From contig NZ_CP042163.1 in NCBI RefSeq assembly GCF_007725405.1, positions 3,782,001 through 3,846,000 of the forward strand: a stretch of DNA of 64,000 bases. Reading direction: 5' to 3'. The notes under the pieces are model-generated. The model was given only the letters and a program-made list of their open reading frames with translations, had not been told where the DNA came from and made no database searches. Position numbers and translations under genes: made by a program. Positions 1 through 64,000 of this stretch are shown here, piece after piece. Position 1 is the first letter of the stretch; each line of letters opens with the position of its first letter. Source of the stretch: Shouchella miscanthi (GTDB lineage: Bacteria; Bacillota; Bacilli; Bacillales; Bacillaceae_D).

Positions 1-149
1 ACTATTATCCTGTAAACTTGCCCAATTGTAACTGGTAAACTGTAATTATGAACTAAAAAACCGTTAAAACTATCCACTAATGCAGTAAACGCAAATAGAA
101 GAAATATTAATTGTTGATATTTGTTATTAAGCACTAGATCAGTATTCAC
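1..149 (-). CDS. Probable polysaccharide polymerase (Wzy-like), N-terminal fragment
   Basis: The reading frame runs off the left edge, so only about 49 N-terminal residues are visible. It starts at a GTG (bases 147-149) preceded by a GGGG ribosome site about 9 bases upstream. The visible part is a short polar start followed by a hydrophobic segment (LIFLLFAFTALV) and then a motif with VTIGQVYR, which fits the first membrane segment of an integral membrane protein. It is the sixth gene of a co-directional exopolysaccharide cluster that has a priming transferase, a flippase and a glycosyltransferase but no polymerase yet. A Wzy/O-antigen-polymerase role is therefore inferred from position and not shown by a domain. 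Confidence 0.45.
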   Translation of the reverse strand, partial: MNTDLVLNNKYQQLIFLLFAFTALVDSFNGFLVHNYSLPVTIGQVYRII

Positions 150-173
150 CACTTAATACCCCTTTTTAACAGT

Positions 174-1343
174 TCACTGTATTTTACTTTTAAGGATTTT
201 TGCATAAAACTGAATAAATTGTAGAACGAAATTTAATTTGGACGTATTAATAACTCTCTCTTCTTGAGCAACTTTTCTTTTAGTCAAGATACTATTTATT
301 GCTGTATCAATACTATAGTCTCTATTAATCTTCAAAGAAAGATTTTCTAACTCTTTATTATCGTAATTTCCCATATTAATATCAGAAATTATACCCTTTA
401 AGTCACTTAAGTTATCCGGATTTAACAGCCCTCTACCCGAGAAATTATTTTCCCTTAACTGTTCATAAGAAACCTCATTACAAATTTTATATTTCTTCTC
501 TTCATTTACAACAAGCGCGTATCTACCATAATATAACGAATCGATGATACAGCGTCCTTTGCCCAGAATTATATGAGAGTTATTAATATAATTTATTACA
601 TCATCCCTGTAACCCTCAATGAATATTATTTTTTTATTACATCCGTTATTAATTTGATTTGCGTAACTTTTTACTTCATCAGCAATTTCGCCATCTCCAA
701 GTATTCTCATCACAACAGAATTACTACTCGACTCTACATTTAATTGCTTTATAAGATCCATAGAATAGAAAATAGAATGTTTTTTACTGTTATCCAATCT
801 CGAAATTAATAAAACGTTACAATCTGATGAATCTACATCTTTTATAGATTTTAAATTTGCATCATTAAATTTGAACCTATTAGGTAAAACAGTTATTAAG
901 CTTGTATTTAAGCCTAAATATTTCAAAGCATTTTTATTTTCCTCACTAAAAACTATCATATTTAAGCGCTCTAAGTGTTTAGGTGTATAAGTCGGTACCT
1001 CGCCACCAGGAATTATACAAAGGATCGGCACACTAATCAAATTTTGTAAAAGTGAACCGTATATACAATCTTGGATTGTACACATTACTAATAAATCAGG
1101 TCTATCATGTTCTATCAGTTTTATTAGCTGCCTAAGAGATTTTATGTTTTGAATTGGGGTTTTAGAATTAAATTCTCTTAACGAATATGTATCAAATTTC
1201 TCATCTTGGAATTTTTTTTCGTTAAAACTAAACTCACCAATAATTTTTACACTATCACCTTCCCCCCGAAAAATTTTAGCATATTCAAGCATGGATATTG
1301 GTGCTCCTCCAGAAAATTTGGATAGCTTCATAAATATCTTCAT
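174..1343 (-). CDS. Glycosyltransferase, GT-B fold (GT4-like)
   Basis: A 389-residue cytosolic glycosyltransferase that probably adds one sugar to the lipid-linked exopolysaccharide repeat unit. The N-terminal half has the loop FSGGAPISMLEYAKIF, typical of the acceptor domain of GT4 enzymes. The C-terminal half has the donor-domain signs: a strand with VLLISRLDNSKKH, a segment ILGDGEIADEVKSYA, and IIFIEGYRDDVINYINNSHI followed by GRCIIDSLYYGR, the place where GT4 enzymes have their E-x7-E nucleotide-sugar site. The second glutamate of that motif is not obvious. A GAGGG ribosome site lies 10 bases before the ATG. It sits 13 bases downstream of the flippase gene in the same operon. Donor and acceptor cannot be deduced. 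Confidence 0.8.
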   Translation of the reverse strand: MKIFMKLSKFSGGAPISMLEYAKIFRGEGDSVKIIGEFSFNEKKFQDEKFDTYSLREFNSKTPIQNIKSLRQLIKLIEHDRPDLLVMCTIQDCIYGSLLQNLISVPILCIIPGGEVPTYTPKHLERLNMIVFSEENKNALKYLGLNTSLITVLPNRFKFNDANLKSIKDVDSSDCNVLLISRLDNSKKHSIFYSMDLIKQLNVESSSNSVVMRILGDGEIADEVKSYANQINNGCNKKIIFIEGYRDDVINYINNSHIILGKGRCIIDSLYYGRYALVVNEEKKYKICNEVSYEQLRENNFSGRGLLNPDNLSDLKGIISDINMGNYDNKELENLSLKINRDYSIDTAINSILTKRKVAQEERVINTSKLNFVLQFIQFYAKILKSKIQ

Positions 1344-1356
1344 TTTATTAATCCCT

Positions 1357-2670
1357 CTAACTTTTTCTCATCTTAATTTTCGCAACAAGTTTTTGAGCTT
1401 CATAAATATCGGATTTTTTTAATAGGATCACATCAGCGATTTTTAAATTCTCTCTTCTAACATAAACTATTATAAATAAAATTCCGGAGATCAAATATGT
1501 AATTGATGATGTTATGGCAGCACCCTCTATTCCATATCTCGGTATAAATAAAAAGTTTAACAATATATTAATTATTAACGGACCCGTAGTAACCCATATT
1601 GCATACATAGGGTATCCTCTACCGGCTAAGTCAGAATGTAATACTTTTACAATAACCATAAAAAATACACCCGGTAATAATAATTGTATTATTAACGCTG
1701 CTGGTGCATAAACCTCTCCATATAATAATCTAATTAGAGGATCAGAGAAGACAGCAAAAGCAATACAAAAAATAAATAAAGCTGGTAAAATAAATCTCAT
1801 TAACATAATAGATCTATTAACAGCTTCCTTGGTAGATTTACTGTTCGCACTTTTACCAAATAACACAAGGCTCACAGCTGCTGGAACTTGCCAAATTAAT
1901 TCGGCCATATTTGTCCCTACAGAATAATAACCTACAGCTTCGGAATTAACAAAATACTCCAGAAATACGATATCTATCCTGTAATTCAATTGAAGAATAA
2001 ATAAGGCTAGACCAAAAGTAACACCTTTTAATAATAATTCTTTCGATATATTGAAATTAATTTTAAATTTAATTGGATATGCTTTTTTAATAACTCTCAG
2101 ACTATACAAAGCTATTATTATCCCTATTATTAATTGAACCAGTAATGCACCCAATACATCTAGATTAAATATCCAGACTAGTAATATCACCAATATAAAG
2201 TTTAATATTATTTTATAAACTTCAAAACTGTTAATAATTGCATATCTCTGTATCCCTTGGAAAACTCCCTTAGCATAATTAATAATAAGATTAAACGGAA
2301 TTGTAAGCGCAGCTATCAATAGTAGCATGGGATGGTATTGAGTATATTGTAAAGTGAAAGCGGTAAAAACAATTATTACACTAAAAAAAGAAGTGACAAA
2401 CCAAAGAAAATTGAGTGAAGATATCACTTCTTTTACAGTATAGAGTTTACGCCCAATAAAATAAGCAGATGCTTGTCTTAATCCCAATTCAGCCAAAGAT
2501 ATTAATAATAATGGAACTACCATAATAGAAGTTACAATTCCCTTACCTTCCGGTCCTAATAAGCGAGCGAGAAGTACAGAGACAACAAAACTTCCTAATA
2601 AAACAATAATCCTTGTAATTAACGTTATTGAAATATGCAATAACGTACTATTACTTTCAACTTTTCTCAT
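1357..2670 (-). CDS. Wzx-type polysaccharide flippase (MVF/MOP superfamily)
   Basis: A 437-residue, almost wholly hydrophobic protein with about 12 predicted membrane helices. The N-terminus has the family pattern RIIVLLGSFVVSVLLARLLG followed by PEGKG, and the middle has YRIDIVFLEYFVNSEAVGYYSVG, which matches the oligosaccharide flippase (RfbX/Wzx) pattern. Its expected role is to flip undecaprenyl-PP-linked repeat units across the membrane before polymerisation. It lies between the MurA-like gene (20 bases upstream) and the glycosyltransferase. The ATG is preceded by AGAAGAAGG. The family assignment is strong. The substrate is unknown. Confidence 0.9.
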   Translation of the reverse strand: MRKVESNSTLLHISITLITRIIVLLGSFVVSVLLARLLGPEGKGIVTSIMVVPLLLISLAELGLRQASAYFIGRKLYTVKEVISSLNFLWFVTSFFSVIIVFTAFTLQYTQYHPMLLLIAALTIPFNLIINYAKGVFQGIQRYAIINSFEVYKIILNFILVILLVWIFNLDVLGALLVQLIIGIIIALYSLRVIKKAYPIKFKINFNISKELLLKGVTFGLALFILQLNYRIDIVFLEYFVNSEAVGYYSVGTNMAELIWQVPAAVSLVLFGKSANSKSTKEAVNRSIMLMRFILPALFIFCIAFAVFSDPLIRLLYGEVYAPAALIIQLLLPGVFFMVIVKVLHSDLAGRGYPMYAIWVTTGPLIINILLNFLFIPRYGIEGAAITSSITYLISGILFIIVYVRRENLKIADVILLKKSDIYEAQKLVAKIKMRKS

Positions 2671-2690
2671 TAAGATTACCTTCTTCTTAA

Positions 2691-4034
2691 TTACTCAACC
2701 CTCTTTACTTTTGCACCTAATGAGTTGTACATTTCAACGAAATTATCATAACCTCTTTCTAATTGATAAATATTTGTAACAGTAGTTATTCCTTTTGCTG
2801 CTAAAGCAGCTACTGCTACCGCTGCTCCCCCTCTAATATCAGTGGCCTTAACCAGAGTGCCTTCTAATTCATTAACACCGTCAACTTTAGCTATTTGACC
2901 TTGCGCACCATTCACACATATAAAATCCCCATCTTCTACTGAGATTTTTGCTCCCATTTTATTTAATTCGTTACAATACTTAAAACGACCATCCAATATT
3001 GTCTCTTTTATTTTAGAATTCCCTTTTGCAAAGGTCATTAATAATGTATGTAGAGGCTGAATATCGGTGTGAAAACCTGGGTAAGCTCTTGTTGTTATAT
3101 CACTTGGTTTGAGATCATTTTTTTTTGCTTGAATTCTTAATCCATTATCTTCTTGACTGAATTTTATATTTGATTTAGTCCAAACCTCAATTTCACTGAA
3201 CAATAAATCTCTATCAAAATTTTCCAGTAATACATTGCCATTAGTGATGGCAGTTGCAGCTATAACTGTTGCACCAATAATGCGGTCAGGCATTACTAGA
3301 TGGTCCGTTCCTTTTAAATCACTAACACCTATTATTCTTAATGTTTTTTCACCTGTCCATTCAATATTTGCACCCATTTTTTTCAATAATTCTATTACAT
3401 CTATTACTTCGGGGTTCTTCGCAGCATTATGTATAGTAATTTGAGAGTTGTTCTTTGTAACAGATGAAAATATGGCATTTAAAGTCCCACCAAAAGTTGG
3501 ATAATAGAACTCAATTGATAACTCTTTTGAGCAATTACCAGGATATAACTTTATCCCATCTTCTTCTGAGATTCCATCTCCCAGAGCAGTTAAAGCATCA
3601 ATATGCATATCATGCTTACGATTTCCTAAATCACAACCACCTGGCATTGGAATGAATATTTCTTTTTTCCAGCTACTTGATAATCCAAGCAAGAGCAAAG
3701 AATGCCTAATTTTACTACATATATCGCTATCTAGTTCTCCCCCATTCCAATTAGACCCATTACATACTAACGTATCATCCAATTTATTATATATGACAGA
3801 GGCTCCACCATCTCTTAAGAGCTGTATAAGTAATTTCATGTCATTTAGATTTACTGGCACGTTGTGTAGTACAACGGTATCTTTAGATAAACATGCAGCC
3901 ACAATTGCAGGCAAAGCAGCATTTTTAGCACCTGGTATTTGAACTTTCCCTTCTAGTGGAAAACCACCTTCTATTTCCAAATATGGTGCTGTAATTGTAT
4001 TTTGTTTTTTATCTATAATATCTAAATTATACAT
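2691..4034 (-). CDS. MurA-like UDP-sugar enolpyruvyl transferase in a polysaccharide operon
   Basis: A 447-residue enzyme of the EPSP-synthase fold. The MurA active-site landmarks are present: GAKNAALP with Lys37-Asn38 for PEP and substrate binding, the loop PMPGGCDLGNRKHD holding the catalytic Cys134, and TTRAYPGFHTDIQ with an Asp (about 324) at the place of the MurA catalytic Asp. The family moves enolpyruvate from PEP to UDP-GlcNAc. Differences from housekeeping MurA are the Cys loop continuing NRKHDMH in place of RPxDxH, and PDRIIGAT where PDRIEAGT is usual. Being second-to-third in an exopolysaccharide operon with no murB beside it, it more likely acts on a polymer sugar nucleotide than in peptidoglycan synthesis, but a redundant MurA is not excluded. 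Confidence 0.85.
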   Translation of the reverse strand: MYNLDIIDKKQNTITAPYLEIEGGFPLEGKVQIPGAKNAALPAIVAACLSKDTVVLHNVPVNLNDMKLLIQLLRDGGASVIYNKLDDTLVCNGSNWNGGELDSDICSKIRHSLLLLGLSSSWKKEIFIPMPGGCDLGNRKHDMHIDALTALGDGISEEDGIKLYPGNCSKELSIEFYYPTFGGTLNAIFSSVTKNNSQITIHNAAKNPEVIDVIELLKKMGANIEWTGEKTLRIIGVSDLKGTDHLVMPDRIIGATVIAATAITNGNVLLENFDRDLLFSEIEVWTKSNIKFSQEDNGLRIQAKKNDLKPSDITTRAYPGFHTDIQPLHTLLMTFAKGNSKIKETILDGRFKYCNELNKMGAKISVEDGDFICVNGAQGQIAKVDGVNELEGTLVKATDIRGGAAVAVAALAAKGITTVTNIYQLERGYDNFVEMYNSLGAKVKRVE

Positions 4035-4063
4035 CAGTACAACCCTCTCTATATTCCTAAATT

Positions 4064-4744
4064 TTAATAAGCAGCCTTTGGTTTTAACATAACACCTATT
4101 GTTTTTATTATAAGTATAGTGTCTTTTAAAATAGTTCTTTCTTTTATATATTGGATATCCATCTCGACCATCTCTTCAAAGCCCACATCATTTCTCGCGC
4201 TCACTTGCCAAATTCCCGTACACCCAGGCTTTACAAGTAACCGTTGTTTATGATAGCTGCTGTATTCAGCAACTTCTCTAGTTAATGGAGGTCTTGGCCC
4301 AACTAGGCTCATATCGCCTTTTAAAACGTTTAATAACTGAGGCAATTCATCAATGCTTGTTTTTCTAATGAATTTACCAATTCTCGTCACACGTGGGTCA
4401 TCCTTCATTTTAAACATATGTCCACTCACTTCATTTTGCTTCAGTAAGTCATGTAGTAATTCTTCTGCGTTGCTTACCATCGATCGGAACTTGTACATAT
4501 AGAACTCTTTCCCATCTTTCCCGACTCGAACTTGTTTAAAGAAGATAGGACCTTTTCGGTCTTCATATTTAATTAAGATGGCAATAACTAAAAATAAGGG
4601 TGATAAGAAAATGATGCCTAATAGAGACGCAATAATATCCAACGAACGTTTACTAAAGAGATAAAAGATCGAATCATTAATATGTAGTTCTTCTCGTACT
4701 TGCGCTTTCTTTTCCGCTACCTTTCTTTCGCGCGCAGCCTCCAT
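4064..4744 (-). CDS. Priming undecaprenyl-phosphate sugar-1-phosphate transferase
   Basis: A 226-residue bacterial sugar transferase that moves a hexose-1-phosphate from a UDP-sugar to undecaprenyl phosphate, the first membrane step of repeat-unit assembly. It has one N-terminal membrane segment (residues about 33-55, KRSLDIIASLLGIIFLSPLF) followed by the cytosolic catalytic core with the family motifs FKQVRVGKDGKEFYMYKFRSM-type block, DELPQLLNVLKGDMSLVGPR and KPGCTGIWQVSARND. The short length without a four-helix N-domain matches the EpsL/Bac_transf small class. AAGGAG precedes the ATG. It follows galU by 12 bases, consistent with GalU supplying UDP-glucose as precursor. Confidence 0.93.
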   Translation of the reverse strand: MEAARERKVAEKKAQVREELHINDSIFYLFSKRSLDIIASLLGIIFLSPLFLVIAILIKYEDRKGPIFFKQVRVGKDGKEFYMYKFRSMVSNAEELLHDLLKQNEVSGHMFKMKDDPRVTRIGKFIRKTSIDELPQLLNVLKGDMSLVGPRPPLTREVAEYSSYHKQRLLVKPGCTGIWQVSARNDVGFEEMVEMDIQYIKERTILKDTILIIKTIGVMLKPKAAY

Positions 4745-4756
4745 CTAGACACTCCT

Positions 4757-5644
4757 TTATTTTAAAAATGCTTGATGTTCCGTGACGTATTGAATCAATT
4801 TCTTCATTAACTCATCTCTCAATTCGTCGTTCTGCATCGCAAATTCAATTTGCGTTAGCACGAATCCTAGCTTTTCACCGACATCGTAGCGGCTTCCTTC
4901 AAAGTCATACGCATATACTTGTTGAAGCTCGTTTAATGCTTGAATGGCATCCGTCAGTTGAATCTCTCCACCTGCTCCTGTTTCTTGCTGCTCTAATAAC
5001 GCAAAGATTTCTGGGGTTAATACGTAACGTCCCATAATTGCTAAATTGGAAGGTGCCGTACCTGATTTTGGTTTTTCAACAAATTGCGATACTCCGTAAA
5101 GGCGTCCATTTTGTGATGTTGGATCAATTATTCCATAGCGGTGTGTCGCATCATCTGGGACGGTTTGTACGCCAATAACCGAGCGTTCTGTTTCTTCGTA
5201 TTGATTCATTAATTGTTTTAAACAAGGTGTATCCGCTTGTACAATGTCATCGCCAAGAAGCACAGCAAATGGTTCATTTCCAATGAATTTTCTTGCACAC
5301 CATACAGCGTGTCCTAATCCTTTTGGTTCTTTTTGTCTTATGTAGTGGATATCAATCTTGGAGGATGCTTCGACTTTCTCAAGCATATCGAGCTTGCCTT
5401 TGTTAAAAAGGTTTTGCTCTAGTTCAAAGGAATGATCAAAATGGTCTTCGATCGCTCGCTTGCCTTTTCCTGTTACGATGATAATGTCTTCAATTCCAGA
5501 CTGTACTGCTTCTTCAATAATGTACTGAATTGTTGGCTTGTCCACAATTGGCAGCATTTCTTTTGGCATGGCCTTTGTTGCTGGTAAGAACCGAGTCCCT
5601 AAACCAGCTGCTGGTATGATGGCTTTTTTTATTTTTTTCAACAC
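4757..5644 (-). CDS. galU: UTP-glucose-1-phosphate uridylyltransferase
   Basis: A 295-residue nucleotidyltransferase making UDP-glucose from UTP and glucose-1-phosphate. The nucleotide-binding signature [20 protein letters not shown] is at residues about 11-30, followed by [33 protein letters not shown], the catalytic-site block [11 protein letters not shown] and the sugar-site VEKPK. Length fits the Bacillus GalU/GtaB family. The chosen start is a GTG at 5642-5644 preceded by AGGGGGAAT. It is the first gene of the minus-strand exopolysaccharide operon and has a candidate promoter and cre box 50-75 bases upstream. Confidence 0.96.
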
Positions 5645-5674
5645 AATTCCCCCTATTATCTCTAATACAACAAT

Positions 5675-5735
5675 AAAAAACAGTTAGAAAAATCCCTACA
5701 TTATACATGTAAGCGCTTTTCTAACCGTTTTTTTT
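5675..5735 (-). terminator. Long AT-rich inverted repeat upstream of galU (terminator or attenuator)
   Basis: The arms at 5675-5692 and 5717-5735 are complementary (AAAAAACGGTTAGAAAA against TTTTCTAACTGTTTTTT on the minus strand, one G-U pair). On the minus strand the second arm ends in a run of T, as in an intrinsic terminator, so transcripts arriving from the structured region at 5.75-5.96 kb would stop just before galU. The 24-base loop holds the galU -10 candidate and cre box, so the same DNA seems to serve as promoter for galU and as terminator for upstream RNA. Confidence 0.5.
5700..5721 (-). promoter_or_regulatory. Candidate galU promoter -10 and overlapping cre (CcpA) site
   Basis: On the minus strand a perfect TATAAT lies at 5705-5700. 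Directly upstream is the 14-mer GAAAAGCGCTTACA (5708-5721), which matches the CcpA consensus TGWAANCGNTNWCA at 10 of 12 specified positions. No good -35 element was found at the proper spacing (ACGGTT is all there is), which would fit an activated or weak promoter. Carbon-source control of the exopolysaccharide operon is inferred. Confidence 0.45.
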
Positions 5736-5746
5736 AATTTTTCGTA

Positions 5747-5922
5747 TGGTCGTATTGACCAGAGGCATTGAACCTCTCCTCACACCATGCCATCGGCGAC
5801 CAGCGCCTAAGGTGATACCCTTAGCATAGCCGAGTGCCTTCATTGATAATGGTATTGAAGACATGACCAAATAGATGAAACACTCAAAAACGAACAAAAA
5901 GTGGTTCAAACCCCACTTTTTT
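5747..5922. ncRNA. Candidate structured RNA (four consecutive hairpins plus terminator)
   Basis: Four perfect hairpins follow one another: TGGTC/GACCA (5747-5761, loop 5), AGAGG/CCTCT (5761-5777, loop 7), GGCG/CGCC (5795-5807, loop 5) and CTAAGG/CCTTAG (5807-5824, loop 6). About 70 bases later comes a terminator-like hairpin AAAAAGTGG/CCACTTTTT (5896-5921). Read on the plus strand this makes a ~175-nt RNA ending in T6. Read on the minus strand it is a leader in front of galU. The size and layout recall antitoxin RNAs of type I toxin-antitoxin loci of Bacillus. On the minus strand an ATG at about 5976 opens MVNYE and then a stop, reminiscent of the start of the short membrane toxins, but no intact toxin gene is present. 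Strand and function are unproven. Confidence 0.35.
5896..5922 (+). terminator. Rho-independent terminator-like hairpin
   Basis: Stem AAAAAGTGG (5896-5904) pairs with CCACTTTTT (5913-5921) around an 8-base loop and is followed by T on the plus strand. The symmetry means it could also act on the minus strand. Confidence 0.55.
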
Positions 5923-6279
5923 GACAATATCATGCTGATTTCTACAAGTTTGAGAGCGCTACTCATAATTTACCATAGTTTTATAGGAAAGGCTAGAAAA
6001 CTTTCCTCCAAAATAAACCTTTTATTGTTAAGCTTTGGTTACGGAATTGGTAGATATTATAAAATTAAAGCAATACTTTATGTTGGTTTTACAATTCCTT
6101 CTGTAAGGACACTGATCGTCAAAGGACCAATTTTCAATCAGTAAACGAGATTTTTTAAGATCATTAAAATACACAATTAACCACAGGTATAAATTATTTC
6201 TAAAATTTATTGATATTCTCTATTATTATAGATCTTTTCACCTATAATTTATGTAAATGTTTTAAAGGGGGCAAGAATT
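5923..6279. other. AT-rich gap, no gene recognised
   Basis: No frame with a start, a ribosome site and a recognisable product was found. A plus-strand open frame of about 43 codons ends at 6143 (it includes FGYGIGRYYKIKAILYVGF), which could be a decayed gene end. The last 60 bases before 6280 are AT-rich and probably contain the promoter of the next gene. Confidence 0.4.
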
Positions 6280-7584
6280 ATGAAAAAAATATTCTTTACA
6301 ACAATTTCTTTCAGTGTTTTTGCATTATTACATTCGAATTATGCCGTTGCATCAGTAGAAGATGTCGTTATCAAAAAAGAAAATGGATCTGTCGTCTTAG
6401 AACTACCTGATAATGAAAATGTTATAAAGATCTATAGTCAAAATGAGCTTTTAGTAACAAGTCAAGTTAACCACTTTGAATTAGAGTTAGAAGAAGAAGT
6501 AGAGAATTATAAAATAGATTTTTTAAATGAGGGCAATGAGATTATTGATCAGTATTATTTAAAAATTAAAAATGATGAATATCTGTTCGATACTGATAAT
6601 AACTTATTTTTAGATACTGAGACTGGTTCTGAAGATCCTCAGGAGCATGATCTTAGAGAAGCTTTAGCAAGCAATTCATTAGAAGCTATAATAAATGACA
6701 ATATCGTTAAGTTATTTTGGTCTGATTTACCAACTGATTATCCGTATGAAATTTTTCGCGATGGAGAGTTAATCGGTACTACTGATAATGAATACTTTAT
6801 AGATGATGCATTAGAAAAAGGAACTTATTACAATTATCAAGTTGCGGCTGCATTAACAATGGAAGAAGAATATAGTACACCATTAGAGCTAGAGCTTATG
6901 AATAAAGGGCTCACTTCTGATGAGATTGAAGAGGCATTAAAGATAGAAGGATCATTGAATACATTAATTGAAATACCAAATGATGAATTTCAAACATTCG
7001 CTACTTTACCTAACCCGACAGCAAAAGGAAATTTTTTAATAAGGTATAATACTTTCATTCCAGCTAAATCAGTTAAAAATCCTAATCCAATTTCTAATCA
7101 TAATTGGTTTAAAGGAGATAACCGGGGTTTTTCAGCAACTTCAAGTAAATATAGAACAAGAGCCGATGTTTCAACAAAAATGACTGATGGTAATTCAATA
7201 ACCCTTTCAAAGTCAGTAGGCGAAACAGTTGGCTGCAAAGATGAAAATTGCAATACTGTTACAGGGAGGCAAACTGCCAGTAGTAGTGGTATTACAATGA
7301 ACAGAGGTACAAATACGACAAGTACAAAAACGTGGAATGTCAGACATGATATAGGTATTCCATTCAGTAAAGTTTATCCTAATATTAATTACTTTTATGA
7401 AGCAACCCTTAAAAAGGCTCCTTCTTTTAGTGTAAACGGCGCACATGATAAAGCACCAAACCATGAAATGTACATTAGATCTTTAAATGGCTCAACTTAC
7501 ACAAAGCTTTATACAAAAACCGGAGGGTCATTTTCAAATTTAATTCCTGGTATGCCTCAACAAAGCTTTAAATTTAGTTATTAA
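6280..7584 (+). CDS. Secreted protein with Fn3-like and DUF3238-like domains
   Basis: A 434-residue exported protein. A signal peptide covers residues 1-25 (MKKIFFTTISFSVFALLH, cleavage near AVAS). Residues 30-100 are acidic and beta-rich. Around residues 138-205 there is an Fn3-like stretch (YEIFRDGELIGTTDNEYFID, then GTYYNYQVAA). The C-terminal ~190 residues (YNTFIPAKSV, FKGDNRGFSATSSKYRTRAD, then NVRHDIGIPF) resemble the DUF3238 family of secreted Bacillus proteins, with TFIP and GDNRGFS the best-matching motifs. A GGGGG ribosome site lies 9 bases before the ATG. Its function is not known. The neighbour 28 bases downstream is a membrane protein and likely co-transcribed. Confidence 0.75.
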   Translation: MKKIFFTTISFSVFALLHSNYAVASVEDVVIKKENGSVVLELPDNENVIKIYSQNELLVTSQVNHFELELEEEVENYKIDFLNEGNEIIDQYYLKIKNDEYLFDTDNNLFLDTETGSEDPQEHDLREALASNSLEAIINDNIVKLFWSDLPTDYPYEIFRDGELIGTTDNEYFIDDALEKGTYYNYQVAAALTMEEEYSTPLELELMNKGLTSDEIEEALKIEGSLNTLIEIPNDEFQTFATLPNPTAKGNFLIRYNTFIPAKSVKNPNPISNHNWFKGDNRGFSATSSKYRTRADVSTKMTDGNSITLSKSVGETVGCKDENCNTVTGRQTASSSGITMNRGTNTTSTKTWNVRHDIGIPFSKVYPNINYFYEATLKKAPSFSVNGAHDKAPNHEMYIRSLNGSTYTKLYTKTGGSFSNLIPGMPQQSFKFSY

Positions 7585-7612
7585 TAATTAAACAGGTTGG
7601 AGGTAGTGCTAC

Positions 7613-7915
7613 TTGTATCAATCAGTATTTAACTTTTCTTTTAAATTAATGGCTTATTTACTAACGTCTCTCTTATTATCACTTATGGTTGGAATGCTCT
7701 ATAGCCTTTATTTATTGCTCATTGGAACTGAATTAACAGGCTTTACCTTCTGGGATCATTCTTTTTTAGCTGGTTACTTTGTTTCACCTATTGTTATATC
7801 ATTGGTCATAAGTTATTTTATCTCTAGAAAATACCTCAGTAGATCGAGAAGCATAGTGACTGCAATAATAATTGCTTTACTGGTGTTAGGTATTCTTTTT
7901 CTTCTAGAGTATTAA
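7613..7915 (+). CDS. Small integral membrane protein, unknown function
   Basis: A 100-residue hydrophobic protein with three or four membrane segments (LMAYLLTSLLLSLMVGMLYS, FLAGYFVSPIVISLVISYFI, IVTAIIIALLVLGILFLL). The start is a TTG at 7613, 9 bases after a good GGAGG. It follows the secreted DUF3238-like gene by 28 bases with no terminator between, so the two probably form an operon and may act together. No family was recognised. Confidence 0.75.
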   Translation: MYQSVFNFSFKLMAYLLTSLLLSLMVGMLYSLYLLLIGTELTGFTFWDHSFLAGYFVSPIVISLVISYFISRKYLSRSRSIVTAIIIALLVLGILFLLEY

Positions 7916-8128
7916 ACCTTTCTATCTATACAAGATCATTGAATGAAGGGTTAGTGCCCCGAATAAACTAGGTGCACACTTAACAGGTGTTCAAAATACT
8001 CCCTTCTCATCAAGAGGATGGGGAAAGGGGTTGCAATTTAACTAACCAACGGCATAGTAGTTTCATCAATATTTGAGAAATACCTTACGAACGTATCAAA
8101 GTAATAAGTAAAAGAAAAACCTCACGTC
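7916..8128. other. Intergenic stretch, no gene recognised
   Basis: There is no supported coding frame or RNA between the membrane-protein gene and the terminator at 8129-8168. A purine-rich stretch (GGATGGGGAAAGGGG) near 8018 is not followed by a usable start. Confidence 0.4.
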
Positions 8129-8168
8129 ATGCTCCCTTCAATGTAAAAAATTTGGAGGGAGCATTTTT
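8129..8168 (+). terminator. Rho-independent terminator
   Basis: Stem ATGCTCCCT (8129-8137) pairs with AGGGAGCAT (8156-8164), followed by T5. It ends the plus-strand pair starting at 6280. Confidence 0.75.
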
Positions 8169-8240
8169 GTCGATTAGACTCGGAGTTGGTTTACTAAATT
8201 ATTCATGCTTTATAGTTTATGAGGAAAATACACTCTGTTG

Positions 8241-8528
8241 TCACTCAACCTCAAACTCGTAGACAACTTCCAAGTCCTTGTTTTTGAATTGCAATTGGAT
8301 AGGACTAGAAACATCCGCTTCTAGAAAACCAAAGGAAAAGAAGACGCCTTGTTCCTCATCAATTGGAAGCTCTCCACTCTCTGTCTTTAATAGAAACAGA
8401 ATGAATGTTGTTATCCTTATAACGTTTCTGTAGTATGTCAAGAAAGCACAGATCAATGATAAACCTGTGCTTTGAGTAATATCCTTCTCTGTATTTATTC
8501 TAACGTGAACTAGAGTTTTCACTATCAT
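8241..8528 (-). CDS. Hypothetical 95-residue protein; C-terminal part duplicated at 12.4 kb
   Basis: The frame begins with an ATG that overlaps the end of the upstream membrane-protein gene by 29 bases. The C-terminal half (ESGELPIDEEQGVFFSFGF, then DLEVVYEFEVE) looks like real protein. The first half (LICAFLTYYRNVIRITTFIL) reads poorly and may be out of the original frame. A second diverged copy of the C-terminal ~160 bases lies at 12400-12560. It may be a translationally coupled small gene or a decayed gene end. No family was recognised. Confidence 0.4.
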   Translation of the reverse strand: MIVKTLVHVRINTEKDITQSTGLSLICAFLTYYRNVIRITTFILFLLKTESGELPIDEEQGVFFSFGFLEADVSSPIQLQFKNKDLEVVYEFEVE

Positions 8529-8685
8529 TCTTTATTTTTAAAAGCCATGGATAGACAAAGAAGTATACAAGGAAAAAGCCAAGTGAATAATAAAAGGCTT
8601 GCTCTAAACCTAGTATAAAAAAGGTACCAATAAAAATAATTATTGAAATAGAAAACGATAATAGAAAACGATTTTTTGAATTCAT
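8500..8685 (-). CDS. Small membrane protein, 61 residues
   Basis: The gene has a strong ribosome site (GGAAGGAGT) 6 bases before the ATG. The product has two hydrophobic segments (FSISIIIFIGTFFILGL and FYYSLGFFLVYFFVYPWLL) and a polar Ser-rich tail. The family is unknown. It overlaps the start of the downstream hypothetical frame, suggesting coupling. Confidence 0.65.
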   Translation of the reverse strand: MNSKNRFLLSFSISIIIFIGTFFILGLEQAFYYSLGFFLVYFFVYPWLLKIKNDSENSSSR

Positions 8686-8992
8686 GTCATACTCCTTCCC
8701 TCTTTATTTTTCTTACACAAAGCATTAGACTTGGTGTCGAAAAATTATTGGTTTTTTGTGATTAAGAGGAAATTGCCGAATATTTTTAGTATCTTCGCAA
8801 AATATAAATATTATACGAACCACTCCCAAAACCATTTTGATAGACTCTGATGACTTTTTATGGGTTCACTGAAATTCCACTCTAACTAAAAACGAAATGC
8901 TTAGTAGATTAACTGATTATAACCATATATGATAAATTTATAAATACAGACTATTAATAATTTATAAAAATTTTATAAATGGGGGTCTTCAT
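8686..8992. other. Intergenic stretch between divergent genes
   Basis: No gene is seen. The sequence is AT-rich and becomes a series of TTTATAAA-like repeats at 8930-8980 before the lipoprotein gene, probably its promoter region. No clear -35/-10 pair could be singled out. Confidence 0.35.
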
Positions 8993-9403
8993 TTGAAGAA
9001 ATTATCTCTTTACACACTATCTTCTTTTTTCTTATTAGCCGGATGCTCTTCAGGGACTGACTTGAATGATGTTCAGTTTGTTCATTCCCAGTTTGTTTCT
9101 GAGCCGATACCAACTTTTGCAATGATTCTCGAAAACGAAAACAATCAGGAGATTGATGTTGCCTACGAACTATTGTTTTTGGATGATGGAGTAAATGAAT
9201 ACTTTGAACATGAGAGTGCATCTATTCATGCTGAAATCCCAAGTACAATTCCTGAAGACCAAGAGTTCACTTTCTCTGTTAACCTTGAAGAAGTGCCACC
9301 AGATGAAATCTTAGAGAATATGTATGATTTTAATTTGAATCTTCAAGAGTTTGATGGAAATGAGATTGTTAATGAGAGAATCATTGAAGTCAGAGCAGAA
9401 TAA
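8993..9403 (+). CDS. Small lipoprotein, unknown function
   Basis: A 136-residue exported lipoprotein. The signal sequence MKKLSLYTLSSFFLLAGC ends in a perfect lipobox LAGC, with Cys18 the expected lipidation site. The mature part is acidic and beta-rich (PTFAMILENENNQEIDVAYE), suggestive of an immunoglobulin-like fold, but no family was recognised. The start is a TTG after GGGGG. A terminator follows directly. Confidence 0.75.
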   Translation: MKKLSLYTLSSFFLLAGCSSGTDLNDVQFVHSQFVSEPIPTFAMILENENNQEIDVAYELLFLDDGVNEYFEHESASIHAEIPSTIPEDQEFTFSVNLEEVPPDEILENMYDFNLNLQEFDGNEIVNERIIEVRAE

Positions 9404-9410
9404 TAAAGAT

Positions 9411-9445
9411 GACTAGAAGAGTTTAGGCTCTTTCTAGTCTTTATT
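9411..9445 (+). terminator. Rho-independent terminator
   Basis: Stem GACTAGAA (9411-9418) pairs with TTCTAGTC (9432-9439), followed by a T-rich tail. It ends the lipoprotein gene. Confidence 0.65.
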
Positions 9446-9572
9446 TAAAGGAATACCCTTATTACCTTTTATGTGGTCGGCATTGTTTACATACATAAAA
9501 ACACTGATCCTCTTTTATGTAATAAGATTTAATCGTGTCTGTTCTCCACCTATCAATATATAAAAATAAAAA

Positions 9573-9598
9573 AACAACCAGCTGATTCTTTGGTTGTT
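9573..9598 (-). terminator. Terminator of the first rap-phr cassette
   Basis: On the minus strand the stem AACAACCA (9598-9591) pairs with TGGTTGTT (9580-9573), followed by T7. It lies 28 bases after the phr stop. Confidence 0.7.
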
Positions 9599-9625
9599 CA
9601 AATTAAATGAAACGTATTGCTTATC

Positions 9626-9778
9626 TCAATTACCTGTTTCATTTTTGGGTGGTGAGTAAAGCTCAATTACGCTATAGTCAGTATCTTGTTTTGAGGATGA
9701 AGCATCGAAAGAATTGGATACAAGATAAAGAGAACTTACAATAAGTAAAGCTGCGATCATGGCAAATACTTTCTTCAT
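9626..9778 (-). CDS. Phr-type signalling pre-peptide (first cassette)
   Basis: A 50-codon gene whose ATG overlaps the rap stop codon (ATGA), the usual arrangement of Rap-Phr pairs. The product starts MKKVFAMIAALLIVSSLYLV, a Sec signal peptide, and has a short polar tail ending SPPKNETGN. In known Phr peptides the exported pro-peptide is trimmed to a 5-6 residue signal taken from or near the C-terminus, so NETGN or KNETGN are candidates. Assignment rests on position, size and signal peptide and is independent of sequence similarity. The mature peptide would be re-imported by Opp and inhibit the adjacent Rap. Confidence 0.7.
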   Translation of the reverse strand: MKKVFAMIAALLIVSSLYLVSNSFDASSSKQDTDYSVIELYSPPKNETGN

Positions 9779-10864
9779 GACTGATCAAGTCCTAAAATCG
9801 CTTTACACTTCATATCGTGCGCATACTTAGTAAAATAGGCGGTTTTTTTTAGGTCTCGACTCCGTTTATAATATTTCGAAGCTTCACTGCTCATCTCATA
9901 AGCTTCATAAAAGCATTGACTTGATTCTAGTAATTCTAAACCCTGCATAATTAACGAATTCTCTTCATCTACATATAAACCACGGGTGACCATTAGCTTC
10001 CCTTCAATATCTTTCGCATTCTTCAGTTTGGCCTCTTCTTCTAGCCACGCTAGCCCTTTTGGTTTTTCACCTAATCGTATTTCTAAATTTATAATATGAT
10101 AATGAGCTTTTATAAAAATAGCTGACTTTTGAAATTCTGGATTCTCTAGAGCTTGTTTAAAGTAAGCTATAGCTTCTTTAAAGTTACCTCTCCAAATTCT
10201 GTTGATTCCAATATTATAGTTGGTTACAGCTTGATCATAAGGAAAAGATTTTGTGACAGTTAATAAATCATCATACATCTCTTGAGCCTTAGCTTGTTGA
10301 TGAAGTTCATTAAAAATGCTCGCTAAAATTTGCTTGCACATAAAGACATTAATCTTATAGCTGGAGTTCTTCTCAAAAAATTCTAAGGCTAGTTCAAGAT
10401 AGGTATATGCGAACGTGTATTGATCGATTTGATAATAACTAATCCCAAGTTTCTGATAGAATTCAGCTTTTTCCACAGGATCTTTGACTTCTTCTATTAA
10501 TCGTTCGGCAATTTTATAGGTACGTATCGCCGACTTATAACGCTTGTGATAAAACTCAGCTCTCCCACAAACATAGTAGTACATGAATTTAAGATAATCG
10601 TCTGCCTGATTTGCAATGCCCTCCAATACACTCACATCTAATTTGGTTTTCGCTTCCTCTGGAGACACTTTCAAGATTAATAGATCATATTGCAATGAAA
10701 CTAATTGATAATAAGCAAGCATTTTGTCGTCTGGGTTCATATTGGCAACCAGTACATCGACTTCTGGCTTTAACAACTTTGCTTGTTTTACATCATTTGT
10801 CTTAATACAACTATACCAATCTACGATTTTTTTGTCCTACCCTTTCAACTGCTAAACCCTCCAT
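9775..10864 (-). pseudogene. Rap-family TPR regulator with a frameshift in an A7 tract
   Basis: From 10776 downward the frame encodes 333 residues of a Rap protein (LVANMNPDDKMLAYYQLVSL, then TPR repeats such as SYYQIDQYTFAYTYLELAL). The usual Rap N-terminus is also present but in another frame: an ATG at 10864 with a GAGGG site opens MEGLAVERVGQ, then seven A residues (10827-10833) shift the frame into a stop. With six A residues the two frames join as VGQKIVDWYSCIKTNDVKQ, matching the second Rap here. It is therefore a frameshifted rap, a slippage-controlled gene, or a sequencing artefact. Rap proteins dephosphorylate Spo0F or bind response regulators such as ComA. Confidence 0.8.
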
Positions 10865-10885
10865 AACTGCCCTCTTTTCTTTCTA

Positions 10886-10914
10886 TATATACTGAAAAAC
10901 CCTCGTCTGTTCAA
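10886..10914 (-). promoter_or_regulatory. Candidate promoter of the first rap gene
   Basis: On the minus strand TTGAAC (10914-10909) and TATATA (10891-10886) are 17 bases apart, a good sigma-A pair, just upstream of the rap start at 10864. The -35 lies inside the terminator loop of the upstream cassette. Confidence 0.5.
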
Positions 10915-10928
10915 AAGATGAGGGTTTT
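10896..10928 (-). terminator. Terminator of the second rap-phr cassette
   Basis: AAAACCCTC (10928-10920) pairs with GAGGGTTTT (10904-10896) on the minus strand, followed by T. It separates the two cassettes. Confidence 0.7.
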
Positions 10929-10985
10929 CCAAAATAATAAAGGAGTACTACTTAGATCGTGTAGCGATTTTACAAATCAATTCAA

Positions 10986-11135
10986 TCAATGCTCATGCTT
11001 AATAAAAGTTTCTACTAAACCAAAACTCGCAGGACTATGCTCATGCTTAGGACCTGCTGTATCAATAGCGTTTGCCGTAAAACCTATAGAACCTAGAACA
11101 AAAACAACCACTAAACCAGTTAACAACTTTTTCAA
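10986..11135 (-). CDS. Phr-type signalling pre-peptide with repeated KHEH motif (second cassette)
   Basis: A 49-codon gene whose TTG start overlaps the TGA stop of the upstream rap (TTGA). The product begins MKKLLTGLVVVFVLGSIGFT with a cleavage-like ANA, so it is a Sec-exported pre-peptide. The exported tail carries KHEH twice, once as GPKHEHSPAS and once at the extreme C-terminus as FIKHEH. Known Phr signals are 5-6 residues from the C-terminus, so a peptide such as IKHEH is the likely signal, and the internal copy could release a second, similar peptide. The assignment rests on synteny with rap, size and export signal. Confidence 0.75.
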   Translation of the reverse strand: MKKLLTGLVVVFVLGSIGFTANAIDTAGPKHEHSPASFGLVETFIKHEH

Positions 11136-12220
11136 CTTTGATCAACCCCTAGTATTGTTTTATTACTCATTTCATTTGCACACTCCAAGTAATATAAAGC
11201 CATTTCGAAATCATTCATCTTTTTATAATGTTTGGAAATCTCTTCACATAAATCACGGCACTCATCATAATATTCGTTAGCCTGCAGTAAATTTATACCT
11301 TCTTCTATAAACGAGTAGCCTTCATTTAAATACAGACCACGACAAATTAAAAGCTTCCCTTTAATTTCTTGTGCATCTTCATTATGTACTTCTTCCTCTA
11401 ATTGTTCAAGTCCTTCAGTATAGTTTCCCAACCTCATTTGTAAATTTAAAATATGATACCTTGCTTTTAAATAGATAGCTGAATTCCTAAATTCTTCAAT
11501 TTCTAACGCCTTCTTGAATTGTTGGATGGCTTCCTCAAAATTGCCAACAAGAATTCTATTAACTCCTCTATTATAAGTAGTGAGTCCTTGATAATATGAA
11601 TATGGTTTTGAGAGAACAATTAACTCATTATAAATCACTTCAGCTTTTTCATATTCCTTAAGTTCACTGTGAATACCTGCTAAGATTTGCTTACAAGATA
11701 TCACATTCAATATGTAACTAGGGTCTTTCTCAAAGATCTCTAAAGCCTGTTCCAGATAGGAAAACGCAAAGGTATATTGATCAATCCGATAATAACTGAT
11801 TCCAAGCTTTTGATAGAATTCAGCTTTTTCTAAAGGATCTTTTACTTTTTCAATTAACCGTTCCGCTATTTTGTATGTTCGTATAGCTGACTTATAACGT
11901 TGTTTATAAAACTCAGTCTGACCCCATACATAGTAATACATAAAGTTTAAATAATCATTTGTTTGAACGGCGATGTTTTCTAATATCGTTTCGTCTAACG
12001 CTTCTGTCTTTTCATCTGGAGCTTCTCTTAGAACCAACAAATCATACTGCAAGGAAACCAATTGATAGTAAGCTAACATTTTGTCGTCTGGCTCCATATT
12101 CGCAACCATTATATCCACTTCTAGCTTTAATAATTTTGCTTGTTTTATATCCTTTGTCATAATGCAGCTATACCATTCTACAATTTGTTGTCCTACCCTT
12201 TCGACAGCATATGTCTTCAT
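11132..12220 (-). CDS. Rap-family TPR aspartate phosphatase/regulator
   Basis: A 362-residue cytosolic regulator built of an N-terminal three-helix bundle (residues 1-70, KTYAVERVGQQIVEWYSCIM) and C-terminal TPR repeats (for example YYRIDQYTFAFSYLEQALEI and TTYNRGVNRILVGNFEEAI). The length matches Bacillus Rap proteins, which remove phosphate from Spo0F or block ComA-type activators and are inhibited by their Phr peptide. The start chosen is the ATG at 12220, 6 bases after GAGGA. A TTG two codons upstream is too close to that site. It is translationally coupled to the phr gene. The target regulator cannot be told from sequence. Confidence 0.9.
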   Translation of the reverse strand: MKTYAVERVGQQIVEWYSCIMTKDIKQAKLLKLEVDIMVANMEPDDKMLAYYQLVSLQYDLLVLREAPDEKTEALDETILENIAVQTNDYLNFMYYYVWGQTEFYKQRYKSAIRTYKIAERLIEKVKDPLEKAEFYQKLGISYYRIDQYTFAFSYLEQALEIFEKDPSYILNVISCKQILAGIHSELKEYEKAEVIYNELIVLSKPYSYYQGLTTYNRGVNRILVGNFEEAIQQFKKALEIEEFRNSAIYLKARYHILNLQMRLGNYTEGLEQLEEEVHNEDAQEIKGKLLICRGLYLNEGYSFIEEGINLLQANEYYDECRDLCEEISKHYKKMNDFEMALYYLECANEMSNKTILGVDQS

Positions 12221-12320
12221 ATTCAATCCTCATTTCTTCAATTTCAATCTCTTCCATTTAGTATACAGGAAATTAATTGAAATTTAAGATTTTCGAAGTT
12301 GGGAAAATGGTTGAACCAGT
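12064..12320. repeat. rap 5' region, duplicated at 19.86-20.09 kb
   Basis: The first ~55 codons of the second rap, its ribosome site and ~90 bases upstream are repeated with few changes at 19855-20090. A shared upstream landmark is GAAGTTGGGAAAATGGTTGA. The other copy is fused to the end of the GH16 glucanase gene. Confidence 0.85.
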
Positions 12321-12399
12321 AAGTTTTTTACATATCTGATTTTGTCTATTAGTGTCATTTTTAGTCGAAAGGATTTGGTTCTTACTTCATAGTCTACGA

Positions 12400-12560
12400 G
12401 AAAAACAACCTCAAATTCGTAGACGACTTCCAAGTCCTCGTTTTTGAGTTGCAATTGATTAGCACTAGAAACATCCGCTTGTAGAAACCTAAAGGAAAAG
12501 CAGACGCCTCGTTCCTCATCAATCGAAAGCCCTCCACTCTCTGTATAACATAATGAATGC
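12400..12560 (-). pseudogene. Diverged copy of the gene fragment at 8.25-8.41 kb
   Basis: On the minus strand one frame reads ESGGLSIDEERGVCFSFRF and then EDLEVVYEFEV, clearly homologous to the C-terminus of the hypothetical protein ending at 8241. No matching start in this frame is seen, and the downstream stop differs. It is probably a truncated remnant of a small-gene family. Confidence 0.6.
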
Positions 12561-12816
12561 TGTTGTCCGCGACAAGAGAGCTAGGCAAAATAATGTCATT
12601 AGACGTTTCTTAATTTACTCTCCTCCTAATTACTAAATCAGCTCAAGGATTAAACCATTTTGCTCGCATTAATATGATTTACTGTCTCTTTCTTCTATTG
12701 CACGCCAATATCTAAGAATTACCGTCATGCGTTTATTTACAAAGGATACCTTAGTATTTATAACTATGTTTCTATAGATTTGTTACAAGCAGTAAGAGAT
12801 AGATATATAAAAGCAA

Positions 12817-12851
12817 AAAAGCTCCTTAACCAAAAATTGGAAGGAGCTTTT
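12817..12851 (-). terminator. Bidirectional terminator
   Basis: AAAAGCTCCTT (12817-12827) pairs with AAGGAGCTTTT (12841-12851). The minus-strand exit has T6 and serves the secreted-protein gene ending at 12895. Confidence 0.8.
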
Positions 12852-12894
12852 AATTGATGATTAGTATTCTAAGATTTTTTATACAAGGTATTGA

Positions 12895-13659
12895 TTAAAA
12901 TGAAGCAGAAACCTCACCGTGCATTCCAGTACCAGTGCCTGGAGCCCAATAAGTATGCTTCCAATTAGCTATTGTTGCTCCGATGTTTGTATGAATAAAA
13001 CTAATTTCCCAAACTGTTTCACCGTTAATTTGAATTCCACCGTTTGAAGTCCAAGGATCAGAAGTCACTGCATTATAACTTGATAGCGGGAGCCAATTGC
13101 GTTGAATAGAGCTATTTGCTTGCATTGTATCTTCATCTACATAGCAACAACCATCACCATCAACAGCGTAACCAGTGAAATTTAATGTAGTTGATACTCG
13201 AACAACATCCACCCCAAGGTAATCAGATGTAACGGCGTGAGTTAGAGAATGCGCTTGTCTATTTCTTGTGCTAGGTGCAATATCGCTCTCAACGCCGATA
13301 GTAATATCACCATTATAGAGAGAAGTATTGCCATTTCCATTCTCATCTATTTTTATAGATGAGAGAGCTTCCGAGATCTCCAAAAAAACGTCTGGACTCA
13401 TAACATAATCTACAAATTGTTGTTGTTCTGCAGCACTAAGTGATTGAAAATCATTAAGAGTTTTTTGAGCATCTTGTTGCATATGGAAATCAAAATCTGC
13501 TCTAAAAAATGATTCACTCATGTGATCCTTTAAATAATCTTCATACTGTTCGGGTGTTTCAATGTTTTCGTAATCATTTGATGCCTGAGCTATTAATCCT
13601 CCGCTTAATATACACACCGGTATTACAAACATTGAAAAACCTAACTTCTTAAATTCCAT
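12895..13659 (-). CDS. Secreted protein of unknown function
   Basis: A 254-residue exported protein with a signal peptide (residues 1-26, FSMFVIPVCILSGGLIAQAS). An acidic helical part (about 30-115) is followed by a Tyr/Trp/Asn-rich beta domain with a vicinal cysteine pair DGDGCCYVDEDT and a C-terminus WAPGTGTGMHGEVSASF. No catalytic motif or family was recognised. It stands alone, with its own terminator downstream, and the gene is preceded by a weak AGGATGTG ribosome site. Confidence 0.7.
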   Translation of the reverse strand: MEFKKLGFSMFVIPVCILSGGLIAQASNDYENIETPEQYEDYLKDHMSESFFRADFDFHMQQDAQKTLNDFQSLSAAEQQQFVDYVMSPDVFLEISEALSSIKIDENGNGNTSLYNGDITIGVESDIAPSTRNRQAHSLTHAVTSDYLGVDVVRVSTTLNFTGYAVDGDGCCYVDEDTMQANSSIQRNWLPLSSYNAVTSDPWTSNGGIQINGETVWEISFIHTNIGATIANWKHTYWAPGTGTGMHGEVSASF

Positions 13660-13764
13660 AAAATCACATCCTTATACATTTATTTACATTAATTAAACCA
13701 TAAATAAATATGTAAGTAAAGTAAATAAAGGGAATTTAAGTAATTATTATAAATAAATTACAAT

Positions 13765-13866
13765 TTATTGGTTAACGGATGGATTACTTGCCACTATTAA
13801 TGTGAGCAACAAAAAGACAATAAGGATACCAACTATAATGATCATTACTTTCATAAACTTTGTCAT
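13765..13866 (-). CDS. 33-residue single-pass membrane peptide
   Basis: A short gene with an excellent ribosome site (TGGAGGTGAG, 3-4 bases before ATG). The product is MTKFMKVMIIIVGILIVFLL plus a second hydrophobic stretch and the tail ASNPSVNQ, that is, one membrane helix and a short polar C-terminus. Such peptides occur as regulators of membrane proteins, Phr-like signals or type I toxins. Nothing here decides between them, and no antisense partner was identified. Confidence 0.55.
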   Translation of the reverse strand: MTKFMKVMIIIVGILIVFLLLTLIVASNPSVNQ

Positions 13867-14044
13867 AGGTCTCACCTCCAAACTCACTACTTATCGTAGC
13901 AAATAAATCCCATTAATTTCTAGAGGCAGATAATTCACATATAACTCAATATCCTAAATTAAAAATTTTTAAACAAAAAGTAAGGGCGAACATAGTTTTA
14001 ATACATCCATGGTTTCTTATCAGCATTATTTATTCGAAGAACAT

Positions 14045-14074
14045 AAAAAAAAGCCCCTTCATAAGAAGGAGCTT
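14045..14074 (-). terminator. Terminator of the fructose PTS operon
   Basis: AAGCTCCTTC (14074-14065) pairs with GAAGGGGCTT (14060-14051), with a 4-base loop and a following T8 on the minus strand. Confidence 0.85.
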
Positions 14075-14111
14075 CCACACCACAAACAATTTCTGTTAGA
14101 GGCTGTTTACC

Positions 14112-14981
14112 TTATACGAATGCTGGTACGACGGTATTTTCACTTCCGACCATGCGGATTTTTGATTTCGCCATCTCGATTGCAGCTTCTTTTGCTTTTT
14201 GTAAGTAAGCTCTAGGATCTAAGCTTTCTGGTGCATCTTCAAAGTGCTGACGGATGGCTTCTGAATAAGCGTTCTTTAATTCAGTCGAAACATTCACTTT
14301 GGCCATTCCGAGTTCGACACATCGGCGTACATCTTCCTCTGGTACGGCTGATCCCCCATGTAGTACGAGCGGAACATCGACGATTGAAGCAATTTGTTCA
14401 ATTCGTTCAAAATCAATTTCTGGTTTCCCTTTGTATATGCCATGAGCTGTTCCAATAGCTGGTGCTAGAGTAGGTACTCCTGTTTGTTCAACGAATCGTT
14501 TACACTCTTCGGGAATGGCTTTCTGCGCATCTTCTTCAGCCACAACGATGTCATCTTCTACGCCACCGACTTTGCCGAGCTCTGCTTCAATGTTAACACC
14601 TAATGTTTTTGCCAACGCGACGACTTCTTTAGTACGAGCAACATTCTCGTCAAATGGATGCATCGACGCATCAATCATTACAGAGGTATAACCGGCGCGA
14701 ATGGCTTCTTTTATGACGTTATAATCTGTGCAATGATCCAGGTGCAGACCAGTTGGAACATTAAAATGCTCAGCTGCTGCTTTTGCCACTCGCACAAGGT
14801 TGTCCGCTTTTAAAGATTGAACCGTTCCCACTGTTGTTTGGAGAATGACCGGTGATTTTAATGCCGCTGCCGCTTCTAACACCCAAAAGATGCTATCAAA
14901 TGAATGGACGTTGAATGCGACAATGCCGTGTTTATTCGCTTTCGCTTTCTCTAGCATTGGTGTCGTTGATTGTAATCCCAT
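14112..14981 (-). CDS. Class II ketose-1,6-bisphosphate aldolase
   Basis: A 289-residue zinc aldolase that would split fructose-1,6-bisphosphate (or tagatose bisphosphate) into two trioses. Motifs are the metal-binding LHLDHCTD (about residues 79-86), SVMIDASMHPFDENV, EAELGKVGG, the TAHGIYKG zinc histidine, and VLHGGSAVPEEDVRR. The ATG shares its A with the TAA stop of the EIIA gene (TAATG), so the two are translationally coupled. Together with the kinase in this operon it completes the path from fructose-1-phosphate to triose phosphates. Choice between fructose and tagatose substrates is not possible from sequence alone. Confidence 0.9.
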   Translation of the reverse strand: MGLQSTTPMLEKAKANKHGIVAFNVHSFDSIFWVLEAAAALKSPVILQTTVGTVQSLKADNLVRVAKAAAEHFNVPTGLHLDHCTDYNVIKEAIRAGYTSVMIDASMHPFDENVARTKEVVALAKTLGVNIEAELGKVGGVEDDIVVAEEDAQKAIPEECKRFVEQTGVPTLAPAIGTAHGIYKGKPEIDFERIEQIASIVDVPLVLHGGSAVPEEDVRRCVELGMAKVNVSTELKNAYSEAIRQHFEDAPESLDPRAYLQKAKEAAIEMAKSKIRMVGSENTVVPAFV

Positions 14982-15436
14982 TAGTTGTCATCTCCTGTAA
15001 TAGCTAAATTAATGTTCTCTGAAAGTTCACGTGCAGTCTGTGCCTGAAGAAAACCATCTCTTTTCTCGTCGTCCATCAGGGCTGATGATAAGGCAGCCAA
15101 CGCTTGCAAGTGAGTAGAGCCAGCTTCTTCTTTTGGAATAAGCAACGAAATAAAGAAAAAGGCGGGTTGATCATCAAACGAGTCCCAATCAATCCCTTGC
15201 TCCGTTCGAACAACGATGATGCCCGGTTGGGTAATGGTTTCAGCTTGCGTGTGAGGAATGGCAAATCCGTCTAGGAATCCCGTTGTGCTCTGTGCCTCTC
15301 TCTCTTTTAAACCCGCCATCACTCTTTCTGCGTCTGTTGCTATCCCATTTTGGACAGCAATCTCAGCAATTGTAGAGAAGACCTCTTCTTGTGTTTTGGC
15401 TGTTGCATGCAAATGAATTTGATTTTCCGTTATCAT
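14981..15436 (-). CDS. PTS fructose-family EIIA component
   Basis: A 151-residue phosphotransfer protein of the fructose/mannitol EIIA fold. The phosphorylated histidine is His62 in GFAIPHTQ. The other features (EREAQSTTGFLDG, FFFISLLIPKEEAGSTHLQAL) match the family. The start is taken as the ATG at 15436, 8 bases after GGAG. A GTG three codons upstream overlaps the ribosome site. It sits between EIIBC and the aldolase and would pass phosphate from HPr to the EIIB cysteine of its neighbour. Confidence 0.92.
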   Translation of the reverse strand: MITENQIHLHATAKTQEEVFSTIAEIAVQNGIATDAERVMAGLKEREAQSTTGFLDGFAIPHTQAETITQPGIIVVRTEQGIDWDSFDDQPAFFFISLLIPKEEAGSTHLQALAALSSALMDDEKRDGFLQAQTARELSENINLAITGDDN

Positions 15437-15457
15437 GCCTTTCACTCCTTTAGGTGT

Positions 15458-16879
15458 TTAGTCTTCGATTGGTTTCCCTCCAGCAATCTTCTTGCGGTAT
15501 AAGCCAAATAGAATGCCGGCTAGAATGGAGCCAGTTAAGATAGAAAAGACCCATTTTAATGCTCCTGTTACAACTGGCAAGACGAGAAACCCGCCATGTG
15601 GTGCTGGCACTTGGACGCTAAAGTAATACGTCATAATGGCAGCGATAGACGATCCGAACATAAGGATTGGTAATACAACAATCGGGTTTTTCGCCGCAAA
15701 AGGAATAGCACCTTCCGTAATATGAGTTGAACCTAGTATAAAGTTGACCATTCCAGCGTTACGTTCTTCTTTCGTGAAATATTTACGGTAAAACAAAACA
15801 GCAAAAGCGGTAATAAGCGGGGGTGCAATACAAGCCGCAGATACCCCTGCCATAAAGTAGAGATTTCCTTGCGATAACAACAATGTTCCTGTTACATAAG
15901 CCGCTTTGTTTACCGGTCCACCCATGTCAAATGCACACATGGCGCCTACAATTAATCCTAATAACAGCGGGCTCGAAGTCTGGACGGAAGACAAGAAGGT
16001 CATCATTCCTTCATTTATGGAGGCAATCGGTGTCATAAGCGGGAACATCACTGCTCCGATTAGGAAAATACCGAGTACTGGAAATAAGAAGATCATTTTC
16101 AACCCGTCTAAAGACTTAGGAAATTTCTTCATGACGAATTGTAGAAGAACAATGAGATAACCAGCGGCAAAACCAGCTATAATACCACCAAGAAAGCCAG
16201 CGCCAGTTTCAACGGCCAATAGTCCTCCTATAAAACCAACAACCATACCTGAGCGTTTTCCAATCGATTCGGCAATGAACGCAGCCAGGATCGGAACCAT
16301 TAAGCTAAAACTAAGTCCGCCTAAGTTGTTTAAAAAGCTAGCAAAGGCATTATAGGTTTCATGGTCTGGATCGGCCGAATAAATCCCAAATAAGAAAGAT
16401 AAGGCAATCAGTACCCCACCACCTACGACAAATGGAAGCATGTGAGATACGCCATTCATTAATGACTTATAGATAGAGCGCCCAATAGAGCCGCCTTTTT
16501 TAGTTGTAGGCTTTTCTGTTCCTTCTTGGTTTGTGTAGCCACTTTTTGCTTTATAGATGGGAGCTTCATCCGTAAGAATTTGTTGAATAAGCGCCTCTGC
16601 TCCACGTAACGCTTTAGCCACTGGAACATCAACAACAGGTTTTCCATGAAACCGATCGGCGTTCACATCCTTGTCAGCGGCTACAATCACGCCTTTTGCT
16701 TCTTGTATGTCCTGCTCAGTTAAAGCGTTCTCAATTCCAGCCTGACCGTGGGTCTCAACTTTGATTTCAATGTCTACATCCATTTTCTCGGCCGCTTTTT
16801 TTAGTGCTGCCGCTGCCATAAATGTATGCGCAATGCCAGTTGGACAACCTGTAACAGCAATGATTTTAACTTGACTCAT
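15458..16879 (-). CDS. PTS fructose-family permease EIIBC
   Basis: A 473-residue membrane protein. The N-terminal EIIB domain (1-100) has the phosphocysteine Cys12 in TGCPTGIAHTFMAA. After a linker (about 110-130) the EIIC domain has eight to ten membrane segments with the family blocks MLPFVVGGGVLIALSFLFG, FDMGGPVNKAAY and ITEGAIPFAAKNP. It imports and phosphorylates a ketohexose, most likely fructose to fructose-1-phosphate. The start overlaps the kinase stop by four bases (ATGA). Confidence 0.93.
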   Translation of the reverse strand: MSQVKIIAVTGCPTGIAHTFMAAAALKKAAEKMDVDIEIKVETHGQAGIENALTEQDIQEAKGVIVAADKDVNADRFHGKPVVDVPVAKALRGAEALIQQILTDEAPIYKAKSGYTNQEGTEKPTTKKGGSIGRSIYKSLMNGVSHMLPFVVGGGVLIALSFLFGIYSADPDHETYNAFASFLNNLGGLSFSLMVPILAAFIAESIGKRSGMVVGFIGGLLAVETGAGFLGGIIAGFAAGYLIVLLQFVMKKFPKSLDGLKMIFLFPVLGIFLIGAVMFPLMTPIASINEGMMTFLSSVQTSSPLLLGLIVGAMCAFDMGGPVNKAAYVTGTLLLSQGNLYFMAGVSAACIAPPLITAFAVLFYRKYFTKEERNAGMVNFILGSTHITEGAIPFAAKNPIVVLPILMFGSSIAAIMTYYFSVQVPAPHGGFLVLPVVTGALKWVFSILTGSILAGILFGLYRKKIAGGKPIED

Positions 16880-17799
16880 ACGTATTCCCTCCTAGTTACT
16901 TCAACTTGATTCAAAAGTTGCGGAACATCCTGCAGATCACTTAATCCCTTAGAAAATGCCGTTGATGCCCCTGTAGCTGTAGCCCTCATTAAGGCTTCCT
17001 CTAAAGGGGTTTCATTCTTATACAGTCCTATAAATGTTCCAAGTAGCGCGTCGCCCGCACATGCTGTATTAAGTACGTCCCCTTTAGGAGAAGTGGCAAG
17101 GATACATGTATCATCATTTATAAAAATGCTACCCTTCTCTCCACGAGAAATGAGAATGTTCCTAGCGCCTTGAGTGAGTAATTCTTTTCCGTAATGGATA
17201 CACTCTTCTTCGGTTAATTCGTGCTCAAGACCAAAGAAATCAGCGAGCTCTTCTTCGTTCGGTTTAAGAAGGTAAGGCTTGTGGTGTAAAATAGCCTGAA
17301 GCGAGCGGATACTTGTATCTAAAACAAAGTCAATTCCGTTTGTTTCACAGATCTTTGCCATCTCTGCTAAAATTGATTCGCTTACATTTCTAGGTAGGCT
17401 ACCTGAGACAATGAATGTATCTCCTGCATGAAATTGCGCTACTTTATCAAGCAATTCCTGTTGTTTTTCATCTGTTACTGGAGGCCCTTGATTTACTAGC
17501 TTGTACTCTTTATCTGCATTCATAAACACGTTGACTCGCGTAATGCCATCCACTTGAACAAAATCGGTCTTTACATCCATTTCATGTAAGGATTGCTCAA
17601 TAAAGCGCCCGGTAAATCCAGCAACAAATCCCATCGCTACACTATCGATCTTATACTTTTTTAATATAATCGAGACATTGACGCCTTTTCCATTTGGCTG
17701 GTAGTCTTCATCGACCGTTCGATTCACTCGTCCTGGCTTCAGCGTATCTAGCTCTACGTAAAGATCGATTGCGGCGTTCATCGTGCACGTATAAATCAT
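16876..17799 (-). CDS. fruK: 1-phosphofructokinase (PfkB family)
   Basis: A 307-residue PfkB-type sugar kinase that phosphorylates fructose-1-phosphate to fructose-1,6-bisphosphate. It has the N-terminal MIYTCTMNAAIDLYVELD, the substrate motif PNGKGVNVSIILKK, the SGSLPRNV strand and the catalytic signature NTACAGDALLGTFIG with the base Asp. The start is taken as the ATG at 17799 after GGTGAG. The TTG four codons upstream lacks a site of its own. It is the first gene of the PTS operon. A tagatose-6-phosphate kinase role is the main alternative. Confidence 0.9.
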   Translation of the reverse strand: MIYTCTMNAAIDLYVELDTLKPGRVNRTVDEDYQPNGKGVNVSIILKKYKIDSVAMGFVAGFTGRFIEQSLHEMDVKTDFVQVDGITRVNVFMNADKEYKLVNQGPPVTDEKQQELLDKVAQFHAGDTFIVSGSLPRNVSESILAEMAKICETNGIDFVLDTSIRSLQAILHHKPYLLKPNEEELADFFGLEHELTEEECIHYGKELLTQGARNILISRGEKGSIFINDDTCILATSPKGDVLNTACAGDALLGTFIGLYKNETPLEEALMRATATGASTAFSKGLSDLQDVPQLLNQVEVTRREYV

Positions 17800-17857
17800 T
17801 TGTCTCACCAACTTTTCTTGGTTTTCTTTCTTGTCCTTATTATGGCACGAGCTATTT

Positions 17858-17871
17858 TGTAAATGTTTTCA
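17858..17871 (-). promoter_or_regulatory. cre (CcpA) site of the fructose PTS operon
   Basis: On the minus strand TGAAAACATTTACA matches TGWAANCGNTNWCA at all specified positions but one. It lies about 60 bases upstream of the kinase start and overlaps the inverted repeat at 17865-17883. Confidence 0.6.
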
Positions 17872-17883
17872 ACTTATGAAAAC
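17865..17883. promoter_or_regulatory. Inverted repeat, probable RpiR-regulator operator
   Basis: GTTTTCA and TGAAAAC form perfect 7-base arms around a 5-base spacer. It sits between the regulator gene and the PTS operon, upstream of a candidate -10 (CATAAT, about 17838). The adjacent RpiR protein is the obvious binder, by inference. Confidence 0.55.
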
Positions 17884-17897
17884 AAGTAGCGCATAAC

Positions 17898-17940
17898 AAA
17901 AACCACGCTTCTCGTTAAAAGATGGAGAGGCGTGGTTTTT
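17898..17940 (-). terminator. Terminator-like hairpin, bidirectional
   Basis: AAAAACCACGC (17898-17908) pairs with GCGTGGTTTTT (17930-17940). The minus-strand read stops transcription from the rpiR gene before it reaches the PTS operon promoter. The plus-strand read is also T-rich. Confidence 0.75.
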
Positions 17941-17947
17941 ATGTGTT

Positions 17948-18742
17948 TTATTTATGGGCGGCATCTTCCCTACGTATCACATAAGCATCTAGTAATACTC
18001 TAGCAATGACGTTAAGAGACAGCCTGGAACGGACTTCATATTCAGGTATTGGGGAACCCTCACTCTTATAGCCAAGTAAGGTCATATCGGACAACTTGTT
18101 TAACGAAGAATTGACTTTTGTTGTTAACGTAATGGTTGTGACTTGTAAGATTCTTAAGTTTTGACAAGCCTCAACAAGTTCTTCCGTTTCTCCATTTAAG
18201 GAAACGAAAATGACTAAATCGGTTTGATGATTCATCTTCCGAGATTTAATTCGTATGATGTTAGGATCATCATGCATTTCACATGTCTTTCCTAATACTT
18301 GTAGCTTTACCATCATTTCCTGTGCAATCATTTGAGAAAATCCTCTGGCGAAGATATAAATTTTTTCTGCATTAAACATTTTCTGGACAACGTCTTCAAT
18401 TTGTCCAATGCTTTGCAATTGTATCGTTCGACGGACTTCTTCTTCATTTTTCTGTAACGCTTTTTTTATGGAATGATCAATACCACTCAAGTTCCCCTCT
18501 GTATCAACCATTTTCTTATCTTGTTCCAATCTATATTTGAAAGGAGTATATCCCCGGTAGCCCATTTTTTTCATTAAACGGACAATGGTTGCTGTTGAAA
18601 CTGTTGCACGCTCACTTAATGTAACAATCGACATGGTTGCAATCTCATCTAGATGATCATGTATGTACGTTAACAAATAACGTTCCGTTGAGCTCAAGCG
18701 CTCAAACGTTTCAGGAGCGATGTTAAATAGTGCTTTATCCAT
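17948..18742 (-). CDS. RpiR/MurR-family sugar-phosphate-responsive regulator
   Basis: A 264-residue transcription factor. The N-terminal HTH_6 domain (about 1-80) includes SIVTLSERATVSTATIVRLM and MGYRGYTPFKYRLEQ. The C-terminal SIS domain (about 100-240) includes IYIFARGFSQMIAQEMMVKL and LVIFVSLNGETEELVEACQN, where the sugar-phosphate effector binds. The start is the ATG at 18742, 6 bases after GGGG. An ATG seven codons earlier has no site. It is upstream of and co-oriented with the fructose PTS operon and is probably its regulator. Confidence 0.9.
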   Translation of the reverse strand: MDKALFNIAPETFERLSSTERYLLTYIHDHLDEIATMSIVTLSERATVSTATIVRLMKKMGYRGYTPFKYRLEQDKKMVDTEGNLSGIDHSIKKALQKNEEEVRRTIQLQSIGQIEDVVQKMFNAEKIYIFARGFSQMIAQEMMVKLQVLGKTCEMHDDPNIIRIKSRKMNHQTDLVIFVSLNGETEELVEACQNLRILQVTTITLTTKVNSSLNKLSDMTLLGYKSEGSPIPEYEVRSRLSLNVIARVLLDAYVIRREDAAHK

Positions 18743-19106
18743 AGTAGACCCCACTCTAAACATTTTTTCAGTAACTCTTTTTTAGTTTACCCAACACTGT
18801 TTAAAGAGTAAACGGAACATAGCGAAAAAGAACGACATGCACAGAACTTATGACGGCTTTCTGCCCTTACTTATAACGTTTGAAGGCAAAGGAGAAAGCA
18901 AAGTACGGATACTCGATTTCTCTTTTACAAAATGAAAAGAACCTATCTAGTAGATGAAAGGTTCTCAGTGTCGAAAATCTTATCTAAATCAAAACTACTC
19001 CTTTTGATTTTCACCACTTCATTCGCCTCTTAGTAAGGTCTATTCATGTACGCTCGGTTTGATAATTGATAAAGTAAAGGTGGAGATAGAATCAGGAGGT
19101 ATTACA
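18743..19106. other. Intergenic stretch with one hairpin
   Basis: No gene was found. AGAACCT (18938-18944) pairs with AGGTTCT (18959-18965) with an inner ATCTA/TAGAT, a possible weak minus-strand terminator with no gene feeding it. Confidence 0.35.
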
Positions 19107-19649
19107 ATGAGATATTTTTCTATTCCTTTCATTCTTTTATTTCTGTTCTCGTGTAATCAAGCAGGCGATACTGCTCCTCTTCGCATTGAAGATACAGAAC
19201 AAGCCACCTATCAAGTCTGGAAAGAAGCTACTGAACTGGGTTACTATAAAACAGGCCCAATCGAACTCTCTTTGAACGAGGTACGAGTGATAGATGCCGA
19301 ATGGCACATTTCTTTTATTGTTGACGGTCTAGACTCCGCTGAAGGTTCATACATCTATGTTGACTATGAGGTGTTTGCTGAAGAAGTTGATGAGGAACTC
19401 TTTTTCGATACAGATCATTTCACATTAGAAGTGAATGGTGAAGAGATTTTAGAAGAAGTTGACTTACATATTAGCAACGGTATTGAATGGCAAATCATCA
19501 CTGAGAGTCCGCTTGAAAAACGTATGTACTTTCCATTAAAAACCGTTCAAGCTGCCGATGTTAAACAAGTGACCTTCATGGTTAAAGCACCGTTTGATGC
19601 GAATGGAAATCCGATTGATAAACCGATTCGAGTGGACGATGTGTTCTAA
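19107..19649 (+). CDS. Small lipoprotein, unknown function
   Basis: A 180-residue exported protein, probably a lipoprotein: MRYFSIPFILLFLFSCNQAG has the cysteine at position 16 but a non-standard Phe at lipobox -2. The mature part is beta-rich and acidic (VRVIDAEWHISFIVDGLDS, YIYVDYEVFAEEVDEELFF), like the DUF-type immunoglobulin-fold lipoproteins common in Bacillaceae. The ATG at 19107 follows AGGAGG by 7 bases. An open frame extends 16 codons further upstream without a site. Confidence 0.7.
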   Translation: MRYFSIPFILLFLFSCNQAGDTAPLRIEDTEQATYQVWKEATELGYYKTGPIELSLNEVRVIDAEWHISFIVDGLDSAEGSYIYVDYEVFAEEVDEELFFDTDHFTLEVNGEEILEEVDLHISNGIEWQIITESPLEKRMYFPLKTVQAADVKQVTFMVKAPFDANGNPIDKPIRVDDVF

Positions 19650-19703
19650 TGACAATAGGAAACGCGAATCGTATTTCGTCTTATAGACCACTTGTTTATC
19701 TTT

Positions 19704-19744
19704 AATAAAGAAAAACCACTGCGCCGCAGCGGTTTTTCTTTATT
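19704..19744. terminator. Bidirectional terminator, copy of the one at 20.85 kb
   Basis: AATAAAGAAAAACC (19704-19717) pairs with GGTTTTTCTTTATT (19731-19744) around a GC-rich inner stem. The same hairpin with two changes ends the GH16 gene at 20852-20892. Confidence 0.85.
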
Positions 19745-19848
19745 CTTATTTCACTTCTTCTACTTCTACTAAGCGGACATTGTCCAATTCCATTCCATAA
19801 GGAACTGCTAGTTGTGCATCTCCGGCTCGTCGTCCAAATCCAAACATG
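19704..19848. repeat. Duplicate of the 3' end of the GH16 glucanase gene and its terminator
   Basis: This ~145-base block repeats 20852-20996 with about four substitutions by eye, including the last 33 glucanase codons and the terminator. It ends abruptly where rap sequence begins. Confidence 0.9.
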
Positions 19849-19991
19849 AGTTCGTCGTCTGGCTCCATATTTGCAACCATTATATCGACTTCCGGTTTTA
19901 ATAATTTTGCTTGTTTTATATCCTTTTTCATAATGCAGCTATACCATTCTACAATTTGTTGACCTATCCTCTCAACGGCATATGTCTTCAT
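19746..19991 (-). pseudogene. Chimeric ORF: Rap N-terminus fused to glucanase C-terminus
   Basis: An in-frame 81-codon ORF. It starts MKTYAVERIGQQIVEWYSCI (rap start, with the same GAGGA ribosome site) and after ~50 residues, at MEPDDE, switches to LMFGFGRRAGDAQLAVPYG and the rest of the GH16 carbohydrate-binding C-terminus. The junction is near 19849. It lacks all Rap TPR repeats, so a normal Rap function is excluded. It is a recombination relic, though it keeps the translation signals and could be expressed. Confidence 0.9.
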
Positions 19992-20090
19992 ATCCAATCC
20001 TCATCTCTTCAATTATTCTCTTCCATTTATTACACAGGAAATGGAAATTAATTGAAATTTAAGATATTCGAAGTTGGGAAAATGGTTGAA
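19855..20090. repeat. Duplicate of the rap 5' region (partner at 12.06-12.32 kb)
   Basis: Rap N-terminal codons, ribosome site and the upstream landmark GAAGTTGGGAAAATGGTTGA are shared with the second rap gene. Confidence 0.85.
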
Positions 20091-20277
20091 TAGTAACGTA
20101 GAATTTTTTAGATTTCTGTCGTTTTCATCTGTGCTTACATTCATTTATAAATCAATCTTTATTGTTAATAATATTAAAAAGCACGTACATAAAAAGTATG
20201 GTTGCTTTTGGCAATCTTAAAAGTTACAATTCAGATTAATCATTCTATTTTCATTTTTTTTGTAAGGAGGTTAATTT

Positions 20278-20595
20278 ATGAGTGATGTAGTCTTTGTCTC
20301 AATTTTCATTGGCGGGATTGTTCTATTGTATTTATTAGTAGAAATATCGGTTAGGACATTTTTGAAAAGTAACTCCCTTTTTTTCACTGATTGGTTCACG
20401 CCTTTGTTTGGTTTTGTTTTAAATAGCATCATTTTCTCTATACTTGCTTCTCAAGTCGATTCAATACTAATAATTGGAATTTTTCAAGGTGCACTTATAA
20501 TTGCACCTACCTGCCTCGCGTTAACTATAGTTAAACTTGTGTTATATTATGCTCCGTCTCAGAAAATACAAATAAGAAAAGACCCATCTAAATAG
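20278..20595 (+). CDS. Membrane protein, 105 residues
   Basis: A strong ribosome site (AAGGAGG) lies 7 bases before the ATG. Three hydrophobic stretches (VFVSIFIGGIVLLYLLVEIS, WFTPLFGFVLNSIIFSILA, ILIIGIFQGALIIAPTCLAL) indicate a small integral membrane protein with a basic C-terminal tail (KIQIRKDPSK). The family is unknown. It stands alone, with a terminator overlapping its last codons. Confidence 0.7.
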   Translation: MSDVVFVSIFIGGIVLLYLLVEISVRTFLKSNSLFFTDWFTPLFGFVLNSIIFSILASQVDSILIIGIFQGALIIAPTCLALTIVKLVLYYAPSQKIQIRKDPSK

Positions 20596-20607
20596 ACGGG
20601 TCTTTTT
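20577..20607 (+). terminator. Rho-independent terminator
   Basis: AAAAGACCC (20577-20585) pairs with GGGTCTTTT (20598-20606), followed by T. It overlaps the stop of the membrane-protein gene. Confidence 0.85.
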
Positions 20608-20724
20608 TGTGTTATGAAGGGCAAGGATAACACCCAATTGGCATATTTACGTGATCGAGAATCAGCACGCAACCTGGATTTTCATAACTACAACAATTTA
20701 GATCTATGCTGAATAGCTCCACGG

Positions 20725-20758
20725 AAGCCGGTCATTTACCCTTGACCGGCTTTGTTTA
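20725..20758 (+). terminator. Orphan terminator-like hairpin
   Basis: AAGCCGGTCA (20725-20734) pairs with TGACCGGCTT (20743-20752) and is followed by TGTTT. Upstream is only a 32-codon frame (20616-20714) without a ribosome site, so a small RNA or gene remnant could be what it terminates. Confidence 0.55.
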
Positions 20759-20851
20759 ATAATGAAAGATATAACAACTAATTCACACGGGGAAATTATA
20801 CAAAGATTCAACTTGCCGCCCTCTTTTTTCATGCATTTCACTTTAATGATA

Positions 20852-20996
20852 ATAAAGAAAAACCACTGCGCTGCAGCGGTTTTCCTTTATTCTTATTTCA
20901 CTTCTTCTACTTCTACTAAGCGGACATTGTCCAATTCCATTCCATAGGGAACTGCTAGTTGTGCATCTCCGGCTCGTCGTCCAAAGCCAAACATGA
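20852..20996. repeat. GH16 3' end and terminator, parent of the 19.7 kb duplicate
   Basis: It contains the glucanase stop, the last 33 codons and the bidirectional terminator hairpin. The copy at 19704-19848 differs at about four positions. Confidence 0.9.
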
Positions 20997-23268
20997 GGCT
21001 GTAATCCCCATTTTCGTCTACTTCAATGATCGCTTCATGGGTTTCCATTTCCGTTCCAATGGAGTGTCGCTTTATCCCTGATTGACTGCCGACTAATTCG
21101 GTATTTAGAAAGCGTGGGGTATCGGAACGCATATCAAAGGCTAGTTTGTACACACCTTCTGGCACTTCTAGATTTTGAAACAGCTGAATGTGCCACCATT
21201 CCCATCCGACCTGATGAACCGTTGTTCGCAAGGTTTCTTGTTCAATGGCGAAATCGGCTAACCCCGCCCAGCCTTCATACCAGCCTTGGTTGTGGATGTT
21301 CCACGTATCCGACAATTGGTCAGGCGTACCAAGCTCTGTTGTTTCTGTAAAGGCACCATCTCGCACTAGGTTTTCTCCTATTTCAACCCATTCCCGATCG
21401 TCTGGTTCTCCTGGCTGCGGATAGTTCGCGCCTACTTCTTCATACACGCGAACATAATCTACAACGACTTCACCCGGAAATTCAGTAGTTGCGTCTGGTT
21501 CACCACCGTACCAGCCACCAACAGCTAAATTTAAAATAAGAAAGAATTCTTGATCAAACGGTGCTGGATACTCGCCGTTATCAGAATGCCATTCGGTTAA
21601 TCGTGTATACAAATTTCCGTTTACATACCAGCGAAGCTCTCCTGGCTCCCACTCTACGCTATACACGTTGAAATCCGTTGTGGATTGACCCTCTGGAAAA
21701 CGATAAGCTCCTCCTGAATATTGATTGTTTGGCCACTGACCACCGTAATGAATCGCTGCGCCAACTTCATCGGTTTCAGAGCCGCGATTTTCCATAATGT
21801 CAATTTCCCCTGATAACGCCCATCCTCCGTAAATATCTTCTTCAGGCATCATCCAAAAAGCAGGCCAGTACCCTTGGCCTTCTGGCAACTTCATTCTTGC
21901 TTCAAACTTTCCGTATGCTTGACTGAATAAGCCATTCGTTTGAACTTTACCTGACGTGAAGTCATACGTACCGTGCTCATCTGTAACGGTTTCTTCTTCG
22001 GCACGAAGAACAAGGTGCCCATCTCTTATTTCCACATTTTCTTCTTGATAGGATTGTGATTCGTTATTCCCCCATCCCGGGAAATACTCTCCTCCTGAAT
22101 AAAACCCGTTACCTGTATCGATGTTCCACTTGGAGCGATCTAATTCCGTACCTTCAAACTCATCATTCCAGACGAGTTCCCATTCTCGATCTGGTTCGTT
22201 ATCGCCAATCCCACCAATTCTGTTTATGGATACATTGTCTATCGTAATCGTATGAGGACGGTTTTCTGTATGGTTTTCACCATTTCGAACATTCCCCAAT
22301 AAAAACATAAGCTGTAGGTCGCTTTCCTGAAACAATGAAAATTCAATTCGTTTCGTATCGGTGTCGGTTGTGACATCAAAGGCATGTTTCGGATTGTTGG
22401 AAAGCCCATTAAGCTCAATTTCAATCGGTCGTTCCATTGTGGATGACACATCAAAACGTAATTCATAGACACTTCCTCCAGCAAGAGAAATTCCTTCTTG
22501 AAACAATTGATTCGACCAGCTAATCGGAATGTTCCAATCAGGGTGCATACCAGCGATTTGGTGAATGTGCATGTTCCCTGCTCCATTCTCAACTGAAAAC
22601 GTTGACTGTCCACCTTCACCATCCCACGTATCCCAATGCGCCGTTCCCTCGGAAAAATCGCCATTCCGCACAAGATTCTCGCCTGTGCTAGGGGATTCAT
22701 CGCTTTTTTGTTCAAGTGTATACGGCAACTGCAGATTTGAAGCGAGTTCTGGTGCATTTACTTTGATCTCTGCATCGCCATTCCCAAATCTCATCGACAC
22801 TTCAACCTGAATCTTACCGTTTTCAAATGCTTTGTAAGCATCTCCCTCCACATGAACCAATTCTCTTGTAAATTGTTCATAAGAGCCTTCTTCTAAAACC
22901 CCATCTGTCGCTATTAAATCCGTTTCCTCTACTCGGTCCCACTGCCCATCTCCATCAAAGTCATAGGAAACACGTGCATCGATCCCGATACCGACTGCTG
23001 TCCCATTTAAGAATAAATCTGCAACAGCTGTACCGCTTCCATCATACGATCCACTTATCTGTTCGATTAAATACACATTCCCCTCCCCAGATGCACGGAT
23101 CGTATCTGCTTTTAACCCAGTCCCTTGCACACTCGACAATGAGCGCTCCCCGTCTTGTTCTACTAAATAGAGTGTATTAAATAAAGTTGAAGCTTCCGTA
23201 TTGTTACTCGTTGTTGTAGGAATGAACAATAAAGCCACCATAAAGAATAAGAACCACTTTCGTTTCAT
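20893..23268 (-). CDS. Secreted GH16 endo-beta-1,3-glucanase (laminarinase) with CBM4/9-type modules
   Basis: A 791-residue extracellular glycosidase. Order: signal peptide (1-25, FLFFMVALLFIPTTTS); an N-terminal beta domain (about 30-185); a CBM4_9-like module opening ENLVRNGDFSEGTAHWDTWD (about 200-345); the GH16 catalytic domain (about 365-610) with the retaining-site motif GEIDIMENRG, in which the two Glu act as nucleophile and acid/base; and a second CBM4_9-like module opening ENLVRDGAFTE (about 630-790). The domain set is typical of laminarinases/beta-1,3(4)-glucanases. The ATG at 23268 follows AAAGGAGG. Two cre-like boxes lie just upstream. Its last 33 codons are duplicated at 19.75 kb. 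Confidence 0.92.
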   Translation of the reverse strand: MKRKWFLFFMVALLFIPTTTSNNTEASTLFNTLYLVEQDGERSLSSVQGTGLKADTIRASGEGNVYLIEQISGSYDGSGTAVADLFLNGTAVGIGIDARVSYDFDGDGQWDRVEETDLIATDGVLEEGSYEQFTRELVHVEGDAYKAFENGKIQVEVSMRFGNGDAEIKVNAPELASNLQLPYTLEQKSDESPSTGENLVRNGDFSEGTAHWDTWDGEGGQSTFSVENGAGNMHIHQIAGMHPDWNIPISWSNQLFQEGISLAGGSVYELRFDVSSTMERPIEIELNGLSNNPKHAFDVTTDTDTKRIEFSLFQESDLQLMFLLGNVRNGENHTENRPHTITIDNVSINRIGGIGDNEPDREWELVWNDEFEGTELDRSKWNIDTGNGFYSGGEYFPGWGNNESQSYQEENVEIRDGHLVLRAEEETVTDEHGTYDFTSGKVQTNGLFSQAYGKFEARMKLPEGQGYWPAFWMMPEEDIYGGWALSGEIDIMENRGSETDEVGAAIHYGGQWPNNQYSGGAYRFPEGQSTTDFNVYSVEWEPGELRWYVNGNLYTRLTEWHSDNGEYPAPFDQEFFLILNLAVGGWYGGEPDATTEFPGEVVVDYVRVYEEVGANYPQPGEPDDREWVEIGENLVRDGAFTETTELGTPDQLSDTWNIHNQGWYEGWAGLADFAIEQETLRTTVHQVGWEWWHIQLFQNLEVPEGVYKLAFDMRSDTPRFLNTELVGSQSGIKRHSIGTEMETHEAIIEVDENGDYSLMFGFGRRAGDAQLAVPYGMELDNVRLVEVEEVK

Positions 23269-23295
23269 ACTAATGCCTCCTTTATTCAATTTTTA

Positions 23296-23309
23296 TAAAA
23301 GCGCTTACA
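23296..23309 (+). promoter_or_regulatory. cre (CcpA) site upstream of the GH16 gene
   Basis: TAAAAGCGCTTACA matches the cre consensus at all specified positions but one. It is 28 bases upstream of the ATG, downstream of where transcription would start, fitting roadblock repression. Confidence 0.65.
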
Positions 23310-23322
23310 TATACGTTCCCAC

Positions 23323-23344
23323 TTAACGAAAGCGCTTTCGTTAA
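23323..23344. promoter_or_regulatory. 22-bp perfect palindrome (LacI/CcpA-type operator)
   Basis: TTAACGAAAGC is followed at once by its own reverse complement GCTTTCGTTAA. The central AAAGCGCTTT is the LacI/GalR/CcpA operator core. It is probably the site of a LacI-family repressor specific for beta-glucan, or a very strong cre. Confidence 0.65.
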
Positions 23345-23509
23345 CCGTATCCTACTTCTATGAATCTTTCAATTGGGAAAATAGCAAAGTAGACATTTAC
23401 TTAAAAAAACTCGCCACTAGAGTAACGGTGGCGAGGTGTTGTATTATATCTAATTTGTTGCTCTCAATCTTTAAAACGACCATATTAACGTACAACCAAT
23501 CTTGCCTAA

Positions 23510-23911
23510 TTAACTAGCTTCTAAAACGTCCTCTGCATCGAAATGAAAATGATGATCTTCTATAAACGGATTGTTCACATTAGACGGCACAGATACTGTT
23601 GCTAGAACTAACCCGAAAGGTGAGGCTCTCTTACTATGAACAACGGTGAAGGGTACACCTAATTTTATTGCGGTCTGAACATAGAAGGCGTACTGGATGT
23701 AAGGCTTAGAGCCATTAATCCAGAGACGTAAATCGTTGTCCTTTTCCATTTCTTCAAGCACTGCTTTGTAGATCTTTCCGCTGTTTAATTGTTCTATTGT
23801 TATCGCTATAACAACACGTTCATAAATGGCATTTAAGAAAAGTCTCTTTTCATCAATAAGCAGTTGGGGCTTTCCATAAATCTGTTGAAGAATATGCTCA
23901 TATACATTCAT
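23510..23911 (-). CDS. YueI-family (DUF1694) protein
   Basis: A 133-residue soluble protein. The pattern LLIDEKRLFLNAIYERVVIA, then a variable helix, KLGVPFTVVHSKRASPFGLV and the C-terminal PFIEDHHFHF resembles the YueI/DUF1694 family of Firmicutes, whose function is unknown. The ribosome site GGGGG is 7 bases before the ATG. It is 50 bases downstream of the DoxX gene in the same direction, possibly co-transcribed. Confidence 0.65.
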   Translation of the reverse strand: MNVYEHILQQIYGKPQLLIDEKRLFLNAIYERVVIAITIEQLNSGKIYKAVLEEMEKDNDLRLWINGSKPYIQYAFYVQTAIKLGVPFTVVHSKRASPFGLVLATVSVPSNVNNPFIEDHHFHFDAEDVLEAS

Positions 23912-23962
23912 TCATGTTCCCCCTTACATAGTAGGTTCTAATAGATATGGTGCCGCTACCAA

Positions 23963-24481
23963 CTATGCTGGTTTCTCTATCGTTTTTAACGGTCGTTTTT
24001 TATTCTTTACCCTTTCTTCAATAGCTGGTGTAAAACGATCGACGCCCAAACGCCCAGCGTTATGCTTGCTTACTAATAACGGAATGGTCATCAGAAGCAT
24101 AAGTGGATTCGTTGATACAGTTCCAGCCAGCAAGAAAGATGTATTCATGACCCCTCCGAAAAATCCAGCCGTTTTCGTGAAAAGACCAATGATCAAAGCG
24201 ATTCCGACAAACACCTCACCCCACATAACCATAAAACTAAACAAGTCTGCATAGGGGATCGCTACGTTTTCAAGAAAAGCTACGTACAACGGGTAGGCTA
24301 CTTCTTCCGTACCCCCTTTTAAAACCGGATTGGCTGCGGCTGCTTGTAAAAATCCACCTGCGTTAAATTCTCCTCCCATCACTTTTCCGATACCTGAGCT
24401 AAACCACATCCACCCTAAAGCTATACGTAAAACCGTTAGTGCTACTTGAGCTAATTTAGATGATTGCAAGAACTGTAACAT
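23963..24481 (-). CDS. DoxX-family membrane protein
   Basis: A 172-residue protein with four membrane helices. Family features are LRIALGWMWFSSGIGKVMGG near the N-terminus, LFSFMVMWGEVFVGIALIIG and the GVMNTSFLLAGTVSTNP loop. DoxX-like proteins of Bacillus (for example CatD) are linked to thiol or quinone stress, but the exact role here is unknown. AAGGAGG precedes the ATG. The promoter region carries two copies of an inverted repeat, indicating a dedicated repressor. Confidence 0.85.
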   Translation of the reverse strand: MLQFLQSSKLAQVALTVLRIALGWMWFSSGIGKVMGGEFNAGGFLQAAAANPVLKGGTEEVAYPLYVAFLENVAIPYADLFSFMVMWGEVFVGIALIIGLFTKTAGFFGGVMNTSFLLAGTVSTNPLMLLMTIPLLVSKHNAGRLGVDRFTPAIEERVKNKKRPLKTIEKPA

Positions 24482-24496
24482 GGTTTTTCCTCCTTT

Positions 24497-24567
24497 GTGA
24501 ATGTTTTCACATTCTCTTTATACTCTTAGTATACACGCTTTCATGAATTTGTGAATAACTTCACAAA
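24497..24567 (-). promoter_or_regulatory. doxX promoter with two GTGAA-N4-TTCAC operators
   Basis: Operator copies at 24497-24510 (GTGAA-TGTT-TTCAC) and 24548-24567 (TTTGTGAA-TAAC-TTCACAAA, perfect 8-base arms). Between them on the minus strand is a promoter candidate, TTCACA (-35, inside the distal operator) and TATACT (-10) 16 bases apart. The proximal copy would lie just past the transcription start. The binding protein is not encoded nearby. Confidence 0.6.
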
Positions 24568-24714
24568 CTAATTCACATAGTGTTCATACTTAAGAAAAAT
24601 CCGTACCGTTCCCTCTCTTAAAAATTTTTCTCCCTCCCATTTCAGGTTTTCAAAAGTCCGTTTAGGGTAAGAAAAAATGGATATCACCTATTCAATAGGA
24701 GGAGTTGAAAAAGA

Positions 24715-25308
24715 TTGATGAAAAGATTGTTTTTAAGCAGCTTAATCGTCATCGTTTTAGCGGCTTGTTCAGAAAATGAAGAAGGAACGACAAATGACGC
24801 TAACACAGAAAATGATGACCAAACGGCTGAACAAGTGGAATCCGAGGAAGCGTCTACTTCTTCAAATGAAGAGTTTATCGGATTAGGTGAAGCTAGGTTA
24901 GGCGATACATATGAGGAGTTTGTTGAAGCTTTTGGAGAAGACACATCTGACACAGAGGGAATCGGTTTTTTTCAAAACGAATCCATCTGGATAAATTATA
25001 ATGATACCCTAACCTATACCGTTGTGCTTCATTTTGAAGTAACTGACCAAGTTGATCGTAGCAAAGAGGAAGTAGACGACCTCATTCAAGCTGTCCTTCC
25101 TGAAGACTCTCAGTTTGAGCGAGAAGAAATGGATGAAGAAGAAGAGTTATTTATGTTGCACTATACAAGTGACCAGCTTGAAGCGACGTTTCATACAATG
25201 ACTGGTCACTTAAGTGATCGCACTGATTACCGAGAAGTCCGTGCGGATTTAGTCCCTTCTGAAGAAAATGAGAATAGATTTAGCGGCATTGTGTTCTCTT
25301 CTAACTAG
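24715..25308 (+). CDS. Acidic lipoprotein, unknown function
   Basis: A 197-residue lipoprotein. MKRLFLSSLIVIVLAAC is a signal peptide with lipobox LAAC. It is followed by a highly acidic low-complexity linker (about 20-55, Glu/Asn/Thr) and a beta-rich domain (LGEARLGDTYEEFVEAFGED, IWINYNDTLTYTVVLHFEV). The GEARLGDTYEEFVEAFG pattern resembles DUF-type secreted domains in Bacillaceae, but no function is known. TTG at 24715 and ATG at 24718 are both possible starts after GGAGGAG. Confidence 0.75.
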   Translation: MMKRLFLSSLIVIVLAACSENEEGTTNDANTENDDQTAEQVESEEASTSSNEEFIGLGEARLGDTYEEFVEAFGEDTSDTEGIGFFQNESIWINYNDTLTYTVVLHFEVTDQVDRSKEEVDDLIQAVLPEDSQFEREEMDEEEELFMLHYTSDQLEATFHTMTGHLSDRTDYREVRADLVPSEENENRFSGIVFSSN

Positions 25309-25370
25309 AACCGTTTAAAGTCGTGTATGCATAGTAAGAAGCATCACGCTACTTACCTCTATAATTAATT

Positions 25371-25405
25371 AAGCCCATTCACACTAAGTGAATAGGCTTA
25401 TTTTT
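25371..25405 (+). terminator. Rho-independent terminator
   Basis: AAGCCCATTCAC (25371-25382) pairs with GTGAATAGGCTT (25388-25399) with one G-U, followed by ATTTTT. Confidence 0.75.
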
Positions 25406-25542
25406 GCGTTTTAAAAGGTGCAACAACGTAAATAAAGCGTTTAATTCCTATAAAAGTGGGAAAAGATTTACTGTCTTTACTATTTGCAAAATGTTAAAAC
25501 TTTAGACAATCACCAACGAATTCAACAAAAAGGAGACGAACA

Positions 25543-26685
25543 ATGAGAAAAAGTTTAGTTTACGGGGCAATGGTCAGTCTTACTAGCGTTACACTCTTAA
25601 GCGCATGTGGGGGTAACGAAGAAGATGGTAATGGAAATGAGCCAACTGATGAAAACGAGAATGCAGAGGTTGAAGCTGAGGGATACAGCCATTTCGATGA
25701 AATTTCTATTGAAGGTCATGTTGCTGACACAGTGTTTTACATAAGTGAAAACGGTGATACGTTATTATGGGGAGAGAAGCCTGGCCAATTAACAAATATT
25801 GAAAGTTCAAAGGTTTGGATGAATGGTGAAACGAAAGAAGCGGATATCCCAGAACGTGAACATCCTATTCAACCAATGCTTTCTGAAAGTGGAATGATTG
25901 TTTATTCCCACTCTGACAGTGACCGACCAATTGAAGAGCGAAATTGGGTAGCGGAACTGAACCCTTCTACTGAAGAAGTAACCGAATTTTATATGGACAA
26001 CGACTGGGATCAATATGTTGTTACAATGGGGTCGAATTATTCAGAAGATCCTCGACGCGTCATTAGTAGCCGCAATCATTATGACGATGAGGTGGTACAT
26101 ATGTATCTCTGGGATATGGATTCAAATGAAGTCAAAGAGATTGACTTGACGGAAACCGTTGCAAATGAAGTTGATCTTGAGGAACTAAGTGCATACCCCC
26201 ATGGAGCCATCACAAGCGATGGAACAGAAATGTATGCGGTTCTAGCTGACGTAGGGATCTTACATTATAACTTAGAAGATGATACGTCTGAATTCATTCA
26301 TTCAGCAGAGGTTGGATTCTTCGCGAACAATGAAAAATCACAAACATCGATTCTCACCTCCGATGACCGTTATATTCTCTATGCCATGCTGGAAGACAGA
26401 CGCATGACTCATTTTGCTTACAGTATTGAATCAGGTGAATCGATTGAACTTGGCGAGGGCATTGCGACGTACCCATTAACAGATGGAACCATTATGATGT
26501 TTACCTACGATGACGAATTTATTCATTTCAATTTAGACACGGATACCACAGCAACGGCACATACCCCAGAGCTAGGTGAAGATGACCGCATTGATAGTTT
26601 TACTGTAAGCAGCGACGGAACAACACTGGCATATGCCGTACGTGACGAGAAGAACGAAACCGTCATTCAATTAGTTCGAAACTAA
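25543..26685 (+). CDS. Lipoprotein with beta-propeller-like repeats
   Basis: A 380-residue lipoprotein. The signal sequence ends in LLSAC (Cys22), followed by an acidic linker. The rest contains repeated blade-like strands such as GAITSDGTEMYAVLADVGIL, TSDDRYILYAMLEDRR and SSDGTTLAYAVRDEKNE, each an SDG/SDD turn followed by a hydrophobic strand, as in TolB/WD40-type propellers. Function is unknown and could be ligand sensing or protein binding at the cell surface. AAGGAGA is 8 bases before the ATG. Confidence 0.7.
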   Translation: MRKSLVYGAMVSLTSVTLLSACGGNEEDGNGNEPTDENENAEVEAEGYSHFDEISIEGHVADTVFYISENGDTLLWGEKPGQLTNIESSKVWMNGETKEADIPEREHPIQPMLSESGMIVYSHSDSDRPIEERNWVAELNPSTEEVTEFYMDNDWDQYVVTMGSNYSEDPRRVISSRNHYDDEVVHMYLWDMDSNEVKEIDLTETVANEVDLEELSAYPHGAITSDGTEMYAVLADVGILHYNLEDDTSEFIHSAEVGFFANNEKSQTSILTSDDRYILYAMLEDRRMTHFAYSIESGESIELGEGIATYPLTDGTIMMFTYDDEFIHFNLDTDTTATAHTPELGEDDRIDSFTVSSDGTTLAYAVRDEKNETVIQLVRN

Positions 26686-26729
26686 CTAACGCTCTTGCTT
26701 ATATGCTAGTTGCACAAGCACATAGAAAA

Positions 26730-26757
26730 AAGACCCCTTCCATAAGAAGGGGCTCTT
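26730..26757. terminator. Bidirectional terminator between lipoprotein and flagellin genes
   Basis: AAGACCCCTTC (26730-26740) pairs with GAAGGGGCTCTT (26746-26757). On the minus strand it is followed by T6 and ends the flagellin transcript. Confidence 0.8.
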
Positions 26758-26762
26758 CATGA

Positions 26763-27596
26763 TTATCCAAGTAACTGAAGTACTTGTTGTGGTTGTTGGT
26801 TTGCTTGAGCAAGCATCGATTGAGACGCTTGAGCAAGAATGTTTTGCTTCGTGTATTCCATAATTTCTTTCGCCATGTCTACGTCACGGATACGAGACTC
26901 AGCAGCTTGAAGGTTTTCAGATGCATTGTCTAAGTTAGAGATTGTATGCTCTAAACGGTTTTGCCAAGCTCCTAATTGTGCTCTTCCAGCTGAAACAGCC
27001 TTAATTTGATCATCAATCGTTTCAACTAACGCCGTTGCTGTAGCATGATCAGCAACATCAGTTTCAGTTAAAGCTCCAACCGCAGTTACAATGGCAGATA
27101 AATCAATTCCCTCTGTCGCAAAATCTAACTCCATACTTTGGCCATTGTTTGCCCCAACTTGGATATTTAAAGTTTCAGCGGTACCATCAAGGATATTTTT
27201 CTCGTTAAACTCAGTGTTGTCTTTAATTCTTTCTAGTTCTTTTCCTAGTTCACCAAGTTCAATTCCAATTGCTTCACGATCTACATCATCATTTGTATCG
27301 TTTGATGCTTGTACCGCTAATTCACGCATACGTTGAAGAATGGAATGAGCTTCGTTTAATCCACCCTCAGCCGTTTGAATTAAAGAAATACCATCTTGTG
27401 AGTTACGGCTCGCTTGATCTAAACCACGAACTTGCGCGCGCATTTTTTCAGAGATTGCTAGACCTGCCGCATCGTCTCCCGCTTTGTTAATGCGAAGTCC
27501 TGAAGATAATTTTTCTTGTGCTTTTGCTGCCATGCCTTGGTTTACGCCAAGTTGACGGTGAGCGTTCATAGCGTTTAAATTGTTGTTGATAATCAT
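26763..27596 (-). CDS. hag: Flagellin
   Basis: A 277-residue flagellar filament subunit. The conserved N-terminal D0/D1 region (MIINNNLNAMNAHRQLGVNQ, SSGLRINKAGDDAAGLAISE, RNSQDGISLIQTAEGGL) and C-terminal D1/D0 region (ISNLDNASENLQAAESRIRD, ending QPQQVLQLLG) are intact. The variable middle is short, about 70 residues, as in compact Bacillus Hag proteins. It is a stand-alone gene with a sigma-D promoter and a CsrA-type leader upstream and a strong terminator downstream. Confidence 0.97.
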   Translation of the reverse strand: MIINNNLNAMNAHRQLGVNQGMAAKAQEKLSSGLRINKAGDDAAGLAISEKMRAQVRGLDQASRNSQDGISLIQTAEGGLNEAHSILQRMRELAVQASNDTNDDVDREAIGIELGELGKELERIKDNTEFNEKNILDGTAETLNIQVGANNGQSMELDFATEGIDLSAIVTAVGALTETDVADHATATALVETIDDQIKAVSAGRAQLGAWQNRLEHTISNLDNASENLQAAESRIRDVDMAKEIMEYTKQNILAQASQSMLAQANQQPQQVLQLLG

Positions 27597-27604
27597 TGTT
27601 CAAC

Positions 27605-27645
27605 ACATCCTTATGTTTTTTTGATCTCCACATCCGTTTGGAGAT
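27605..27645 (-). promoter_or_regulatory. Two CsrA-type sites in the hag leader
   Basis: On the minus strand ACATAAGGATGT (27616-27605) covers the ribosome site and fits the CsrA consensus ACARGGAUGU with one inserted base. Upstream, the hairpin ATCTCCA/TGGAGAT (27645-27639 and 27630-27624) shows GGATG in its 8-base loop. The Bacillus subtilis hag leader has the same two-site design, by which CsrA blocks Hag translation until FliW removes it. csrA and fliW are not in this window. Confidence 0.65.
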
Positions 27646-27669
27646 TGCCTTGCGGTGTTGCTACTCTAT

Positions 27670-27696
27670 ATATCGAACGGATTTTTAAGATGTTTA
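27670..27696 (-). promoter_or_regulatory. Sigma-D promoter of hag
   Basis: On the minus strand TAAA, 15 bases, then TTCGATAT. The sigma-D consensus is TAAA-N15-GCCGATAT, so only two -10 positions differ. It is about 75 bases upstream of the flagellin start. Confidence 0.8.
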
Positions 27697-27786
27697 TAGT
27701 TTTATAAAGTATTTTTCTATTTTTCTGTAGGCTTGCGTGCACTTAACCATTTTAATATGGTCCCATTCTAGAAATTAACTGTAAAA

Positions 27787-27816
27787 ACTACCTTGTTCAC
27801 TAAAGAACAGGTAGTC
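27787..27816 (-). terminator. Terminator of the acidic lipoprotein gene
   Basis: On the minus strand CTACCTGTTC (27814-27805) pairs with GAACAAGGTAG (27798-27788, one bulge), followed by T5. Confidence 0.75.
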
Positions 27817-27838
27817 TTTTCTTCTATTCATTGTCACT

Positions 27839-29113
27839 TCACTGCCTCTCTTCTACTTCCCCTGTTTCTTTGTCTACTTGGTACCAGCCTACTGTATTCA
27901 TCATCTCTCCTGAAAAGACAAATACGCGCACAACAAATACATCTTCTTCGTCTTCTCGATCTTCCACACCTATTTGCACTTCTTCAAGGTCATAGTCTCC
28001 ATGATCTCGAATATAGTCAAACACGAGATTCGAGGCATCCTCTCTCGTGATAGCTGTGCTTTCCTCTTGTTCATTTGATTCTTCATGTTGTTCATCCTCA
28101 TTGAAATCAAACGGTTCAGCTAAAGGGTAGATGGAGATCACTTTCTCTGTTTCATTGACAAGTCGAAGCTCCTCTACTTGGAAGTCAAGGGCAGCTAATT
28201 GAACGACGTGTTCAAAATCGATCCGCTCTTGTTCGGATGGCTCACTACCGTCATGTAGGTTATAGCTGACTATCGCTTGATTGTCATCAATCGTGGCCTC
28301 TTGAACGTTCAGACCTTCATATAGTCCAGAGCCATAGTCTCCATTGTCGTCATCAACAGATGCCATTGCTTCAATCGTCTGGCTAAAGTCTAGCAATTCA
28401 TCGTCATCATAATACATCTCTTTTCCTACACTGTTTCCGCTTACATATTGACTCTCGCCTTGATCATGGTTTTCAGGTAAACGAACATAGTAGCCTCGAG
28501 TTGGTGCATGATCAACCTCTATTGGTTCTTCAATAGTCATTTGGGCAAAGTGTAAGTCTCTTTCCCCGTCCTGATTAAACAGGTTTATTTCATTAATGCC
28601 AAATCGAAATGATAGCTCATGAAGCACTTCCCAAAATTGGTTCGATTCAGTGGCGGCCATACTTAAGGTGTCTTCGTCGTTATAATAGAAATTTGCTGTT
28701 CTCTCGTCCATTTCATAATGAGTCGTGGCAGAGAATAAATCTCGTTGAGAAGGATCACTTTCTTGTAAAGATTGCTGAAAACGCTCCTCTCGCGTTAGTT
28801 CGTCAGCTGTCCGCGTGAACTGGAACACTACACCAAATGATTCATGGGGTTCCGCAAAAATGAGATAATCCCCTGCAACTCGTTCTTCCGTATAGTCGTT
28901 ATCTCCGTTTTCTTCATCGTGATCTTCGTTAAGGCTATCCTCTTCCTCTGTTTCGTCTCTATTGCTTACGGATGCTTGTTCCTCTGATTGATCACTTGAT
29001 GCACCTTCTGGCGTTCCTCCATTGTTTGACGGGTTTTCTTCTGTTGTATCGTTGCAAGCTACCGCCAATAAACTAACACTAATTAACCCTGCTACACTTG
29101 CTATTTTCCTCAA
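27839..29113 (-). CDS. Acidic lipoprotein, unknown function
   Basis: About 424 residues, exported lipoprotein (IASVAGLISVSLLAVAC, lipobox AVAC). An extremely acidic Glu/Asp/Ser/Asn linker (about 25-75) is followed by two alpha/beta regions, one around FQFTRTADELTREERFQQSL and another with LYEGLNVQEATIDDNQAIVS and a DFEHVVQLAALDF helix that recalls GerMN-type domains. The C-terminal ~75 residues (EDASNLVFDYIRDHGDYDLE, VGWYQVDKETGEVEE) look like a PepSY-like fold. The start is uncertain: a TTG at 29113 has proper spacing from AGGAGG, while the ATG two codons upstream touches it. Confidence 0.7.
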   Translation of the reverse strand: MRKIASVAGLISVSLLAVACNDTTEENPSNNGGTPEGASSDQSEEQASVSNRDETEEEDSLNEDHDEENGDNDYTEERVAGDYLIFAEPHESFGVVFQFTRTADELTREERFQQSLQESDPSQRDLFSATTHYEMDERTANFYYNDEDTLSMAATESNQFWEVLHELSFRFGINEINLFNQDGERDLHFAQMTIEEPIEVDHAPTRGYYVRLPENHDQGESQYVSGNSVGKEMYYDDDELLDFSQTIEAMASVDDDNGDYGSGLYEGLNVQEATIDDNQAIVSYNLHDGSEPSEQERIDFEHVVQLAALDFQVEELRLVNETEKVISIYPLAEPFDFNEDEQHEESNEQEESTAITREDASNLVFDYIRDHGDYDLEEVQIGVEDREDEEDVFVVRVFVFSGEMMNTVGWYQVDKETGEVEERQ

Positions 29114-29245
29114 GAACATCCCTCCTAGATAAAACCTACTATCAACTCCATTCCCAAGCTCACTGCCTCGTAAACGGATCGCTACTCAGAAAAAATGCTT
29201 AGTAGAGTCCACAACGTTTGTCACTTTTCAATCAAACCACGAAAA

Positions 29246-29270
29246 ACCCCTGACACATTAGTCAAGGGGT
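29246..29270 (-). terminator. Terminator of the peptidoglycan-binding protein gene
   Basis: On the minus strand ACCCCTTGAC (29270-29261) pairs with GTCAGGGGT (29254-29246, one-base bulge), followed by T5. Confidence 0.75.
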
Positions 29271-29286
29271 CTCCATTTATTGTTGT

Positions 29287-29886
29287 TTACGATTGTGGAT
29301 CGGGTTCGACGACATCGCCATTTTTATAGACGTTGTAAAATCCGACTGTGCCGGAGCCGCCGCTATCAATTAAGTCTTGGCTTTGTGCTTTAAGGGAGTA
29401 GAAGTGGTTCCCTTCTGAATCTTCTCTTAAGACACCGTCACTACTAAAGATGAGGTCATCGTTTTGAAGTGCCTCTTCTGCATAGTGAATCGCTGTTTCT
29501 ACTGGGAATTGTGCGTCATCGTACTCTGAGAACAGCGCTACCCACGTATTGACGCCAACAATGCCGTCAGCAATCAGTCCGTGTTCGGCTTGAAAAGCTT
29601 TGACTTGATCTTCCGTGTTTGGTCCAAATACCCCGTCAACCTCGGTTTCAAATCCAGCTTGGCTGATCGTAAATTGAACAAAGTCAACTTCATTTCCATA
29701 CATACCTGTGCTACCTTGGGTAAGCGTCGGCTGGTGTTCTGGGGCGATGTTTAATACGTTTTCATACTCATTTTGCTCATCTGTTGCCTGTACCATTTGA
29801 TCATCGGAGGCGGATGCGTGCTGCATGGGAAGTGGTGCTGCTACAAGCGCAACCGCCGGAACAATAGCGAACCATTTCTTATTCAT
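29287..29886 (-). CDS. Secreted peptidoglycan-binding protein
   Basis: A 199-residue exported protein. The signal peptide is residues 1-27 (WFAIVPAVALVAAPLPMQHA, cleavage near ASA). Residues about 55-115 form a PG_binding_1 domain (LTQGSTGMYGNEVDFVQFTI, then EVDGVFGPNTEDQVKAFQAE and GIVGVNTWVALF). The C-terminal ~75 residues have no recognised family. It probably attaches to the cell wall. No catalytic domain is attached. AGGAGGAG lies before the ATG. Confidence 0.85.
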   Translation of the reverse strand: MNKKWFAIVPAVALVAAPLPMQHASASDDQMVQATDEQNEYENVLNIAPEHQPTLTQGSTGMYGNEVDFVQFTISQAGFETEVDGVFGPNTEDQVKAFQAEHGLIADGIVGVNTWVALFSEYDDAQFPVETAIHYAEEALQNDDLIFSSDGVLREDSEGNHFYSLKAQSQDLIDSGGSGTVGFYNVYKNGDVVEPDPQS

Positions 29887-29991
29887 CTCGATCTCCTCCT
29901 ATTTTTGAACTTATAGGATGGCTACCTTCCTAGAGGCAGAACAAAACGTCTTCAGCAATGGTTACACACTTTTTTACGTTGCTTGAATCTT

Positions 29992-30708
29992 CTACACAAG
30001 TTTGAGATGTGGACACGCTTCACAGTATGCCATCTTTCCGACTTTATAATTAAAGCAGCAAGTGCGCCTTTTTGGTGCTTCCACGTCAGGGTTATGCAAG
30101 TAGAGAAAGGAGTGAATGGGGTTCTTCTTACATGCAAATAAGGCACCATCTGCTTGTTGTAAAAACGTAAAATCGTCGATGATACGTTGCTTTACAATGG
30201 GGCTTATGTCTTTTGAAAGCATTTTGCGATAAATGGAATTGATACGGACAGCCACGTTTTCCCACAGTATGTTATAGGGCGCAGAAGAGACTTGTTTCAT
30301 CGTCATGAGTAACGGCGTGAGATGATCTGCGAATAATTCAGACAGCAACGTTTGTCGCATGGTTGTTCGATTATCGATTGGAATAGCTAGCCAAAGCTCG
30401 TCTGCATGAGGGATAGACAACTGTCGCCCGTTTTCACTTACGTACATTTGATCCGGTGGTAAGCGCAAGACCGCATCAGCGCTTGCCAAGTGATAAAGGG
30501 TAGAAGCAGCCACTATTCTGGCATAATGCTTCAGAAAAAGCGAGGCAGCAATCTTTAAATCCGATGTGCCGCAGCTTGCCATGTAACTCTCTAGAAAAGA
30601 ACGACAGCCTGCTTCTTCAACTAAATAGGATAATCGTCTATGTTGTTCATTCGGTTCTTCTTTGTTTATAAAAAACGTGTGGTACTCATCTAGCTGAGTC
30701 GTGTCCAT
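29992..30708 (-). CDS. FhuF-like siderophore iron reductase
   Basis: A 238-residue cytosolic protein. The C-terminus TCCFNYKVGKMAYCEACP has the Cys-Cys-x10-Cys-x2-Cys arrangement that binds a [2Fe-2S] cluster in FhuF-type ferric-siderophore reductases, and the length fits. Its role would be to reduce and release iron from imported siderophore. It is 109 bases downstream of the Btr-like regulator, same strand, and next to a siderophore-binding lipoprotein gene, which supports the assignment. Confidence 0.85.
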   Translation of the reverse strand: MDTTQLDEYHTFFINKEEPNEQHRRLSYLVEEAGCRSFLESYMASCGTSDLKIAASLFLKHYARIVAASTLYHLASADAVLRLPPDQMYVSENGRQLSIPHADELWLAIPIDNRTTMRQTLLSELFADHLTPLLMTMKQVSSAPYNILWENVAVRINSIYRKMLSKDISPIVKQRIIDDFTFLQQADGALFACKKNPIHSFLYLHNPDVEAPKRRTCCFNYKVGKMAYCEACPHLKLV

Positions 30709-30817
30709 TTATAGCCAACACCTTTTTATCAAGTTTATTCGACTAGTATACGGCTCACGATCAAAAAGAACATAGACATTCCAGTTTCTTTTTTGGTGTT
30801 TTCCGACCTTTACGTGT

Positions 30818-32344
30818 TTAGCCAATCAATTGGGCAAATTTTTGCAGCATCAACTTATGTGAATACGCATTGTAGCTCGTATACAAATGCTTTTCTTCAA
30901 AGATTTCATGGACGTGATGGTCTTTTACTGCGCGCATCGATTGCCAGACTGGATTGTTTTGTAGGCGACTTAATTGCGTTCGAATCTGCTTGTTACTTGG
31001 CAGCTGGTTATGCTTTCGGTACACGGTAACGATGATACGGTCCGGTTCATACGCCGCTATCCTCTGCACACTCACTTCCTCTATATGAGCAATGCGTTCA
31101 ATGCCTTCCGGGGCCTTTACGTGCAAGTCTCCGTACAAGACGGAGCCGATGTTTCGCTTTCCATAGATGCACTGAGTACCGTCACCAATACCTATAATTA
31201 GAACCCGCTCATCCCTTACATGGTGGCGTATCTGTTCTTTCACGTTCTCGACTTGCTTTCTATAGGCTGTTAAAAAGGCAGCTGCCTCTTTTTCTCGTCC
31301 GATGACTTTCGCAATCGTGTTCAAATGGGCACGCCAATCGTCTTGATAATTCAGGACGATGGTAGGAGCAATATGGGTTAAAAGCGCTTCTTTTTGGGTT
31401 TGAGATTCAGTGGTCATTCCTGTCCGTACAAGTAAATCTGGTTTCATCGCCAGTAATCGTTCTAAATCCGGACCTTTCTCCCCTATGGACTTGGTGTCCA
31501 TTAAATGCTCTAGCGCAGGAAACGATTCATCTATAATGGCCGCATATGGTTTTACGCCAAGGGCAATTAAATGTCCCGTAACCAAATGATTCAAAGAAGC
31601 AATCCTTTGGGTTTGTTTAAACGTATGGCTATAAACGGAAGGGGCATAGCCTTCTTTTCGTTTGAATTTGCGACTAAAATAAAACTCATCATTAAATCCA
31701 ACCTGCCTCGCAATCGCGTGCACGTTTAACCGATTCTCAAGCAACAACTTCTTTGCTTCTTGCAATCGAACGTGGTTCACATACGCCATCGGACTCATTT
31801 TCACATGCTGCTTGAATTTCCTCGCATAATAGTCGACTTGAAGCTCTGTTCTCTCGGCGAGTTGTTCTCGGGTCAGCTCTTGATGATAGTGGGTTTCGAT
31901 ATAGCGTTTGCTTTGTGCGATTCGTGCTTCAATGGATTCATTCATCTCTTGCTGTTTATCTAAAAGTGTACTCACTAATTCTTGGAAACAGCCATTTGCT
32001 CGAAGAGAGCCGATTTCTGATCCTTCTTTAAAGTGTGTGACCATTTCATCGAGTAGGTGCTTAAAACGATAAGGCATTTCCGACTCGGTCGCCTTTGGGA
32101 AAAGACATACAGTCGGTTTGAACACATGATCCTCTTCTTTTAATGCAAGGAATTCAATGTAGTAGCCGCTTGTAAGCTCCATTGTCTGATCCTGTTCAAA
32201 ACGCGCAGGGATAAACCTTATGTTCCTCTCACTCGATGTTATTTCAATAAAGAAGCCATGATGACTCTGTGATTGCCTTACCACTTGAAGGCTTTGAGCG
32301 TATGTAATCGATGTTAATTGAAGGATCATTTCCTTCCCCATCAT
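30818..32344 (-). CDS. Btr-type AraC regulator fused to a siderophore-binding domain
   Basis: A 508-residue two-part protein. Residues about 150-255 are a double HTH AraC domain (RYIETHYHQELTREQLAERT, VNHVRLQEAKKLLLENRLNV, VGFNDEFYFSRKFKRKEGYA). Residues about 265-508 are a periplasmic-binding fold (RIASLNHLVTGHLIALGVKP, SIGEKGPDLERLLAMKPDLL) as in Bacillus subtilis Btr, where the binding domain senses Fe-bacillibactin inside the cell and activates uptake genes. The start is the ATG at 32344, 8 bases after GGGG. It is divergent from the binding lipoprotein gene across a Fur box. Confidence 0.9.
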   Translation of the reverse strand: MMGKEMILQLTSITYAQSLQVVRQSQSHHGFFIEITSSERNIRFIPARFEQDQTMELTSGYYIEFLALKEEDHVFKPTVCLFPKATESEMPYRFKHLLDEMVTHFKEGSEIGSLRANGCFQELVSTLLDKQQEMNESIEARIAQSKRYIETHYHQELTREQLAERTELQVDYYARKFKQHVKMSPMAYVNHVRLQEAKKLLLENRLNVHAIARQVGFNDEFYFSRKFKRKEGYAPSVYSHTFKQTQRIASLNHLVTGHLIALGVKPYAAIIDESFPALEHLMDTKSIGEKGPDLERLLAMKPDLLVRTGMTTESQTQKEALLTHIAPTIVLNYQDDWRAHLNTIAKVIGREKEAAAFLTAYRKQVENVKEQIRHHVRDERVLIIGIGDGTQCIYGKRNIGSVLYGDLHVKAPEGIERIAHIEEVSVQRIAAYEPDRIIVTVYRKHNQLPSNKQIRTQLSRLQNNPVWQSMRAVKDHHVHEIFEEKHLYTSYNAYSHKLMLQKFAQLIG

Positions 32345-32441
32345 AATCGAATCCCCTTTCACAATCAGAAAAGTCGTTTTCTTTCATATTAAAACGGAAA
32401 TATCCATGGACGCTTCTCTCTTGCTTTACTATCATTATAGT

Positions 32442-32456
32442 TGATTATGATTCTCA
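32442..32456. promoter_or_regulatory. Fur box
   Basis: TGATTATGATTCTCA matches the Fur consensus TGATAATNATTATCA at 12 of 14 positions. It lies between the divergent regulator and lipoprotein genes, 25 bases upstream of the latter, and predicts iron repression. Confidence 0.75.
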
Positions 32457-32480
32457 CTATCAATTGAAAGCAGGGTATGT

Positions 32481-33401
32481 ATGAACGATACATGGAAAAA
32501 AACAAATCTTGTATGCATGACGCTCCTTCTCAGTGCCTGTTCAACGAGCACGGAAGAAAACATAGAGCAATCAGATAACGAAGTCATTGAACATGTAAAG
32601 GGTGAATTTGTCGTAGAAGACAAGCCAGAGCGAGTCGTTGTATTAGATGTACAATTTTTAGACCAAATGATGGCTTTAGACGAGATCCCTGTCGGAACCG
32701 TATACGCTGAAACCGATAACGGTCTGCCAGAGTATCTAGGGGAGGCGCCTAGTGATGCGACTTTGCTCGGCACCTATCTCGAACCGAACTTGGAAGCGAT
32801 CATTAGCACCGATCCTGATCTCATTATTGCCACAGACACCCATGAAGACATCTATGATCAATTAGAACGAATTGCTCCTACCATCATGTTCGATCGAATG
32901 GAAGATTGGCAGACCGTGCTCCTTTCCTTTGGAACGATCTTAGATCAAACGGAAAAAGCAGAAACGGTGATAGCCGATTACACAACAAAAGTGGACGAGC
33001 TAAAAGCCGATTTGGAAGAATCGGTAGGCGATGAAGTCGTCGGTCTTATTCGACCAAGGGATGATATGATACGCCTTCACACTACATCCCACCGAACAGC
33101 ACAAATCTTGTATGACGATCTCGGGCTGACGCCACCAGAAATGGCTACGGTAAGTTCTGATTCCAGTACGATGATCTCCCTTGAAGTCATGCCAGATCTA
33201 GAAGCTGACCATCTCTTCTTACTGCAAGACGACACAAACCTAGACTTAACAGCGTCTTTCCAAGCATCCTCTGTTTGGCAAGGGCTAGATGCTGTAAAGA
33301 ACGATCATGTTTACGAGAAAAACACCGGTCTCTGGATCGGCTACTACGGTCCAATTGCTATAAACTTGGTCGTTGATCAAATTGCAGAAGAACTGCTGTA
33401 A
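32481..33401 (+). CDS. Iron-siderophore ABC transporter substrate-binding lipoprotein
   Basis: A 306-residue class III (FecB/FhuD/BtuF) binding lipoprotein. The signal sequence ends LLLSAC (Cys20). Family landmarks are KPERVVVLDVQFLDQMMALD near the N-terminus, NLEAIISTDPDLIIATDTHE, and a C-terminal WQGLDAVKNDHVYEKNTGLW. It would capture a ferric siderophore for an ABC permease that is not in this window. Fur box upstream, terminator downstream, and Btr and FhuF neighbours all fit iron uptake. Confidence 0.9.
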   Translation: MNDTWKKTNLVCMTLLLSACSTSTEENIEQSDNEVIEHVKGEFVVEDKPERVVVLDVQFLDQMMALDEIPVGTVYAETDNGLPEYLGEAPSDATLLGTYLEPNLEAIISTDPDLIIATDTHEDIYDQLERIAPTIMFDRMEDWQTVLLSFGTILDQTEKAETVIADYTTKVDELKADLEESVGDEVVGLIRPRDDMIRLHTTSHRTAQILYDDLGLTPPEMATVSSDSSTMISLEVMPDLEADHLFLLQDDTNLDLTASFQASSVWQGLDAVKNDHVYEKNTGLWIGYYGPIAINLVVDQIAEELL

Positions 33402-33413
33402 CGACACAAATAA

Positions 33414-33452
33414 AACAACCACCCTTTCGAGATTTAAGGGTGGTTGTTTTTT
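33414..33452 (+). terminator. Rho-independent terminator
   Basis: AACAACCACCCTT (33414-33426) pairs with AAGGGTGGTTGTT (33436-33448), followed by T. Confidence 0.9.
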
Positions 33453-33543
33453 GTATTTAAAGAAGATGATCATTCGAGTTTATTGTTTAAAATTGGATAA
33501 TTTGTTAAAATTAAATTGTTCTTATCCGAAAGGAGGGGTCTAT

Positions 33544-33942
33544 ATTAGAAATAAACGCAGTCTTTTCATTACTGCCATTTTCCTTCTAGGCACACCAATA
33601 GCCATGTATACCTTCAACTTACTTCCTGGCATGTTTACCTATGAGACAACCGAGACTCAACTCTTTGTACGACAAGGTGCGTTTCAACCACATTCCATTT
33701 CTTTAGACAAAGAAGATTTTACCCAGCAGGAGCTTTCTTTAATTACTCATTCGATTGACTCGTTACAAGCCAGAGGATTGATGTATTCTTCCCTAATAGC
33801 AATGAATATCGGTTTCGTCCTATTTAATTGGCATCGACCAAAATGGAGAATCCTTTTTCTCGTGATCGCTTTAGCCCTCATTCCCCTTTTTTCCTTCTTG
33901 TATCTAGACCAGATCCAATCCATTAAAGACTTGTTGCCTTAA
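33544..33942 (+). CDS. Small membrane protein, possible ATT start
   Basis: A 132-residue protein with an N-terminal membrane segment (LFITAIFLLGTPIAMYTFNL), an exposed middle of ~55 residues, and two C-terminal segments (YSSLIAMNIGFVLFN, ILFLVIALALIPLFSFLYL). A perfect AGGAGGGG (33531-33538) is followed 5 bases later by ATT in frame, with no ATG, GTG or TTG in frame at proper distance, so initiation at ATT is the best reading. The open frame itself extends back into the previous gene but without translation signals. The family is unknown. Confidence 0.55.
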   Translation: MRNKRSLFITAIFLLGTPIAMYTFNLLPGMFTYETTETQLFVRQGAFQPHSISLDKEDFTQQELSLITHSIDSLQARGLMYSSLIAMNIGFVLFNWHRPKWRILFLVIALALIPLFSFLYLDQIQSIKDLLP

Positions 33943-34032
33943 GGAGGGTTCTCGCTTTTCCTTAAGGTCTACTGCTTTTCTTCTTAGTCACTCATGCTCG
34001 CATATTTCAATAAAAATAATAAATAAATCAGT

Positions 34033-34413
34033 TCATTCATTTATTATTGTCGGTAGATCAGAATCTTTTTTGAACGTATAGGTTTCATGATCGATTTCGA
34101 TTCTTACTTCGTCATTCCCGTTAAACATAAGTTCATGTTCATTAAATTTTTCACTGTTTATCTTATAGATTGTCTCTGAAACGTTTTCATATGTTCCTTT
34201 ATCCGTTTCACTTTCGTTGTAGAAATAAAATGTACGATTATCATCTAAATCAAATACCATTGTTGCAAAAGGTAGATCACTGCTTAAATAGGTTCCTTTA
34301 AGCGCACTATTTTTTGGAGGTTTGTTAAATACTAATGCAATGACAGAGATTAGCAAAATAATTAAAAAGATACCTATGACAATTGATTTTTTCGAAATCT
34401 GGTTTTTGCTCAA
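34033..34413 (-). CDS. Membrane-anchored small protein
   Basis: A 126-residue protein with one N-terminal membrane anchor (SIVIGIFLIILLISVIALVF) and a beta-rich extracellular part (GTYLSSDLPFATMVFDLDDN, FYFYNESETDKGTYENVSET, EVRIEIDHETYTFKK) that looks like a small lipocalin-like or YxeA-type barrel. No firm family. The start is a TTG 12 bases after AGGAGG, a long spacing. Confidence 0.6.
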   Translation of the reverse strand: MSKNQISKKSIVIGIFLIILLISVIALVFNKPPKNSALKGTYLSSDLPFATMVFDLDDNRTFYFYNESETDKGTYENVSETIYKINSEKFNEHELMFNGNDEVRIEIDHETYTFKKDSDLPTIINE

Positions 34414-34596
34414 AATAGAAAGAACCTCCTCTTTTAGGTCTATATACTATCATTATGCTACAAGACCATTCCTTATTTTCTTATTAGCTTCCTACCACTT
34501 CAACATCAAGATTAAAATAAGGACCCCCCTGACGTATCAAGAGTCAAATTCAATCTAGGGTCGTTCCTTTCTTCCTCTACTATATACAACAAATAT

Positions 34597-34617
34597 AACC
34601 CTGCCATTGGCAGGGTT
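34597..34617 (-). terminator. Hairpin terminator
   Basis: AACCCTGCC (34597-34605) pairs with GGCAGGGTT (34609-34617) with a 3-base loop. On the minus strand it follows the small gene at 34622-34759, with a T-poor tail (ATATTTG). Confidence 0.55.
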
Positions 34618-34621
34618 CGCA

Positions 34622-34759
34622 TTACTTAATGAAAATCATTTTTCGCTTCCCGATTTTTCTGTATAAATTCCCCTCTTGATCCTTATAGTACTTTCTCCCT
34701 ATCAAAGAGAGTGGACGCCAAACTTTTGACCACTTTTTCTCTGAGTGAGAATAACCCAT
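34622..34759 (-). CDS. 45-residue basic protein
   Basis: A short gene with a strong AAGGGGGAG ribosome site 5 bases before the ATG. The product (MGYSHSEKKWSKVWRPLSLI, then RKYYKDQEGNLYRKIGKRK) has about one third Lys/Arg and several aromatic residues and no membrane segment. It may bind nucleic acid or membranes, but no family was recognised. A hairpin terminator follows. Confidence 0.55.
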   Translation of the reverse strand: MGYSHSEKKWSKVWRPLSLIGRKYYKDQEGNLYRKIGKRKMIFIK

Positions 34760-35216
34760 ATCGGCTCCCCCTTATTGAACATAAATAGGTCATTTCAATT
34801 AATTATTTTCCATTTTATGAATAAAATCAAGTATTATTTTTACCATCATACCAATACCTAGAAACTTCATGGGATTCAATACAACTTTTTTAATAACGCT
34901 TTCATATAAATAAACCTTTTGATAGCATAAAGTAAGTTGTTACTTACCGGCGCACCAATAAGCTCCAACTAAGCTCTAACCTTTTTATCTCATGAAGTGT
35001 TGACATCCTCTTTATTCCATACCGCTGTCGGCTTTACATTGATATCCGAAAAATGAAGCATGTCACAAGACTATGTGTCTTCCTATATACCGTCTCCTCT
35101 TCTAGAAGCAATAACAACCACGTATAAATGGATAGGGAAATTCAGCAATAGCAAAACAGTTTTTCTTTAACTGGCATCCTAGACTATACGTAATGTGATA
35201 AAAAAGAGACGATTGG
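34760..35216. other. Gap before the oxidoreductase cluster; one cre-like site
   Basis: No gene was found in 457 bases. On the minus strand TGAAAGCGTTATTA (34904-34891) matches the cre consensus at all but one specified position. It is 310 bases from the next gene, so its role is doubtful. The start at 35217 has only a weak AAGAGA ribosome site. Confidence 0.4.
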
Positions 35217-36374
35217 ATGGACACTGTGCGCATTGGTATTATCGGGCTTGGTAACATGGGTACTTCACACGCTTCCTACTTGTTTCAAAACAAAATTGAA
35301 GGCGCTATCATTGGGGCATTTCTTGAGGAACGGCCTGGAAGGGTGGCGGAATTACAACGACATTTTGATGGGATTCCTCTTTTTACAGATGAAGACGCTT
35401 TCTTCCGTTCTGGATTGTTTGATGCTGTATTGATTGCCACCCCTCATTATAGCCACCCTCGCCTCGCTCAAAAGGCTTTTGCAGAAGGGTATCATGTGCT
35501 CTGTGAAAAGCCTGCGGGTGTCTTTACGAGTGAGGTTCGCGAAATGAATGAAGCTGCTGCTAAAAGCGGTCTCGTCTTTTCCCTTATGTATAATCAACGA
35601 ACGAAGCCTATCTATCAAACGTTGCGAAAGCTTATCCATGACGGTGAACTCGGATCGATTAGGCGAATGAACTGGATCATTACAAACTGGTATCGATCAC
35701 AAAGCTACTACGATTCAAGTAACTGGCGCGCCACTTGGGCAGGAGAAGGTGGTGGTGTCCTAATTAATCAATGCCCCCATCAGCTCGACCTTTGGGGATG
35801 GTTACTTCAAATGGAGCCGAAGCGCCTGCGAGGGTTTTGTTCATTTGGTAAATATCGAGACATTGAGGTGGAAGACGAAGTAACGACCTACCTCGAATAC
35901 GAAACAGGTGCGACCGGCGTCTTCATTACGACAACGGCTGAAGCACCCGGAACGAACCGTCTCGAAGTAACCGGAACGAGAGGAAAGGTCGTGATCGAGA
36001 ACGATGAACTGACGTTTTGGCAGTTGGAAACAGAGGAACCCGCATTTAACCACTCGTACAAAGGTGGTTTCGGCGCACCGAACAGCCAACTTATTCCGAT
36101 TGAAGTGAAAGAGGGCGCCACTGATCATGAAGGGATTACCCAAAACTTCGTCAATGCGATCCGAACAGGAGAGCCGTTGCTTGCGCCAGGTGAAGAAGGT
36201 ATTTATGGGTTAACGCTTTCCAATGCGATGCAGCTCTCGACTTGGATTGATAATTGGGTGTCCTTTCCACTCGATGAATCGTTGTATGAAAAAGAATTAA
36301 CAAAGCGCATTCAGCAATCCCAAGGAAAGAATCATGCTACTGAAACGACATTGGATGTGTCTGGTAGCCATTAA
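35217..36374 (+). CDS. Gfo/Idh/MocA-family sugar dehydrogenase
   Basis: A 385-residue NAD(P)-dependent oxidoreductase. The N-terminal Rossmann fold has GIIGLGNMGTSHA. The EKP motif appears as HVLCEKPAGVF (about residue 98), the key lysine of the family. The C-terminal domain begins around GSIRRMNWIITNWYRSQSYY and has the substrate-site GGGVLINQCPHQLDLWGWLL with the conserved Asp and His. Such enzymes oxidise or reduce cyclitols, sugar acids or glycosides. It is followed 12 bases later by a second, different family member, so a two-step sugar conversion is plausible. The substrate is unknown. Confidence 0.9.
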   Translation: MDTVRIGIIGLGNMGTSHASYLFQNKIEGAIIGAFLEERPGRVAELQRHFDGIPLFTDEDAFFRSGLFDAVLIATPHYSHPRLAQKAFAEGYHVLCEKPAGVFTSEVREMNEAAAKSGLVFSLMYNQRTKPIYQTLRKLIHDGELGSIRRMNWIITNWYRSQSYYDSSNWRATWAGEGGGVLINQCPHQLDLWGWLLQMEPKRLRGFCSFGKYRDIEVEDEVTTYLEYETGATGVFITTTAEAPGTNRLEVTGTRGKVVIENDELTFWQLETEEPAFNHSYKGGFGAPNSQLIPIEVKEGATDHEGITQNFVNAIRTGEPLLAPGEEGIYGLTLSNAMQLSTWIDNWVSFPLDESLYEKELTKRIQQSQGKNHATETTLDVSGSH

Positions 36375-36386
36375 GGAGGGCCTATA

Positions 36387-37478
36387 GTGGGAAAGCAGGA
36401 CGGCATGACGTATGCACCAAAAGGAAAACCAAACCAAGTTGTACAGCCAGGGGAATTTTTATTTGCAGCCATCGCTCTTGATCATGGGCATATCTACGGG
36501 ATGTGTAATGGATTGATGGAAGCAGGCGGGACACTGGCAGCGGTTTATGACCCAGACCCAGAGAAGGTTGCCTGCTTTACCGACGCGTACCCTAGCGTTC
36601 GTGTTGCTTCATCTGAAAACGAGATTCTGACGGATTCCTCCATCCACTTGATTGCGGCGGCCGCCATCCCGTCTGAGCGAGCGAACCTTGGCATTCGCTC
36701 CATGGAAGCAGGTAAAGATTATTTTACCGATAAAACCCCTTTTACAAGCCTTGAGCAACTCGAATTAGCGAAAGCAGCCGTTAAGCGAACAGGAAGAAAG
36801 TATATGGTTTACTTTAGCGAGCGTCTTCACGTGGAATCCGCAGTCTATGCAGGTGAACTCATTTCGAATGGAGCGATTGGTGATGTCATTCAAGTGACAG
36901 GCTTTGGTCCTCATCGACTTCAAGCAGACAATCGACCTGAATGGTTTTTTCAAAAAGACAACTATGGTGGCATCCTCTGTGACATTGGTAGCCATCAGAT
37001 CGAGCAGTTTTTGTTTTATGCGGGTTGCTCAGACGCTCAGATTCTTCAGAGTAAGGTTGCGAATTACGCAAACCCATCCTTTCCCGAATTAGAAGACTAT
37101 GGAGACGCCACATTAGTTGGGAATACAGGGGCAACTCAATTTTTTAAAGTGGATTGGCACACGCCTGATGGGTTAAGCACATGGGGCGACGGTCGAACGT
37201 TTATTACAGGAACAAAAGGGACGATTGAACTCCGCAAGTATGTGGATGTCGCGCGCGAGAAGAGTGGGGATCACCTTTACTTAGTCAATCAAGATGGTGA
37301 GCACCATTTGTCGCTGCAAGGAAAAGTCGGTTATCCGTTTTTTGGTGAACTCATTCTAGACTGCATCCATAGGACGGAGCGAGCCATGACCCAAGCACAC
37401 GCTTTTAAAGCAGCAGAACTCTGTTTACTTGCGCAACAACAAGCCGTTCATCTTACCTCAAGGGAGAATGTCCGATGA
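36387..37478 (+). CDS. Gfo/Idh/MocA-family oxidoreductase, second paralogue
   Basis: A 363-residue member of the same family, distinct from its neighbour. The nucleotide-binding start is divergent (AIALDHGHIYGMCNGLMEAG in place of GxGxxG). The EKP motif is replaced by FTDKTPFTS, which keeps the Lys. The second domain has GGILCDIGSHQIEQFLFYAG with the Asp-x3-His pair. The start is a GTG 7 bases after AAGGAGGG. It overlaps the AraC gene by four bases. Similar divergent members act on oligosaccharide-derived sugars, but the substrate is unknown. Confidence 0.85.
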   Translation: MGKQDGMTYAPKGKPNQVVQPGEFLFAAIALDHGHIYGMCNGLMEAGGTLAAVYDPDPEKVACFTDAYPSVRVASSENEILTDSSIHLIAAAAIPSERANLGIRSMEAGKDYFTDKTPFTSLEQLELAKAAVKRTGRKYMVYFSERLHVESAVYAGELISNGAIGDVIQVTGFGPHRLQADNRPEWFFQKDNYGGILCDIGSHQIEQFLFYAGCSDAQILQSKVANYANPSFPELEDYGDATLVGNTGATQFFKVDWHTPDGLSTWGDGRTFITGTKGTIELRKYVDVAREKSGDHLYLVNQDGEHHLSLQGKVGYPFFGELILDCIHRTERAMTQAHAFKAAELCLLAQQQAVHLTSRENVR

Positions 37479-38323
37479 GCGGGCTTCTCCCACTTAACGA
37501 ACGATTAAACTTTACGTATCGGGCAAATCATAAAAATGTTCAGAGCCTCCCCTTTCATTCTCACGAACTCGCTGAAATCTACTATTTTCATCAAGGAAAA
37601 TGCACGTATTTCATTGGCGATCAAATCTTACATTTACAGCCTGGCGATCTGATTTTAATGAACGGTTTAACACTGCACTGTCCGAAGTTATTTCGCGATC
37701 AGCCCTATGTCCGTTCCACCCTTCATTTTGATCAAGCTTATTTTCAACGTGTTTTTGAAACAATGGGCTATCCGACTATGCTTGCAACATTCACTCAAGT
37801 GAAACCGCTCCTCCTTCCGTTTCGAGGAGCGGAAAAGGAGAAAGTGGAGGCCTATTTGAAACGATTAAACGATCGTCATCCTTTAAGAGAGTCAGATGAA
37901 TTTGCTCGCTTTCAACTTGCTTTTATGGATTTCATCTCGTTTCTATCGTCTCATTCCGATAAGCATGGAGATCGGCCTTCATCTTATATGAGTCAAAAAG
38001 AGAAGACGGTGCAAGCCATCGTGGGGTTTATTGAAGCGAATTATCAAGAGGACTTAAAACTTGAGGCGATTGAGGTTGCGTTGCATATGAGCAAGTATCA
38101 TTTGGCGAAAGTGTTTAAAGAAATGACTGGGGCAACTATTTTTAAATATTTATACCAACGACGGGTCAATCAAGCAAAAATTGAATTTCTTCTCCACCAG
38201 ACAAGCGTTACAGAAGTCTGTTACCAAGTCGGCTTTAACTATCCGTCCCACTTCACAAAAGTGTTCAAACAATTAACAGGCTTGACACCTGAACAATACA
38301 AGCGCCAAGCCATCGCTGAGTAA
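37475..38323 (+). CDS. AraC-family regulator with cupin sensor
   Basis: A 282-residue transcription factor. The N-terminal cupin (about 15-110; PFHSHELAEIYYFHQGKCTY, LQPGDLILMNGLTLHCPKLF) would bind a sugar effector. The C-terminal double HTH (about 180-280) has LKLEAIEVALHMSKYHLAKV and CYQVGFNYPSHFTKVFKQLT. It is the third gene of a tight plus-strand operon with two oxidoreductases (overlap ATGA) and likely controls it and the convergent isomerase gene. Confidence 0.92.
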   Translation: MSGLLPLNERLNFTYRANHKNVQSLPFHSHELAEIYYFHQGKCTYFIGDQILHLQPGDLILMNGLTLHCPKLFRDQPYVRSTLHFDQAYFQRVFETMGYPTMLATFTQVKPLLLPFRGAEKEKVEAYLKRLNDRHPLRESDEFARFQLAFMDFISFLSSHSDKHGDRPSSYMSQKEKTVQAIVGFIEANYQEDLKLEAIEVALHMSKYHLAKVFKEMTGATIFKYLYQRRVNQAKIEFLLHQTSVTEVCYQVGFNYPSHFTKVFKQLTGLTPEQYKRQAIAE

Positions 38324-38353
38324 GCTGGTTGCTTTCACCAGCTTACTTTTTTT
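38321..38353 (+). terminator. Rho-independent terminator
   Basis: TAAGCTGGT (38321-38329, containing the stop codon) pairs with ACCAGCTTA (38337-38345), followed by T7. It overlaps the 3' end of the convergent gene. Confidence 0.85.
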
Positions 38354-39122
38354 GCTTTTGTTCCTGAAGCGCATCTGCATAACGGTGCAGGTTGCTTAGA
38401 CTCAATCGTAAACTATCCATTGGCGCCATTTTGCATACATCTTGCTCGACGACGTACCACTCAATTCCATGCCGCTCTCCCCATTGTAAGAGCGGTGGGA
38501 AGTCAATGATTCCTTCACCTACTTCTGCAAACGTTCGGTCCTCATCTGCGGTCATATCTTTCAAATGGATAACCGGCATTCTTCCTTTGTAAGGCTCCAC
38601 ATAGGAAAGGGGATCATGCCCACCTTTTGCTACCCAAAATACATCAATCTCAGCAAGAATCGCATTATCCTCACGTGGCTCTAGTAAATAGGAGAGCGCA
38701 TCCATTCCTTCAACCTGCGTTTCGAATTCAAACGCATGATTGTGATAGCCAATTCGTAACTCTGGTGCTGCTTTCGCTACCCCATTTAATGCCTTTTTCA
38801 CTTCACGATACCCACTCTCCGTACGAAGAGACTCAGGCAAATACGGACAAAACACGTCAGTTGTCCCGTATTTTTTTGCTTCTTGTCTGACAAGATCGAG
38901 TTCGTTTGTCAAACGGTCAAATGAAACGTGCATCCCAGCCGTAGCAACACCATTCTTTTTTAAATGGTAGGCGACGTCGTCTTGATCATAGCCAGGTGGC
39001 AACCCAGAGAGTTGAATACCCGCATAGCCCATTTCCGCAATTTCTTTAAAAACAGGACCAATGCCTGCCGATTTCAACTCATCTCTTACCGTAAATAACG
39101 TTGCAGCGAACTTATCTTTCAT
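38343..39122 (-). CDS. Sugar phosphate isomerase/epimerase (AP endonuclease 2-like TIM barrel)
   Basis: A 259-residue TIM-barrel protein of the IolE/IolI/xylose-isomerase-like group. Motifs are FKEIAEMGYAGIQLSGLPPG, IGYHNHAFEFE (metal His), AEIDVFWVAKGGHDP and VIHLKDMTADEDRTFAEVGE with the metal-binding His-x-Lys-Asp, and WYVVEQDVC near the end. The group isomerises, epimerises or dehydrates sugars and cyclitols. Convergent with the oxidoreductase operon, it probably belongs to the same unknown sugar pathway. Confidence 0.88.
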   Translation of the reverse strand: MKDKFAATLFTVRDELKSAGIGPVFKEIAEMGYAGIQLSGLPPGYDQDDVAYHLKKNGVATAGMHVSFDRLTNELDLVRQEAKKYGTTDVFCPYLPESLRTESGYREVKKALNGVAKAAPELRIGYHNHAFEFETQVEGMDALSYLLEPREDNAILAEIDVFWVAKGGHDPLSYVEPYKGRMPVIHLKDMTADEDRTFAEVGEGIIDFPPLLQWGERHGIEWYVVEQDVCKMAPMDSLRLSLSNLHRYADALQEQKQKK

Positions 39123-39336
39123 TGGATCAGCTCCTTACGCCTTTTCTCTTACTATAAAAGGATATTGAAGAAGATGCTTTTCTCTTATTGGTTAAGATCT
39201 CAGTTAATTAACACGAAATTGTTTGTCCATCATTGTTATCGCCTGAACAGGAATCCATCAACGAATGTCGTTTCCTTAAAGCGATCCTCCTATAGCCAGA
39301 CCAGCCCCAGTTCATTATTTCTCCTAATGCAAAAAA

Positions 39337-39369
39337 AGTAACCACCCTACCAACGAAGGATTGGTTACT
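39337..39369 (-). terminator. Terminator of the xylose operon
   Basis: On the minus strand AGTAACCA (39369-39362) pairs with TGGTTACT (39344-39337), followed by T7, directly after xylB. Confidence 0.8.
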
Positions 39370-39378
39370 CACCTGTTC

Positions 39379-40878
39379 TTATTTTCTAAACGTAGATAAT
39401 TGTTCATTCAGTTCAGCCGTTTTCCCATATACCTGTTGATAGATGTTGAAAAGTTGCTGATACGTCTTCACGTTTGCTTCGTTAGGGATGAACTCTTGCT
39501 CAATGGACAGAAACGCATCGCCACATTCCTTCAAAGAGTTAAACCATCCACACCCATAAGCAGCAAGCATAGCAGCTCCCATCGCAGGGCCTTGCTCTGT
39601 TGACAACTTCACGACCTTGGCGTTAAAGATGTCGGCTTGAATCTGTAACCACGAGGCACTTTTTGCCCCACCACCAATGGAAACAATCGTTTCAATTGCT
39701 TTTCCATATTGTCTAAACAACGTCACAGATTCATGTAAGGAGAACGTAATGCCTTCGACAACTGCACGAACAAAATGGGCACGCTTATGACCACTGTCCA
39801 TGCCGATAAAACTAGCTCGAATGGTCGCATCAGCATGGGGAGTTCTCTCACCTACAAGATAAGGTGTAAACAGCAAACCATTCGCTCCCGCCGGTACTTC
39901 ATCTAGTTCAGCGAGGACTTCATCAAAACGTTTTTCTTGCGCAAACGTTTCTTTAAACCATTGTAGACTGTAGCCAGCCGCAAGGGTTACCCCCATCGTA
40001 TAAAAGCGATCTGCGACCCCGTGATGGAAATAGTGAACGTTGCCTTGAAAATCTTTGTCGTTGCTTTCTTCGTAAGAGAGGACCACACCAGACGTTCCAA
40101 TACTGACGAGTGTTTTCCCTTCTTCATAAACACCTGCACCGATTGCGCCGCAAGCATTATCCGCTCCTCCAGCGAAAACGTTGGTTTCCTTTGAAAGACC
40201 AGTACGTCGAGCGATCTCATCCGTTAATATCCCTACTTTGTCATGAGCGTTTACAAGTGGTGGAAACAGCGTGATATCAAGACCGACTAGACGCGCAATT
40301 TCCTCACTCCAACATGATTGTTTGACATCTAATAAAAGGGTACCAGCTGCGTCCGAATAGTCCATATGTAGCGCATTGGTCAGCTTGAGACGAAGATAAT
40401 CTTTCGGTAAAAGAAAGCTTTTTGCTTGTTGAAATACCTTTGGCTCATGGTTTTTCACCCACAGCAGTTTCGGTAACGTAAACCCGTCTAAAGCAAGATT
40501 TTGCGTCAGCTCAAGCAGTTTCTCTCTGCCTACTTTTTCGTAAATCTCCTTGCACTCTTCTCCCGTTCTCGTATCATTCCAAAGAATGGCATGACGTAAT
40601 GGCTGTTGCTGTTCATCTAATAGAACAAGACCGTGCATTTGGCCAGAAAAGCTCATTCCTTCTATATCCAATGGATTGCCTGTAAAGAGAGTAACCATTT
40701 CGGCTAGCCCTTCTACTGTTTTCTCCACCCACTCGTTTGGATCTTGTTCGCTATACCCAGATTTATTTTGGATAAGGGGGTACGTTTTTGATCGCTCATG
40801 AACCGTTTCACCTTTACGGTTAACTAGAGTGATTTTCACCCCACTTGTTCCTAAATCAATGCCAATCACATACTTCAC
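39379..40878 (-). CDS. xylB: Xylulokinase
   Basis: A 499-residue FGGY-family kinase phosphorylating D-xylulose to xylulose-5-phosphate. The ATP-site GIDLGTSGVKITLVN is at residues 5-20. Substrate-side motifs are SFSGQMHGLVLLDE and MDYSDAAGTLLLDV, and the FGGY signature region is VEGITFSLHESVTLF, GGGAKSASWLQIQADIF. Full length. It follows xylA by 29 bases and is the last gene of the operon. Confidence 0.96.
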   Translation of the reverse strand: MKYVIGIDLGTSGVKITLVNRKGETVHERSKTYPLIQNKSGYSEQDPNEWVEKTVEGLAEMVTLFTGNPLDIEGMSFSGQMHGLVLLDEQQQPLRHAILWNDTRTGEECKEIYEKVGREKLLELTQNLALDGFTLPKLLWVKNHEPKVFQQAKSFLLPKDYLRLKLTNALHMDYSDAAGTLLLDVKQSCWSEEIARLVGLDITLFPPLVNAHDKVGILTDEIARRTGLSKETNVFAGGADNACGAIGAGVYEEGKTLVSIGTSGVVLSYEESNDKDFQGNVHYFHHGVADRFYTMGVTLAAGYSLQWFKETFAQEKRFDEVLAELDEVPAGANGLLFTPYLVGERTPHADATIRASFIGMDSGHKRAHFVRAVVEGITFSLHESVTLFRQYGKAIETIVSIGGGAKSASWLQIQADIFNAKVVKLSTEQGPAMGAAMLAAYGCGWFNSLKECGDAFLSIEQEFIPNEANVKTYQQLFNIYQQVYGKTAELNEQLSTFRK

Positions 40879-40907
40879 GTTATCACCACACCCAGCCCTA
40901 GGTTTTT

Positions 40908-42233
40908 CTATTGATCTGCGTACATTGTTAGTACGTATTGATTGATTATGGCTTTTATACGCTCGAGTTTTCCAGACGTTTGTTGGATTGTATCTAACGT
41001 ATACGCATGTTGCTCTAATTCTTGTAAGCTAACCGTTCCCTCTACAATCTTCTTACCAATCCCTGTTGAATAACTTTGGTAGCGATCTTCAATAACTGCT
41101 TCAAGGGCGCCATCATTAAGCAGCTTTTGTGCTACTTTTAATCCGACCGCAAAGCTATCCATACCCGCTATATGCGCTTCAACTAGGTCTTCTGCTGCGA
41201 AGGAGCCTCTTCTCACTTTTGCGTCGAAGTTTAATCCTCCACGTCCAAGCCCTCCATTCTTTAAAATCTCATACATGGCAAGCGTTGTCGCATAGATGTC
41301 TGTTGGAAACTCATCTGTATCCCATCCTAACAGAGGATGACCTTGATTGGCATCAACGGAGCCAAGCATTCCATGTATACGTGCGTAGTGAAGTTCGTGC
41401 TCAAATGTATGACCTGCTAATGTCGCGTGATTGGCCTCAATGTTAAATTTAAAATCCTTCTCTAGTCCGTAGTGTTGGAGGAACGCGTAGCCACTCGCCA
41501 CATCAAAATCATATTGATGGGAGGTAGGTTCTTTTGGCTTCGGTTCAATTAAAAACTGTGCATCAAACCCAATTTCTTTTGCGTACGCAACAGCTAAATG
41601 AAAGAAGCGTCCAAGATTATCGAGTTCCAATTTCATATCCGTATTCAAGAGGGTTTCATAGCCTTCACGCCCTCCCCAAAACACATAGTTTTCCGCACCG
41701 AGCTCTTTTCCGACTTCTAGCCCTTTTTTCACTTTAGCCGCAGCATAAGCGAACACATCCGCATGGTTGGACGAAGCAGCTCCATGGACAAAACGAGGGT
41801 GGGAGAAATTATTCACTGTATTCCACAATAGCTTTGTCTTGCTATCTTTCATATAGTCTTTGATCATAGCAACAATGACATCTTGATTTTTATTGCTTTC
41901 CTTCAGGTTTTCTCCTTCCGGTGCAATGTCTACATCATGAAAACAAAAGTAAGGCACGCCTAATTTTTCAAAGAACTCAAACGCTGCTTCTACCCGAGCC
42001 TTAGCCAAATCAAGACCCTTTAAATGATTCCACGGTCTAATCGCCGTTCCTACTCCAAACGGATCTGTTAAATCTTCTGTAAACGTATGCCAGTAGGCTA
42101 CACCAAATCGTAAATGCTCTTCCATCGTCTTATCGCCAATAACCTCTTCTGCATTGTAAAATTTAAAGGCAAATGGATTGGTTGAATGCTTCCCTTCGTA
42201 GCGAACGTTTGATACCGTTGAAAAATAAGTCAT
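40908..42233 (-). CDS. xylA: Xylose isomerase
   Basis: A 441-residue class II xylose isomerase converting D-xylose to D-xylulose. Conserved elements are [20 protein letters not shown] (catalytic His-Asp), [37 protein letters not shown] (metal Glu and Lys), [17 protein letters not shown] and [26 protein letters not shown] site precedes the ATG. It lies between the ABC permease and xylB in one operon. Confidence 0.97.
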
Positions 42234-42251
42234 TGTTCATTCCTCCTATAG

Positions 42252-43073
42252 TTATCCTTTAACAGCACTAGATGAAATCCCTTCCACAATCTTGTTACTA
42301 AAAAAGAAAAATGCGATTAAAATCGGTAACACACTAATGACGAGCGTTGCTCCAATAGCGCCCCAATCCGTCATATACTGCCCAACAAAGTTTTGGATAC
42401 CGACCGTTAACGTTTTGTATCGGTCGGAACTAATAAACGTATTCGCAAAGACGAACTCATTCCAGTTGTAAATCATATTGATAATTGCCGTTGTTGATAA
42501 AACGGGAATGGTCAGCGGCAAAATAATGGTGAAAAAGAGCCGATGTAAGGAAGCGCCGTCAATAATAGCAGCCTCTTCAATTTCTTTTGGAATCGTATAA
42601 TAAAATCCTAGCAGAATCATCATCGTAATCGGCAAATTATAAGCCGTATAGGTTAAAACGATTGCCCAAGGATTATCAATAATCCCGGCATCTAGAAACA
42701 TACTAAACAATGGAATGAGCGACGAATGAATGGGAATCATTAACCCGATCATAAACAGCCCAAGAACGAGCTTATTTAGCTTCCAATGCATTCTCGTAAT
42801 AACGAACACGGCCATACTGGCAAAAAGTAGTGTAAAGAAAATCGATACTGTCGTAATCCAGACACTATTAAAAAAGTAATTACCAATACCCGCTTCCCAG
42901 ACGCTGTAGTAATTTTCCCATTTAATCGCTTGCGGTAGCGCAAATGGATTCCCTGCAAAAATTTCACGGTTGTCTTTTAAAGAAAAGAGAAACAGCCACA
43001 CAATAGGGAACACTTGAATGATGGCTACGATACTCAAGCTCCCATATAACAGGAAGTAACCGAGTTTTTTCAT
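42252..43073 (-). CDS. ABC sugar transporter permease (MalG type)
   Basis: A 273-residue permease with six membrane helices. The EAA loop that contacts the ATPase is YTIPKEIEEAAIIDGASLHR (about residues 165-185). The C-terminus is a short VKG, typical of MalG-type subunits. With the upstream permease and binding protein it forms an importer for xylose or xylo-oligosaccharides. No ATPase gene is present in the operon. Confidence 0.93.
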   Translation of the reverse strand: MKKLGYFLLYGSLSIVAIIQVFPIVWLFLFSLKDNREIFAGNPFALPQAIKWENYYSVWEAGIGNYFFNSVWITTVSIFFTLLFASMAVFVITRMHWKLNKLVLGLFMIGLMIPIHSSLIPLFSMFLDAGIIDNPWAIVLTYTAYNLPITMMILLGFYYTIPKEIEEAAIIDGASLHRLFFTIILPLTIPVLSTTAIINMIYNWNEFVFANTFISSDRYKTLTVGIQNFVGQYMTDWGAIGATLVISVLPILIAFFFFSNKIVEGISSSAVKG

Positions 43074-43085
43074 ACAATCACCTCG

Positions 43086-43964
43086 TTAATATTGGATATC
43101 TTCTTTATTCGCAGTTAATCTGCGAACGATATAGGTGACGATTAAGGTAATAACTAGAAGAGCAAAACCGACTGCACTACCGTAGCCAAAGTTATAGCTG
43201 CCAAAAGCGAGTTTATACATATAAGAAGCCATCACTTCGCTTGCTCCGTTAGGTCCTCCGCCAGTCATGACGAAAATTAAATCAAAGTATTTTAGTGAGC
43301 CTACAACGGCTAGAACGATTGTGACTTTAATCACACCCATAATTAATGGAAGCTTAATTCGAAGCGCAATTTGCAACGGACTCGCGCCATCGATCTTTGC
43401 TGCTTCAATAATGGTTTCTGGTATCCCCTTTAAAGCTGCATAATAAATCAGAATATAAAATCCAGCGTACTGCCAAAGTATCGGAATAAAGATGGAATAA
43501 AGAACAATCGATGGATCCGCAAGCCATAGCGGTGGATTTTCCACTCCGATCCAGCCCAACATTGTATTGAGCATTCCGTTTGAAGGGTTATAAATCTTAA
43601 TCCATAGCTGAGCAATCGCCACGGAAGATAGAAGCATCGGAATTAAATACACTTTACGGAATACATTGGCACCTTTAATTTTTGACGCTAGTATAAGCGA
43701 GACGGCTAGGTAGAGAAGTAAACTTAAAGTTGAAAACAATGCTAGCAAAAACGAGTGACCGGCACTCTGCCAAAAAGTAGCATCTTGTACAACGTTTATG
43801 TAGTTGTCAAGACCAATAAAACTCATTGCGCCTATCCCATCCCAGCTCATTAAGCCATAATAGCCAGTCAAAAGAAGTGGGATAAAGATTAATACCGTCA
43901 GTAACAATAGGGCTGGAAGAAGGTAGAGGGTTATAAACCACTTATTCGACATCACTTTGTTCAT
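43086..43964 (-). CDS. ABC sugar transporter permease (MalF type)
   Basis: A 292-residue permease with six membrane helices and the EAA loop LKGIPETIIEAAKIDGASPL. The start is taken at the ATG at 43964, just after GGGGGTGTG. An in-frame TTG seven codons upstream has no site. Partner of the MalG-type gene 12 bases downstream. A hairpin between it and the binding-protein gene should lower its expression relative to that gene. Confidence 0.92.
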   Translation of the reverse strand: MNKVMSNKWFITLYLLPALLLLTVLIFIPLLLTGYYGLMSWDGIGAMSFIGLDNYINVVQDATFWQSAGHSFLLALFSTLSLLLYLAVSLILASKIKGANVFRKVYLIPMLLSSVAIAQLWIKIYNPSNGMLNTMLGWIGVENPPLWLADPSIVLYSIFIPILWQYAGFYILIYYAALKGIPETIIEAAKIDGASPLQIALRIKLPLIMGVIKVTIVLAVVGSLKYFDLIFVMTGGGPNGASEVMASYMYKLAFGSYNFGYGSAVGFALLVITLIVTYIVRRLTANKEDIQY

Positions 43965-43991
43965 TTCACACACCCCCAATTTCAAGAAATG

Positions 43992-44024
43992 AAAAGGGCT
44001 CTTCTTTATTAAAAAAGCCCTTTT
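43992..44024 (-). terminator. Intra-operon hairpin after the binding-protein gene
   Basis: AAAAGGGCT (44024-44016) pairs with AGCCCTTTT (44000-43992) on the minus strand. Such partial terminators or 3' stabilisers after a binding-protein gene keep it more abundant than the permeases. Confidence 0.65.
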
Positions 44025-44052
44025 GTTCGAAACGATGGATCATGTACGTGTA

Positions 44053-45348
44053 CTATTCATCTGCTAAAGCGTTTTCATGTGCTTCTGCAAATTCTTCAGG
44101 TGTTATTTCTAATCCGAATAAGGACTGAATCAAATCAAGATGTGTTTGGGCTGTCGCTGCTGACATTTGAACATCTGCATAAAGGGTTAAATTCGTCGCT
44201 TCATTCAAGTCATTTAAAACATCTACATACATGTCAGGTAAGTCTAGAGCATCACTGTCTACTGTTGTTGCAGGAAGTACGCCAGCTTCAGAAACCGCTC
44301 GCTCTCCCCATTGCTCTACAAAATACGTAGCAAACTGCTTCGATTCTTCTTTTACATCTGAGTCTTCACTGATAAATAAACCAACACCAGGTCCACCAAC
44401 ATAGCTCTTTGCATCGCCAGAACCATCTACAGTCGGAAACGTAAAATACCCGACACTGTCTCTAAATTCCTGAGGAATGTCTTCATTTGTTGTAAAATTC
44501 GGTAAATCCCACGTCGCAATCATGTACATAGCTGCTTGCTCGTTCATAAACATGCTCTTCGCTTCTTCATCTGCTAATCCGTTAAACCCACTCACAAACG
44601 AATCATTCTCGACCATTTCTTGGATTTTTGCCGCCGCTTCAACGAGGGCTTCATCTTCAAACGAACCAGAACGATCAATGGCACTCGTTAAGGTTTCACT
44701 ACCGCCAATTCGATCTGCAAAGTACATATACCACATGGATCCGGTCCAGCGATCGCCATTACCTAAAGCAATAGGATTGACATTCTCTTCCTTCAAGGTG
44801 TTGATCACTTGTTCAAATTCTTCATACGTTTCAGGCACTTCTAACTGGTAGTCATCAAAAATGGATTTATTGTAGTAAATGTATACTGTGTTTAATTCAA
44901 GTGGTAAACCGTATGTTTCTCCTTCTTTTTCATAGGCTTCAAGTGTCCCTGCAACAAACTCTTCTCTTAGTCCGTCTTCCAATAAATCATCTAACGGCGC
45001 AAATTTATTCCCCTCCACAAAGGGGTCTAAATAACCTGCTGCCCACGTCATTCCAACATCCGGAAGACTATTGGAAGCAGATAAGATCGTAATTTGATCT
45101 TTGTACTGCTCGTTACTTAGTACTTGCATATCAACAGAAATACCGCTCTCTTCCTCAAAATCAGCTACGATCTCATTGACAATACGATGGTGTTCAGCGG
45201 AACTCCCTTGTGGCCATAGATGCATAAATTCAATTGTTTCCGCCCCCCCGTTGCTTGCTTCACCACCAGAACCATTTGAACACCCTACTGCAAGAAGTGA
45301 CACTAAACTACAAGTCGACATTAATGTAATCGCTTTCTTTTTGTTCAT
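44053..45348 (-). CDS. ABC sugar transporter substrate-binding lipoprotein
   Basis: A 431-residue extracellular solute-binding protein of family 1. The lipoprotein signal is TLMSTCSLVSLLAVGC (lipobox AVGC). Typical elements are FMHLWPQGSSAEHHRIVNEI, EQYKDQITILSASNSLPDVG, TYGLPLELNTVYIYYNKSIF and MFMNEQAAMYMIATWDLPNF. The ATG at 45348 follows AAGGGGGAAG. The open frame extends 21 codons further without a site. It is the first gene of the XylR-controlled operon with xylAB, so the ligand is probably xylose or a xylo-oligosaccharide. Confidence 0.93.
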   Translation of the reverse strand: MNKKKAITLMSTCSLVSLLAVGCSNGSGGEASNGGAETIEFMHLWPQGSSAEHHRIVNEIVADFEEESGISVDMQVLSNEQYKDQITILSASNSLPDVGMTWAAGYLDPFVEGNKFAPLDDLLEDGLREEFVAGTLEAYEKEGETYGLPLELNTVYIYYNKSIFDDYQLEVPETYEEFEQVINTLKEENVNPIALGNGDRWTGSMWYMYFADRIGGSETLTSAIDRSGSFEDEALVEAAAKIQEMVENDSFVSGFNGLADEEAKSMFMNEQAAMYMIATWDLPNFTTNEDIPQEFRDSVGYFTFPTVDGSGDAKSYVGGPGVGLFISEDSDVKEESKQFATYFVEQWGERAVSEAGVLPATTVDSDALDLPDMYVDVLNDLNEATNLTLYADVQMSAATAQTHLDLIQSLFGLEITPEEFAEAHENALADE

Positions 45349-45397
45349 GATCTTCCCCCTTAACGTATTTTGAGATGGTGGAACGAATGTCAAAATT

Positions 45398-45448
45398 AGA
45401 ATAGCATGCAAAACTTAGTTTGTCTAGTAGATAAACTAAGTGTATAAT
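45398..45448. promoter_or_regulatory. Divergent xyl promoters with a shared XylR operator
   Basis: The operator is CTTAGTTT-N11-AAACTAAG (45414-45440), matching the XylR operator pattern of Bacillus. Minus-strand promoter: TAGACA (45426-45421), 17 bases, TATTCT (45403-45398), for the ABC-xylAB operon. Plus-strand promoter: TTGTCT (45420-45425), 17 bases, TATAAT (45443-45448), for xylR. Both -35 boxes lie inside the operator, so XylR should repress both. Confidence 0.85.
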
Positions 45449-45540
45449 GAATAAATAAAGTATCATTTTCGATGGCGTTTCGTGTTTTCGTACATTATAG
45501 TGTACCTAATAGTACTCGTTATCTTGAAGGGATTGATTTT

Positions 45541-46722
45541 TTGATTAAGACGTACAATCAGCATGTAGTGAAACAGCGAAACAAGTCCATTATCTTGCAA
45601 CTCATTAAGGAATCTTCCCCGATTTCAAGGGCTGATATAGCAAATCAAACTGGCCTCAACAAAGGAACTGTTTCATCGTCCGTTAGTGAACTTCTTGACA
45701 ATGAACTCATACTTGAATTAGGTCCAGGCTTATCAAATGGCGGACGCAAACCCGTTATGCTGTTGTTTAACCAGGAAGCCGGCTACTCAATCGGGATTGA
45801 TATTGGCGTAAACTACATACTTGCCATTCTAACGGACCTACAAGGAACAATTGTTTATGAAAAGCAAATTGATATTGACGAGTTTCCTTTTCCCACTGCA
45901 ACACAAGTTCTTTTTTCCTTAATCGATGAGTTACTCTCTGTTACGCCTAAAAGTCCGTACGGGGTTATTGGGATTGGGATTGGTGTCCCAGGCATGATAA
46001 ACAAAGACGGTGAGATCTTACTTGCTCCAAACCTGAATTGGAAAAACGTCACAATTAGTAAACTCATTGAAGAGAAGTACAACATACCTGTTACGATTCA
46101 TAATGAAGCTAACGCCGGTGCTTATGGAGAGAAACGATTTGGTGCTGGACAAGAGCATCGAGATGTTATTTATATCAGTGTAGGCATCGGGATTGGCGTA
46201 GGGCTCATCTTAAATAATCAGCTTTATTTAGGACAACATGGGCTTTCTGGTGAGCTTGGACATATGACCATTGATAAAGATGGGCCGGTTTGTACCTGTG
46301 GAAATAAAGGATGCTGGGAACTATTCGCTTCAGAAAAAGCGTTAGTACGTAAAGGAAAAGAAGCGGGACTCACCCCTCTTAACCAAAAACCACTCTCACT
46401 TGAGACCATTGTCCAACTAGCTGAAAAAGGGGATCAACAAACAATTGAGCTTATCCAACTCATTGGAAAGAATTTGGCTATCGGTATTAATACCATCATT
46501 AATGTCTTTAATCCAGAGCAAATCATTATTGGGAACCGTTTAGCTGTTTTGCACAAATGGCTTTCAGATGACATTCAGAATCATCTCGAACAATCGTCTC
46601 TCTCTAATCAATCATCAGCTACCCAGCTACAATTTTCTAAATTAGAAAAGCGTTCAGCTGCGCTAGGTGTTGCTGCTTTTTCCAGTGAACATTTTATTAA
46701 ACATTTTCTAGAACACAACTAA
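45541..46722 (+). CDS. xylR: Xylose repressor, ROK family
   Basis: A 393-residue repressor. The N-terminal winged HTH (LIKESSPISRADIANQTGLN, KGTVSSSVSELLDNELI) is followed by a ROK domain with the ATP/sugar-fold motif IGIDIGVNYILAILTD, GIGIGVPGMI, the signature ISVGIGIGVGLILNNQLYLG, HGLSGELGHMTID and the zinc motif CTCGNKGCWE. The start is a TTG at 45541, 9 bases after AAGGGA. The open frame extends 23 codons further upstream into the promoter. Divergent from the operon it controls, with the operator in between. Confidence 0.94.
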   Translation: MIKTYNQHVVKQRNKSIILQLIKESSPISRADIANQTGLNKGTVSSSVSELLDNELILELGPGLSNGGRKPVMLLFNQEAGYSIGIDIGVNYILAILTDLQGTIVYEKQIDIDEFPFPTATQVLFSLIDELLSVTPKSPYGVIGIGIGVPGMINKDGEILLAPNLNWKNVTISKLIEEKYNIPVTIHNEANAGAYGEKRFGAGQEHRDVIYISVGIGIGVGLILNNQLYLGQHGLSGELGHMTIDKDGPVCTCGNKGCWELFASEKALVRKGKEAGLTPLNQKPLSLETIVQLAEKGDQQTIELIQLIGKNLAIGINTIINVFNPEQIIIGNRLAVLHKWLSDDIQNHLEQSSLSNQSSATQLQFSKLEKRSAALGVAAFSSEHFIKHFLEHN

Positions 46723-46839
46723 TTCGTTTATCTAACATAACGGATGGAGGTGATGGATCGTTTTTTGCTATGAAAACAGAAGGAGTATAACTTGTTCATG
46801 CAGCAATGCATAGAGCTGGTTCATTCCTGTTACCCATAT

Positions 46840-46853
46840 TGTTAGCGCTTTCA
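46840..46853 (+). promoter_or_regulatory. cre (CcpA) site upstream of the GH43 gene
   Basis: TGTTAGCGCTTTCA matches the cre consensus with one mismatch, 29-42 bases upstream of the coding start, predicting glucose repression of the xylosidase. Confidence 0.55.
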
Positions 46854-46881
46854 ACTATTATGAAAAGGTGGCATGATTGCT

Positions 46882-48489
46882 ATGACAACGATTCAAAACC
46901 CTATTTTAACTGGATTCAACCCTGACCCAAGTATTTGTCGAGCTGGAGACGATTACTACATTGCCGTCTCGACTTTTGAATGGTTCCCAGGTGTAGGCAT
47001 TTATCATTCGAAGGATTTAAAAAACTGGAAGCTCGTTGCAAGACCCCTTAATCGACTATCCCAGCTAAATATGAGCGGAAATCCTGATTCAGGTGGTGTA
47101 TGGGCCCCTGCTTTGTCCTATTCAGACGGGACATTTTGGCTCATTTTCACAGATGTTAAGGTCGTGGCCGGACAATGGAAGGACTGCCATAATTACCTCG
47201 TTACGTGCGATACAATCGATGGCGACTGGTCTGATCCCATTCACTTAAACAGTTCCGGCTTTGATCCATCGCTCTTCCATCATGAAGACGGTAGAAAATA
47301 TTTCGTTAACATGGTATGGGATCACCGTATACCCAATCATTCTTTCTACGGCATTGTTCTACAAGAATACGACCCAGTGAAACAGACATTAGTTGGAAAA
47401 AAAGAAGTGATTTTCAAAGGAACAGACATGAAACTAACGGAAGCTCCTCATCTTTATTTCATTAATGGCTATTACTATTTGTTAACGGCAGAAGGTGGGA
47501 CGCGTTTCGAACACCAGGCAACAATCGCTCGGTCAAAAGATTTATGGGGCCCTTATGAAGTGCACCCAGAAAATCCATTACTGACGTCGTATCCATATCC
47601 TAAAAACAAGCTTCAAAAAGCTGGCCATGCGTCCATCGTCCACACGCACACGGATGAATGGTTTCTTGTTCACCTTACTGGCCGACCGTTACCTAGGAAT
47701 GGTCAACCCTTACTGGCACCGAGAGGCTATTGTCCACTAGGAAGAGAAACAGCGATTCAACGCCTAGAATGGAAAAACGATTGGCCTTATATGGTCGGGG
47801 GAAATGAGCCCTCCCTTCAGATTGAAGGACCTGCTATGACAGAATACCCGTTTGAACAAGAAGACCAAACCGATCATTTTGACAAAGAGACGTTACCTAT
47901 GAATTACCAAACGTTACGCATCCCTCTAGACAAAAAGTGTCTTTCTCTGCAAGATCGTCCTGGACACTTGCGTCTGTATGGAAAAGAATCGTTAACATCG
48001 AAATTTACACAATCATTTGTAGCAAGAAGATGGCAACATTTTCACTTTAAAGCTGAAACAAAGGTCCATTTTCAACCAGAAACCTTTCAACAAGCTGCGG
48101 GACTTGTAAACTATTACAACACAGAGAATTGGACCGCTCTGCAAGTCACCTACAACGAAGAAAAAGGCAGAGTGCTTGCACTTACAGCCTGCGACAATTT
48201 CTCTTTTTCACAACCACTAGGGAATCAAGAGATCCCCATCCCAAATGAAGTGGAAGATGTCTATTTACGTGTTACCGTCGAAACCGAAACGTATCATTAC
48301 TCTTACTCGTTCGATGGTGTACATTGGACAAGAATAAACATACTCTTTGATTCTTATAAACTATCGGACGATTATGTTCGTGGGGGAGGCTTTTTCACTG
48401 GCGCTTTTGTCGGAATGCAATGCCAAGATACATCAGGCGAGAGTCTTCCAGCTGACTTTGATTACTTCACTTATGAGCCACTCGACTAA
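46882..48489 (+). CDS. xynB: GH43 beta-xylosidase / xylan beta-1,4-xylosidase
   Basis: A 535-residue intracellular glycosidase (no signal peptide) releasing xylose from imported xylo-oligosaccharides. The five-blade propeller catalytic domain carries the three GH43 acids: Asp in GFNPDPS (near residue 15), Asp in [13 protein letters not shown], and Glu in [17 protein letters not shown]. The C-terminal ~190 residues are the beta-sandwich typical of the XynB/XylB3 subfamily ([31 protein letters not shown]). The start is the ATG at 46882. The ATG at 46873 is too near AAGGTGG. Downstream of xylR on the same strand. Confidence 0.93.
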
Positions 48490-48499
48490 TAAAGTGGAA

Positions 48500-48771
48500 G
48501 AGGCTGGGACATAACGAAAAGTAGTATTTGAAAAGACGAATAGTCTAAACTATGCTGAGTAGCACTGCTACAGGAAAATCCTTCGCTTTCCGGGGACACG
48601 GCCTCAGCCTCCTCCGTGGAAAACCGCCACTCCGAGTCTTCAGACACGTGCTGATCCCCCAGGAGTCTTCGGATTCTCCTTCCGCTCATTTTCATATAAA
48701 ACAAACGACGAACGTTCCTATTTTCAGGAATGTTCGTCATTTTGGTCTGTCTATCTACTTTTGTCCCAGCC
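48500..48771. repeat. Interspersed ~272-bp repeat, copy 1 (inverted relative to 57.7 kb)
   Basis: It begins GAGGCTGGGACA and ends TGTCCCAGCC, so it has terminal inverted repeats of about 10 bases. Inside are a GC-rich block (GTGGAAAACCGCCACTCCGA, CCCCCAGGAGTCTTCGGATT) and a perfect-looking hairpin GACGAACGTTCCT/AGGAATGTTCGTC near 48702-48739. The reverse complement recurs at 57728-58002 with few changes. No transposase is inside, so it is a MITE-like or structural-RNA repeat. Confidence 0.85.
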
Positions 48772-49437
48772 TTTTATGATTTTCAGAATGAGGTACAAGA
48801 GAACACCGACTACGACATAAATCCACCAGTCTACAGAGAGCTCAGGTCCGAAACTCGGAACAAATGTATAGAACAAAAACAGCGGGACAAACCAAAGCAT
48901 GCCATATAAGCCACCTTTTAGGATCATCCAAGTATCGCTTTTCTTCTGATCTGGTTTAAATAGAGACTGTCGAACGAAACCAAACACCATGCTAATTGCC
49001 AAAGGAATCGAAAACCCTACATAGATCGCAATGACAAGCGCGTTCCCTAGTGAAATCGTCTGGTTAAAGTCAAAAAAGAGTGGCAAGAGGCCATTTACTG
49101 CGCCTTGTATAATAAAAATAAAGGCAAGTGTACTGAAGAACGCATCAGCGACTACCGCTAGCTGGTGCTTCTTTTTTTCACGTGGTAAGTGAGCAATAAG
49201 TTCTTCTGCATAGGCTTTCGGATTCTCACCAAATAGATCATAAGCGGTCTTTCCTTCTTTCTCCGCTTCTAGTAAATGATCTAATATATCCATTAACAAT
49301 TCCTCTGCTTGCTGTTCAGCTATTCTTAAATCCGTTCGAAAATACAAAAGGAAATCTTCATAAACCTGTTGATTCCTTTCAGATAACGCTTCTCGCTTTT
49401 CGTTGTTCAGTTCAATTAATTCTTCTGTATACGTCAT
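48751..49437 (-). CDS. DUF1129/HAAS-type membrane protein paired with PadR
   Basis: A 228-residue protein. The N-terminal helical domain (about 1-95; LSERNQQVYEDFLLYFRTDL, LLMDILDHLLEAEKEGKTAY) is followed by four membrane helices (AFFSTLAFIFIIQGAVNGLL, ISLGNALVIAIYVGFSIPLA, and two more), as in DUF1129 proteins often coupled to PadR regulators. The start overlaps the padR stop (ATGA). The last codons, GWDKSR and the TAG stop, lie within the interspersed repeat, so its original C-terminus was probably replaced. Confidence 0.75.
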   Translation of the reverse strand: MTYTEELIELNNEKREALSERNQQVYEDFLLYFRTDLRIAEQQAEELLMDILDHLLEAEKEGKTAYDLFGENPKAYAEELIAHLPREKKKHQLAVVADAFFSTLAFIFIIQGAVNGLLPLFFDFNQTISLGNALVIAIYVGFSIPLAISMVFGFVRQSLFKPDQKKSDTWMILKGGLYGMLWFVPLFLFYTFVPSFGPELSVDWWIYVVVGVLLYLILKIIKGWDKSR

Positions 49438-49763
49438 GTTTCATCCTTCCTTCCAAGAAGCTCGTTCACAGGGGTAACAATCGTGTTCCATTGTTGAATA
49501 ATACTGTTCAATTCCTCTTCCCCCTCCTTCGTTAAGTAGTAATACTTTCTTTTTGGTCCTGATGGGGAATCCTTTAATTCACTAAAGATAAAGCCTTTCT
49601 TCTGTAGACGAAGGAGCACAGGGTAAATCGTCCCATCGCTTATTTCAGGTAGCCCTACTTCTTGTAACCTCACTGCTAATTCGTACCCATAAACCTCGTC
49701 TTCTTTAATAATCGTCATCACACACGCGTCTAAGATTCCTTTTAGAATTTGTGTTCTTGACAT
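49434..49763 (-). CDS. PadR-family transcriptional repressor
   Basis: A 109-residue winged-helix regulator. ILKGILDACVMTIIKEDEVY, YELAVRLQEVGLPEISDGTI, YPVLLRLQKKGFIFSELKDS and GPKRKYYYLTKEGEEELNSI cover the complete PadR domain with the aromatic YYYLT wing. It is coupled to the membrane protein downstream. Two similar palindromes lie directly upstream and are probably its own operators. PadR proteins commonly respond to envelope-active or phenolic compounds. Confidence 0.92.
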   Translation of the reverse strand: MSRTQILKGILDACVMTIIKEDEVYGYELAVRLQEVGLPEISDGTIYPVLLRLQKKGFIFSELKDSPSGPKRKYYYLTKEGEEELNSIIQQWNTIVTPVNELLGRKDET

Positions 49764-49777
49764 CTAGTCACCTACTA

Positions 49778-49837
49778 ACTATATGGTATTACCAAGTAGT
49801 AATGATTTTAGCAGCTACTCGGTATTACCAAGTAGCT
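49778..49837 (-). promoter_or_regulatory. Two PadR-type palindromic operators
   Basis: Site 1 (49778-49800) and site 2 (49813-49837) share the core GGTATTACCAAGTAG. Site 2 has perfect arms AGCTACT/AGTAGCT around CGGTATTACCA. Site 1 keeps TGGTA-T-TACCA and a weaker outer pair. They are 35 bases apart centre to centre, in the padR promoter region, consistent with autorepression. Confidence 0.7.
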
Positions 49838-50043
49838 GTCTTTATCTTATATGATCGGACCAACATTATCAAGAAGAAGTTTGGTTTTTTACCTTTTACG
49901 ATATAAGAAATGATTAAAGAGTTATCGTTCTTTTGTTTTTCACTCTCGTAAAACCGCAGTTACTCCTTCTATTTCCCTGTTTCACTTTACGCAAATGCTT
50001 GCTTAAACCGAGTAACTCTGCTATCTTCTAACTAAGTTGCAGT

Positions 50044-50161
50044 CTATCGAAAGAACTAGCTTATCTATAAAGAGATTGGTAGAATCGGACCTACGGGCAT
50101 CTGATTGTCCCAATGAGCGTAACCACCCTTCGATAGGGACATCGACTTTGGGTGTTTTTTT
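50044..50161 (+). ncRNA. Riboswitch-like attenuator or small RNA, unknown class
   Basis: An 8-bp helix CTATCGAA (50044-50051) with TTCGATAG (50129-50136) closes a 77-base region that holds smaller pairings (GTAG/CTAC near 50079-50094 and GGGCA/TGTCCC near 50095-50111). The 3' strand of that helix is also the 5' part of an intrinsic terminator: CACCC-TTCGAT (50124-50134) with ATCGA (50141-50145) and GGGTG (50150-50154), then T7. The two folds exclude each other, as in transcriptional riboswitches. The next gene is the LacI regulator at 50293, which also has a -10-like box of its own, so a free small RNA is possible. Confidence 0.5.
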
Positions 50162-50226
50162 CTGTCCTATTCCCCCTCTAAGAGACGATTTACTCAACCT
50201 TCTGTCTTCCATTCTTACATATGAAC

Positions 50227-50268
50227 AACTAACAAAATTTGATATAATACTAACATAACTAACAAAAT
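50227..50268 (+). promoter_or_regulatory. lacI-type gene promoter with direct repeats
   Basis: AACTAACAAAAT occurs at 50227-50238 and again at 50257-50268, flanking a TATAAT (50243-50248). Related CTAACAAA copies occur before the binding-protein gene at 51428-51448. They may be binding sites of the LacI protein (autoregulation) or shared leader sequence. Confidence 0.45.
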
Positions 50269-50292
50269 CAGACAGGTTCAGGCGGTGTAAAT

Positions 50293-51339
50293 ATGAGTCA
50301 AAGGAAAGTTACCATGCAGGTCATTGCCGATACTGTAGGTGTGTCTAAATACGTAGTGTCAAAAACATTAAATAATAAGCTTGGTGTAAGCGAGGCGACT
50401 AGACAGAAAATTTTATTCACCGCAAAACAACTCGGCTATTCTAAAGATGGTCCCTCAGAAGGTCCAAGCCTACCATTAGAGACAGAAATCGAAAATGGGT
50501 ATATTCTAGTTGTGCTGCCAAACTATGAATATCAAAGCATCTCTTACACATATTGGGGGACTGTATTCCAAGGCATATCCCTTCATATCCAAAGTAAAAA
50601 AGCCGGTATGATTGTCATTACAAGTGAAATGGATTTAACCAAAAAAGTAGATGTGGCAAATTTAATTGGCATCATCACAGTCGGAACGCTAGATGAGCAA
50701 ACCTTACTTGCGTTATCCACTTACAATCTACCTATTGTTACATTAGATCACGAAGCTAGGATTATTCGTACCGACAGCATCTTCATGGATAACCTCGGCG
50801 GTATTGAGCGGATGACCGATCATTTAATCGGTTTGGGACATAAGCAGTTACTGTTTATCGGTAATATCCATTATTCCCAAAGCTTCTACGAGCGTTGGAC
50901 CGGTTTTCGCAATTCGTTAGAGAAAGCAGATATAGCGATTGCACAAGGCAACCAAAAGGTTCTAACGATTCCTTACAACGATGATATGGAAGTCGCTCTC
51001 CAACAACACTTTGAAGAACTCGGAATTCATTCTACTCATTTCCCAACGGCTTTCGTTTGCGCAAACGATCACATTGCAAGACGTATGATTGTTCTATTAG
51101 AAAAGAACGGCTTGGCATGCCCGAAGAATGTTTCAGTCACTGGCTTTGACTCCCTTGAAGAAGACAAGCATCTCTCACCTACACTCACAACCGTTCAAGT
51201 ATTAAAACAAGTGATGGGCCGCCGAGCAGTCGACCGCCTTATCTGGCGTGCTAAAAATAGAGACTACCCACCTGAAAAGCTCTTAATAGTCGGAGATATC
51301 GCTTTTAACGAATCAATAGACACACCAAAAAAACGATGA
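50293..51339 (+). CDS. LacI-family regulator of the downstream glycoside locus
   Basis: A 348-residue repressor. The HTH and hinge are MQVIADTVGVSKYVVSKTLN and LGVSEATRQKILFTAKQLGY. The sugar-binding core includes YTYWGTVFQGISLHIQSKKA, FMDNLGGIERMTDHLIGLGH, FPTAFVCANDHIARRMIVLL and KNVSVTGFDSLEEDKHLSPT. The helix-turn-helix carries Tyr-Val-Val where Ser/Ala-Thr-Val-Ser is usual, so the operator may be atypical. It is the first gene of a plus-strand locus with an ABC importer and a large glycosidase, which it likely controls. Confidence 0.92.
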   Translation: MSQRKVTMQVIADTVGVSKYVVSKTLNNKLGVSEATRQKILFTAKQLGYSKDGPSEGPSLPLETEIENGYILVVLPNYEYQSISYTYWGTVFQGISLHIQSKKAGMIVITSEMDLTKKVDVANLIGIITVGTLDEQTLLALSTYNLPIVTLDHEARIIRTDSIFMDNLGGIERMTDHLIGLGHKQLLFIGNIHYSQSFYERWTGFRNSLEKADIAIAQGNQKVLTIPYNDDMEVALQQHFEELGIHSTHFPTAFVCANDHIARRMIVLLEKNGLACPKNVSVTGFDSLEEDKHLSPTLTTVQVLKQVMGRRAVDRLIWRAKNRDYPPEKLLIVGDIAFNESIDTPKKR

Positions 51340-51360
51340 GCCTTGTCTCATCGTTTTTTT
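51331..51360 (+). terminator. Rho-independent terminator after the lacI-type gene
   Basis: AAACGATGAG (51331-51340, overlapping the stop) pairs with CTCATCGTTT (51347-51356), followed by T4 more. Confidence 0.85.
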
Positions 51361-51371
51361 ACTATTTAAAA

Positions 51372-51408
51372 ATAAAGCGTTTACATATTGATTGCGAAGT
51401 GATATGTT
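51372..51408 (+). promoter_or_regulatory. Promoter and cre-like site of the ABC-glycosidase operon
   Basis: TTTACA (51380-51385), 17 bases, TATGTT (51403-51408). The -35 overlaps ATAAAGCGTTTACA (51372-51385), a cre with two mismatches at its first two positions. Confidence 0.55.
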
Positions 51409-51462
51409 TATCAACAATAACAAAATAAACTAACAAAGCTAACAAAATCAGGAGGGGTTTAT

Positions 51463-52728
51463 ATGGTTCGTTCTGTACTTAAATCTTTAGTGGCGATTGG
51501 AAGTATCGGTTTGGTGGCGGCTTGTTCTTCCGGCTCTAGTTCAAGTGAGTCCACTGGAGGAGGAGACATTACATTAACAATGTGGCTTTGGCCTGGGATG
51601 GGGTTTGCGGAAAAAGCTGCCCAATACGAAGAAGAAAACCCAGGAATCAACATTAATATTCAAGAGGCTGAATACGCTGATGCACACCAAAACCTGATTA
51701 CCGCACTTGCTGCTGGTTCTGGTGCTCCTGATATTTCTGGTGTAGATGAAGGGTACCTTGAGCGTATTAAAGAAAGCAGTCACTTGTTCTACGATCTATC
51801 CGATTATGGGGCTGCCGATTTAGAAGGCGACTATCTCGATTGGAAATGGAACCAAGCCTCTTCTGATGACGGTTCTGTTATCGGTATTCCTACCGATATC
51901 GGTCCAATGGCCATGGCCTATCGTGTGGATTTATTCGAAGAAGCAGGCTTACCTACAGATCCAGATGACGTTGCTGAAGCAATGGGTACATGGGACGATT
52001 ACATCGAAGCTGGTAAGCAGTTAAAAGAAGAGACAGGTAGCTTCATGTTTAGCGATGTAGCAGATATGTATTCTGCGATTCGTGAGCAAGGGGATAAACA
52101 ATATTTTGAAACAGACGGCACCTTAATCATTGAAGATAGCCCACAAATTTTAAAAGCGTGGGATAAGTCGATTGAAGCAATGGACATTCAAGCCAATATT
52201 GAACGTCAGACACCTGAATGGGGTGCAGCCATTGCAAATGGTGATTTTGCGACGGTTTTCCTTCCACCTTGGATGCTGCAAAATATTAAAAACGACGCGC
52301 CTGATACTGCTGGTTTATGGGACATCGCGTTAATGCCTGAAGGCTCAGGGAACTGGGGCGGCTCTTTCTTAACAATTCCGTCTCAAAGCGATCATCCAGA
52401 AGAAGCCTATGCGTTTATCACTTGGCTCATGTCGCCTGATAATCAATTAGATATTTTTGAAGCAAACGGGAACTTTCCTTCCACTCCTGGAATTTATGAT
52501 GAACCAGCTGTGAAAGAACTCGATGACGGCTTCTTTATTCGAGATGATATTGGCGCTATTTTTGCAGAGGCCGCCACCCTTGTTAAAGATGTGTATCGAG
52601 CTCCAGATACCGCTCCGATTAACACGATTATGCAAGATGCTCTTGGAACTGTAGCCGATGGTGTAGCAGAACCTGAAGCGGCATGGGACAGTGCCATTCA
52701 AGAAGTGAACCGTCAAACGTCGCGTTAG
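51463..52728 (+). CDS. ABC transporter substrate-binding lipoprotein (family 1)
   Basis: A 421-residue sugar-binding lipoprotein. The signal is VLKSLVAIGSIGLVAAC (lipobox VAAC), then a Ser/Gly linker and the fold motifs DITLTMWLWPGMGFAEKAAQ, ALAAGSGAPDISGVDEGYLE, IGIPTDIGPMAMAYRVDLFE and NWGGSFLTIPSQSDHPEEAY. AGGAGGGG lies before the ATG. First gene of an importer operon. The ligand is presumably the oligosaccharide or glycoside cut by the large glycosidase downstream. Confidence 0.92.
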   Translation: MVRSVLKSLVAIGSIGLVAACSSGSSSSESTGGGDITLTMWLWPGMGFAEKAAQYEEENPGININIQEAEYADAHQNLITALAAGSGAPDISGVDEGYLERIKESSHLFYDLSDYGAADLEGDYLDWKWNQASSDDGSVIGIPTDIGPMAMAYRVDLFEEAGLPTDPDDVAEAMGTWDDYIEAGKQLKEETGSFMFSDVADMYSAIREQGDKQYFETDGTLIIEDSPQILKAWDKSIEAMDIQANIERQTPEWGAAIANGDFATVFLPPWMLQNIKNDAPDTAGLWDIALMPEGSGNWGGSFLTIPSQSDHPEEAYAFITWLMSPDNQLDIFEANGNFPSTPGIYDEPAVKELDDGFFIRDDIGAIFAEAATLVKDVYRAPDTAPINTIMQDALGTVADGVAEPEAAWDSAIQEVNRQTSR

Positions 52729-52798
52729 GTAACAGTGGAGACAGCGTAGGTCATCTTACGCTGTTTCTTATGAACATTCATCAGAAGGGATGGACTCT

Positions 52799-53731
52799 AT
52801 GAATACAGAAGTGCGCCAGCAACACCCACATACACCACAGAAAAAACAGAAGAAATATAATCAACGAACGAGAGATCGAATTTCCGGCTACCTTTACATT
52901 TCTCCTTTTTTCCTCTTATTTGGTGTTTTCGGGATGTTCCCACTTATTTTCACAGCCTATTTGTCTTTTCACCGTTGGAACATTCTCGGTGAAAGAGAGT
53001 TTATTGGTTTGTCAAATTACATCGGTCTGTTCACAAACGATCCACTGTTTTGGAAAGCAGTCGGAAATACGTTTAGCATATGGGCGCTGTCCACCATTCC
53101 GCAGCTCTTTGTCGCCTTAGTGCTTGCGTTTATTTTGAACCAAGCGTTTTTAAAAGGAAAAAGCTTCTTTCGCTTAAGTATTTTTATGCCAAACGTAACG
53201 TCGATTGTCGCCGTGGCCATCGTCTTCTCTGCTATCTTTGGTACCCAATACGGGATTATCAATTATGTCCTTAGCTTAGTTGGCCTTGACCCTATTAACT
53301 GGAAGGGTTCTTACTTTGGCACACATGTGGCGATCTCTTCCATGGTGATGTGGCGCTGGGTCGGCTATAACACCATCATTTATTTAGCTGGTCTTCAAAG
53401 CATTTCGAAAGACTTGTACGAGGCCGCTACGATTGATGGAGCCAATAAAATTCAACAGTTCTTTTATATTACGATTCCAATGATTCGACCCATTATTATT
53501 TTCACTGTACTCCTTTCCTCCATTGGAGGCATGCAAGTCTTTACTGAGCCGTTGCTCTTTGGAGTTGGTTCTGATTCACAAGGCTTAACGATGACTCTTT
53601 ATCTTTACCAGGAAGCATTTGAACGATTCTCCTTTGGCTATGCTGCCGCCATTGCATGGGTTCTGTTTTTAATTATTATGATTGTCTCACTCATCAATCT
53701 CATCGTTACACGTCGTATTAAATCAACTTAA
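52799..53731 (+). CDS. ABC sugar transporter permease (MalF type)
   Basis: A 310-residue permease. A basic N-terminal tail (TPQKKQKKYNQRTRDRIS) precedes six membrane helices. The EAA loop is SISKDLYEAATIDGANKIQQ. The second ATG (52799) is preferred, since the ATG at 52790 abuts GAAGGG. Partner of the binding protein upstream and the MalG-type permease downstream. Confidence 0.9.
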   Translation: MNTEVRQQHPHTPQKKQKKYNQRTRDRISGYLYISPFFLLFGVFGMFPLIFTAYLSFHRWNILGEREFIGLSNYIGLFTNDPLFWKAVGNTFSIWALSTIPQLFVALVLAFILNQAFLKGKSFFRLSIFMPNVTSIVAVAIVFSAIFGTQYGIINYVLSLVGLDPINWKGSYFGTHVAISSMVMWRWVGYNTIIYLAGLQSISKDLYEAATIDGANKIQQFFYITIPMIRPIIIFTVLLSSIGGMQVFTEPLLFGVGSDSQGLTMTLYLYQEAFERFSFGYAAAIAWVLFLIIMIVSLINLIVTRRIKST

Positions 53732-53753
53732 AAAAGAAGGGAGACAGCTTGAA

Positions 53754-54590
53754 ATGAAAGAAGTTGGTCAAAAGAAACTATCCAAGATCTTCTTGTATCT
53801 TTTTCTCATTGTGAGTTCACTCGTATCTTTATTTCCGTTCTACTGGATGTTCGTCATTGGGTCCAACTCCACGACGTCCGTCAATCAATTTCCACCTGCC
53901 ATGATTCCAGGAACACAGTTTTTTGAAAACGCCAGAAACGTATTTGAGCGAATCGATTTCTTTGGCTCGATGTTAAATTCCTTTATTATCTCTGGAACCG
54001 TCACGTTGTCTGTGTTGTTTTTTTGTTCCTTGGCTGGGTTCGCATTTGCAAAATTGAATTTTGAAGGCAAAAATATGCTGTTCGTTTTTTTACTTGCCAC
54101 CATGATGATTCCACCACAGCTTGGGCTTATTCCTTCTTTTATGATCATTAGTCAATTAGGCTGGATTGATACCCTTCAAGCGGTCATTGTTCCTGCTATG
54201 GTTAGTGCATTCGGTGTGTTTTGGATGCGTCAATATATCTCTTCCGCCATTCCTGATGAGCTTTTGGAAGCAGCACGGATGGATGGGTGTAGTACGTTTC
54301 GCACGTATTGGAATATTGTTCTCCCAACAGTCAAACCTGGTCTTGCTACACTCGGAATTGTCACGTTTATGAATACATGGAACGATTTTTTATGGCCCCT
54401 TGTCGTATTAAAGGACCAGAGTGTTCACACCATCCAGATTGCCTTACGGACATTAAACGATGTGTTTTATACCGATTATTCGATGATTCTGGCAGGGACG
54501 TTTATGGCCACTGTTCCTATCTTAATTGTCTTTCTCTTATTTAGCCGCTACTTCATCGCTGGCTTAACAGAAGGCGCTGTTAAAAACTAA
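53754..54590 (+). CDS. ABC sugar transporter permease (MalG type)
   Basis: A 278-residue permease with six membrane helices (KIFLYLFLIVSSLVSLFPFY first) and the EAA loop AIPDELLEAARMDGCSTFRT. The C-terminus FIAGLTEGAVKN is typical for MalG-type subunits. The ATG at 53754 is preferred, since the frame's earlier part lies inside the upstream gene. No ATPase gene follows, so a shared MsmX-like ATPase is needed. Confidence 0.92.
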   Translation: MKEVGQKKLSKIFLYLFLIVSSLVSLFPFYWMFVIGSNSTTSVNQFPPAMIPGTQFFENARNVFERIDFFGSMLNSFIISGTVTLSVLFFCSLAGFAFAKLNFEGKNMLFVFLLATMMIPPQLGLIPSFMIISQLGWIDTLQAVIVPAMVSAFGVFWMRQYISSAIPDELLEAARMDGCSTFRTYWNIVLPTVKPGLATLGIVTFMNTWNDFLWPLVVLKDQSVHTIQIALRTLNDVFYTDYSMILAGTFMATVPILIVFLLFSRYFIAGLTEGAVKN

Positions 54591-54606
54591 TACAAAGGAG
54601 CACGTT

Positions 54607-57600
54607 ATGTCTTATTTATTTTTTTACGATTCCACATTTCCATTTGATGGGGTGCGTCCATCATCTACTCAATTAGCCGCACTTACTGATGTTGTTGATA
54701 CAAGCGAGATGGACGAAGCACTAAATAGCGGTCGGTATGATACATTTATTAATTTACATGGTTCCTATTTTCCTAAAGATACATGGCCGTCTCTGCTGCG
54801 TTTTCTTGAAACAGGCGGCGGGCTTGTACATATTGGCGATATTCCATTCCGATATCCTGTCTACAAAGACAATCATGAATGGAACATTGAAGTGGAACAA
54901 ACCGCTTATCATCAGCAACTTCAAATACATGAAGCGTTAGCGGTTCAGACGGATCAAGTGCAAATGCTCGTACCATCAAGCGACCGCCCGCTCTTACAGC
55001 CATTTGTTAAGACCATTAGCATTCAACCGACCTATGGGTTTGTGCTTCACGTGACGAAACAGGATGATCATCCATCAGAGAACGGATCAAGCGGACCGAT
55101 GGATGCGCACATTTACCCTCTTCTTGTAGGAAAGTCAGCTGATAACCGGAACATTTCAGCCCCTGTCGTCTTAATTGAAAATACGAAAGGCTCCTTTGCA
55201 GGCGGACGGTGGATTTTCTTTAATCAACGAATCGATTCATTGTTTTGGGAACAAGGGATTGATTTACTAAACAAACTTGCTTGGTATACTGCTGAAGGGG
55301 TTACGGAGATATGGATTAAACCGGGTTATGCCAGTTATTATCCGCAAGAAGTGCCGACTCTTACGATTCAATTACAAAGTCTTTCTTTGCATCATCGTCC
55401 TGATCAAGAGAAAGAGTGGACGCTTCACTTACGTGTGAATAAGGATCAGGATTGTTTGTACGAAGACGTCATCCATGTTACACAATCCCTGCATTTGTCT
55501 TTACTTAAAAGAACACTCCCTTTTCAAGTTCAAGAAGGATTTTACACTGTCGACATGCAAGCGACATCCACCGCAGGAGAAAAGATTGAACTCAATCAAG
55601 GTTTTTGGGGGTTTTCAGAAACATTGCTTGCATCTGGTACGCCGTTAAAAGCCAATCGGGATTATTTTGAGAAAGACGGAAAACCGTTTCCAATTGTTGG
55701 GATGACCTATATGACGTCAGATGTAGCACGCAAATTTCTATTCCTACCCAATGCTCACGTCTGGGATCGGGATATGGAACAGATGAAGAACGCCGGTATT
55801 AATCATATTCGTTCAGGAATTTGGACAGCATGGCGCCAAATTATGTTTGTAGACGGACACCCGTATGAAGAAGTGCTGCGTGCCATCGATGCCTTTGTAC
55901 TAACTGCGAAAAAGCATGAGCTTGATCTGTGCTTCACCTTTTTTGCCTTCACCCCTGAGACGTGGGAAGGAAGCAATCCATACTTAGATCCACGAAGCCT
56001 TGAAGCGCAGAAACGATTTATCGCAGCGATAGCGTCGCGCTATACAGAAGCGACTCATCTACACTGGGATTTAATTAACGAGCCTTCTATGTTTGATCCA
56101 AAGCGTATCTTTTCCGGACCACGTTCGGCACGCGACCCTTATGAGATAAAGGCTTTCCAAGATTGGACCCGGGAAAAATACGGAACGATCCGTCGTGTAC
56201 AGGAAGCATGGAATTATTCATCAGCAGAACTGCCTGATTTCCATTACATCGCAACACCGGAACAGGCAGAGATGAATATGGATGTTCAAGATATGCGTAA
56301 CCCGAGTAAAAACCTTATTTGGCTCGACTATACGTTATTTACGATGGATATGCATAACCGATGGGTATCCGATTTATCAACCGCATTGCAAGCAATGAAC
56401 CCAAATCGATTAATAACAGTTGGTCAAGATGAGGCATTATGTTCACAACGACCTACTCCATTCTTCTATGCCTCAACCGTTGACTATACAACGAATCACA
56501 CTTGGTGGCAGCAAGATCATCTAGTATGGGATGGTATCTTTACGAAAACAAATGGAAAACCAAATCTTATCCAAGAAACAGGCATTATGTATCTAGAGCA
56601 ACCCGACGGATTAGCGAAGCGGACTGAAGAAGAATTACGCACTATTTTAGAGCGCAAGTATGCCTATGCTTTCTCTACTGGTGGAGCAGGAGCCGTACAG
56701 TGGCTGTGGAATACGAACTTCTACATGGACAACGTGAATGAGTCCAATATCGGAGCGCTACGTGCTGACGGAACGGAAAAACCAGAAGCAGACGTATCCT
56801 ATGACTTTGGCGCTTTTATGGAGGTGTCTAAATCGCTCTTTGTCAATCGAACTCTTGAAGAAGTCGCAGTGGTTTACCCGTATTCAAACGATTTTTCTAC
56901 ACGAAAACTCGCCTTTGCCGCAACGACTAAGGCTGTACGAACGCTATCCTATGGATTAAATACCCACGTAAGAGGCTTGAGTGAATATCATTTACATGAC
57001 TTGCTGGAACATCCACCTAAACTCGTTGTCGTGCCAAGCGCCCATAATTTTAGTGATGCAGCATTTGAACAGCTCATCACCTACACGCAACAAGGAGGTA
57101 CACTCCTCTTCTCTGGACCGTTACGACTGAATGCAAGCTGGAAACACTCGGAGCGACTAAAAAAGGAGATCGGGGAAACGACACGGCAAAACGTTTTACG
57201 AGAAGAAGCGCTAACGATAAATGGCACGTCTTACGCAGTTAGCTTTGGCGCAAGACGCATTGCAGAGCTAGTAAAAGAAAAGGTTAATGGTTTGAACAAA
57301 AACGAAGTGACATCGCTCCCTCTTGGACAAGGAACCTTTATTTGGAGTCCCTTACCAGTTGAGTTAAACGATCGGTCGGAAGTGCTTGAAACGCTTTATC
57401 GCTATGCGCTTCAACAAGCCGATGTGACGAATGAACTTATTTGGCATAAAGGCGGAGATAACCCAGGCGTCTACGGTCGCAGACTTTCATATAAAGAAGG
57501 AGACCTGTTCATTTTCGTCTCTGAATTTGCTGAAGATGTAGAGATTGAAGTAACGAACCCTCATACAGGTAGAACCTATGCTTTTATCCTTGAAAAAGAA

Positions 57601-57699
57601 CGATCTGTTCTTTATCATACTGATTTAACAGGTACTGTCGTGAACAGCTATCGAAACGTTACCATTAACCAACGAAAAACAACCGTCCATTCATCGTGA
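54607..57699 (+). CDS. Large cytosolic glycoside hydrolase, GH clan A (GH42-like), with ThuA/GATase-like N-domain
   Basis: A 1030-residue protein without signal peptide. Residues about 1-235 contain a Rossmann-like part (RYDTFINLHGSYFPKDTWPS, FLETGGGLVHIGD) like ThuA/GATase1 domains. Residues about 350-750 are a TIM barrel with HLHWDLINEPSMFDP (acid/base Glu near 494) and GKPNLIQETGIMYLEQP (nucleophile Glu near 656), the clan-A pattern. Residues about 790-910 have KLVVVPSAHNFSDAAFEQLI and TQQGGTLLFSGPLR, the trimerisation-type domain of GH42. A beta-galactosidase, mannosidase or related exo-activity is possible. The paired ABC importer suggests an oligosaccharide substrate that enters intact. 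Confidence 0.8.
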   Translation: MSYLFFYDSTFPFDGVRPSSTQLAALTDVVDTSEMDEALNSGRYDTFINLHGSYFPKDTWPSLLRFLETGGGLVHIGDIPFRYPVYKDNHEWNIEVEQTAYHQQLQIHEALAVQTDQVQMLVPSSDRPLLQPFVKTISIQPTYGFVLHVTKQDDHPSENGSSGPMDAHIYPLLVGKSADNRNISAPVVLIENTKGSFAGGRWIFFNQRIDSLFWEQGIDLLNKLAWYTAEGVTEIWIKPGYASYYPQEVPTLTIQLQSLSLHHRPDQEKEWTLHLRVNKDQDCLYEDVIHVTQSLHLSLLKRTLPFQVQEGFYTVDMQATSTAGEKIELNQGFWGFSETLLASGTPLKANRDYFEKDGKPFPIVGMTYMTSDVARKFLFLPNAHVWDRDMEQMKNAGINHIRSGIWTAWRQIMFVDGHPYEEVLRAIDAFVLTAKKHELDLCFTFFAFTPETWEGSNPYLDPRSLEAQKRFIAAIASRYTEATHLHWDLINEPSMFDPKRIFSGPRSARDPYEIKAFQDWTREKYGTIRRVQEAWNYSSAELPDFHYIATPEQAEMNMDVQDMRNPSKNLIWLDYTLFTMDMHNRWVSDLSTALQAMNPNRLITVGQDEALCSQRPTPFFYASTVDYTTNHTWWQQDHLVWDGIFTKTNGKPNLIQETGIMYLEQPDGLAKRTEEELRTILERKYAYAFSTGGAGAVQWLWNTNFYMDNVNESNIGALRADGTEKPEADVSYDFGAFMEVSKSLFVNRTLEEVAVVYPYSNDFSTRKLAFAATTKAVRTLSYGLNTHVRGLSEYHLHDLLEHPPKLVVVPSAHNFSDAAFEQLITYTQQGGTLLFSGPLRLNASWKHSERLKKEIGETTRQNVLREEALTINGTSYAVSFGARRIAELVKEKVNGLNKNEVTSLPLGQGTFIWSPLPVELNDRSEVLETLYRYALQQADVTNELIWHKGGDNPGVYGRRLSYKEGDLFIFVSEFAEDVEIEVTNPHTGRTYAFILEKERSVLYHTDLTGTVVNSYRNVTINQRKTTVHSS

Positions 57700-57727
57700 T
57701 GGAAACAGTACGAATAAGTGTTGGAAT

Positions 57728-58002
57728 GAGGCTGGGACAAAAGTAGATAGACAGACCAAAATGACGAACATTCCTGAAAATAGGAACGTTCGTCGTTTGT
57801 TTTATATGAAAATAAGCGGAAGGAGAATCTGAAGACTCCTGGGGGATCAGCACGTGTCTGAAGACTCTAGAGTGGCGGTTTTCCACGGAGGAGGCTGAGG
57901 CCGTGTCCCCGGAAAGCGAAGGATTCTCCTGTAGCGGTGCTACTCAGTATATTTTAGACTATTCGTCTTTTCGAATACTACTTTTAGTTATGTCCCAGCC
58001 TC
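57728..58002. repeat. Interspersed ~275-bp repeat, copy 2 (inverted relative to 48.5 kb)
   Basis: Starts GAGGCTGGGACA and ends TGTCCCAGCCTC. It is nearly identical to the reverse complement of 48500-48771, with the hairpin GACGAACATTCCT/AGGAACGTTCGTC at 57762-57795 and the GC-rich block at 57820-57935. It begins 28 bases after the glycosidase stop and may serve as its terminator. Confidence 0.85.
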
Positions 58003-58170
58003 TTTTTGGATGAAATGAGAAAGAATAATCCACTAATTCTTAAGTTTTTCTAAACTCTTCGTCCGTCATATTGACGTCAATTTGCTCCATTGCTTATGAT
58101 GAAACCATAGACTCTGCTCTTGATTCATTCATCCATATTAAAGAGCGTTGTGGTAATAGGAGCGTTGATT

Positions 58171-58632
58171 ATGAAAAAGAAACGATTGTTCATCCCGTTA
58201 GCCATTCTCCTCACACTCAGTTGCTGGGTACTCATTTCCATCACCTTGCCACCTAAGTGGGTTGGCATGTCTGAAACAGAATTATGGGTGGCAGACTTCA
58301 ATCACGAATCTCTCGCACAAAAAGCGAATTGGGTAGGCCAGGTTTATTGGCATGGACATTTGAACGTATCTCTTATTGGCGTTGAATTATACCGTCACGG
58401 GAAGCTCTTATCGGAGACACGTAAGAAGAATACATACCTTGGGCATAATGATGCCATCGACTATAAGCATACAACCGATGCAGTATTTGATCGTGACGAC
58501 CAGCTTGAATTAATTATAAAGTGGGAAGCAAATAATCACGTGTACGAAGAGTCAATCCCTCTTCAATCACGAAAACGCTTCTTTGCTCTTCCATCATTCT
58601 TGAACCCAAAAACCTCCGCTTACAGTATGTAA
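58171..58632 (+). CDS. Membrane-anchored protein, unknown function
   Basis: A 153-residue protein with an N-terminal membrane segment (LFIPLAILLTLSCWVLISIT), probably an uncleaved anchor, since the Cys context is not a lipobox. The outer part is beta-rich (WVGQVYWHGHLNVSLIGVEL, YRHGKLLSETRKKNTYLG). AGGAG lies 8 bases before the ATG at 58171. The last codons (KTSAYSM) and stop are encoded by the hairpin that terminates the convergent autolysin gene, so the C-terminus may be secondary. Confidence 0.6.
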   Translation: MKKKRLFIPLAILLTLSCWVLISITLPPKWVGMSETELWVADFNHESLAQKANWVGQVYWHGHLNVSLIGVELYRHGKLLSETRKKNTYLGHNDAIDYKHTTDAVFDRDDQLELIIKWEANNHVYEESIPLQSRKRFFALPSFLNPKTSAYSM

Positions 58633-58640
58633 GCGAAGGT
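58612..58640 (-). terminator. Terminator of the autolysin gene, identical in core to the one at 63.9 kb
   Basis: ACCTTCGCTTAC (58640-58629) pairs with GTAAGCGGAGGT (58623-58612, one G-U) on the minus strand, followed by TTTTT. The same hairpin sequence is at 63891-63921. Confidence 0.8.
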
Positions 58641-58652
58641 GATGAACTTGAT

Positions 58653-61600
58653 TTAGCCATTATAGTCTGGAATATCAAGTGTTAAAGAATACGAACCGAT
58701 TTCTTGATAAAGATTATACATAGTGTGGACTTGCTTAGACGCCCAACCAATGTCTGTAGCGTATTGGTGAGTTGGTCTGCCATTGCTTACAAGGCCAGCA
58801 GGATTCCAGCGCATTTTGTATAAAGTGTTCTGTCCGCTTTTTATATAACTGTTCCCTATAAAACTCGCCCCACCAACTATGGCTTTGTACGGGGTGTCCC
58901 AGCCTTGATCGTATGCATATTGAGAACCGCATTCGATTGGACAATGGTCACGAGCCCCTATACCGTACATGTTGTATACAACAGTTCCATTCACCTCAAC
59001 GCCTCTGGCTAATGTAGATGTACCATGACCCGTTTCAAGTAAAGCATGTGACAAAAGGTAGATGTCATTTACGCCATGCGTAATTCCAGCGTCTATAAAA
59101 GCCTGACCTTGGTTACTTAAAGTACCTTTCCCAGTTAAATAATTATTAAGAACATTGGCAGATGCACCACTAGGCTTGGATAAGTCAAGAAATTGAAAAC
59201 GTTGGCGAGCATCGTCAAGAAAATTAAACGGATTCATGTAATAGGCAATATCTTCTTTTTTTGCATTGACCCACATTAATTGATACCAACCATTTGTTGA
59301 TCTACGAATAGATAATCTAGTTCCCTGAACAAGCTGATCAACAACAGCATAAGCTGTTCCAGGACCACTTCGAACATTTAATACCGGTGTGTCTACATAA
59401 TAGAAACCGCCATTTGCACTTGAATAGCTTACATGATCTGCTGACACATACTGTGTATATGTATCGGTAACTGCATATGGTCCAAATTGTCGATTAACAG
59501 CTTCTTCCAACGAAATATTATAACGTGTGTGATTTTCGATTGGCACTACGTCCGTTGTAACATGATTTGCTCGAATCCAAACTTGTTGGCCATCTAGTGT
59601 GCCTCGATGCCAAGTTACATTTCCAACCCTTTCAGTAAGGTTGACTAAAAACTGTTTTCCTTTGCGGTTAGAAAGGTTGTAAACTAAGTCTTGAGAGCCT
59701 CCCCAAGCTTTTGAATAGGCATTTCCACTTCCAATAGCATACATCGTAGTGGCATTACGATTTACAAGGACATGGTCACGTACACTCAAGTCTGAGGCTT
59801 TCCCCCAACCTACCACTCCTGTTCCATTCCAATTCCTGCTCAATTCATAATAGCGTTCACCATTGTATGTTGCTTGTTTTTTCACATAGTATACCGCGTT
59901 CAACAAATTGTTTGTACTAACTGTTTCAGTTTTTCCTAGTTCTTTATAAATTGTAGCAGTACGATTAATGTGTCCTAATTTATTCGTTGCTTCTTCCACT
60001 ATCCGTGGTTTCTCTACATGTGTACTCTGTATCCAAACTTGTTGGCCATCTAGTGTGCCTCGATACCATGTATGATTTCCTACTCGCTCTGTTAAATTGA
60101 TTTTAAAGACCGTTCCTTGTTTTCCAGACAGGCTCGATACTAAATCTTGAGAGCCACCCCATGCTTTCGTATACGCGTTTCCAGTTCCTTTTACTTGCAT
60201 ATCGAATTGGTCTCGATTAATCAGGACGTGGTCACGTACACTCAAGTCTGAAGCTTTCGCCCAACCTACCACTCCTGTTCCATTCCAATTCCTGCTCAAT
60301 TCATAATAACGTTCACCATTGTATGTTGCTTGTTTTTTCACATAGTACACCGCATGCAACAAGTTGTTTGTACTAACTGTTTCAGTTTTCCCTAGTTCTT
60401 TATAAATTGTAGCAGTACGATTAATGTGTCCTAATTTGTTCGTTGCTTCTTCCACTATCCGTGGTTTCTCTACATGTGTACTCTGTATCCAAACTTGTTG
60501 GCCATCTAGTGTGCCTCGATACCATGTATGATTTCCTACTTGCTCTGTTAGATTGATCTTAAAGACCGTTCCTTGTTTTCCAGACAGGCTCGATACTAAA
60601 TCTTGAGAGCCACCCCATGCTTTCGTATACGCGTTTCCAGTTCCTTTTACTTGCATATCGAATTGGTCTCGATTAATCAGGACGTGGTCACGTACACTCA
60701 AGTCTGAAGCTTTCGCCCAACCTACCACTCCTGTTCCATTCCAATTCCTGCTCAATTCATAATAACGTTCACCATTGTATGTTGCTTGTTTTTTCACATA
60801 GTACACCGCATGCAACAAGTTGTTTGTACTAACTGTTTCAGTTTTCCCTAGTTCTTTATAAATTGTAGCAGTACGATTAATGTGTCCTAATTTGTTTACA
60901 GGCTGTTCAGCAAAGGTTTGTATACTAGCACTCCAAAAAAGAGTTGATTCCAAATCTTCTTCTTTCTTTTCATCACTTTTTTCCGTTTCTAGAGTGTTTT
61001 TTTCTAACTCATGCTCTTCTCTAGCATCGGCTTCGTTGTGCTCCTCTGCACTGTCCTCTTTTTGCTCTTCTCTAGCATCGTTTTCGTTGTGCTCTTCTGT
61101 ACTGTCTTCTTCTTGCTCTTCTATTGCTTCATTTTCGTTCTGTTCTTCTGTACTGTCCTCTTTTTGCTCTTCTCTAACATCGTTTTCGTTCTGTTCTTTT
61201 GTACTGTCTTTTTCTTGCTCTTCTATTGCTTCATTTTCGTTCTGTTCTTTTGTACTGTCTTTTTCTTGCTCTTCAATTGCTTCATTTTCGTTCTGTTCTT
61301 CTGTACTGTCTTCTTGCTTTGCTAGCTCTTCACTTGACTCATTAACCATCTCATGTTTTTCTTCGTTCAATGATTCATTAGCGAATTGAATCTCTTTTTG
61401 TTTGCTCAATACCAAACAATCAACTAAAGATTGATCTTCTGTATTGTGAAGATGTTCCCTTTCCTCTTTAGCTTCTAAAAATTCTTTATAACTGAGGTTG
61501 TACTCGTCAATAAAGCATTCATCAATTAACAGGATATCCTTCTCAATATCCATTCCAATTTCTTCAAATATACTTTCTTCAGGTATAGTCTTTACATATC

Positions 61601-61667
61601 CAACAGATGGAAGGGTCATGTTTATGAGGATTGTAAAAATTAGGGCTAACATACATATCCGTTTCAC
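58653..61667 (-). CDS. Cell-wall N-acetylglucosaminidase with GW modules and acidic repeats
   Basis: A 1004-residue exported autolysin. Order: signal peptide (1-22); a charged region; an acidic repeat (about 120-220) of ~17-residue units such as EEQNENEAIEEQEKDST; three almost identical 152-residue units (about 258-713), each with two GW-type modules (NWNGTGVVGWAKASDLSVRD and GTLDGQQVWIQSTHV); an SH3b domain (about 765-825, PVLNVRSGPGTAYAVVDQLV); and a C-terminal GH73 glucosaminidase (about 835-1004) with the catalytic Glu878 in SHALLETGHGTS. It resembles LytD-type autolysins that bind teichoic acids through GW modules and cut the glycan in cell separation or motility. The start is a GTG 6 bases after AGGAGG. 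Confidence 0.93.
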   Translation of the reverse strand: MKRICMLALIFTILINMTLPSVGYVKTIPEESIFEEIGMDIEKDILLIDECFIDEYNLSYKEFLEAKEEREHLHNTEDQSLVDCLVLSKQKEIQFANESLNEEKHEMVNESSEELAKQEDSTEEQNENEAIEEQEKDSTKEQNENEAIEEQEKDSTKEQNENDVREEQKEDSTEEQNENEAIEEQEEDSTEEHNENDAREEQKEDSAEEHNEADAREEHELEKNTLETEKSDEKKEEDLESTLFWSASIQTFAEQPVNKLGHINRTATIYKELGKTETVSTNNLLHAVYYVKKQATYNGERYYELSRNWNGTGVVGWAKASDLSVRDHVLINRDQFDMQVKGTGNAYTKAWGGSQDLVSSLSGKQGTVFKINLTEQVGNHTWYRGTLDGQQVWIQSTHVEKPRIVEEATNKLGHINRTATIYKELGKTETVSTNNLLHAVYYVKKQATYNGERYYELSRNWNGTGVVGWAKASDLSVRDHVLINRDQFDMQVKGTGNAYTKAWGGSQDLVSSLSGKQGTVFKINLTERVGNHTWYRGTLDGQQVWIQSTHVEKPRIVEEATNKLGHINRTATIYKELGKTETVSTNNLLNAVYYVKKQATYNGERYYELSRNWNGTGVVGWGKASDLSVRDHVLVNRNATTMYAIGSGNAYSKAWGGSQDLVYNLSNRKGKQFLVNLTERVGNVTWHRGTLDGQQVWIRANHVTTDVVPIENHTRYNISLEEAVNRQFGPYAVTDTYTQYVSADHVSYSSANGGFYYVDTPVLNVRSGPGTAYAVVDQLVQGTRLSIRRSTNGWYQLMWVNAKKEDIAYYMNPFNFLDDARQRFQFLDLSKPSGASANVLNNYLTGKGTLSNQGQAFIDAGITHGVNDIYLLSHALLETGHGTSTLARGVEVNGTVVYNMYGIGARDHCPIECGSQYAYDQGWDTPYKAIVGGASFIGNSYIKSGQNTLYKMRWNPAGLVSNGRPTHQYATDIGWASKQVHTMYNLYQEIGSYSLTLDIPDYNG
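59528..60896. repeat. Three tandem 456-bp repeats inside the autolysin gene
   Basis: Landmark CCAGTTCCTTTTACTTGCAT recurs exactly 456 bases apart (60181 and 60637), and a diverged copy is at 59725. The first two units differ by only a few bases, and the third has a distinct second module (INRDQFDMQVKG replaced by VNRNATTMYAIG). Confidence 0.95.
61007..61310. repeat. Short tandem repeats coding the acidic linker
   Basis: About six units of 51 bases encode EQNENEAIEEQEKDSTK-like peptides with Asn/Ala/Arg variation. The strand bias (CTTCT-rich on plus) creates long false frames on the opposite strand. Confidence 0.9.
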
Positions 61668-61808
61668 TCTATTCCTCCTAAGAATTATATTACGTGGCTA
61701 CATAGATTTTAATAGATATTACACTATTTTCATAGTTTAATTTCATATATTACTAATAAGGCTCCACATTTTTCTTACACTATTGGTTAATTGTTATTCA
61801 TTAAAGAC

Positions 61809-61846
61809 GTTTAAGAGGGTTGGCATTAATGCCAACCCTCTTAAAC
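61809..61846 (-). terminator. 38-bp perfect palindrome after the GT2 gene
   Basis: GTTTAAGAGGGTTGGCATT is followed directly by its reverse complement. It lies 8 bases after the GT2 stop and is probably the terminator of that gene, though the T tract after it is poor (GTCTTT) and there is almost no loop. Confidence 0.65.
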
Positions 61847-61853
61847 AATATCC

Positions 61854-63650
61854 TTATATATTCACTTCAAAAGCATGTGATTTCTCTCCTAAAGCAATTT
61901 CAATTTTGCAGTTTCCTTTCAAATTGTTCGTGTTATCTACCTGTAAATAAGCTGAGTCTCCGTCCACAATAATGCTTGCTTCTGAATCAACAAACGCCTC
62001 CGTTTCATCATTGTAAATTGATGCAACATATGAAACTTCACTTTGACCATATGCATAAACATTTTTTATCGGGATGGAAATTAAACCTGCTTGTCTTTCC
62101 ATCGATTCTAAATCAAGTTTAGCGACAGCTAGAAAGTTATGGACGATTGAATTTAAATCGATTGAAACTAATTCCGATTTGTTTTTGTAGACGACGTACG
62201 TATTTCCATTAATGATAGCAGCTTTTTTGAAGTTCTGCTTACTTGCTATTGCCCGGTGAGCCCCCACATCCATGTAGTTAAATTTCGTAGAAAGATCCCA
62301 TGGTTGATGCGCATCATCGTAATCTTGGATAAAATCATCTAGTGTTAGTCTAAATGTAAGCTCACCACGAACATTAAAATAGGAGTCATGCTGATCAAAG
62401 TGGAATTTAGAATCTATCACGTCTTGAACTTCCCAAGTAGTTCTTGTAAAACGTCCTTTTATAGAAGGCGAGTATTGATTCCCCTTTGAATCTAACTCAT
62501 TCATATACAGTAATGACGCAGGTAAAACTGACTTAATTTCTTCTTGACAATCAATTTGTACCTCGTTAGGGCTTCCCTTAAAGTTTACATTTCTTTCTTC
62601 ATCATACGTAACCACTGCATCTGTAGTAATTATTAATGAATCTTCTTCAAACGAAAGAGTTCTCAAATAACTTCTTGATGTAGTCTCTGCTTTTGATTGG
62701 GAGAACTTTCTTACAAGATCTAAACGGCCTTTTCCCAACAAATAATCAATAATCTTATGTCGAGTATCTAAACGCTCCACAATAGCAGATTCAACAAAGC
62801 GATCTTTCCATTCCATTGCTTTGTCGAACTCAATTTGTTGAGTATCTTTACTTTTTTTGTGAAAGTTCCCTCTTAATGCTCCTAAGACTCTGGTTCTGTA
62901 CCAATGTGTTATCATGTAATCTAAATCTTCACCTTTAAGGTTTTCTTTAAATGAAGACGCCACATTATTGATCTGCTCCCACTTATACTCAAGATCTTTG
63001 CCAAAACCAGCTGAATGATTTTGTTCTCGCCAATGGTAAACAGGATAATCGGCTAATATGCCTATTCGTGGATTCTTGCTAAAGACGAGACAAGAGAACA
63101 TGACGTCTTCCCACCAGACTTTATCTCCTTCATAAAAGTAAAGATTATGCTGCTCAATAAACGTTCTTCTATATAATTTGGGTACCGTCATCGGACCCAT
63201 TGCTTGTACACCTATGGTTTCAGCACCAACAACATTTTCTTTAAATTGTTCCCATCCCCAACCCCATCCTTTTGTGCGGATTACTTTTGGATTAACAACA
63301 TCTAAGTCATTGTCTTTTGCAAAATTGTACATTCGCTCTAAAGCTTGAGGAAAAATAGTGTCATCATCATCACAAAAGAAAACATATTCTCCTTGTGCCA
63401 CTTTCGTACCTTTATTTCGCGGCCTACTTCCCCAACCTGATGGAGAAATTCTATGAACTTGATAATGAATATATTCTCTTGTTTTTTCTTTTAATCGACT
63501 GAACGCCGAAAAATCGTCCGACCCATCATCTATAAACAGGACTTCAAACTCACTGGAATTTAATGTTTGTTTATTCAAAGACTCTACTATTCGGTTTAAC
63601 TTATCTTCTTTGTTGTTATAAGTTGGGATGATGACACTTACTTTAATCAT
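61854..63650 (-). CDS. Family 2 glycosyltransferase with C-terminal beta domains (TarP/TarS-like)
   Basis: A 598-residue cytosolic enzyme. The N-terminal GT-A domain (1-320) has MIKVSVIIPTYNNKEDKLN, EVLFIDDGSDD, GSRPRNKGTKVAQGEYVFFC with the DXD-type FCDDDDTIF, and the acceptor-side VWWEDVMFSCLVF and YHWREQNHSAG. The remaining ~280 residues are beta-rich and lack further catalytic motifs. This layout is like the wall-teichoic-acid GlcNAc transferases TarS/TarP, so glycosylation of a surface glycopolymer is likely but inferred. The start is the ATG at 63650 after GGAGGAG. It sits between two glucosaminidase genes. Confidence 0.82.
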   Translation of the reverse strand: MIKVSVIIPTYNNKEDKLNRIVESLNKQTLNSSEFEVLFIDDGSDDFSAFSRLKEKTREYIHYQVHRISPSGWGSRPRNKGTKVAQGEYVFFCDDDDTIFPQALERMYNFAKDNDLDVVNPKVIRTKGWGWGWEQFKENVVGAETIGVQAMGPMTVPKLYRRTFIEQHNLYFYEGDKVWWEDVMFSCLVFSKNPRIGILADYPVYHWREQNHSAGFGKDLEYKWEQINNVASSFKENLKGEDLDYMITHWYRTRVLGALRGNFHKKSKDTQQIEFDKAMEWKDRFVESAIVERLDTRHKIIDYLLGKGRLDLVRKFSQSKAETTSRSYLRTLSFEEDSLIITTDAVVTYDEERNVNFKGSPNEVQIDCQEEIKSVLPASLLYMNELDSKGNQYSPSIKGRFTRTTWEVQDVIDSKFHFDQHDSYFNVRGELTFRLTLDDFIQDYDDAHQPWDLSTKFNYMDVGAHRAIASKQNFKKAAIINGNTYVVYKNKSELVSIDLNSIVHNFLAVAKLDLESMERQAGLISIPIKNVYAYGQSEVSYVASIYNDETEAFVDSEASIIVDGDSAYLQVDNTNNLKGNCKIEIALGEKSHAFEVNI

Positions 63651-63890
63651 AACTTGCTCCTCCATGTTGTTCTACCCATTTAAAAATCCTGTTATCGTCA
63701 CATTATTTGCGAGTTTCCTCATCCTAACACATTTAAATTGAAAAGGTGAATGAAGATCATGTAATATTTTTTTGATAAATAATGATGCTTTTCTATACAT
63801 TGTCAAAAACAACTCGTTATTTTGTGAAAAAAACTGACACTTGACCAAAAAAAGCATATTTTATATGTTTACCCCAAAATGCATAAAGAA
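63651..63890. other. AT-rich gap, no gene recognised
   Basis: There is no supported coding frame. It should hold the promoter of the GT2 gene, and a short minus-strand frame of 61 codons has no ribosome site. Confidence 0.4.
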
Positions 63891-63925
63891 AACCTCCGCT
63901 TACAGTATGTAAGCGAAGGTTTTTT
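63891..63925 (-). terminator. Terminator of the partial glucosaminidase gene
   Basis: AACCTTCGCTTAC (63921-63909) pairs with GTAAGCGGAGGTT (63903-63891) around a 5-base loop. The hairpin core is the same as at 58612-58640. Confidence 0.85.
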
Positions 63926-63928
63926 CTA

Positions 63929-64000
63929 CTATCCATCAAACCTCGGAATTTCCAATACGAGATTATAAGACCCAATTTCTTGATAAAGGTTATACATGTT
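63929..64000 (-). CDS. Second cell-wall glucosaminidase, C-terminal fragment
   Basis: The last 23 codons before the stop read NMYNLYQEIGSYNLVLEIPR plus FDG, closely matching the end of the upstream autolysin (TMYNLYQEIGSYSLTLDIPD). The rest lies beyond the right edge. It is very likely a GH73 paralogue, given the matching C-terminus and terminator. Confidence 0.8.
   Translation of the reverse strand, partial: NMYNLYQEIGSYNLVLEIPRFDG

Follow-up and report, generated by a model that had tools for sequence, protein, structure and literature searches.

Small RNAs of the Bacillaceae such as RoxS and FsrA are encoded in intergenic regions, act in trans, and have their own sigma-A promoter and intrinsic terminator, whereas the pbuE adenine type is a transcriptional ON riboswitch, in which a P1 helix competes with a terminator. 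Within the window (the whole stretch of 64,000 nucleotides analysed here, from the 4.25 Mb genome of Shouchella miscanthi), the 529-base intergenic region between padR (49434-49763, minus strand, 109 aa) and a gene for a LacI-family regulator (50293-51339, plus strand, Pfam LacI and Peripla_BP_3) contains an element that invites comparison with both. It is like RoxS and FsrA in its size, its own promoter-like site, its terminator and a C-rich stretch, but it has no Rfam match, is found in two species only and has no known target. It is like the pbuE type in that the 3' strand of its P1 helix is also part of the 5' arm of the terminator, but it has no aptamer of a known class and no covariation; moreover, its downstream gene has a promoter-like site of its own, and lacI in relatives comes without the element. 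The most likely reading of the sequence, which we rate at a probability of roughly 0.55, is a lineage-restricted, free-standing, non-coding small RNA of about 127 nucleotides. An independent small RNA had been offered by the first-pass annotation as its alternative to a riboswitch, and it is the alternative that appears to fit best.

The putative RNA would start near 50034, directed by a sigma-A type promoter-like site (TTGCTT-17-TATCTT, 49999-50004 and 50022-50027, plus strand, the -10 hexamer being preceded by TGC) that ends 16 bases 5' of the P1 helix. The hexamers, the spacing and the TGC are identical in three of three genomes (that of the window, G100 from another strain of the same species, and G003 from Shouchella oshimensis, of the same genus), with one change in the spacer of S. 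oshimensis. Since the pattern TTG-N17-TGNTATNNT has one match in the 64-kb window and 1.02 are expected by chance, it is weak on its own; the argument for this promoter-like site is its position and conservation rather than its rarity. In the other S. miscanthi strain, a 1.49-kb cassette replaces 49891-49956 of the window, yet 49957-51463 remains in place (at 99.4% across 1507 bases); thus, the element and its promoter-like site are independent of upstream content. The cassette (L091, 1307-2794) carries a 434-aa hydrolase-like frame, which we take to be of the acyl-CoA thioester hydrolase type, and the 66 bases that it replaces hold an 8-bp inverted pair (TTTTACGA/TCGTAAAA). Farther upstream, GGTATTACCAAGTAG occurs twice before padR, together with an inverted repeat of 13 nt (92%), at 49785-49838, a probable PadR operator.

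From its start, the transcript (50034-50161, plus strand) would run to an intrinsic terminator and stop at about 50161, folding into a hairpin domain of which the ends are predicted to pair as helix P1. This 8-bp helix is present as first annotated, CTATCGAA (50044-50051) pairing with TTCGATAG (50129-50136) 77 bases away, as is the terminator (50124-50161), in which CACCC (50124-50128) and TCGAT (50130-50134) pair with GGGTG (50150-50154) and ATCGA (50141-50145), respectively, ahead of a run of seven T (50155-50161). The two structures do have TTCGAT in common, the 3' strand of P1 overlapping the 5' arm of the terminator. Predicted folds place an inner domain (50059-50118) within P1, consisting of GCTT/GAGC (50059-50062/50115-50118), ATTGG/CCAAT (50075-50079/50110-50114) and an AATCGGA/TCTGATT hairpin (50083-50089/50100-50106); compared with S. 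oshimensis, 15 of its 16 pairs are invariant and one has a one-sided change from C-G to U-G. The C-rich stretch AACCACCC would be free with P1 formed and otherwise inside the terminator stem, and base pairing in trans is a possible mode of action for the RNA. No target emerged when hybrids were predicted with the start regions of the 54 ORFs of 110 aa or more in the window (listed mechanically, so that padR, at 109 aa, was left out), the best z-score being -1.7, with -0.3 for lacI and -0.3 for the solute-binding protein gene downstream of it.

By itself, the 8-bp helix is not beyond chance: when the intergenic region was dinucleotide-shuffled 1000 times, 570 of the shuffles had one or more 8-bp inverted pairs with arms within 100 bases (mean 1.2). 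The intergenic region itself has five such pairs, a count reached by 42 of 1000 shuffles, and P1 is thus one of several. Its overlap with the terminator is also easier to obtain by chance, because the self-complementary TCGA sits in both helices. Nor is the predicted fold more stable than those of shuffled sequences, with z-scores of +0.27 (plus strand) and -0.24 (minus strand) for 50030-50175 and of -0.46 and -1.09 for 49870-50165.

As a feature not due to chance, the terminator is more credible than the helix. Its predicted stem has 10 pairs followed by the T run in the window (-10.6 kcal/mol), and all 20 stem bases are retained in S. oshimensis even though just 22 of the 30 columns of 50137-50165 agree. 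An independent small RNA calls for such a terminator, and the predicted stem is not only kept in S. oshimensis but lengthened, with nine outer pairs, and more stable (-18.1 kcal/mol); the T run there is shorter and interrupted (TTCTTTT). Hairpins of -9 kcal/mol or below before a T run are found at 33 plus-strand places in the window, the terminator at 50161 among them, whereas three copies shuffled in blocks have 10, 16 and 16; a simple terminator scanner that requires a stem without an internal loop does not list this hairpin.

Homologues of the element were found only in its own genome, the other S. miscanthi strain and S. oshimensis. BLAST searches gave matches in 4 of 100 relatives at E 0.01, the genome of the window included, of which those in G075 and G094, only 22 and about 31 bases long, were dropped on inspection as chance; at E of 1 or less, 6 of 13 genomes of the genus gave matches, the element being covered in the same three only and the short matches at L008-L013 being dropped on inspection. 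A covariance model, which is a weak one built from two distinct sequences and run with stricter filters, so that a fast-changing homologue could be missed, gave matches with E of 1 or less in 4 of 41 genomes of the family, including G005 (E 0.55), which is noise, as is a second place in S. oshimensis (E 0.58). The model matched 3 of 397 genomes of the order and 1 of 398 of the class (sets that overlap with each other and with that of the family), in scans that scored eight candidates per genome and could miss a diverged homologue. The DUF1129 gene is present in 11 of the 13 genomes of the genus; of the eight DUF1129/padR loci outside the three genomes with the element, six (L083-L088) were scanned with the model, and the best match (E 1.1) was taken as chance. 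An exact pattern of the 47-base core was found in one named contig record, that of S. oshimensis DSM 18940, and plasmids and phages gave no match at E 0.01. Judged by titles and the opening lines of abstracts, the literature covered does not describe the element.

Conservation of 50030-50136 between the window and S. oshimensis (103 of 107 columns, 96.3%) is not special, being within the range of its surroundings (96.9% for padR, 93.4% for the upstream spacer, 98.7% for the stretch with the lacI promoter-like site and 88.4% for lacI). Past P1, agreement falls to 57 of 81 columns in 50137-50215 (22 of 30 plus 35 of 51), and it is 76 of 77 in 50216-50292, just before lacI. In the terminator fold, 25 of 26 pairs never vary between the two distinct sequences and one changes on one side; in the P1 fold, 23 of 24 pairs never vary. 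No pair has changed on both sides in either structure, a count without power since there are only two distinct sequences, and neither fold is thus backed or refuted by covariation.

Of the reading frames across the element, none retains its start as well as its stop in S. oshimensis. A 73-aa frame from a TTG at 50037 loses its start there to a one-base deletion and, from a later TTG, diverges after about 20 codons, and a 25-aa minus-strand frame agrees with S. oshimensis in its stop and the 22 to 23 codons before it, but not in its start. This comparison is weak because frames stay open anyway in DNA that is almost the same and free of indels, here for about 20 shared codons per strand. Just 5' of the element and across the promoter-like site, a hydrophobic 32-codon TTG frame (49933-50031, plus strand) matches its S. 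oshimensis counterpart in start, stop and length, with 26 of 32 residues alike by eye; it was rejected as a small protein, its start being in the stretch that is missing from the other S. miscanthi strain and six of eight base differences, by eye, changing an amino acid.

The first-pass annotation could match the element to no recognised riboswitch class, and the Rfam search that it called for bears this out, with no match at the gathering score; the best match at E 10 was CRISPR-DR54 (16.8 bits versus a gathering score of 39; E 2.4 and 1.4), followed by mir-883 and L20_leader (E 7-8). Across the whole window, a single Rfam match exceeds its threshold, an epsC RNA (RF01735, 5762-5869, minus strand, 97.9 bits). 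A minus-strand element such as a relic of a T-box leader was considered because a 14-base minus-strand stretch of the element (50117-50130, AAGGGTGGTTACGC) has 12 of 14 letters of AAGGGTGGTACCGC, which comes from the T-box leaders of this genome; 4 of the 24 places in the genome within two mismatches of the pattern read AAGGGTGGTACCGC, inside T-box matches. However, the T-box model (RF00230), with 17 matches in the genome at E of 0.001 or less, has none at the element, and the strand is wrong relative to the terminator, as the T run faces the plus strand. The pattern and its reversed control, moreover, had 24 and 25 places in this genome (element included), 26 and 20 in the other S. miscanthi strain, and 24 and 24 in S. 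oshimensis; the count in its own genome being within that of the control, the relic was rejected as highly improbable.

The first-pass annotation had suggested that a riboswitch could be tied to the glycoside locus that begins with lacI, in which downstream of the regulator gene come a gene for a solute-binding protein, two permease-like frames and a frame of 1030 aa resembling glycoside hydrolases. This connection is unsupported. About 80 bases 3' of the terminator, lacI has a promoter-like site of its own (50229-50267, plus strand), resembling an extended -10 (TGATATAAT, 50240-50248) among repeats (CTAACAAAA, 50229-50237 and 50259-50267; CTAACATAA, 50250-50258), and TGNTATAAT with tandem repeats likewise precedes lacI at six loci of relatives (L017-L021 and L023). 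In the 1.5 kb upstream of lacI at ten loci from ten genomes (L017-L026, of which four share only 40-49% identity and are perhaps not orthologous), BLAST found no match to the element, and the covariance model, with filters off, gave no convincing match at eight of them (L017-L024; best E 1.9). With their own promoter-like site and no element, the lacI genes of relatives indicate that lacI commonly runs without it, and no association of the element with a controlled gene extends across species at these ten further loci. Tandem direct 9-mers of the form CTAACAWAR are found at 50229-50267 before lacI, at 51430-51447 before the solute-binding protein gene and also 5' of lacI in relatives; head-to-tail rather than palindromic, they are perhaps a LacI operator. 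The tandem has two exact matches in the genome and, with up to one mismatch, three, as does the reversed control. A similar 9-mer at the start of the element (CTAACTAAG, 50028-50036) was dismissed as a further repeat unit, six such 9-mers being present versus 3.67 expected.

A leader of the attenuated or riboswitch type, in which RNA started at the upstream promoter-like site would stop at 50161 or, with P1 held as an antiterminator by a ligand or protein, read on into lacI, is to be weighed against this promoter-like site beyond the terminator and against the lacI genes of relatives that have no such leader, as well as against the lack of an Rfam match and of covariation and a helix within chance. 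On its side are the TTCGAT common to P1 and the terminator and the stretch from the terminator to lacI, in which no plus-strand frame of at least 60 aa starts. The mutually exclusive folds of the first-pass annotation hold to the extent that the predicted folds compete and are nearly equal in the window (optima for 50033-50165 of -29.1 kcal/mol with P1 forced and -28.4 kcal/mol with the terminator forced), but S. oshimensis, the only diverged homologue, favours the terminator by 4.5 kcal/mol (-35.5 versus -31.0 kcal/mol for P1). In folds of the growing chain, P1 is the first to form, with a pair probability of 0.98-0.99 in the window (lengths 115-121) and of 0.99 in S. oshimensis (lengths 111-117), and it then gives way to the terminator, partly in the window (terminator 0.24-0.44) and wholly in S. 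oshimensis, as a leader would have it; we infer, nevertheless, that P1 forming and then being displaced is expected anyway of any terminator whose 5' arm can pair upstream. Such a leader is unlikely, and it is quite improbable that the competition makes a young two-species RNA gene into an ON switch that senses a ligand or protein and adds a second conditional promoter to a self-controlling lacI.

Better placed than the leader, though still doubtful, is an ordinary terminator with a chance helix, which would end stray plus-strand transcription before lacI, the rest being neutral spacer whose similarity reflects how closely related the species are. The helix, the fold energy and the promoter pattern are all within chance, as this reading would have them, and the adjoining spacer is nearly as conserved as the element. 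Against it stands the presence of a promoter-like site, a hairpin domain and a terminator in fitting order and at fitting distance. In the first 125 alignment columns, moreover, eight of nine differences avoid the paired columns, of which there are 52, and the other one preserves pairing, although this tendency is weak (hypergeometric 0.052). From the sequence, then, the most likely ranking puts the small RNA first, the ordinary terminator with a chance helix next and the attenuated leader third.

The main value of these results is negative, in that a single helix overlapping a terminator is insufficient for calling a riboswitch. Were the element transcribed, two Shouchella species would have an undescribed small RNA beside a carbohydrate-uptake locus, and such an RNA, though not surprising, would be useful for annotation and for the study of how small RNAs originate.
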